Part shown: positions 1 to 24,136 of the stretch, piece by piece
How positions within the stretch are numbered: position 1 is the first letter of the stretch
Layout of the letters: each line of letters starts with the position of its first letter
Source of the DNA: a virus
Length of the DNA stretch: 24,136 nucleotides
IMG/VR virus record: IMGVR_UViG_3300035670_001220
Coordinates: 1 to 24,136 of that record
Reading direction: 5' to 3' (one strand)
Program-made: the position numbers and the translations under genes
Notes under the pieces: model-generated
Databases searched by the model: none
Told to the model about the DNA's origin: nothing
The model's input: only the letters and a program-made list of their open reading frames with translations

Positions 1-157
1 GCTCGCCGAGTTCATCATAGTTATCTATTAGATAAGTTCTGAGTTGCTCGACTTGATTCGAGAACGAGGTAGTAATAGCGAAGTAACGCTCTTTAGCCTC
101 GCGCTCTCTCTCTGCGACCTGCTCATATTGGCAGGTAGTAGTTGGAGTTTCCTCCAT
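1..157 (-). CDS. Partial hypothetical protein, N-terminal 52 residues
   Basis: Reading leftward from an ATG at 157, the frame stays open for 52 codons to the window edge. The start is set by a strong ribosome binding site, GGGAGGTGAT, about 6 bases upstream. The peptide begins MEETPTTTCQYEQVAERERE and is rich in Glu, Arg and Gln, so the N-terminus is probably helical. I do not recognise a family. It is transcribed away from the small gene at 214, and an 8-bp inverted repeat lies between the two starts. The rest of the gene is outside the window, so its function cannot be judged. Confidence 0.6.
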   Translation of the reverse strand, partial: MEETPTTTCQYEQVAEREREAKERYFAITTSFSNQVEQLRTYLIDNYDELGE

Positions 158-172
158 ATGTATCACCTCCCG

Positions 173-200
173 TATCGCAACCCTGCGTGCTGTTGCGATA
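173..200. promoter_or_regulatory. Operator-like inverted repeat between divergent genes
   Basis: TATCGCAA (173-180) and TTGCGATA (193-200) are perfect inverted copies separated by 12 bases. Half-site centres are 20 bp apart, about two helical turns, which suits a dimeric regulator. The repeat sits between the divergent starts at 157 and 214. The right half-site runs into the AGGAGA ribosome binding site of the rightward gene. It could instead form an RNA hairpin with a 12-base loop. No clear -35/-10 pair was found here. Confidence 0.4.
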
Positions 201-213
201 GGAGAACTAAACC

Positions 214-339
214 ATGCGTATTACGCTAAAGCGCACTTCTCCCGAAAATGTGGTGCGAATCACATCAGCCGACCCCCCCAGGGTTAGCGACACGCCCGAG
301 CGCGGGGGCCGCCAGGCAAAAAATACTGGTGACGCCTAA
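214..339 (+). CDS. Small hypothetical protein, 41 aa
   Basis: The ATG at 214 follows an AGGAGA ribosome binding site at a normal distance. The frame runs 41 codons to TAA at 337-339. The peptide starts MRITLKRTSPENVVRITSAD and becomes Pro/Arg/Gly-rich and probably unstructured towards the C-terminus. No family is recognised. It is convergent with the HNH gene, whose stop is 16 bases further on, and a small inverted repeat overlaps its stop codon. The good start signal favours a real gene, but its shortness keeps confidence moderate. Confidence 0.45.
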   Translation: MRITLKRTSPENVVRITSADPPRVSDTPERGGRQAKNTGDA

Positions 340-349
340 AAAGTTAGGC
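334..349. terminator. Small hairpin between convergent genes
   Basis: GCCTAA (334-339) and TTAGGC (344-349) form a 6-bp stem with a 4-base loop, between the end of the gene at 214-339 and the end of the leftward HNH gene. There is no proper T-tract on either strand, so it is at best a weak bidirectional terminator. Confidence 0.25.
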
Positions 350-355
350 AGTAGC

Positions 356-817
356 CTAGATTTCTTCTTGCGCTGCGTGCGCTTTGAATCTCCAAGTTTG
401 TGCACGCTCATTGGTAACGATGTTATGACAATTGGCGCACCGCACATCACACTTGCTAACTTCGTCTGCTACTTTGTCTACGCTATACGCTTCACGCAGT
501 GCGGTTGAAATGCTGAAGCTTTTGTCATCTCTTACGTGGTCAAACTCTAAAACTCTTATGTCCGTGGAGCCACAATCTACACACGGGTGTGTTGCTAAAT
601 AGTTGCCGACCCATTCCCTAATTAAGTCTTTTCTTCTTCTACGGTTTTCTCCTACTTTGGCTTTATGGTGTTCCTGGTTGTTTTGATAATAGTCCTTAGA
701 TAGCTCTCTAGCACAGCCTTTACAGTAGGACTGGTAGCCCTTGCGTTTCTTGCTGTACTCAGTTAAAGGCTTTTCCTCACTGCATCTGGAGCAGACCCGC
801 AAGTTTTCAATTGTCAT
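356..817 (-). CDS. HNH endonuclease
   Basis: This 153-residue protein has an N-terminal four-cysteine zinc site (CSRC at 9-12, CKGC at 32-35), a basic helical linker, then an HNH core. The core shows CVDCG (79-83), LEFDHV with Asp-His at 93-94, and CANCH (127-131), the paired zinc cysteines and catalytic His expected of phage free-standing HNH nucleases. Such enzymes nick or cut DNA and may act in homing or genome processing. The start at 817 was chosen because related proteins begin just before the first CxxC. An ATG at 859 would add 14 unlikely residues. No strong ribosome binding site is visible. Its start shares a CATG with the rightward gene at 816. Confidence 0.85.
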   Translation of the reverse strand: MTIENLRVCSRCSEEKPLTEYSKKRKGYQSYCKGCARELSKDYYQNNQEHHKAKVGENRRRRKDLIREWVGNYLATHPCVDCGSTDIRVLEFDHVRDDKSFSISTALREAYSVDKVADEVSKCDVRCANCHNIVTNERAQTWRFKAHAAQEEI

Positions 818-1085
818 GGACGCATATGATACATGGATTAGCATTTTTAGCTCTACCATCTATGCCATGTTCACTGAGTGGCTCCTTCAACAAGAAGGCC
901 GAAAAGATAATGTCGGCATGGCTGCAAAGCTCTGCTGGGCAGAAATGAACAATGGGATGGTGCCCCGCAAGGAATTGGGCCTTTTCTTCTGGCAGGGCCA
1001 TTGGCAGCATAGAGGCAAGCCAGATTATTTCAGATTCTTCGTAGAAGCTTATTTAGAATATAAAGCAGATTCGACTAAGGCATAA
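816..1085 (+). CDS. Hypothetical protein, 89 aa
   Basis: The likely start is the ATG at 816 (MDAYDTWISIF...), back to back with the HNH start on the other strand; an in-frame extension to 741 would run into the HNH gene. The 89-residue product is rich in aromatic and hydrophobic residues (Trp, Phe, Tyr) mixed with charged ones, so it looks like a folded soluble domain rather than a shadow frame. No clear ribosome binding site precedes 816. A start at 867 (MFTEWLLQ) is possible. No family is recognised. It heads the long rightward run of small genes. Confidence 0.55.
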   Translation: MDAYDTWISIFSSTIYAMFTEWLLQQEGRKDNVGMAAKLCWAEMNNGMVPRKELGLFFWQGHWQHRGKPDYFRFFVEAYLEYKADSTKA

Positions 1086-1092
1086 TTGAGGG

Positions 1093-1371
1093 ATGAGCCT
1101 ATTCGCTGAGTTCTCACAGCCCGACCGCGAGGACCGCGATAAAGCCATTAGCGATGCTGCTGCAAAGAAGCGAAACCCCGCTCTATTGAATAAATACGCC
1201 GGGCGTTGCGTAGATTGCGGACGCGATATACCAGCAGGTATGGGAAGCGTCCGTCCTAAGTATTCTTGGCAAGACGCTAAGAGTAAAGTCAAGGGTCGCG
1301 CTAAGTGGGTAACATCCTGCGCCGGGGGCGATTGTAAGGATATTCCCGGTATCCACGACAAAGGAGTATAA
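1093..1371 (+). CDS. Hypothetical protein with cysteine pairs, 92 aa
   Basis: The protein begins MSLFAEFSQPDREDRDKAIS. A Cys-x2-Cys pair (CVDCG, about residues 40-44) and two later cysteines (SCAGGDC, about 75-81) could form one zinc site. The region between them resembles small treble-clef or ribbon proteins. GAGGG lies immediately before the ATG, which is closer than usual. The gene starts 7 bases after the preceding stop. No specific family is recognised; metal binding is inferred from cysteine spacing only. Confidence 0.65.
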   Translation: MSLFAEFSQPDREDRDKAISDAAAKKRNPALLNKYAGRCVDCGRDIPAGMGSVRPKYSWQDAKSKVKGRAKWVTSCAGGDCKDIPGIHDKGV

Positions 1372-1374
1372 GCA

Positions 1375-1557
1375 ATGGGCAAGATAATTGGCATGACAGA
1401 GTTCAAGAGCAAGAAGGACAGATTAGGCAACCCTAGTCAATTTGGACCCATTCAAGCAGGATTGGTAAAACCCGCAGGAGAAAGCGCTGAACTTCGCCAA
1501 CATGAAGATGAAGCTATTGCATTAGGTAACTCATGGCGTGAAAGAGAGCGCGAGTAA
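1375..1557 (+). CDS. Small hypothetical protein, 60 aa
   Basis: The ATG at 1375 is preceded by AAGGAG in the end of the upstream gene. The product is a hydrophilic 60-mer (MGKIIGMTEFKSKKDRLG...) ending in a charged WREREREC-terminal-type helix (NSWREREREstop). Its TAA overlaps the next ATG by one base (TAATG), the coupling used repeatedly in this cluster. No family recognised. Confidence 0.65.
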   Translation: MGKIIGMTEFKSKKDRLGNPSQFGPIQAGLVKPAGESAELRQHEDEAIALGNSWRERERE

Positions 1558-2021
1558 TGGCTGGCATCCAACGCCGCGGTAAGTCAGGTCCTGAAAAGAA
1601 AGTCTCTAAATACAAGAGACGAAAGCCTCAAGGCCGTGACTACAGCAAGACAAGCGACAAATCTAAATTTCCCAAAATAGATGAAGTTAGCTATCACCCT
1701 GAATCAATTGCTTATATGAAAGAGAAATCTGGTGGCAAACTACCAAAGCCATCCGAAGCAGTTAAGCTTGATGAAGAGTGGGCAACAAAGAAGCTAAGCG
1801 GGACTCCATCTAGAGACGCGCTGCGTCTGGTGATGGGAGACGCTAGCCTTCATGGCTCAAGCGGCTCTAAGCGCTCCTTAGCAGGACGGCAGTTCAAAGA
1901 TATTGTTGATACAGGCAAGGCCGACCTAGAGGTCACCGAGCCTATCTATGACGTTAAGCCTCTCAGGCTTCCTACTATGAGGCCGAAGAAGAAAGACGAT
2001 GACGACAAGAAAGCTGTGTGA
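1557..2021 (+). CDS. Basic hypothetical protein, 154 aa
   Basis: The protein is strongly basic at its N-terminus (MAGIQRRGKSGPEKKVSKYK), has a mixed middle region, and ends KKKDDDDKKAV. Much of it looks disordered. The central segment, about residues 50-110 (YHPESIAYMKEKSGGK...LRLVMGD), may be folded. It is coupled to the gene before it by TAATG. Its last 23 bases overlap the next small gene in another frame. Nucleic-acid binding is possible from composition only. Confidence 0.65.
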   Translation: MAGIQRRGKSGPEKKVSKYKRRKPQGRDYSKTSDKSKFPKIDEVSYHPESIAYMKEKSGGKLPKPSEAVKLDEEWATKKLSGTPSRDALRLVMGDASLHGSSGSKRSLAGRQFKDIVDTGKADLEVTEPIYDVKPLRLPTMRPKKKDDDDKKAV

Positions 2022-2169
2022 GCATATCTACTATGAGCAAGGCGCCGATATTTGTCCCAAATGCGGGCGCGACACTCATAGAATAGATTGGGCTTTACAG
2101 AACAAGCTAGCCAAAGAGTGGAAAGAAGCTAATCCAGATGCTAAGTACGGAGGATGGTGGAGCATATGA
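1999..2169 (+). CDS. Small zinc-ribbon-like protein, 56 aa
   Basis: The ATG at 1999, inside the end of the upstream gene, opens a 56-codon frame beginning MTTRKLCEHIYYEQGADICP. Cys7 and His9, then CPKCGR (residues 19-24) and a following His, give a plausible zinc site. The C-terminal half is a Trp/Lys-rich helix ending GGWWSI. GAAGAAAG lies just upstream of the start. Its TGA overlaps the next ATG (ATGA). The cysteine pattern, codon-coupled ends and clean fit between neighbours make this a real gene despite its size. Confidence 0.65.
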   Translation: MTTRKLCEHIYYEQGADICPKCGRDTHRIDWALQNKLAKEWKEANPDAKYGGWWSI

Positions 2170-2297
2170 GTAGTGGCAAGCTAAAACCGCATTATGGTTT
2201 TAACAAAACTCAAATTAAAGGCGGCTATATTGTTAGATTACGCAAGAACGGTACCGTCGCCGCTGTGCTAGAGCCCTACCCACGAAAGAAGAAATAA
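2166..2297 (+). CDS. Small basic protein, 43 aa
   Basis: Starts in an ATGA overlap with the previous gene, with GGAGGATGGTGGAG upstream. The 43-residue product (MSSGKLKPHYGFNKTQIKGG...) is compact and basic, with an apparent beta-rich core (GGYIVRLRKNGTVAAVLEPY) and a PRKKK tail. The TAA overlaps the next ATG as TAATG. No family is recognised. Confidence 0.6.
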   Translation: MSSGKLKPHYGFNKTQIKGGYIVRLRKNGTVAAVLEPYPRKKK

Positions 2298-2680
2298 TGG
2301 CTCAAAATTCAAAATCCAAGCAATTTGAAAAGATAGACCTAGAAAAGCTATCTAACAACATTAAAGCTGCCGCAAAGGGAAACGTATCTTTTAAACTTCA
2401 GACTCGTGACCTTCCCCCAGCCATTGGACGTATCCATGACGCAGTCGAGGGTGGCCACATAACCGTTGAAGAGGGTATGGACCTTAATCCTAATTACAAT
2501 CCTGAAAATAGGAAAAAGAATCAAATGGCGTCATCCAACATACGCCAGTATGAAAAGAACCTAGACGTTACGAGAAAAAAGCTTAGAGAGAACGCGGCTA
2601 AGAGAGCGGCTGGCATACCTCGCACTGGAAAAGGCGGACGTCCTGTTAAGTCTAAAAAATCCGAAGAAGACAAAAAGTGA
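2297..2680 (+). CDS. Basic hypothetical protein, 127 aa
   Basis: A lysine-rich hydrophilic protein. Residues 42-65 (AIGRIHDAVEGGHITVEEGM and on to LNP) contain a motif that recurs near the C-terminus of the unrelated-looking protein at 9014 (GIKAGNITEEEAWELSP). Outside this segment the sequence is low-complexity and probably disordered, ending GRPVKSKKSEEDKK. The TAATG start and GTGA end place it in the coupled operon. Function unknown. Confidence 0.65.
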   Translation: MAQNSKSKQFEKIDLEKLSNNIKAAAKGNVSFKLQTRDLPPAIGRIHDAVEGGHITVEEGMDLNPNYNPENRKKNQMASSNIRQYEKNLDVTRKKLRENAAKRAAGIPRTGKGGRPVKSKKSEEDKK

Positions 2681-2865
2681 ACCCGATGAAATCTGAGGGT
2701 GTAGTTACCCGTTTTTTGCCTCGGTCAAGCGAACATGCAAAGGGTCAACAATTTCGTCGGATTAATGACCCTATCTTTGGTGGGCCAAGAGGTAGTCGTC
2801 AACGGTATTCTTCTTCTATAGCAGCAAAAGATGTCGTAACAAAAACAGATAGATGGGGTGCGTAG
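2677..2865 (+). CDS. Small hypothetical protein, 62 aa
   Basis: A GTG start at 2677 overlaps the previous TGA by three bases (GTGA); an ATG four codons later at 2686 is an alternative. The product contains EHAKGQQFRRINDPIFGGPR, and the KGQQF string recurs in the protein at 9014. It is Arg/Ser-rich and probably disordered. Its TAG overlaps the next GTG. No family is recognised. Confidence 0.6.
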   Translation: MNPMKSEGVVTRFLPRSSEHAKGQQFRRINDPIFGGPRGSRQRYSSSIAAKDVVTKTDRWGA

Positions 2866-3161
2866 TGTCGGAAGTAAAAAAATTTGGTCCTTACAAAGGT
2901 TCCAAGAAAAATAAAGGGCGCCCAATCTACGTCTTCAAGAAAAAGGGTAAGGACGGAAAGTGGCACACCACATCCTCTGACAAGGCCCGAGTGGACTATA
3001 AAGAGAAGACGGGCAAGAAGCTGCGAAAAGACCAAGAAGTTGACCATAAGGACAATAACCGAAATAATGACGGAAAAGGCAACCTACGAGTTATCAGCAA
3101 AAGCAAGAACGTAGCAAAAGAGAACAAGCGCCGTGCTGGTAAAAAGGAGAATGAAAAATAA
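2865..3161 (+). CDS. HNH-type nuclease-like protein, lysine-rich, 98 aa
   Basis: The C-terminal half carries EVDHKDNNRNNDGKGNLRVI followed by SKSKNVAKENKRR, the layout of small phage HNH proteins (DH, then an N-rich loop, NLRV, then a basic helix). The family nicks DNA. The protein is unusually lysine-rich throughout. I chose the GTG at 2865, which overlaps the upstream TAG by one base as elsewhere in the cluster. An in-frame ATG at 2853 would add four residues. The Asp-His pair and the loop Asn are present, so activity is possible; only the HNH assignment is confident. Confidence 0.75.
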   Translation: MSEVKKFGPYKGSKKNKGRPIYVFKKKGKDGKWHTTSSDKARVDYKEKTGKKLRKDQEVDHKDNNRNNDGKGNLRVISKSKNVAKENKRRAGKKENEK

Positions 3162-3406
3162 TGGAGTTTGTAGTATTAGTAATAGCAGCAATGGCTGTTG
3201 GTTTTGCGCTGTATGCCTGGGACCAAGAGAAGCAACTTAAAGAGCAGGCTGAGCTTGATGAAGCGCTTCGTAATGAGCGTCTTGCTAAAGCTGTTGAGCG
3301 TTATGACAGCTTGCTTAAGAAAACCGCCAAGAAGAAGCCAGCTAAGAAAACAGCTAAGAAAGCTGTAAAAAAGAAGCCAGCTAAGAAAGCAGCTAAGAAA
3401 AAGTGA
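3161..3406 (+). CDS. Membrane-anchored protein with H1-like lysine/alanine tail, 81 aa
   Basis: Residues 2-20 form one hydrophobic segment (EFVVLVIAAMAVGFALYAW). A short charged coiled-coil-like helix follows (about 22-52). The tail from about residue 53 is built from KKTAKKKPAKK-type repeats, resembling histone H1/HU-tail sequences known to bind and condense DNA. A membrane anchor with a DNA-binding tail would tether nucleic acid to the inner face of the membrane, though the orientation is inferred from positive charge. TAATG start, GTGA end. The repeat region could slip during replication. Confidence 0.65.
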   Translation: MEFVVLVIAAMAVGFALYAWDQEKQLKEQAELDEALRNERLAKAVERYDSLLKKTAKKKPAKKTAKKAVKKKPAKKAAKKK

Positions 3407-3597
3407 AGCCCAAGAAAGACCAATTAAAGAGAGTACTTCCTCCAGGAACACCAACTCCTATTGGGATGGGCGCTCTTGTAGGTCCTGAAGACTTCTGGGC
3501 TGAACATGCCCGTAGAGAGGCCCACAAAGCAGAAGAAGCTGCGTTTGAGGCCGGTGGGATGGAAGCAGTCAATAAACTTAGAGGTAAGAACAAATAA
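3403..3597 (+). CDS. Small hypothetical protein, 64 aa
   Basis: GTG start overlapping the previous stop (GTGA). The N-terminus is basic and proline-rich (MKPKKDQLKRVLPPGTPTPI). Residues about 28-58 form an Ala/Glu-rich helix (FWAEHARREAHKAEEAAFEA). Ends with TAATG coupling to the next gene. No family is recognised. Confidence 0.6.
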   Translation: MKPKKDQLKRVLPPGTPTPIGMGALVGPEDFWAEHARREAHKAEEAAFEAGGMEAVNKLRGKNK

Positions 3598-3695
3598 TGT
3601 GTCGTGAGTGCGGCGACTGCTCTAAAGAGCACACTCGCACTATTGACGATGCCGTAGACGCAGTGGAGGATGTCGGTTTCTATGCCAAGAAATAA
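3597..3695 (+). CDS. Very small cysteine protein, 32 aa
   Basis: The TAATG-coupled ATG at 3597 opens a 32-codon frame beginning MCRECGDCSKEHTRTIDDAV. Three cysteines spaced CxxCxxC plus a nearby His could bind one metal ion; the rest is an acidic helix ending FYAKK. The start coupling is identical to that of its neighbours, and without it there would be a gap in an otherwise gapless operon. Role unknown. Confidence 0.55.
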   Translation: MCRECGDCSKEHTRTIDDAVDAVEDVGFYAKK

Positions 3696-3936
3696 TAAAG
3701 ACTTTGCAGATGGCGGTACTACTATCAATGTAGGTCCTGAGGGCGTGCATAAGATGGATAAGTCTGGCGTCTCTAAAGTTGACCTAAAGACCGGCAAAGG
3801 GTTGTTTATCCCCTTTACTATGACTAGTAAGAAGAACCCGGACGTAAGTTTTAGCGGCTCACATATAGGTGAAGAAGCTTTTCAAAGTATGGTTAAGAGC
3901 GCTGGAGACAAGTGGCACATTGAAAGGCATGACTAA
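3682..3936 (+). CDS. Hypothetical protein, 84 aa
   Basis: The chosen start (MPRNNKDFADGG...) lies 12 bases after a GGAGG at 3665-3669. An in-frame ATG at 3670 directly abuts that GGAGG and is less likely. The sequence TTINVGPEGVHKMDKSGVSK, then KGLFIPFTM and later ISF-type strands, suggests a small beta-rich fold. It overlaps the end of the 32-residue gene and is TAATG-coupled to the next. No family is recognised. Confidence 0.6.
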   Translation: MPRNNKDFADGGTTINVGPEGVHKMDKSGVSKVDLKTGKGLFIPFTMTSKKNPDVSFSGSHIGEEAFQSMVKSAGDKWHIERHD

Positions 3937-4211
3937 TGGCTAAGTCAGCAGCGTGGACCCGTAAAGAGGGAAAAAACCAAAAAGGTGGCCTAAACGAAAA
4001 AGGCCGTAAGAGTTACGAACGAGAAAACCCAGGTAGCAATCTGAAACCGCCTGTTAAAAAAGAACAGGCTAAAAAGTCTAAAAAATCTGCTGCTCGTCGT
4101 AAGTCCTTCTGTTCTCGTATGGAAGGTATGAAAAAGAAAAACACGTCTAGCAAGACCGCAAGGGACCCCAACAGTAGAATTAATAAGTCCCTCCGCGCAT
4201 GGGACTGTTAA
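3936..4211 (+). CDS. DUF6321-like small basic phage protein, 91 aa
   Basis: The opening AAWTRKEGKNQKGGLNEKGR, the middle RRKSFCSRMEGMKKK and the closing KTARDPNSRINKSLRAWDC match my recollection of a small basic family (DUF6321) common in aquatic tailed phages. Function is not established. Two cysteines are conserved in that family. The protein closes the coupled cluster that began near 1093. The family name is from memory and should be confirmed by a profile search. Confidence 0.7.
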   Translation: MAKSAAWTRKEGKNQKGGLNEKGRKSYERENPGSNLKPPVKKEQAKKSKKSAARRKSFCSRMEGMKKKNTSSKTARDPNSRINKSLRAWDC

Positions 4212-4236
4212 CACTCTCTAGAGAAAAGGAACTTTA

Positions 4237-4944
4237 ATGGCACTAGATACAGCCGGAAACGTGAAGGTTGACTTCATTTGGGGTAACTTTCCGATGCAGC
4301 CAGATGATGAGCGCACTGGCTCGGCAACAAATATCGGCGGAAGTACAGGCGACACAGGTTGGGCTGCTACTACAAAAGTAAACAGCAACGCGCTTGTTAA
4401 AACCGCAATAACAAAATCATTATGGAATGGGCTCACTTCTTCAGTTGCAAACAACCACAGCGTTGCTTTGAACAACTGGAATGGCTTCCCAGACTACACA
4501 CCAGTATCTCCATACTTGGATACTACTGACCAAGCAGCAATTCCTAACGTTGTTGGCTTGAGCGAATCTGCTGCTAATACAGCTCTTGTCGCTGCAAGCT
4601 TCGTTAAGGGCGCAGTAACCACAACTGGCGTTGGCGCAACTGTTGCTAACGATGGTTTGGTCAAGACCCAGACCCCAGCTGCTACAACCGTATCCAACTT
4701 GGGTACCTCTGTAGCACTTGTTAAGTACTTGGCACCAACAGTTCCAGATGTACTTGGTTTGACTGAGGCTGCTGCTAATACAGCTCTTGTAGCTGCTGGC
4801 CTTGTAAAGGGAGCAGTAACAACTTCAGCTGATGGAGCTACTGCTGAAAATGATGGACTTGTTAAGACACAGACACCAGCTTCTGGTGGAAAGGCCGATA
4901 CAGGCTCTGCTGTCGCACTTGTTCTATACGCATACGCAGGCTAG
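4237..4944 (+). CDS. Two-PASTA-domain protein, probable virion or surface protein
   Basis: Residues 1-98 form a Trp/Asn/Gly-rich N-terminal domain (about 12-95) without a signal peptide, probably a structural fold. Two tandem PASTA domains follow, at about 102-165 (IPNVVGLSESAANTALVAAS) and 169-233 (VPDVLGLTEAAANTALVAAG), each ending with a KTQTPA turn and a final strand. PASTA domains in host Ser/Thr kinases and penicillin-binding proteins bind peptidoglycan fragments, so a wall-binding role is plausible. AAAGGA precedes the ATG. The two copies differ at many synonymous sites, so the duplication is old. Head/tail location is unknown. Confidence 0.75.
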   Translation: MALDTAGNVKVDFIWGNFPMQPDDERTGSATNIGGSTGDTGWAATTKVNSNALVKTAITKSLWNGLTSSVANNHSVALNNWNGFPDYTPVSPYLDTTDQAAIPNVVGLSESAANTALVAASFVKGAVTTTGVGATVANDGLVKTQTPAATTVSNLGTSVALVKYLAPTVPDVLGLTEAAANTALVAAGLVKGAVTTSADGATAENDGLVKTQTPASGGKADTGSAVALVLYAYAG

Positions 4945-4960
4945 TACAAATAGTATAAAC

Positions 4961-4994
4961 TGGAGAGCGACGGGCTAAAATCCGTCGCTCTTCG
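4961..4994 (+). terminator. Strong hairpin after the PASTA gene
   Basis: GAGCGACGG (4965-4973) pairs perfectly with CCGTCGCTC (4982-4990) around an 8-base A-rich loop, and outer pairs extend the stem to about 12-13 bp including wobbles. TTCG follows rather than a T-run, so termination may be inefficient. The next gene's AGGAGG begins 6 bases after TTCGAATTT, so the structure could also affect its translation. Confidence 0.6.
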
Positions 4995-5008
4995 AATTTA
5001 GGAGGAAA

Positions 5009-5224
5009 ATGGTAACCGCAGAAAAGTTACAAGAAGTTTTTACTGATGAGCCTTTAACTTCTAGAGATAGATGCGACCGTTGCAGCGCCGCCGCAAAGGT
5101 ACGGGTTTTTATGAAAGACTCAACTTTAGAGCTTTTATTCTGCGGTCATCATATGAGAAACAACGAAGAGCAATTGAAAAAGGTTGCGTACTTCAACCCT
5201 AATTGGGAGGCTGCGTTACAGTAA
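5009..5224 (+). CDS. Small zinc protein of an actinobacterial family (DUF7455-like), 71 aa
   Basis: The sequence SRDRCDRCSAAAKVRVFMKD with a later LFCGHHMRNNEEQLKK matches my memory of a small family widespread in Actinobacteria: CxxC, a beta hairpin, then CGHH. The two Cys pairs and His residues form a likely zinc site. A strong AGGAGGAAA ribosome binding site sets the start. Function unknown; in this genome it supports an actinobacterial host. The stop codon lies within the loop of a small hairpin before the next gene. Confidence 0.75.
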   Translation: MVTAEKLQEVFTDEPLTSRDRCDRCSAAAKVRVFMKDSTLELLFCGHHMRNNEEQLKKVAYFNPNWEAALQ

Positions 5225-5233
5225 TCTTGTAAC
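5215..5233 (+). promoter_or_regulatory. Small hairpin just before the 5236 start
   Basis: GTTACA (5215-5220) and TGTAAC (5228-5233) form a perfect 6-bp stem with a 7-base loop that holds the TAA of the upstream gene. It ends two bases before the ATG at 5236 and occupies the place where a ribosome binding site should be; none is visible. Translation of the large gene may therefore depend on ribosomes finishing the upstream gene. Confidence 0.35.
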
Positions 5234-5235
5234 AT

Positions 5236-7659
5236 ATGCCAAAACTGCGTATATTCGCAGCAATATTCGAACTTTATAGCAAATTACTTTTTATAACAGG
5301 GGTAGGTATTATTTACCTTCTTCTATCGGTGACTCCTGCTTACGCCGAAGAAACCAGCCCTTCTGAAGGGGAACCGTCAACAACCACAGAACAGCAAGCC
5401 CCAACGCCCACAGAAAGTCCAGAGCCATCTACTGAGCCTTCGCAATCCAATAGCCCAGAGCCCACACCAGAACCAACGACAGAGCCGAGCACAGAACCAA
5501 CACCATCACCTACTCCTTCCACAGAGTCTTCGAGCGAAGCGACTCCAACTCCGACTCCAAGTACTGAACCCGCTCCTTCAACTTCGGACCCTCAATCCTC
5601 CAATACGACATATTCCACTGAGGCGCCTCAAGACCAGACGGATGCGACTGAACCAACTTCTGATTCATCCGCTCCAAATCCGACTCCTGAGCCTGAACCT
5701 TCGCCTGCAACCACTGAACCTTCTCCTGCTCCTTCCGATACAAATCTTCAAACAGAAGAACCCGCTCCATCCCAGCCGACTGAAGAAAGTCAATCTGACG
5801 CTTTAACGGCTCCCGAGTCTGAATCCACCCAACAATCCACCCAGTCGCAAGACAGTACAGAGTCCACAGAGCCCCCTGCCACGTCTGAAGAAAATCCATT
5901 AGTTACCTCCGAACCAGAGCCAGTAGTAACAGAAACTATTACTAACGGTGGGGACGACACGTCATATCTAATTCCTTTGGAGACATCAGTTGTCTTTAAC
6001 GGGGTTACATACGAGCAAATATATGCTACAACCAATTCTGTTATCACCTTTGGTCAAGCCGATGGAACTTATTGGGATTATCCAATGACTCCGTCGCTCT
6101 CAATTGAGTCTCGTGACTGGTGGGCATTGCCTTCTCACAACCCTGATATGCACTTCATCATCCGCACATCAGAAGGTGGCTTCCAAGTAGATGGCGCCTA
6201 TTTGCCTTTTGGAACAACGACTGGAGAGGTAACCAACATTGTTATTACCGCTCAGATTCAAACTGACGGAACTGTTTCTTATACCTATACGGTAGATGGT
6301 CCGCTATATGGTGGCGAGCGCACTGGCGCCAGATTACAAGATGGAACTGTTGTTACTTTAGAAGAGGCTGGTGTTACTCAAGTTGCTGAGCCTGTTGAAT
6401 TGGCTCCGACTCCTGTCGAGCCAGAACCTGAGCCCACTCCGACTCCCACGCCCACACCAGAACCCACACCAGAGCCAACCCCAGAACCAGAGCCAGAACC
6501 AACCCCAGAACCATCCCCAGAACCAACTCCGACACCTGAGCCTACTCCTGTTCCTGAGCCTCAGCCTGAGCCAACTTCTCCATCAGAGCCACCTTCTGAG
6601 GGTCCTGAAGCAACTCCTGTAGAGCCTGTTCAACCTCCGGTCGAACCTTCTCCTGAGCCAGAGCCCACTCCAAATCCGCAGCCTCAACCTGAGCCAAATC
6701 CAAATCCCGAAGTGACACCCGAACCAACCCCGCAACCACAACCGCAGCCCGAGCCCGAGCCAACTCCTCAGCCCGAGTCAACACCTGAGGCTCAACCTTC
6801 TGAAAGCCAAGGGGATACTTCCCCGACAAATCCCACACCTGAACCTGAACCATCTAATCCACTTCCCGAGCCAACTCCGGAACCGTCTCCAGAGCAACCT
6901 GAAGCTCCTTCTGAAAACGAAGAAGCCACTCAGGAACCTGACCCTGAGTCAGAATCGAATCCTGACGAGCCAGTTCAAGATGATACTGAGCCTCCTTCAG
7001 ATGACGCCACCCCTGATGATGATGGTAGTGATACTTCGACTGAGCCAACTGAGACTGATTCATCTACTGAGCCTTCCATAGAAGAACCGCAGACACCCAC
7101 AGAAGAACCAGTAGATACGGAAGAGCCTTCATCGGAACCCGAATCACCGCAGGAGCCGTCGGAGGAAGAGACCGTAGTTGAGGAACCAGAACCACAGCAG
7201 CCGTCACAAGAGATAGAGCAAGAAAATCAGTCCACAGAATCATCCTCGAATAGTACACCTAAAGAAGAGGCTGTAAGCACGTTATTAGAAGAAGCTGATG
7301 GGGAGGCAGTAAGCGTTGACGCAATATTAGATGCAGGTTTAACCCTAGAAGACCTACCACCAGAAACGCCTATTGAGGTTCGCACAGATGAAGAAGGAAA
7401 CGCTGTTATTATTACAGCAGAGGTTGCTGCAGCTCTATTGCTGCTAGAAAACCCAGCTGAACTACTAAGCGAGATATTTTCTGACCCAGGGCAAGTTGTA
7501 CTAGCTCTAGCAAGCATCGGCGCCGATATGTCGCCAGCTGAACGTGAAGAATCCCAAAAAACTATTGTTGCTGCCGTGATTGTAGGGCAGATAGCAGCTG
7601 GTGCCGCCGTAGCCGCAGCGTCCTCAGCTACTCAGTCGGCTAGTAGGAGACCAAGGTGA
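5236..7659 (+). CDS. Large Pro/Glu/Thr/Ser-rich surface-type protein, 807 aa
   Basis: The N-terminus has a hydrophobic stretch (about 16-33) and a signal-peptidase-like AYA-EE site near residue 37. Residues about 38-230 are Ser/Thr/Pro/Glu-rich. About 235-380 is the only folded-looking segment in the first half ([20 protein letters not shown], a beta-rich domain). A long PEPTPEP-type stalk follows to about 670. The C-terminal 130 residues are acidic and helical, with a hydrophobic segment ([20 protein letters not shown], about 776-795) and a basic ASRRPR tail. This architecture suggests an exported, membrane-anchored stalk displayed on the cell, or a virion appendage. No ribosome binding site is visible. 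Stalk codons are varied, so protein sequence rather than DNA repeat is conserved. Confidence 0.8.
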
Positions 7660-7823
7660 AGATACTCAAGGACATGATTGAGCAGCTATGGACTCTTCTA
7701 GGCATGTTCGTTGCCTGGATTGTTCTAGATGGAAGCGCTAAGACAGTTGTCGGTTGGGCGATTGTTGCCACGACCGTTGCCTGGGCGGTGACCTACCCAC
7801 TACGCACTAAGGATGAGGAATGA
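7656..7823 (+). CDS. Two-TM small membrane protein, holin candidate, 55 aa
   Basis: A GTG start at 7656 overlaps the previous TGA (GTGA). The product ([20 protein letters not shown]...) has two hydrophobic segments (about 11-24 and 30-46) joined by a short DGSAK turn, and a charged RTKDEE tail. Size, topology and position two genes before a CHAP endolysin suit a holin or holin partner. Its TGA overlaps the next ATG. No family profile is recognised, so function is inferred from topology and context. Confidence 0.6.
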
Positions 7824-8035
7824 AGAAGCTATTACTAGTCGGTTTACTACTTTTAACTGGTTGTGGATATGATGGAACTTACCGCTACCCCTGCCAAGAC
7901 CCTGCAAATTGGGAAAAAGAGGAATGCAAACCTCCAGTATGTACTGTAAATGGCGCCTGTCCAGAAGATTTAGTTGGTAGCATAGTTACCGACGGACAGA
8001 CCGTTATTACAGATACTGGAGAACTAGATGAGTAA
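7820..8035 (+). CDS. Small lipoprotein, 71 aa
   Basis: A classic lipoprotein signal opens the protein: [19 protein letters not shown], with lipobox LTGC at 12-15. The mature part (YRYPCQDPANWEKEECKPPV, then CTVNGACPEDLVG) contains cysteines likely to form disulfides outside the membrane. I recall close relatives in aquatic phages next to lysis genes. It could assist lysis or act at the surface, for example in superinfection exclusion; neither is shown. ATGA-coupled to the gene before; overlaps the next start by 8 bases. Confidence 0.75.
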   Translation: MKKLLLVGLLLLTGCGYDGTYRYPCQDPANWEKEECKPPVCTVNGACPEDLVGSIVTDGQTVITDTGELDE

Positions 8036-8402
8036 GCCTCGTTATACCGCGGCTGATTTGGACGCGAGATTAAAGTTTATCCTTGGAATCGTCCTTGGCC
8101 TTATTTTGTTATTTACAGCGGTAGGTATTCTCTACGCTCTTATATTCGTAACCCAGCCAGTTAACGCACAGTCTGAGAACGACAAGATGTTTTTCAATGT
8201 GCTGGGTAGCATCGCAACTTTTATCACAGGAACCCTTGCTGGTATCTTGATTGGAAGTAAGGGCGGAAACGAATCCGCTCCAATAGATTTTGGTTCATCT
8301 GAAGAAACTCCAGCTCCTGTAGCTGAAGAGCCTGTTGCTGGTAAAGACAACGCTCAAATGCCAGATGAGCAACCAATTGATGAGGATTGGGATAAAGACT
8401 AA
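8028..8402 (+). CDS. Two-TM membrane protein, holin-like, 124 aa
   Basis: Hydrophobic segments lie at about 17-41 (FILGIVLGLILLFTAVGILY...) and 56-75 (LGSIATFITGTLAGILIG), separated by a short polar loop with PVNAQSENDKMFF. The C-terminal 50 residues are acidic and disordered. It sits directly before the CHAP endolysin and overlaps it by one base (TAATG). Topology and order suit a class II-type holin or a lysis accessory, but a competing holin candidate exists at 16408. No catalytic motif. Confidence 0.65.
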   Translation: MSKPRYTAADLDARLKFILGIVLGLILLFTAVGILYALIFVTQPVNAQSENDKMFFNVLGSIATFITGTLAGILIGSKGGNESAPIDFGSSEETPAPVAEEPVAGKDNAQMPDEQPIDEDWDKD

Positions 8403-8971
8403 TGGCAGAACAAGGAACAGTAGCTAAACTTATCGAGATTGCTAAGGCTGAGATAGGAACTATTGAAGGCCCTCGTGATAACGAGACTAAGTACGGTAAG
8501 TGGTCTGGAGCTAATTTCCAACCCTGGTGTGGCTCATTTGTAAACTGGTGCGCTGACCAAGCTGGTGTAAAGATTCCAAACACTGTATACACCCCTAATG
8601 GCGCAGCATCATTCAAAAAAGCAAATCGCTGGTATGACGCACAAATCTGTGACCCAGAGCCTGGCGATATTGCATACTTTGATTTTCCAGGCGATGGTGT
8701 AGACCGCATCAGCCACGTTGGAATTGTTGTTAAAGACAACGAAGATGGAACTGTATGGTGCATTGAAGGTAATACCACTAATCGCAAAGGTGGTAGCCAA
8801 CGCAACGGCGGTGAGGTATGCCGCCAACTTCGAGCATATAAGAAAAACAAAAAAGGCGTTGTTGTCTCAATCGTAGGCTTTGGTCGCCCTAAGTTTAAAG
8901 GAGCAGCAGCTTCTACTCCCGCAGCGCCTGTAGAGACTTGCAATTGCTGCGGTCAACCTATCAAGAAGTAG
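8402..8971 (+). CDS. CHAP-domain endolysin (cysteine peptidase/amidase)
   Basis: Residues about 5-130 match a CHAP domain: catalytic Cys43 in PWCGSFVNWC, His105 in ISHVGIV, and an acidic/amide partner in the IEGNTT strand (Glu122 or Asn124). CHAP enzymes cut peptide bonds in the peptidoglycan stem or cross-bridge. A basic region follows (about 146-170), then an Ala/Pro linker and CNCCGQPIKK, a possible small metal site or wall-binding tail. There is no signal peptide, so export would rely on a holin, consistent with the membrane genes before it. A 189-residue length is normal for a compact endolysin. Confidence 0.9.
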   Translation: MAEQGTVAKLIEIAKAEIGTIEGPRDNETKYGKWSGANFQPWCGSFVNWCADQAGVKIPNTVYTPNGAASFKKANRWYDAQICDPEPGDIAYFDFPGDGVDRISHVGIVVKDNEDGTVWCIEGNTTNRKGGSQRNGGEVCRQLRAYKKNKKGVVVSIVGFGRPKFKGAAASTPAAPVETCNCCGQPIKK

Positions 8972-9013
8972 GTTTACACAGTTATACCTACGGAAAGGGC
9001 ATAAAATTTAATT

Positions 9014-9667
9014 ATGGCCACGTTCCCAAGTAGTAAGCCCACAACTGACGTTGAAGGCTCAGCAGCTGATACCTACGCAAAACGAGGCGGCAGTAATGCA
9101 GCTGTAAATAAGTTTTGGAATACCTTTGCCGGAACTATGTTCTTTGGCGGCGGAGAGAAGAGCTCCTCTAAGTCTTCAGCTTCTGCTTCTGCTACATCTG
9201 GTGGGGGACGGTCCGCTGAGTTCTATCACAATCAAGATGTTATGAAAGAACGCGATTGGACTAGAGAACAAAAAGGAAAAGACCGAGATGTCGGTCGAGC
9301 TGGCCGTCATCTTAAAAACGTAACTTCGAACACCTCTGATGGAAGAACTTGGAAGTCTGTTAGCGCAGATGGAAAAGGTGGGTTTAAGTACGATTGGGAA
9401 AACGCACCAGCAAAGCCTACAGAGAATCCTCAATCTAAAGGTCAGCAGTTCGCTCCAGCTGGAGGTAAGAAGTCCTCTGGACGTAAGAGCGGTAGAGCTC
9501 CTTCTATGAAAGATATTGATACTGGAATTAAAGCTGGAAACATAACTGAAGAAGAAGCTTGGGAGTTAAGCCCTAAGTGGGCACAAAAGAAGGGCCGTAA
9601 GAACATGAACTTCACAGGTGAAGCGGCTCCTATCTGGAGTAAAGGCCGTGGAAAGAAGAAAAAGTAG
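9014..9667 (+). CDS. Basic Ser/Gly/Lys-rich hypothetical protein, 217 aa
   Basis: The N-terminus (MATFPSSKPTTDVEGSAADT) leads into a Ser-rich linker (49-65), a charged middle part, and a lysine-rich C-terminus ending KGRGKKKK. Residues 164-187 (MKDIDTGIKAGNITEEEAWE...) share a motif with the protein at 2297, and KGQQF at 142-146 is shared with the one at 2677. A GGAAAGGG lies 15 bases before the ATG, a long spacing. Probably a virion or DNA-associated protein by charge; no family is recognised. Confidence 0.65.
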   Translation: MATFPSSKPTTDVEGSAADTYAKRGGSNAAVNKFWNTFAGTMFFGGGEKSSSKSSASASATSGGGRSAEFYHNQDVMKERDWTREQKGKDRDVGRAGRHLKNVTSNTSDGRTWKSVSADGKGGFKYDWENAPAKPTENPQSKGQQFAPAGGKKSSGRKSGRAPSMKDIDTGIKAGNITEEEAWELSPKWAQKKGRKNMNFTGEAAPIWSKGRGKKKK

Positions 9668-9696
9668 TTCTTCTGGAGCAAGAAGGATAAATTTAC

Positions 9697-9906
9697 ATGC
9701 CGAAACGTTTGGCGATAAGCGTACGAAGAGACTCCGCTCTCGCTCAGCAAACCGGCGCAATCACATCGAACGACAGCTACGAGAAGGCGGAGTATCACGC
9801 AAGCCGCTCAAGGGAATTTAGAGACGCACTTACCAAAGCTGGTTGGATGCCATCTAAGCCAGGTCTGCCGACTCATACTTTGCAGTGGAGTAGGTGGAGT
9901 CCGTGA
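9697..9906 (+). CDS. Small hypothetical protein, 69 aa
   Basis: AGAAGGA precedes the ATG at a normal distance. The product begins MPKRLAISVRRDSALAQQTG, has a helical middle (SYEKAEYHASRSREFRDALT) and ends with a short Trp-containing tail (LQWSRWSP). The TGA overlaps the next GTG (GTGA). No family is recognised. Confidence 0.6.
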   Translation: MPKRLAISVRRDSALAQQTGAITSNDSYEKAEYHASRSREFRDALTKAGWMPSKPGLPTHTLQWSRWSP

Positions 9907-10058
9907 AGAGAAAACAAGAATTTAAAGCTGCCCAACCCAAACAATTGCGTATATCTGATTCCAGATTTGGTCTAAGAAGAGTATTCGTTAACCCACAAGA
10001 ACGGCCCAGCATAGGTCAATATATGAACCCAGGCCGAGCTTGGCATGGTACACGCTAG
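9903..10058 (+). CDS. Small basic hypothetical protein, 51 aa
   Basis: A GTG start in a GTGA overlap opens a 51-codon frame (MKRKQEFKAAQPKQLRISDS) ending in TAG at 10056-10058. The peptide is Arg/Lys-rich and Gly/Pro-punctuated (RFGLRRVFVNPQERPSIGQY). The coupling pattern matches the rest of the operon, which is the main support. Function unknown. Confidence 0.55.
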   Translation: MKRKQEFKAAQPKQLRISDSRFGLRRVFVNPQERPSIGQYMNPGRAWHGTR

Positions 10059-10118
10059 GTTTACCAACAAATATAAGAGCTTTTCCTATACTGTGGGATA
10101 GTTCCAGAAAGGATTATT

Positions 10119-10454
10119 GTGGCAACCTTTACAGCTAAAAGATTGTCTGGGCCCGTAGCCTTGAGCACTTCTGAGGTAAGCCAGTTTACTGTTGCGTCTG
10201 GTCGCTCAGTGGTTGTTAAACAATTTGTTTTTACTAACCACACCGCTGCTTCAGCTACAGTTACTGCAAATTTAGTGCCAGCTGCAGGTTCTGCCAGTGC
10301 TGGTAATAGAATAATTGGCGGCCTAGTTATCGGTGCCAACTCAACAATTATTGTTGCTGTTGATTTACCTATGGCTGTTTCTGAATCAATAGTCGCCGTA
10401 GCTTCAGCTTCTTCTACTATTAACTTAACTATAACGGGAGTCGAGATAGTCTAA
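10119..10454 (+). CDS. Beta-sandwich-type phage structural protein, 111 aa
   Basis: GTG start 7 bases after AAAGGA. The sequence MATFTAKRLSGPVALSTSEV followed by alternating Val/Thr/Ala strands and GNRIIGGLVIGANSTIIVAV is typical of small Ig-like or jelly-roll virion proteins. I recall a family of about this length in phage tail or decoration regions with the same RLSGPVALST opening. No Cys, few charges. TAATG-coupled to the next gene. Confidence 0.65.
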   Translation: MATFTAKRLSGPVALSTSEVSQFTVASGRSVVVKQFVFTNHTAASATVTANLVPAAGSASAGNRIIGGLVIGANSTIIVAVDLPMAVSESIVAVASASSTINLTITGVEIV

Positions 10455-10600
10455 TGCCACGTCCTGGAGATTTTACTGTTTACGGGCCAACCGTTATCAC
10501 AAACAATGATGATGGAGACCGCAATATCTTTGTTTCTACCGGTGACCCAGTATCTTCAGCAGGTCAGAACGGCGATATCTGGCTTAAGTACACTGTGTAG
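10454..10600 (+). CDS. Small virion-type protein, 48 aa
   Basis: Starts within TAATG and runs 48 codons (MPRPGDFTVYGPTVITNNDD) to TAG at 10598-10600. It ends SSAGQNGDIWLKYTV; a GDIW(L/V)xY segment is common near the N-termini of tail fibre and appendage proteins, where it contributes an exposed strand. This may be a separate small attachment module for the large protein that follows 6 bases later. Function inferred only. Confidence 0.55.
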   Translation: MPRPGDFTVYGPTVITNNDDGDRNIFVSTGDPVSSAGQNGDIWLKYTV

Positions 10601-10606
10601 GTTCTC

Positions 10607-12184
10607 ATGGCCCATGGGTACATAAAGCAGGGTAATAGCTGGAAACAAATAGATTCTTATTATGTAAACGTTGATGGAACCTGGAAACAGGTTAACGCTG
10701 TATATGTAAAAATTAATGGCTCTTGGGAAATAACTTATCCCGAGCCAGTTCTTCCTCCTCCCCCACCACCACCGCCTCCTACGCCTCCTCCACCACCACC
10801 GCCTCCATCTCCAGGTGGTCCGCCACCTCCACCCCCACCCCCACCTGTAGCCTGCTGCCAAAATACTGGAGAAACTGTTTGTATTGGCGGTTTTATATAT
10901 AACCTACGAACTGACCCTTGTACAGGCTCAGATTGCACAGCTACTCCTACAGGAAATACCTGCGGCCCTACCTGCAGTGAGGTAACAACTAGCGGTCTTT
11001 GCTATTGTTCAAGCGCAGATGTAGCAAATCCATGCAGCCCTTGTTACAACACTTCAACTAGCAACGTTTATGCTTGCAGTAATTATGTGACTGGCGGAGT
11101 TTATTGCGGCACTTTTTATGGTTGTTTTGCAGACCAAGAATCTGAGTATTATCCAGACTACTGCTTTGGAAATGATGAGACTGGCTACGGAAGAGCAACT
11201 ACATGTGTGTATGAAAACTCAAATTGCAACAGCATCTCTGTTATATGTGATTCCGCTACGCCGCCTCCTCCACCGCCACCTCCAGCACCAACATTCTGCT
11301 CTACTTGTACAGCAACTTGCTTAAGCCTTAGCCAAGCTAATGCTGGCTGGTGTGAAGCGAACTATGGAATCTATTATTTTTGGCAAGAAATTAGTAATAA
11401 CGGTACAGATTCATGCGGTAACTGCATTCAAGATATACCGCCACCTCCGCCACCTCCGCCACCACCTCCACCTCCACCGCCACCAGCGGGAGCATGTTCA
11501 ACTTGTGCGTCACCTAACTTTTTCGTAGGAAACAGCCAAGCTAATACTGCTTTTTGTGTTGCTAACTATGACAGCTCTTATGTGTGGGTTTCCGTCTGCT
11601 CAAACGCAACTCAAACCTGTGGACGCTGTGTACAACAGGTATCCCCGCCTCCGCCACCACCGCCACCAGCGGCTCCGCCACCACCGCCACCACCACCTGC
11701 TAATCCTTGCAGCAACATAATTGACGAGGTCAGCGTAGGGGTTGTGTTTAGGTCTGAGTGCTGCGGTAACGCAGAACAAGTAGCTCTTTACGGAACTGGC
11801 TACGCTTTCTGCGGATATGCGTATTACTGCATCTCGTCATGCACTCCCCCTCCACCTCCACCACCTGCTACTCCACCACCGCCACCACCGCCACCAGCGG
11901 CTCCGCCTCCACCACCGCCACCAGCTAATCCCTGTGCCGGTGTTACATGCGGACCTTGCTATGGTTGCTACGTTGGATTCTGTGAATATGACGGAGTAAG
12001 TAATGGTTGTGCTCCAACACCACCGCCACCACCGCCACCAGCGGCTCCGCCACCACCGCCTCCACCAGCGGGTAACGTGTGCTCAGCATGCCCAGAGTAC
12101 GTTGCAACATCTGTAGCCTGTTCTAACTGTACAAGCTGTGTGAACTCTGGCGGATACTGGACAGGTTCAGGCTGCGTTTACTAA
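10607..12184 (+). CDS. Cysteine-rich modular protein with polyproline spacers, probable appendage
   Basis: Residues 1-43 hold three short WK(Q/E)-type repeats (SWKQIDSYYVNVDGTWKQVN and so on), as seen at the start of phage tail/appendage proteins. The remaining 480 residues alternate six long proline tracts (8-17 prolines) with cysteine-rich modules of 30-140 residues containing CSTC, CGxC and CxxC patterns. The modules resemble small disulfide-stabilised folds, so the mature protein likely works outside the cell or on the virion. No signal peptide is seen. The ATG at 10607 has only a weak AGG before it. Polyproline rods could act as rigid spacers. Confidence 0.7.
   Translation: MAHGYIKQGNSWKQIDSYYVNVDGTWKQVNAVYVKINGSWEITYPEPVLPPPPPPPPPTPPPPPPPPSPGGPPPPPPPPPVACCQNTGETVCIGGFIYNLRTDPCTGSDCTATPTGNTCGPTCSEVTTSGLCYCSSADVANPCSPCYNTSTSNVYACSNYVTGGVYCGTFYGCFADQESEYYPDYCFGNDETGYGRATTCVYENSNCNSISVICDSATPPPPPPPPAPTFCSTCTATCLSLSQANAGWCEANYGIYYFWQEISNNGTDSCGNCIQDIPPPPPPPPPPPPPPPPAGACSTCASPNFFVGNSQANTAFCVANYDSSYVWVSVCSNATQTCGRCVQQVSPPPPPPPPAAPPPPPPPPANPCSNIIDEVSVGVVFRSECCGNAEQVALYGTGYAFCGYAYYCISSCTPPPPPPPATPPPPPPPPAAPPPPPPPANPCAGVTCGPCYGCYVGFCEYDGVSNGCAPTPPPPPPPAAPPPPPPPAGNVCSACPEYVATSVACSNCTSCVNSGGYWTGSGCVY
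10750..12070 (+). repeat. Interspersed CCN polyproline coding tracts
   Basis: Six tracts of CCA/CCG/CCT/CCC codons lie at about 10747-10848, 11261-11289, 11440-11486, 11645-11700, 11845-11929 and 12018-12070. The last three share near-identical nucleotide stretches such as CCGCCACCAGCGGCTCCGCC, which points to recent duplication or recombination between tracts. The intervals between them are unrelated in DNA sequence. Confidence 0.65.
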
Positions 12185-12190
12185 ATTCCT

Positions 12191-12230
12191 AAGGTCGCTG
12201 GCTAACTATGATAAAGTTAGCCAGCGACTT
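12191..12230 (+). terminator. Perfect 14-bp hairpin after the polyproline gene
   Basis: GTCGCTGGCTAACT (12194-12207) pairs without mismatch with AGTTAGCCAGCGAC (12215-12228) around a 7-base loop (ATGATAA); an A-T and a G-T pair can extend it. Only TT follows, then AAGGAG, the ribosome binding site of the next gene. Its position after a gene and before a ribosome site repeats the arrangement at 4961-5005. Confidence 0.6.
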
Positions 12231-12240
12231 AAGGAGAAAT

Positions 12241-12438
12241 ATGGCTATTAAAACCTTTGCTGTGGTAATTGACGGCGATGTAGCTGGGACTATTGAGCTA
12301 GATGAGTCTCAAGATTCCCCTGTAGTTCCTCGTATGATTGCTGCATTTTCTTCAGACCCTAAAATAATCCCCGCTCCAAACGGAGTTAAATTTGGCTGGA
12401 CTTATGATGGGTCCACATTTATCCCACCAACTGAGTGA
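12241..12438 (+). CDS. Small tail-associated-type protein, 65 aa
   Basis: The ATG at 12241 follows AAGGAGAAAT and was preferred over an in-frame ATG at 12208, which lies in the hairpin loop. The product (MAIKTFAVVIDGDVAGTIEL) resembles short phage proteins that begin with a KTFAxVxDG strand and end with a GWTYDGSTF(I/T)PP motif, often encoded beside tail fibres. These are thought to be fibre-associated or fibre-assembly proteins; here the neighbour is the polyproline protein. Family membership is from memory. Confidence 0.65.
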   Translation: MAIKTFAVVIDGDVAGTIELDESQDSPVVPRMIAAFSSDPKIIPAPNGVKFGWTYDGSTFIPPTE

Positions 12439-12452
12439 GGTAGTATCCAGAC

Positions 12453-12692
12453 ATGAACGAGTGGCAAAAATGGAAAGAAAGAGCAAAGCTTTTTCAAGAA
12501 AGTGAAGCAAAACCTTGGCATGTTTTAGACAAGGATAAGCACACTGATGAGGAAGAAGCCGCTAAGCGTTTTGAGATATGCAAAGGCTGTGAGTTCTTAA
12601 CCAAAACCACAAATCAATGCCAGAAGTGTGGGTGCTTAATGCACCTTAAGACTAAGTTAAAGGCGGCCACGTGTCCGATAGGGAAGTGGTAA
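12453..12692 (+). CDS. Four-cysteine zinc protein (DUF6171-like), 79 aa
   Basis: A charged helical N-terminus (MNEWQKWKERAKLFQESEAK) is followed by a zinc knuckle pair: CKGC near 43-46 and CQKCGC near 56-61, then MHLKTKLKAATCPIGKW. The ending ATCPIGKW is one I recall from a small zinc-binding family in aquatic phages. It overlaps the next gene by 22 bases. Possible DNA or protein binding; role not known. Confidence 0.7.
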   Translation: MNEWQKWKERAKLFQESEAKPWHVLDKDKHTDEEEAAKRFEICKGCEFLTKTTNQCQKCGCLMHLKTKLKAATCPIGKW

Positions 12693-13402
12693 ATAACTTT
12701 ATAGATATCTATACGCACTCCGGAAGAGAAAGCGTATTTGATATACAACCCGCCTCGGTGCTGCGTCAGTGGATGGACGAGACCACAAACCAATGGGCGT
12801 ATAACTGCTTACCTTTAAAGATAGCTAACCAGTACGGTTGGGTAGCTCATTCTCCCTGCACCTTTTCAGTTACTTGGAATGGCGGTCAAGGGAAGTCAGA
12901 TGTGGTTGTCGAAGCAGATGGATGCGGGTGGCCCCAGTCACACTTCCACCACGGAATATTAACAATTAATACAGATTTCTTAATACGTACCTCCTTAGGT
13001 ACATCTCTCTACGTTAGAGGCTTTACCAACTACCAAAAAGACCTTATCTATCCAATGGACGCCATAATAGAGACCGACTGGCTTCCTTTCCATTTCCCAT
13101 TTAGCTACAGATTCTTAAAGCCTGGAACTGCTGTGTTTGAGAAGGGCGAGCCCTTATTTATGTTTTTTCCTATAGAACGAGGGTATGTAGAAACCTTTGA
13201 AGTTAACTTCAAGAGCATGAATAGTAATGAAGAGCTCAAAGAACAAAATAGAAGATTCTCAGAATCTAGGGGCGAGCACATGGCTAATAGACGACCTGAG
13301 GCTCAAAAGTTTTATATAAAAGGAGCCGTTGTAGACGAAAAAGCAGAGATAGAAGCACACAGAGTTAAACTGAAACTAAATCAACCAAAGGTGGTCGAGT
13401 AA
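12671..13402 (+). CDS. DUF6065-family protein, first copy, 243 aa
   Basis: GTG start within the end of the previous gene. The segment LRQWMDETTNQWAYNCLPLK followed by IANQYGW, a TWNGG strand, a later IIETDWLPFHF and KGEPLFMFFPI fits DUF6065, a family of unknown activity. A paralogue with the same landmarks lies at 14360, and a glycosyltransferase separates them, so a role in sugar or surface chemistry is a context-based guess. The fold appears beta-rich. TAATG coupling to the glycosyltransferase suggests co-expression. Confidence 0.75.
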   Translation: MSDREVVNNFIDIYTHSGRESVFDIQPASVLRQWMDETTNQWAYNCLPLKIANQYGWVAHSPCTFSVTWNGGQGKSDVVVEADGCGWPQSHFHHGILTINTDFLIRTSLGTSLYVRGFTNYQKDLIYPMDAIIETDWLPFHFPFSYRFLKPGTAVFEKGEPLFMFFPIERGYVETFEVNFKSMNSNEELKEQNRRFSESRGEHMANRRPEAQKFYIKGAVVDEKAEIEAHRVKLKLNQPKVVE

Positions 13403-14382
13403 TGTATTTATCGTTAGCTGCTTACAGAGACCCGATGCTTCAATCTACAATTGACTCTGCATTTAAAAACGCTGACAAACCTGAAGAGTTAACAGTAGGT
13501 TGTTTTATCTCCGTCATCTCAGACTCAAAAGAAACAAGCCGTCATCTTATAACTAATGACTATAACGGCTCTGTTAGATATGAGGTAGAAGAGGCTGGTT
13601 CTATATTTAGCGTTACTAGAGCTAGAAACAAGTCAAACCAGTGGCTAACTAAAGAACATAAATACCTATTACAAGTTGACTCGCACTCAAGGTTTTTACC
13701 TGGGTGGGATACCCAACTAATAGACTCATATGAACGCTTAGGTATGCCTAATGCTCTATTCAGCACCTATGTGCCATCCTGGTTTCCCACGCCGGATGGT
13801 GAGCACTACAGAGAATGGCAAGATAATAAAACTATTATGTTCACTAGCTATGACGAAGGCTCTAGAGCTAGAGACGCGTTTTTTGAAACATACGAAATAG
13901 TCCCCTGCCAAACTGTTGAGCAGAATCCTTCTGGTTCTTTTTATAAAGGCTGGCATGTTGCTGGTATGTTCCAATTTGGCCCAGCACACTACTACTTAAA
14001 GTTCCCACAACCGGAGTGGATAGTCTTCTGGGGAGAAGAGATGTACAACAGCTGCGTGGCTTTTACTAATGGCTGGGATGTATACATTCCAGACGTAATG
14101 CCCCTTCGCCAGATGTTTCCCCAAGACTTAACTGAGGAAATGAATCAAAAGTTTTTTGGGAATCCTAAAGGGCCACACAAAAATTGGCGTGATTTTGGGG
14201 ACAAATGGTTTAGAGCAGAAAGAAACTCAACAGACCTAATAATTGATGCTCTCTTAAACAAGACAACTGGTCCTGGGTATTTAGGGACTGTACGCCCCAT
14301 TGAAGGGCTATACGAGTTTATTGGATACAATATCGCTGAACTATACAAGAGGTGGAGAGATGAGTACAGAGAAATACATTAG
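13402..14382 (+). CDS. Glycosyltransferase, GlcNAc-transferase (GT60/PF11397) type
   Basis: A 326-residue protein opening MYLSLAAYRDPMLQSTIDSA, the (I/L)SIAxYRDP start of the PF11397/GT60 group. VGCFISVI follows at 32-39, SVTRARN at 70-76, and YLLQVDSHSRFLPGWD at 88-103, where Asp93-x-His95 is the metal-binding DXD-like motif. Family members transfer GlcNAc or related sugars from UDP donors to proteins. GWHVAGMFQFG and WGEEMYNS later fit the acceptor/catalytic half. Cytoplasmic (no signal or TM). Likely targets are virion or host surface components; none is shown. Overlaps the next gene by 23 bases. Confidence 0.8.
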   Translation: MYLSLAAYRDPMLQSTIDSAFKNADKPEELTVGCFISVISDSKETSRHLITNDYNGSVRYEVEEAGSIFSVTRARNKSNQWLTKEHKYLLQVDSHSRFLPGWDTQLIDSYERLGMPNALFSTYVPSWFPTPDGEHYREWQDNKTIMFTSYDEGSRARDAFFETYEIVPCQTVEQNPSGSFYKGWHVAGMFQFGPAHYYLKFPQPEWIVFWGEEMYNSCVAFTNGWDVYIPDVMPLRQMFPQDLTEEMNQKFFGNPKGPHKNWRDFGDKWFRAERNSTDLIIDALLNKTTGPGYLGTVRPIEGLYEFIGYNIAELYKRWRDEYREIH

Positions 14383-15163
14383 ATTCCATCACTTAATTCC
14401 ACCTGGAAAGCGGCTTCATATTGAGCAATCTCCAGTAGACCGCCAATGGATGGATGACACGCATATGGGGTATGCGTACCGTTGTTTACCAATGACCTAT
14501 GCCAGCAGGCACGGCTGGTGTTTCCGTTTAGTAGAGGATGTAGAAGTTATATGGGATGGCGGCACTGCTGCTGATAACACGCAGATAATTTGTGGTCGGG
14601 AACAAAATGGCATACGAGTCGCTGACAACGGAACGGGTAACGGGGTAGTAACTTTCCATCTAAACGCAGTTCCTAGAACACCTAAAGATTGGAACTTGTG
14701 GATTATGGGAGCGCCTAATCTTGTTATTCCAGGCGCCTCTGCTCTTAGCGGTGTAGTTGAGTCCGATTGGATGTTCTCTTCTCCTACATCCAACTGGAAA
14801 ATAACTGAGCCAAATAAATTAATTACCTTTAAAAAAGGCGACCCAGTCTTTTTCTTCATACCTATTCACAAGACAGAGCTAGAAGAGTTCACGATAGAGC
14901 ACACAACACCAGACTCAGATATGAACAAACATCTAAGTGATTTTGGAAAGTGGAGAGCAGAAGCCGAGGCTTCAGGTCAAGGCGTGTTTGGAAAAATGTA
15001 TCTAAGAGGTCATAGACCAGATGGAAGTAAACCTGAGTGGGAACACAACCATAAAACTAAACTTAAGTTAGACGAACCTGATACTAATGCTAAACCTTTG
15101 CTAAAACCGACTTCGCAACAATCTTTTGTTTTTGACGCATCATCTTTCGCTGTTTATCGTTAG
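14360..15163 (+). CDS. DUF6065-family protein, second copy, 267 aa
   Basis: GGTGGAG precedes the ATG at 14360, which was preferred over an in-frame start at 14300 inside the glycosyltransferase. Shared landmarks with the copy at 12671 are RQWMDDTHMGYAYRCLPMTY (versus RQWMDETTNQWAYNCLPLKI), an IWDGG strand, VVESDWMFSSP and KKGDPVFFFIPI. This copy is longer at the C-terminus. The copies have diverged strongly, so the duplication is old or they entered separately. Its 3' end overlaps the convergent WhiB gene by 74 bases. Biochemical role unknown. Confidence 0.75.
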   Translation: MSTEKYIRFHHLIPPGKRLHIEQSPVDRQWMDDTHMGYAYRCLPMTYASRHGWCFRLVEDVEVIWDGGTAADNTQIICGREQNGIRVADNGTGNGVVTFHLNAVPRTPKDWNLWIMGAPNLVIPGASALSGVVESDWMFSSPTSNWKITEPNKLITFKKGDPVFFFIPIHKTELEEFTIEHTTPDSDMNKHLSDFGKWRAEAEASGQGVFGKMYLRGHRPDGSKPEWEHNHKTKLKLDEPDTNAKPLLKPTSQQSFVFDASSFAVYR

Positions 15164-15356
15164 TGCCAGCCCAGATGCCTTGAACTGAATGCTCTAAAGA
15201 GTATTTCAGACAAGGCTCCTGGAACTGACAGCTATTACAGACTATTCGTAGTTCTTTTAGTGCTTCGATTTCTTCGGCAGCAGAGTCTGGAAAGAACTTG
15301 TCCCCTGGCATTGAAGCGCATGGTTGAGTTCCATCAAATCCTGGTGCCTTAGTCAT
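15090..15356 (-). CDS. WhiB-like iron-sulfur transcriptional regulator
   Basis: Four cysteines, Cys13, Cys40, Cys43 and Cys49 (C...CNSCQFQEPC), fit the [4Fe-4S]-binding pattern of Wbl proteins, followed by the turn GIWAGT (60-65, usually GVWGG) and a basic tail (KQRKMMRQKQK). Wbl proteins bind the principal sigma factor and DNA; phage copies such as WhiBTM4 can interfere with host division or exclude other phages. The 88-residue length is normal. AAGGAG lies in the end of the upstream leftward gene and the ATG directly follows its TAA, so the two are one operon. The GIWAGT variation does not remove key residues. Confidence 0.85.
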   Translation of the reverse strand: MTKAPGFDGTQPCASMPGDKFFPDSAAEEIEALKELRIVCNSCQFQEPCLKYSLEHSVQGIWAGTNDKQRKMMRQKQKIVAKSVLAKV

Positions 15357-15941
15357 TTACTGCTCCTTATTTAATTGAGTGTAGTCAACTAGAAAGCTTA
15401 CATACCTAGGGTTGTGAGTTCCAGCTGAGTTCTTCCAAGACGACCAATCCTGACCCTTTTGAGTCATGTGAAAAGCTACTTGTGCATTCACTACAGGATT
15501 AAATAAATCAGAGTTATAAGAGAGCTCAAACTTATCTCTCCTATCCTCTCCCAGAGCCCCAATCATATTGATTTGGAATATTCCGTAAGAGTTGTCTCCA
15601 GTAGATTTATTGCCGTTATGGGCTAAGGGGCGTCCATTGGACTCCGTCTTAGCAACCGCCCAAGCCACCTTGAGGGCCTGTCCCTCAAAACCAACAAGAG
15701 TAAGAAGCCTCTTCAGCTCCTTGTCCGTAAGGGACGTCTTGTTGGCGTACTCTTCAAGTAGCTCAACGCGGTTAAGGACATTCTTATCTTTTGTTTCAGG
15801 TTCCACAATGACGGCTGGAACCGCCTCTGCTTCTTCTGAAAAGCCAGTTGCGTTTACTGTCAGCACGACTGCCATGACTATGGACATTGTCCCAGCCAAG
15901 ATAGCCTTAGACTCTGGCGCTATGTTCTTTAACAAAAGCAT
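15357..15941 (-). CDS. Secreted lysozyme-like/transglycosylase-type protein, 194 aa
   Basis: Residues about 12-31 form a hydrophobic signal or anchor (AILAGTMSIVMAVVLTVNAT). After a variable linker, about 80-175 is a lysozyme-like domain: AVAKTESNGRP with candidate catalytic Glu100, then NSYGIFQINM (117-126) and DLFNPVVNAQVAF with GQDWSSW. This fits SLT-type transglycosylases that cleave the glycan strand of peptidoglycan. AAGGAGGAAA gives a strong start at 15941. Being exported and expressed leftward with WhiB sets it apart from the cytoplasmic CHAP endolysin. It may be a cell-wall enzyme used during infection or a host-derived cargo gene. Confidence 0.8.
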   Translation of the reverse strand: MLLLKNIAPESKAILAGTMSIVMAVVLTVNATGFSEEAEAVPAVIVEPETKDKNVLNRVELLEEYANKTSLTDKELKRLLTLVGFEGQALKVAWAVAKTESNGRPLAHNGNKSTGDNSYGIFQINMIGALGEDRRDKFELSYNSDLFNPVVNAQVAFHMTQKGQDWSSWKNSAGTHNPRYVSFLVDYTQLNKEQ

Positions 15942-16022
15942 AGTTGTTTCCTCCTTAGGTACTAGGAAACACTGAGTTACTGCACCGTGTCAAGTTGAAT
16001 ACCGAGACAATCCTGTATTTTT
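15942..16022 (-). promoter_or_regulatory. Divergent intergenic region with a consensus -35 on the minus strand
   Basis: On the minus strand a perfect TTGACA lies at 15993-15988, upstream of the transglycosylase/WhiB pair. No good -10 hexamer is seen 16-18 bases beyond it; the segment there reads GTTTCC. The region separates leftward and rightward transcripts, so some promoter is expected. On the plus strand only AT-rich sequence (from about 16016) is seen. Confidence 0.3.
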
Positions 16023-16082
16023 ATGGAATTATTTATTTTATCTTTGTTAAAACCCACTTTAAGTGTGAGGACACGAGTAAAC

Positions 16083-16337
16083 ATGTTTGATTTAACTCTT
16101 CCTGAGCTTGGCTCAACACTCGCCAGTTTTGCTGCATTTGCAGTAGTAGTTGTAGGCGTGACAAATTGGATATTAAGAAGTTGGCTAAAGAACTATATGA
16201 GCGAATTGAAGCCGAATGGTGGGTCGTCACTTAAAGACGCAGTCAATAAAATTAACGAGGACGTAACCGAAATACGTATTTCTGTAGCCCGTTTAGAGGG
16301 CAGATTTGCCCAACACATTGAGGATTCTGACAAATAA
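16083..16337 (+). CDS. Single-TM coiled-coil membrane protein, 84 aa
   Basis: The ATG at 16083 follows GTGAGG at about 12 bases and gives a compact product (MFDLTLPELGSTLASFAAFA) with one TM segment (about 10-32). It is followed by KPNGGSSLKDAVNKINEDVT and a coiled coil. An in-frame ATG at 16023 would add 20 residues but lacks a ribosome site. The TM plus LKDAVN coiled-coil layout is common beside lysis genes of actinobacterial phages, possibly a holin partner. Directly upstream of the r1t-like holin. Confidence 0.65.
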   Translation: MFDLTLPELGSTLASFAAFAVVVVGVTNWILRSWLKNYMSELKPNGGSSLKDAVNKINEDVTEIRISVARLEGRFAQHIEDSDK

Positions 16338-16407
16338 CCCTGACATAAGGTGTAGGATGGGGCACACTAAATGAGTGGGCACCCTCAGTGTCCGCGAAAG
16401 GTGAGAA

Positions 16408-16611
16408 ATGAATAAAGCAATGTTCGCATCCTGGGGACGCTCGTTCCTAGCTGCTGCTCTGTCTGCGTTTATCGCTACAGGCGGAGACGTGTTTAGCCTA
16501 AGCCTAGATGGTGTTAAGGCTATTCTAACTGCTGGTATCGTAGCTGTTCTTCCAGTAGTAATGCGCTACCTAAATCCAAGCGACACCGCTTTCGGTACGG
16601 GAGCTAAGTAA
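16408..16611 (+). CDS. Holin, r1t-like, 67 aa
   Basis: GAAAGGTGAG precedes the ATG. The product begins MNKAMFASWGRSFLAAALSA, has two hydrophobic helices (about 10-26 and 37-53) around GGDVFSLSLDGVKAILTAG, and ends RYLNPSDTAFGTGAK. The DVFSL...VKA...LP...RxLNPxDxAFG pattern resembles r1t-family holins of Gram-positive phages, which form membrane pores that time lysis. It is the better holin candidate in the window but lies 7.4 kb from the CHAP endolysin and close to the secreted lysozyme-like gene. Confidence 0.75.
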   Translation: MNKAMFASWGRSFLAAALSAFIATGGDVFSLSLDGVKAILTAGIVAVLPVVMRYLNPSDTAFGTGAK

Positions 16612-16614
16612 ACC

Positions 16615-16839
16615 GTGAAATGCGCTAACTGCCCTAATGATGCGGCTTACAAATTAGATTCTCGTGGTGCTAGCGTTGTTTACTACTGCGCTCGCTGCTT
16701 GCCTCTACATTTGCAGGCTCGTGCTCGTGATGGGCAGTTAGACATTCCAGCTCCAGCTCCAAAGAAGACCACAAAAAAGAAAGTAGCTGAAGAACCTGCG
16801 GTAGAATCCTCTGAGGAGCCGACAGAAGAGGAAGCATGA
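16615..16839 (+). CDS. Zinc-ribbon small protein with acidic tail, 74 aa
   Basis: GTG start three bases after the holin stop. CANCPN (3-8) and CARCLP (25-30) form a four-cysteine zinc ribbon around YKLDSRGASVVYY. Residues from about 48 are a KKTTKKK stretch and then an acidic tail (EEPAVESSEEPTEEEA). Ribbon plus charged tail suggests a protein- or nucleic-acid-binding adaptor. ATGA overlap with the next gene. Confidence 0.65.
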   Translation: MKCANCPNDAAYKLDSRGASVVYYCARCLPLHLQARARDGQLDIPAPAPKKTTKKKVAEEPAVESSEEPTEEEA

Positions 16840-17042
16840 AAATAACACGGGTGAAAGCTGTTCAAGCTCACCCTGTTCCAAATAAAGTCCACGCTCCTCG
16901 TGGCCCATTTCCCAATGAGCTTTTTAGAGAACCAGAAATAATAAATGACTATCATCCTGAAGATGATGAGACTGGTTCTAGCTTCCCTTTAGGGGCAACC
17001 GCTCAAAATAACTTTAATCCACAAGAGGAGAACAATGGCTAA
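16836..17042 (+). CDS. Small hypothetical protein, 68 aa
   Basis: ATGA start. The product (MKITRVKAVQAHPVPNKVHA) is Pro/Asn/Glu-rich with little predicted core: PRGPFPNELFREPEIINDYH, then acidic and Asn-rich C-terminus. It overlaps the next gene by 8 bases, with GAGGAG inside its end serving that gene. No family is recognised. Confidence 0.6.
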   Translation: MKITRVKAVQAHPVPNKVHAPRGPFPNELFREPEIINDYHPEDDETGSSFPLGATAQNNFNPQEENNG

Positions 17043-17490
17043 GAAAAGAGCCTCTGTGCCTTCTTGGAGTGAAATCCGTGAAAGTATGCCTAGCGCCGCT
17101 GAGGCAACTAGTTACATTGATACCTTGTTAAAGGGCAGTGACGAGGATGAGTCTGAGTACGAGGTAGTAGACGCAAGAGGCCCAGCCATGCGTCAAACAT
17201 CCTCCTCAAACCCCAAAAGACCAAGAACCTTAAAAGCAGGCTACGACTATAAGACCAACACTATGACAGTCGTGTTTAGAGACGGAACCTGGTGGGACTA
17301 CAACAACGTCCCTGAAGAAATCTGGTACGCGTTTGTCATGGCCCCCTCTAAGGGGACTTTCTTAAGAGAAGCTGGGTTGGATTGGTGGCAGGACATGGGG
17401 CCGTCAAATATAGAACGTATGCCTGTCAGTAGAAGGCAGAGGCTAAATGCTCTACCATCTACCCTAGACGAGTATCTATTCGGAGGGTAG
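17035..17490 (+). CDS. KTSC-domain protein, 151 aa
   Basis: GAGGAG precedes the ATG. Residues about 66-112 (LKAGYDYKTNTMTVVFRDGT, then WWDYNNVPEEIWYAFVMAPS, KGTFLRE) match the KTSC domain, a small beta-rich module named for a conserved Lys-Thr-Ser-Cys in some members. The biochemical role is not known, though it occurs in phage proteins and beside RNA-binding domains. The N-terminal 60 residues are acidic and probably disordered. The C-terminal 40 residues form a basic helix. Confidence 0.75.
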   Translation: MAKKRASVPSWSEIRESMPSAAEATSYIDTLLKGSDEDESEYEVVDARGPAMRQTSSSNPKRPRTLKAGYDYKTNTMTVVFRDGTWWDYNNVPEEIWYAFVMAPSKGTFLREAGLDWWQDMGPSNIERMPVSRRQRLNALPSTLDEYLFGG

Positions 17491-17491
17491 T

Positions 17492-17785
17492 TTGAAAACA
17501 TACGGACCACTATACGTAGGAAAACTTCGCTATTGGCATAAGCACTTACTTCCAGTTGTTGAGGTAGGGCATACTCAAGAGACCAACACGCCTTTTAGGC
17601 GCGGCAAATGTTTAGTTTTCAGATTTCCCTTTACAACCTCAGGTTACTTTATAGGTCTGCTCCGCAAGTCTGTTTCAGACCCATCCACGCTAACTGACGA
17701 AGACATTGACCTACTAATGTCCAAGGCTATGAAAGCTAGAAAAGCCTGGACTCCGGAGGACGGACTATATGAAGAACATTTTTAA
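17492..17785 (+). CDS. Hypothetical protein, 97 aa, TTG start
   Basis: A TTG at 17492 follows GGAGGG at the right distance and gives MKTYGPLYVGKLRYWHKHLL; the next in-frame ATG is far inside, so TTG is favoured. The sequence has several beta strands (LPVVEVGHT, KCLVFRFPFTTSGYFIGLL) and a helical C-terminus, so it is likely a folded cytoplasmic protein. Overlaps the next gene by 17 bases. No family is recognised. Confidence 0.6.
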   Translation: MKTYGPLYVGKLRYWHKHLLPVVEVGHTQETNTPFRRGKCLVFRFPFTTSGYFIGLLRKSVSDPSTLTDEDIDLLMSKAMKARKAWTPEDGLYEEHF

Positions 17786-18017
17786 GAAAGAGCCTTGGAA
17801 CAAACCCTTTTCAGAAAAGGTATTAAAGCGAGTAGCAAAGATACCTACCGGAGAGTTATCTATCTGGGCCGACCAAGCGCTATATGAGTTAGGTCGTTGC
17901 CTGTCTTCCTATGAACGCTCCCGAGACCCGTTGTATTTGAACGAGGCCTTGGCTGGAGCTGAAGCTTTGCATGCAGTTGTGGATGAGCTGCATAAGCGTA
18001 TGACCAAATCCAATTAG
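17769..18017 (+). CDS. Small helical protein upstream of terminase, 82 aa
   Basis: Nearly all-helical: KPFSEKVLKRVAKIPTGELS, then IWADQALYELGRCLSSYERS and a final ALAGAEALHAVVDELHKRM. I recall proteins with the IPTxEL...WADQALY...GRxxSxYxR pattern in actinobacterial phage late regions, without known function. Its place just before the large terminase would suit a small terminase, but no DNA-binding helix-turn-helix is evident, so that remains a guess. Confidence 0.6.
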   Translation: MKNIFKKEPWNKPFSEKVLKRVAKIPTGELSIWADQALYELGRCLSSYERSRDPLYLNEALAGAEALHAVVDELHKRMTKSN

Positions 18018-18044
18018 GAATATATTATTTGTTTATGCTAAAAT
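18015..18044 (+). promoter_or_regulatory. Candidate promoter before terminase (extended -10)
   Basis: TGCTAAAAT at 18036-18044 fits an extended -10 (TGnTAnAAT). TAGGA lies about 20 bases upstream of the TG instead of a TTGACA-type -35. A matching pair, TAGGA then TGCTAAAGT, is found before the portal gene at 20608-20636. The 113-base gap here is among the longest in this half of the window. Confidence 0.4.
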
Positions 18045-18090
18045 TGCATTTGCCAACTCTCTCTCCTTCTCTCCCGTGTGGCAGCGGCGG

Positions 18091-18112
18091 GCCCTGGTTA
18101 AGCCAGGGCTTT
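18091..18112 (+). terminator. Hairpin with short T-run before terminase
   Basis: GCCCTGG (18091-18097) and CCAGGGC (18103-18109) form a 7-bp GC-rich stem with a 5-base loop followed by TTT. It lies between the candidate promoter and the terminase start, so it may act as an attenuator rather than a simple end-of-operon terminator. AGGAAGG for the terminase starts 8 bases later. Confidence 0.5.
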
Positions 18113-18130
18113 CCGTTCTAGGAAGGGCAA

Positions 18131-19732
18131 ATGAACGAAAAAGAACTAGAAGAACTCGCTGAATTCTACGAGGACGAAGAAGAGCTCCAAGACGACGAGG
18201 AGCTTGAAGACGAGCTTGAAGACGAAGAGATTGATGAGGGCGACGAGCTCTCACGAGAATTTGTTGATAAGTTAATAGACAAAATTGTTGTCTTTATCAT
18301 TGCGCTAGTTGGTTATAACTTTCACCCATACCAACTACCACTAGCTAGAAGAATTATCGAATCCGTCATAATTAATGATGGCGAAGAAGTAACCGCTCTA
18401 GCAGCACGTCAGTCAGGTAAGTCAGAGACTATCGCTAATACCGTTGCGGGTTTGATGGTTATCTTGCCACGCTTGGCAAAGATGTACCCTGACTTGCTTG
18501 GTAGGTTTAAAGACGGCATCTGGGTAGGACTATTTGCTCCTGTTGAAGGTCAGGCAGAGACCTTGTTTAGTAGAACAATCACACGCTTAACTAGTGATAA
18601 CGCTCTAGCAATATTAGGCGACCCTGAGATTGATGATGAGGCTAAGAAAGTAGCAGGCGTAACTAAACAGGTAAAGCTTCGTAATTCAGGCTCATCTGTA
18701 ATGATGATGACAGCTAATCCTCGCGCAAAGATTGAATCCAAGTCGTTTCATCTAATTGTTATTGACGAGTGCCAGGAAGCAGATGACTTTGTTGTATCTA
18801 AGTCTATCTCTCCAATGCTTGCTTATTATGCAGGTACTATGGTTAAAACAGGCACGCCTACTACAAGCAAAAATAACTTCTATCGCTCAATACAACTAAA
18901 CAAACGCCGACAAACTAGTAGAACATCTAGGCAGAACCACTACCAATGGGATTGGAAAGATGTAGCTAAGTACAACCCTAATTACGAGAAGTTCATACGC
19001 AAAGAGATGCTCCGCATCGGAGAAGACTCAGACGAATTTCAGATGTCGTACAACTGCAAGTGGTTACTAGAGCGAGGTATGTTCGTAACCTCTACTGTGA
19101 TGGATGAGCTTGGCGATACTTCTCAAGAACTTGTAAAGGCATGGCATAGAACTCCTGTTGTAGTAGGCATTGACCCAGCTAGAAAACTAGACTCAACCGT
19201 TGTTACAGTTGTTTGGGTTGACTGGGATAGGCCAGATGAGTTTGGATACTTTGACCACCGCATTCTCAATTGGTTAGAGATACAGGGAGATGACTGGGAA
19301 GACCAGTACTTCCAGATAGTCAGTTTCTTAGAAAACTACGACGTGCTATCTGTTGGCGTTGACTCCGGTGGAGTTGGCGACGCGGTAGCTCAACGTCTCA
19401 AATTGCTTCTGCCCAGAGCTGAGGTAATTCCTTTTGGCAGCTCTCAACCAGAGCAGTCTAAGCGTTGGAAACATCTAAAAACACTTCTTGATAGACGTTT
19501 GATTGGATGGCCTGCTCACGCTAAGACTAGAAGGTTAAGAACTTGGAAGCGTTTCTACCAACAGATGACTGACCTAGAGACTAAGTTTCAGGGTCCTAAC
19601 TTTTTAGCTCATGCCCCTGAAGAAGCTCATGCCCACGATGACTACGCCGATAGTTTGGCCATAGCTTGTGCCCTAACTATGGAGATGACGATGCCTCAGA
19701 TTGAGGTCTCCACCTCCCCGTTTTTCAGATAA
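18131..19732 (+). CDS. terL: Large terminase subunit
   Basis: Packages DNA into the prohead using ATP and cuts it to length. The ATPase half shows Walker A AARQSGKS (91-98), Walker B LIVIDE (208-213) and a TGTPTT coupling motif (240-245). The nuclease half has three acidic sites of RNase H type: GIDPAR (Asp348), GVDSGG (Asp411) and HDDYADS (503-508). The 533-residue length is usual. The first 45 residues are unusually acidic, with Glu/Asp runs from about 14 to 40, and are not part of the standard fold. AGGAAGG sets the start. It begins the head module. Confidence 0.93.
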   Translation: MNEKELEELAEFYEDEEELQDDEELEDELEDEEIDEGDELSREFVDKLIDKIVVFIIALVGYNFHPYQLPLARRIIESVIINDGEEVTALAARQSGKSETIANTVAGLMVILPRLAKMYPDLLGRFKDGIWVGLFAPVEGQAETLFSRTITRLTSDNALAILGDPEIDDEAKKVAGVTKQVKLRNSGSSVMMMTANPRAKIESKSFHLIVIDECQEADDFVVSKSISPMLAYYAGTMVKTGTPTTSKNNFYRSIQLNKRRQTSRTSRQNHYQWDWKDVAKYNPNYEKFIRKEMLRIGEDSDEFQMSYNCKWLLERGMFVTSTVMDELGDTSQELVKAWHRTPVVVGIDPARKLDSTVVTVVWVDWDRPDEFGYFDHRILNWLEIQGDDWEDQYFQIVSFLENYDVLSVGVDSGGVGDAVAQRLKLLLPRAEVIPFGSSQPEQSKRWKHLKTLLDRRLIGWPAHAKTRRLRTWKRFYQQMTDLETKFQGPNFLAHAPEEAHAHDDYADSLAIACALTMEMTMPQIEVSTSPFFR

Positions 19733-19779
19733 AGTTGGGTTTATCCTGAAATTATCAGCATTTAATAGAACACTATTAC

Positions 19780-19789
19780 TGAGGCCTCA
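19780..19789. promoter_or_regulatory. 10-bp palindrome downstream of terminase
   Basis: TGAGGCCTCA is a perfect palindrome in the 76-base gap between terminase and the next gene. It could be a protein site or a coincidence. The rest of the gap is AT-rich and ends in AAGGAG (19797-19802) serving the ATG at 19809. Confidence 0.25.
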
Positions 19790-19808
19790 ACCTTATAAGG
19801 AGTCATAA

Positions 19809-20207
19809 ATGACGATTGCACCAGCCCCTAAGTTCCCGGAGCGTCCGGGAAATACCTACGACCGCAAGATGTCAGCAGCTGTTCCAGGACAGCGCGGACC
19901 TCTACGTTTCCAGGAAGGCGTTGGAACAGATACTGATGTTCCAGCACAATTCCAGGAAGGCGCAATGCAGGGTTATGTCCCAGCAGAAGGTCGTCCAAAT
20001 CGCAACAAGCCTGTCCACACAAAGACAGCAGAGGAAACAATGCGTGAGCGTGCTCACGTAGGTTCCGCTTCATGGATTGAAGCACCTGATTTCCTACAGG
20101 AGTTCTCAACTGGTTCATTCCAGGATTACGCAGAGAACACCTTTGAGCGTGAGTTCCGTAATGGTTCTCGCCAAGCCCGTCCGAACCCAGTAACAGTTCA
20201 GGACTAA
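19809..20207 (+). CDS. Conserved-type head-module protein between terminase and portal, 132 aa
   Basis: AAGGAG sets the ATG. The N-terminal half is Pro/Gly-rich and extended (MTIAPAPKFPERPGNTYDRK, with two FQEG repeats). The C-terminal half (MRERAHVGSASWIEAPDFLQ, then EFSTGSFQDYAENTFEREFR) looks helical and is a pattern I associate with actinobacterial phages next to terminase. No catalytic motif. A virion or packaging accessory role is inferred from position. Confidence 0.65.
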   Translation: MTIAPAPKFPERPGNTYDRKMSAAVPGQRGPLRFQEGVGTDTDVPAQFQEGAMQGYVPAEGRPNRNKPVHTKTAEETMRERAHVGSASWIEAPDFLQEFSTGSFQDYAENTFEREFRNGSRQARPNPVTVQD

Positions 20208-20218
20208 TACTTTAGGTC

Positions 20219-20268
20219 TACCTGCCCTGCGATAGTCACGCCGTTCTAACGGCTGGCCGGGGCAGGTA
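20219..20268 (+). terminator. Nested hairpin structure before the 20285 gene
   Basis: An outer perfect 9-bp stem, TACCTGCCC (20219-20227) with GGGCAGGTA (20260-20268), encloses an inner stem GCCGT/ACGGC (20240-20244 and 20249-20253). No T-run follows, so efficient Rho-independent termination is uncertain. A structured regulatory RNA or processing site between head genes is an alternative. Confidence 0.45.
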
Positions 20269-20284
20269 CCTATTAAGGTTCATC

Positions 20285-20602
20285 ATGGCGCTAATCAAAG
20301 GTAAAGAGGTAAAGGAAACTCCCAAGGAGTATGCCGCCAATCCTCGACTATGGAACATGATTACAACTCAAGCACGTACTAAATTTGCTAAATACCCATC
20401 CCCTGCTGCTGCTCACTGGGTTCGTACTCAGTACGAGATGAAGGGTGGAAAGTTTGTCGGTTCTAAAAAAGACATAGACCCTCGTATGCGGGATGTGGCA
20501 GAAGAGAAAAAAGAAGACAAGCTAAAGAAAGCAAAAGGCCGCGTCACTAAAGACGTTAAAAAGGCGGTTACTAAAAAAGTTATTAAGAAAGTAGCCAAGT
20601 AG
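20285..20602 (+). CDS. Small basic protein with DUF5872-like motif, 105 aa
   Basis: Residues about 20-58 (RLWNMITTQARTKFAKYPSP, then AAAHWVRTQYEMKGGKFV) match a KxPSxxAxxWVxxxYxxxGGxF motif found in small phage and viral basic proteins (DUF5872 as I recall). The last 40 residues are Lys-rich helix (KAKGRVTKDVKKAVTKKVIK), likely DNA-binding or virion-internal. AAGG precedes the ATG. Function unknown; the head-module position suggests packaging with DNA. Confidence 0.65.
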   Translation: MALIKGKEVKETPKEYAANPRLWNMITTQARTKFAKYPSPAAAHWVRTQYEMKGGKFVGSKKDIDPRMRDVAEEKKEDKLKKAKGRVTKDVKKAVTKKVIKKVAK

Positions 20603-20607
20603 GAGAA

Positions 20608-20636
20608 TAGGACTTTTAGCAATTTAATGCTAAAGT
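20608..20636 (+). promoter_or_regulatory. Candidate promoter overlapping a hairpin before the portal
   Basis: TAGGA (20608-20612) and the extended -10-like TGCTAAAGT (20628-20636) repeat the pair seen before terminase. The same bases form an inverted repeat, TTTAGCA (20615-20621) with TGCTAAA (20628-20634). It may be a promoter, a weak terminator, or both. The portal GGGAGG follows at 20660. Confidence 0.35.
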
Positions 20637-20671
20637 TTGCCTATTCATATATTTTATTGGGAGGACTTTAG

Positions 20672-22387
20672 GTGAGCATAGACTTCTCGCCCCCGTCGTA
20701 TAGGGCAGCGTCTTCCGACCTCACAATCTCAATATCTCCGCTAGGTTTAGTAGAACTAGCTGATGAAGAGTTCGAAGTTCACGGACCACGTTTAAATAGA
20801 TACTCGTTGAACTGGGCCATGTATCTAGGCCACCATACTTCATTCCGCCGCCAGCAAGGCGAGCCGCAAATGGTATTTAATTATTACCGTGCATTTACAG
20901 ATTTCATCATTAACTTCACATTCAGCAAGGGCGTTATGTTCCGTAGCCCTAAAGCAACTGAGGCTATCGTCCCAGATTTGCTTGAACGAGTATGGGAAGT
21001 AGATAACAACAAGGCAACTGTTCTTTGGGAAATTGGCCAGCAAGGTGGAGTGTCAGGCGACTGCTTTATCAAGGTAGCTTACGAAGAGCCCTACGCTGAC
21101 TCAGCTGGTATGGGACATCCTGGACGAGTCCGCATTCTTCCGCTTAACTCTTCTTTCTGCTTTCCAGAGTTTCATCCTCATGACAGAAATCGTTTAATTC
21201 GTTTTAAGCTCAAGTACCGCTTCTGGGGAACTTCGCTAGAAGGAACCCGCCAGGTATACACCTACACAGAAATTCTCACTGACGATGTTATTGAAGAGTA
21301 CATCAACGACGAACTAATTGACTCGCGGCCAAACCCGCTTGGCGTAATTCCCGTGGTACATATTCCAAACGTCCGTATCTCCGGCTCACCTTGGGGGTTG
21401 TCAGATTGCAACGAGATTATCTCTCTAAATCGCACCTACAACGAAACAGCTACAGACATTGCCGACATCATCAACTACCACGCAGCTCCTGTTACCGTAA
21501 TTATTGGAGCAAAAGCTTCGCAGCTAGAGAAAGGCGCCAACAAAGTATGGGGCGGCCTTCCAAAGGATGCGAGAGTTGAGAATCTAGAAGGCGGCGGAGC
21601 TGGACTAAAGGGCGCTATGGAATTCATGGCAATGCTAAAGAAGTCCATGCACGAGATGGTCGGCGTTCCTGAAACCGCTCTAGGTCAAGCCCAGCCTATT
21701 TCAAATACTTCAGGTGTAGCTCTATCTATTCAGTTCCAACCTTTGATGAACCGCTATCACCAAAAGATTGTTCAGTACGCTTATGGACTAGAGCGCGTAA
21801 ATGATTTAATTCTTCGTAATCTAGCTGTTAAAGAACCAGAGACATTTACCTGGAACCCTGAGAGCGATACACTGCCAAAGCGTGACCAACTATTACAGCT
21901 TGACCCTAATGACCCATTAACTTATAGAACTTATGTTCACTTCCCGCCACCTTTGCCTCTTGACAAACTAATCGTACTTAACGAAGTTCAGTCAATGCTA
22001 TCTCTAGGTCTTGAATCTAAAGAAGGCGCTCTGCGTACTCTAGGTGAAGAGTTCCCAGCAGAGAAGCTACAGGAAATCCGTCAAGAACTCATTGATGACG
22101 CCAAGGCGGATGGCGCACTTAAGCTTGTCCAATCCGAAATCCAGAACGAAATCATGACCCTAACCGGCATGGTTCCTGGACCGGATGGAGCAGCCACACC
22201 TATGGCCCCAGACCAGGCAGCTGCAATAGGAGCAGGTGGCGGTTCGCCAGCTCAAACTCCTATTCTTGATGGGGCAACAATTGAGGGTATGCGTCTTGGG
22301 GAACAGGATATACGTCAGCGTCTAGTCACAGAAGCTTACGGAACCAAGATTCCTCAAAAGCGAGTACCACAAGAATATGAGAAATAA
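20672..22387 (+). CDS. Portal protein
   Basis: The 571-residue product lies between terminase and scaffold, the classic portal position, and its sequence fits: an N-terminal region with SLNWAMYLGHHTSFRRQQGE, a core strand-rich wing (about 150-240), and the long-helix stem region. That region includes NRTYNETATDIADIINYHAA and MLKKSMHEMVGVPETALGQA, with the (M/V)xGVPxxxLG turn typical of portals. The ring of 12 forms the DNA entry vertex and docks terminase. The C-terminal Gly/Ala/Pro stretch (about 505-535) is flexible. GTG start after GGGAGG. I cannot tell which portal subfamily it joins. Confidence 0.88.
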   Translation: MSIDFSPPSYRAASSDLTISISPLGLVELADEEFEVHGPRLNRYSLNWAMYLGHHTSFRRQQGEPQMVFNYYRAFTDFIINFTFSKGVMFRSPKATEAIVPDLLERVWEVDNNKATVLWEIGQQGGVSGDCFIKVAYEEPYADSAGMGHPGRVRILPLNSSFCFPEFHPHDRNRLIRFKLKYRFWGTSLEGTRQVYTYTEILTDDVIEEYINDELIDSRPNPLGVIPVVHIPNVRISGSPWGLSDCNEIISLNRTYNETATDIADIINYHAAPVTVIIGAKASQLEKGANKVWGGLPKDARVENLEGGGAGLKGAMEFMAMLKKSMHEMVGVPETALGQAQPISNTSGVALSIQFQPLMNRYHQKIVQYAYGLERVNDLILRNLAVKEPETFTWNPESDTLPKRDQLLQLDPNDPLTYRTYVHFPPPLPLDKLIVLNEVQSMLSLGLESKEGALRTLGEEFPAEKLQEIRQELIDDAKADGALKLVQSEIQNEIMTLTGMVPGPDGAATPMAPDQAAAIGAGGGSPAQTPILDGATIEGMRLGEQDIRQRLVTEAYGTKIPQKRVPQEYEK

Positions 22388-22388
22388 T

Positions 22389-22412
22389 GGCTAATTTAGC
22401 CTGTAATTTTTT
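22389..22412 (+). terminator. Short hairpin with T-tract after portal
   Basis: GGCTA (22389-22393) and TAGCC (22397-22401) make a 5-bp stem with a 3-base loop, followed after TGTAA by TTTTTT (22407-22412). The stem is short and the T-run is offset by 5 bases, so termination would be weak. It lies directly after the portal stop. Confidence 0.4.
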
Positions 22413-22454
22413 ATATTTGCGGAAAAATTGTTAATGTAAAAACCGAGAGGTCAT

Positions 22455-22502
22455 ATGTGCTACGAGCCGCAAGGTTCATTCGTAAAAAGACCCAAAGAAT
22501 GA
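22455..22502 (+). CDS. 15-residue leader-type ORF before scaffold
   Basis: GAGAGG at 22445-22450 stands four bases before an ATG that opens MCYEPQGSFVKRPKE and stops at 22500-22502. The scaffold ribosome site follows immediately, partly overlapping this stop. A tiny translated ORF with its own good ribosome site just before the scaffold gene could couple or tune scaffold translation. It could also be a relic or chance. Confidence 0.35.
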   Translation: MCYEPQGSFVKRPKE

Positions 22503-22513
22503 AGAGGATACAA

Positions 22514-23296
22514 ATGGAAACTACAGCAGAAGTTGCTGCAGAGGCTTTCGCAGCCGAAGCAGGAGTTGCACCTACAATAGTAGATGCTGGCGTTGACGCG
22601 CCAACTGTTACACCAACTGACAGCGTTCCTCGTCAATTTCGTTACACAGACGAAGATTTGGCAAAGGTACGTAGTCAGGAAAAAGATAAGCTTTATCCGC
22701 AGATTGAGAAACTCAAGTCCGAACTTGAAGACCTCAAGAAAGCGCGTGAAGCTGAACTTGAAGCAAAGCAAGCAGAGAAAGAGGCTATGGACGCTGAAGA
22801 GCGTGCTCGCCTTGAGGCTGATTTAGACGTCAGAGAACTTCTGAAGAAGAAGGAAACTGAGTGGACTGAACAGTTGGAGCGTGAGCGCCAGGAGCGCGAA
22901 CGCGCCTTCGCTCTACTTGAGCGTGAAAAATCTTTTGCTGAGTTACAAAATTTCCGCCAGCAACGTCTGGAGGAAGAGCGGGAAAGCATAATTCCCGAGC
23001 TGTTAGACCTCGTCACGGGCAACACCCAAGATGAGATTAACGCGAGTATCGAAGGGCTCAAAGCTCGTTCGTCTCGCATTCTTGAATCCGCGCAGCAGGC
23101 TATGCAAACTGCTCGCAAAGAAATGACGGGAACGCGGGTAACCGCGCCGTCAACCGGACCACTGGACATCAATATGGACCAACGTCAGTTAACGGCTGAA
23201 GAAATTGCAGCCATGCCGATGAACGAATACGCAAAATATCGCCAACGACTTTTGAGCCCTTCGGCTCAGGGACGTTCGCAGGGACTGTTCGGGTAA
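22514..23296 (+). CDS. Scaffolding protein
   Basis: Start at 22514 (METTAEVAAEAFAAEAGVAP) follows AAGAGGA; an in-frame GTG at 22457 would add a non-scaffold-like basic extension. The 260-residue protein has an Ala/Thr/Pro-rich N-terminus, a long Glu/Lys/Arg/Leu coiled coil (about 45-165) and a polar C-terminal part with AEEIAAMPMNEYAKYRQRLL near the end. This is the usual scaffold design, with the C-terminal helix-turn-helix as a probable capsid-binding tip. It lies between portal and capsid. It is needed to shape the prohead and leaves or is digested later; no protease domain is seen. Confidence 0.85.
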   Translation: METTAEVAAEAFAAEAGVAPTIVDAGVDAPTVTPTDSVPRQFRYTDEDLAKVRSQEKDKLYPQIEKLKSELEDLKKAREAELEAKQAEKEAMDAEERARLEADLDVRELLKKKETEWTEQLERERQERERAFALLEREKSFAELQNFRQQRLEEERESIIPELLDLVTGNTQDEINASIEGLKARSSRILESAQQAMQTARKEMTGTRVTAPSTGPLDINMDQRQLTAEEIAAMPMNEYAKYRQRLLSPSAQGRSQGLFG

Positions 23297-23334
23297 ATCC
23301 CAAAATCCAAATCCAATTAAGGAGTAATGACTAA

Positions 23335-24136
23335 ATGGCATCTGGTATTACGGGTACCGGCAATCTAGCTGCGGCCCCTACAGCATACTCAGGTACCAAC
23401 ACCCAGCTTACTCAAGCGATTCAGCAAATCTGGTCCAAGGAAATCTTGTTCCAGGCTATGCCAATTCTTCGCTTTGAACAGTTCGCTGTCAAAAAGACCG
23501 AGCTCGGTGTTGCCCCTGGTCTCCAGATTAACTTCCTGCGTTACAACAACCTTGGCTTCGCTTCAAGCCTAGTTGAAGGTGTTCGTATGCAGACAAACGC
23601 GTTGACCGCACAGCAGTTCTCAATCACCGTATCTGAGCATGGATATGCTCTTGCGGTTTCAGAGCTTCTTCTCAACGCTTCATTCGATGACGTAATGGCT
23701 TCTGCCTCACGTCTTCTTGGTCGCAACATGGCTCTCTATCTTGATAAGTTGAGCCGCGACACACTCTACGCAGCAACATCCACCATCTATGGTGAAGACC
23801 GTTCTGCGCTTTCTGCAGTAAACAACTGGTACGCATACGGAACCACAGCTGCTAACCGCGCTGCGATGACCGGTGCGTTCTACCTCACTCCTCACACTGT
23901 GAAGGACGCTGTTGAGACACTCTCAACCAAGAACATTCCACGGCTAGGTGAAACCTACGTGGCATTCGTTCACCCACACCAGTCACGTCGCCTACGCGAC
24001 ATGCCTGAATTCATCGAAGTAACGAAGTACGCCGCTCCTGGTAACTTCATGCTCGGTGAAATCGGACGTCTTTATGACTGCGTGTTCATTGAGACCACTC
24101 AGGTCCGTAAGGTTGTCGGTGGTGCAGGTACCAGCT
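23335..24136 (+). CDS. Major capsid protein, N4-gp56 family, 5' part
   Basis: AAGGAG (23319-23324) sets the ATG (MASGITGTGNLAAAPTAYSG); 267 codons are open to the window edge, so the C-terminus is missing. Residues include FEQFAVKKTELGVAPGLQIN, SITVSEHGYALAVSELLLNA, and late VAFVHPHQSRRLRDMPEF and MLGEIGRLYDCVFIETTQV, which match the N4-gp56-type HK97-fold capsid group. It forms the icosahedral shell. Third positions are more often C than in neighbouring genes, as expected for a very highly expressed virion gene. Confidence 0.88.
   Translation, partial: MASGITGTGNLAAAPTAYSGTNTQLTQAIQQIWSKEILFQAMPILRFEQFAVKKTELGVAPGLQINFLRYNNLGFASSLVEGVRMQTNALTAQQFSITVSEHGYALAVSELLLNASFDDVMASASRLLGRNMALYLDKLSRDTLYAATSTIYGEDRSALSAVNNWYAYGTTAANRAAMTGAFYLTPHTVKDAVETLSTKNIPRLGETYVAFVHPHQSRRLRDMPEFIEVTKYAAPGNFMLGEIGRLYDCVFIETTQVRKVVGGAGTS

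Follow-up and report, generated by a model that had tools for sequence, protein, structure and literature searches.

A candidate adhesion protein of a probable actinobacteriophage alternates polyproline rods with cysteine-rich modules

The window analysed here is the entire 24,136-base IMG/VR virus record IMGVR_UViG_3300035670_001220, whose phage genes include those for a terminase and a portal protein. The terminase is 55% identical to that of Streptomyces phage BRock, a contractile-tail phage (a sheath gene is present), and up to 90% identical to terminases from many environmental contigs. The presence of a whiB gene, a host marker previously used for freshwater actinophages (PMC6802176), points to an actinobacterial host. 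Upstream of the terminase gene, near genes for CHAP and SLT lysins and, judged by the gene order of BRock, away from the main tail cluster, lies an open reading frame (ORF) for a protein in which proline-rich blocks alternate with cysteine-dense stretches (Table 1). The gene preceding it has phmmer matches (E from 1e-10 to 1e-29) in the corresponding position of seven related contigs (L006, L012, L013, L026, L032, L043 and L063) and thus marks the locus, but its alignment is too divergent to serve as an anchor for scanning. A small 48-aa ORF (MPRPGDFTVYGPTVITNNDDGDRNIFVSTG..., positions 10455-10600) without a PHROG match separates the two. Downstream, genes for a DUF6171 protein, a DUF6065 protein, a PF11397 glycosyltransferase and a second DUF6065 protein follow in this order. 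Elsewhere in the window, a protein of 807 aa, probably bearing a signal peptide, has long stretches rich in Pro, Glu and Thr on either side of one conserved stretch; it is a second candidate for a rod-like surface protein and has a relative in L029.

Table 1. Positions of the features discussed in the text, numbered along the window
Feature	Position	Strand	Remarks
Second rod-like surface candidate	5236-7659	+	807 aa
Conserved upstream gene	10119-10454	+	locus marker; phmmer matches in relatives
Rod/Cys ORF	10607-12184	+	525 aa; ATG start; WK N-terminus, six Pro-rich rods, six Cys modules
WK repeat	10607-10741	+	aa 1-45; three predicted beta-hairpins; probable virion anchor
Pro-rich rod 1	10742-10846	+	aa 46-80
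Cys module M1	10847-11254	+	18 Cys; CYCSSADVANPCSPC; sole module clearly common to the L085 group
Pro-rich rod 2	11255-11293	+	aa 217-229
Cys module M2	11294-11437	+	6 Cys; duplicate of M3
Pro-rich rod 3	11438-11488	+	aa 278-294; holds the longest run (P16)
Cys module M3	11489-11641	+	6 Cys
Pro-rich rod 4	11642-11704	+	aa 346-366
Cys module M4	11705-11842	+	6 Cys
Pro-rich rod 5	11843-11929	+	aa 413-441
Cys module M5	11930-12016	+	6 Cys
Pro-rich rod 6	12017-12073	+	aa 471-489
Cys module M6 (C-terminal)	12074-12181	+	6 Cys
DUF6171 small Cys protein	12453-12692	+	PF19668, E = 2.6e-8; downstream of the rod/Cys gene in most relatives
DUF6065 copy 1	12671-13402	+	PF19541, E = 2.1e-65; predicted dUTPase-like fold
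PF11397 (GT60-type) glycosyltransferase	13402-14382	+	PF11397, E = 6.5e-22
DUF6065 copy 2	14381-15163	+	PF19541, E = 2e-50
whiB	15090-15356	-	PF02467, E = 8.4e-11

The start codon of the rod/Cys ORF is supported by its relatives, which begin with MSHGY. The encoded protein, with 118 prolines and 48 cysteines, opens with a WK repeat, after which rods and modules alternate, six of each; the alternating architecture described in an earlier note on this DNA is thus borne out, with every cysteine falling inside a module. The six runs of up to 17 prolines that the note had counted are in fact six blocks made up of 12 uninterrupted runs of 7-16 prolines each. As the note had also pointed out, the N-terminus (MAHGYIKQGNSWKQ) lacks a visible signal peptide, and no transmembrane segment is apparent in the protein. 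Only four Lys or Arg residues occur in the 480 residues beyond the first 45, and past the WK repeat no PHROG or Pfam model covers the remainder. An AlphaFold model built with 12 sequences reproduced the WK hairpins and the rods, whereas the modules, for which structure prediction had been proposed, were assigned no confident fold (pLDDT about 30-45). A search of BFVD with this model yielded nothing at E<=0.001, the weak best matches extending over ~40 columns of other phage proteins.

Eight relatives (L083-L087, L106, L107 and L110) carry homologues of 656-692 aa at the same locus, all displaying the WK start, poly-Pro rods and Cys modules, and partial copies are found in L133 and L076. These longer homologues additionally possess a C-terminal Hint-like domain that is absent from the window protein and whose assignment is weakly supported (weak matches to Intein_splicing and to the gp41-1 intein); it ends in HDS in L085 (7894-8379), L087, L106 and L110, and a similar Hint/intein-like domain in L026 (2969-3940) ends in HN. 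In other relatives the rod is of a different nature: L063 retains the WK start and Cys modules on poly-Thr rods, an Ig/cadherin-like part takes the place of the rod between the WK start and Cys modules in L012, L013, L014, L043 and L128, the version in L032 is glycine-rich and Ig-like and has four Cys in its tip, and only the PASTA/Hint version of L026 combines a WK start with the lack of a Cys tip. Since poly-Pro, poly-Thr and Ig-like parts stand in for one another among the relatives, it is the Cys tip, rather than the chemical nature of the rod, that is more often retained. The first module is shared between proteins of the Ig-like and the poly-Pro type (among 500 Cys-preserving decoys, 0-1 match the score), and a 4-Cys module common to the Ig-like and L085-type proteins was detected neither in the window nor in L063. 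The start of M1 resembles by eye the CCQDTGE tip of L012 and L013, but 58 of 1000 decoys score equally well and homology is therefore not claimed.

Divergence among these proteins is concentrated in the modules. L087 and L083 are 97-100% identical just outside the modules on both sides and 61-91% identical inside them, and a repeat of ~100 residues with several cysteines in L087 is replaced by poly-Pro in L083. The pairs L085/L086 and L106/L133 show a weaker form of the same pattern, a diverged distal region set between conserved flanks. Such local diversification is as expected for a recognition surface, without proving one, and exchange of tips by recombination is part of the reading that we favour.

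The proline tracts themselves are not fortuitous. In runs of at least four residues we counted 102 prolines, compared to a maximum of 29 in 10,000 composition-preserving shuffles, far beyond clustering by chance. Nor are they mere products of DNA slippage: the codons within the runs are mixed (53 CCA, 23 CCT, 22 CCG and 4 CCC) and the 72 poly-Pro codons compared between L106 and L110 differ by 37 synonymous and no nonsynonymous changes; the latter pattern shows that proline is selected at the protein level. Polyproline-II helices are stiff, and the blocks of the window protein would by analogy be stiff as well, each measuring roughly 4-11 nm at 0.31 nm per residue. Translation of poly-Pro requires EF-P.

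The modules are a mixture of related and seemingly unrelated units. M2 and M3 are clear duplicates (local alignment score of 116.5, reached by none of 1000 Cys-preserving shuffles) that have five cysteines in common and a sixth at different sites, so that the count stays at six. By local alignment and shuffles, no relation of M4 to M2, M3, M5 or M6 was detectable, and no counterpart of M4-M6 was found elsewhere. All 17 tabulated modules and tips contain an even number of cysteines, for which the probability by chance can be estimated at ~1 in 30,000 if the ~15 not recognisably related modules are taken as independent. Across the eight homologues 36 Cys columns are invariant, indicating that the modules are conserved as units, as the earlier note would require; homologues devoid of them, which would have spoken against its proposal, did not emerge as the pattern, the Cys tips persisting where rods are poly-Thr or Ig-like. 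Moreover, Cys 294 and Cys 336 of L085 come and go together, both being present in L085, L086 and L110 and both absent from L083, L084, L087, L106 and L107. Even parity, the co-varying pair and the preserved count of M2 and M3 favour the pairing of cysteines within modules, and we infer that the modules are held by intramodular disulfides.

Parity and co-variation alone do not exclude metal sites, and we have therefore retained as a rival explanation that the modules are zinc-binding beads of the zinc-ribbon type, able to fold while still in the reducing cytosol and in no need of late oxidation. The window protein does contain ten CxxC motifs, M2 and M3 both start and finish with one, and the nearby DUF6171 gene carries CxxC motifs too. 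However, the homologues have only 0-4 CxxC and few or no histidines; paired CxxC, the hallmark of a zinc ribbon, is thus not a conserved feature of the family, whereas the even number of cysteines is. In addition, the modules are nearly without Lys and Arg and are rich in Ser, Thr, Gly, Tyr and Asn, a make-up typical of extracellular disulfide-rich proteins. Zinc binding consequently appears unlikely.

Polyproline rods joined to six-Cys domains are known from the CPP-1 and minicollagen proteins of Hydra (PMC6910907, PMC4863159), whose general plan the window protein shares. Recombinant CPP-1 crosslinks spontaneously via disulfides (PMC6910907), which raises the possibility that interchain disulfides bundle the phage rods into trimers or a network. 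Yet the three six-Cys spacing patterns of minicollagen-type domains (ending in CC) were matched neither in the window nor in any relative, and the even number of cysteines per module together with the co-varying pair within a module favours intramodular pairing; interchain bundling thus seems rather improbable. The cnidarian resemblance is one of architecture only, between a phage protein with many modules and proteins with two.

Phage collagen-like tail fibres offer a second comparison, sharing stiff low-complexity rods that space small domains, a variable genomic region and a probable fibre role. These include EPclA of the Escherichia coli O157:H7 prophages (PMC3368898) and the collagen-like proteins that 'Ca. 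Nanopelagicales' phages encode within a variable island of tail-fibre genes (PMC10202952). Two genes with collagen repeats also precede the terminase gene in BRock, which is the closest relative in culture. In contrast to these, the rods of the window protein are plain poly-Pro, its translation contains no Gly-X-Y repeats, its domains are Cys-rich and there is no homology. Rod-bearing phage fibres and cnidarian Pro-rod/Cys-domain proteins are therefore already known, while our literature search found no paper on phage proteins combining poly-Pro with Cys modules.

The WK repeat is the one part of the protein that PHROG models cover. It matches PHROG 36019 (E = 1.6e-4), PHROG 25859 (E = 4.8e-4) and PHROG 6977, annotated as 'minor tail protein' (E = 0.0033), over positions 4-43 of 229, 4-41 of 183 and 244-283 of 284, respectively; the likeness is confined to the hairpin repeat in the N-terminal 40-45 residues, and the remainder of the window protein falls outside these models. 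AlphaFold places its strands at residues 4-8/11-15, 19-22/25-28 and 32-36/39-43 (pLDDT 71-82). The motif is also found in a protein of Prochlorococcus phage P-HM2 annotated as 'tail fiber protein; host specificity'. In phage ClubPenguin it forms the C-terminus of a hydrolase gene product, and WK may for that reason serve more generally as a repeat for binding instead of being an anchor.

How widespread the architecture is depends on where one looks. The earlier note had called it uncommon in phages, and indeed tblastn searches of 50,697 phage records gave no credible match to the whole protein, a search limited by low-complexity masking, or to M1; a search for the M1 repeat in 84,980 bacterial and archaeal genomes likewise returned no relative. 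In environmental phage contigs, on the other hand, the architecture recurs. Searching for eight Pro codons with a Cys codon two codons further on retrieved at least 120 stretches; among the matches listed were 75 poly-Pro ORFs, eight of them Cys-rich, including three proteins (L146, L196 and L261) in which a fibronectin type III (Fn3) domain is followed by a rod and a Cys tip. All three are encoded directly after a tail-fibre-like gene, which in L146 and L261 matches minor-tail and tail-fibre PHROGs with E of about 1e-18, and, apart from this protein, their phages have none in common with the window, L012 or BRock at the threshold used. L012, a member of the window's phage group, encodes at a second locus (20450-21016), just after a tail-fibre-like gene, a homologue of these proteins composed of an Fn3 domain, a rod and an eight-Cys tip; here the rod is poly-Thr instead of poly-Pro. 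Exchange of Pro for Thr rods is therefore seen in two protein families, WK and Fn3. The tips of all four Fn3 proteins also have an even number of cysteines. These proteins differ from the window protein by the Fn3 domain at the N-terminus and by their usually single rod, and the resemblance between their tips and the window modules is one of plan, homology not being claimed. The scan also brought up two adjacent Cys-rich ORFs (4610-6766 and 6763-8541, with 71 and 48 Cys) with poly-Thr/poly-Pro linkers on an unrelated phage-like contig, L252.

The receptor-binding or adhesion role put forward in the earlier note thereby gains indirect support from the occurrence of WK beside tail-fibre genes, from the Fn3 proteins encoded after tail fibres and from the swapping of modules. 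The position of the gene near lysin genes and off the main tail cluster would also suit a non-virion protein acting in or around the infected cell, for instance as a surface blocker or in lysis. The lack of a visible signal peptide or transmembrane segment, the WK N-terminus in common with tail proteins, and the collagen-like rod proteins that BRock has in the corresponding region all speak against such a function, which we regard as having a low probability.

The enzymes encoded downstream suggest another fate for the rods. One member of PF11397/GT60 is Skp1 Gnt1, an enzyme that attaches GlcNAc to hydroxyproline (PMC6939170), and we therefore asked whether the rods could be Pro-hydroxylated and then glycosylated by the PF11397 enzyme, possibly a modifier, to give extensin-like glycorods. 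The enzyme gene lies two genes downstream of the rod/Cys gene, 2OG-Fe(II) oxygenases are encoded beside the poly-Pro versions in L106, L110, L076, L196 and L261, and the poly-Thr/Cys version of L063 is directly followed (2081-3978) by a possible GT11-like glycosyltransferase (weak match) and an NAD-dependent nucleotide-sugar epimerase. However, glycosyltransferase and oxygenase substitute for each other at poly-Pro loci instead of occurring together: the place of the PF11397 gene is taken by an oxygenase in L106 (10850-11443), L110 (9334-9927) and L076 (839-1429), and whichever is present adjoins DUF6065. No oxygenase was found in this 24-kb record, possibly a fragment, and in a survey of 120 loci oxygenases were no more frequent near poly-Pro ORFs (8/67) than at loci without such an ORF (7/53). 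DUF6065 does not appear to supply the missing activity, its profile failing to match 2OG oxygenases; a model of copy 1 of moderate confidence (mean pLDDT 62.6) instead matches dUTPases (Foldseek E = 2e-4; VIA Z = 10 over ~116 residues), predicting a dUTPase-like fold. The gene at 4051-4638 of L006, considered as another oxygenase candidate, gave neither a Pfam match nor a significant profile match. Hydroxyproline glycosylation of the rods is thus not supported and seems very unlikely; host glycans or other components of the phage may be the targets of the downstream enzymes.

Taken together, we consider that the protein is, on balance, probably an actinobacteriophage protein of adhesion or receptor recognition that is attached to the virion and stabilised by disulfides, its virion location, disulfides and receptor contact being inferred from the comparisons above. 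Docking to the tail, or to some other part of the virion, would be the task of the WK hairpins, and the poly-Pro blocks would act as stiff polyproline-II rods spacing the modules outward from the particle. Each small, Lys/Arg-poor module would be held by its own internal disulfides, which, given synthesis in the reducing cytosol and the lack of a signal peptide, would form only after lysis, in oxic water. The modules would provide a variable contact surface, undergoing duplication, loss and exchange among phages between two flanks that do not change. More tentatively, and with less likelihood than otherwise, this could reflect a general cassette system in which disulfide-stabilised mini-domains on interchangeable Pro or Thr rods form the receptor-binding tips of many uncultured aquatic phages, made reduced and maturing only outside the cell.

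Freshwater actinobacteria are among the commonest bacteria of lakes, and to our knowledge little is known of how phages recognise them. If the modules are recognition tips, they would constitute a compact and readable set of specificity units. The proposed maturation, if true, would represent a case of phage parts obliged to oxidise after lysis, and such proteins would supply naturally occurring rods that are short and rigid, along with very small, stable domains.
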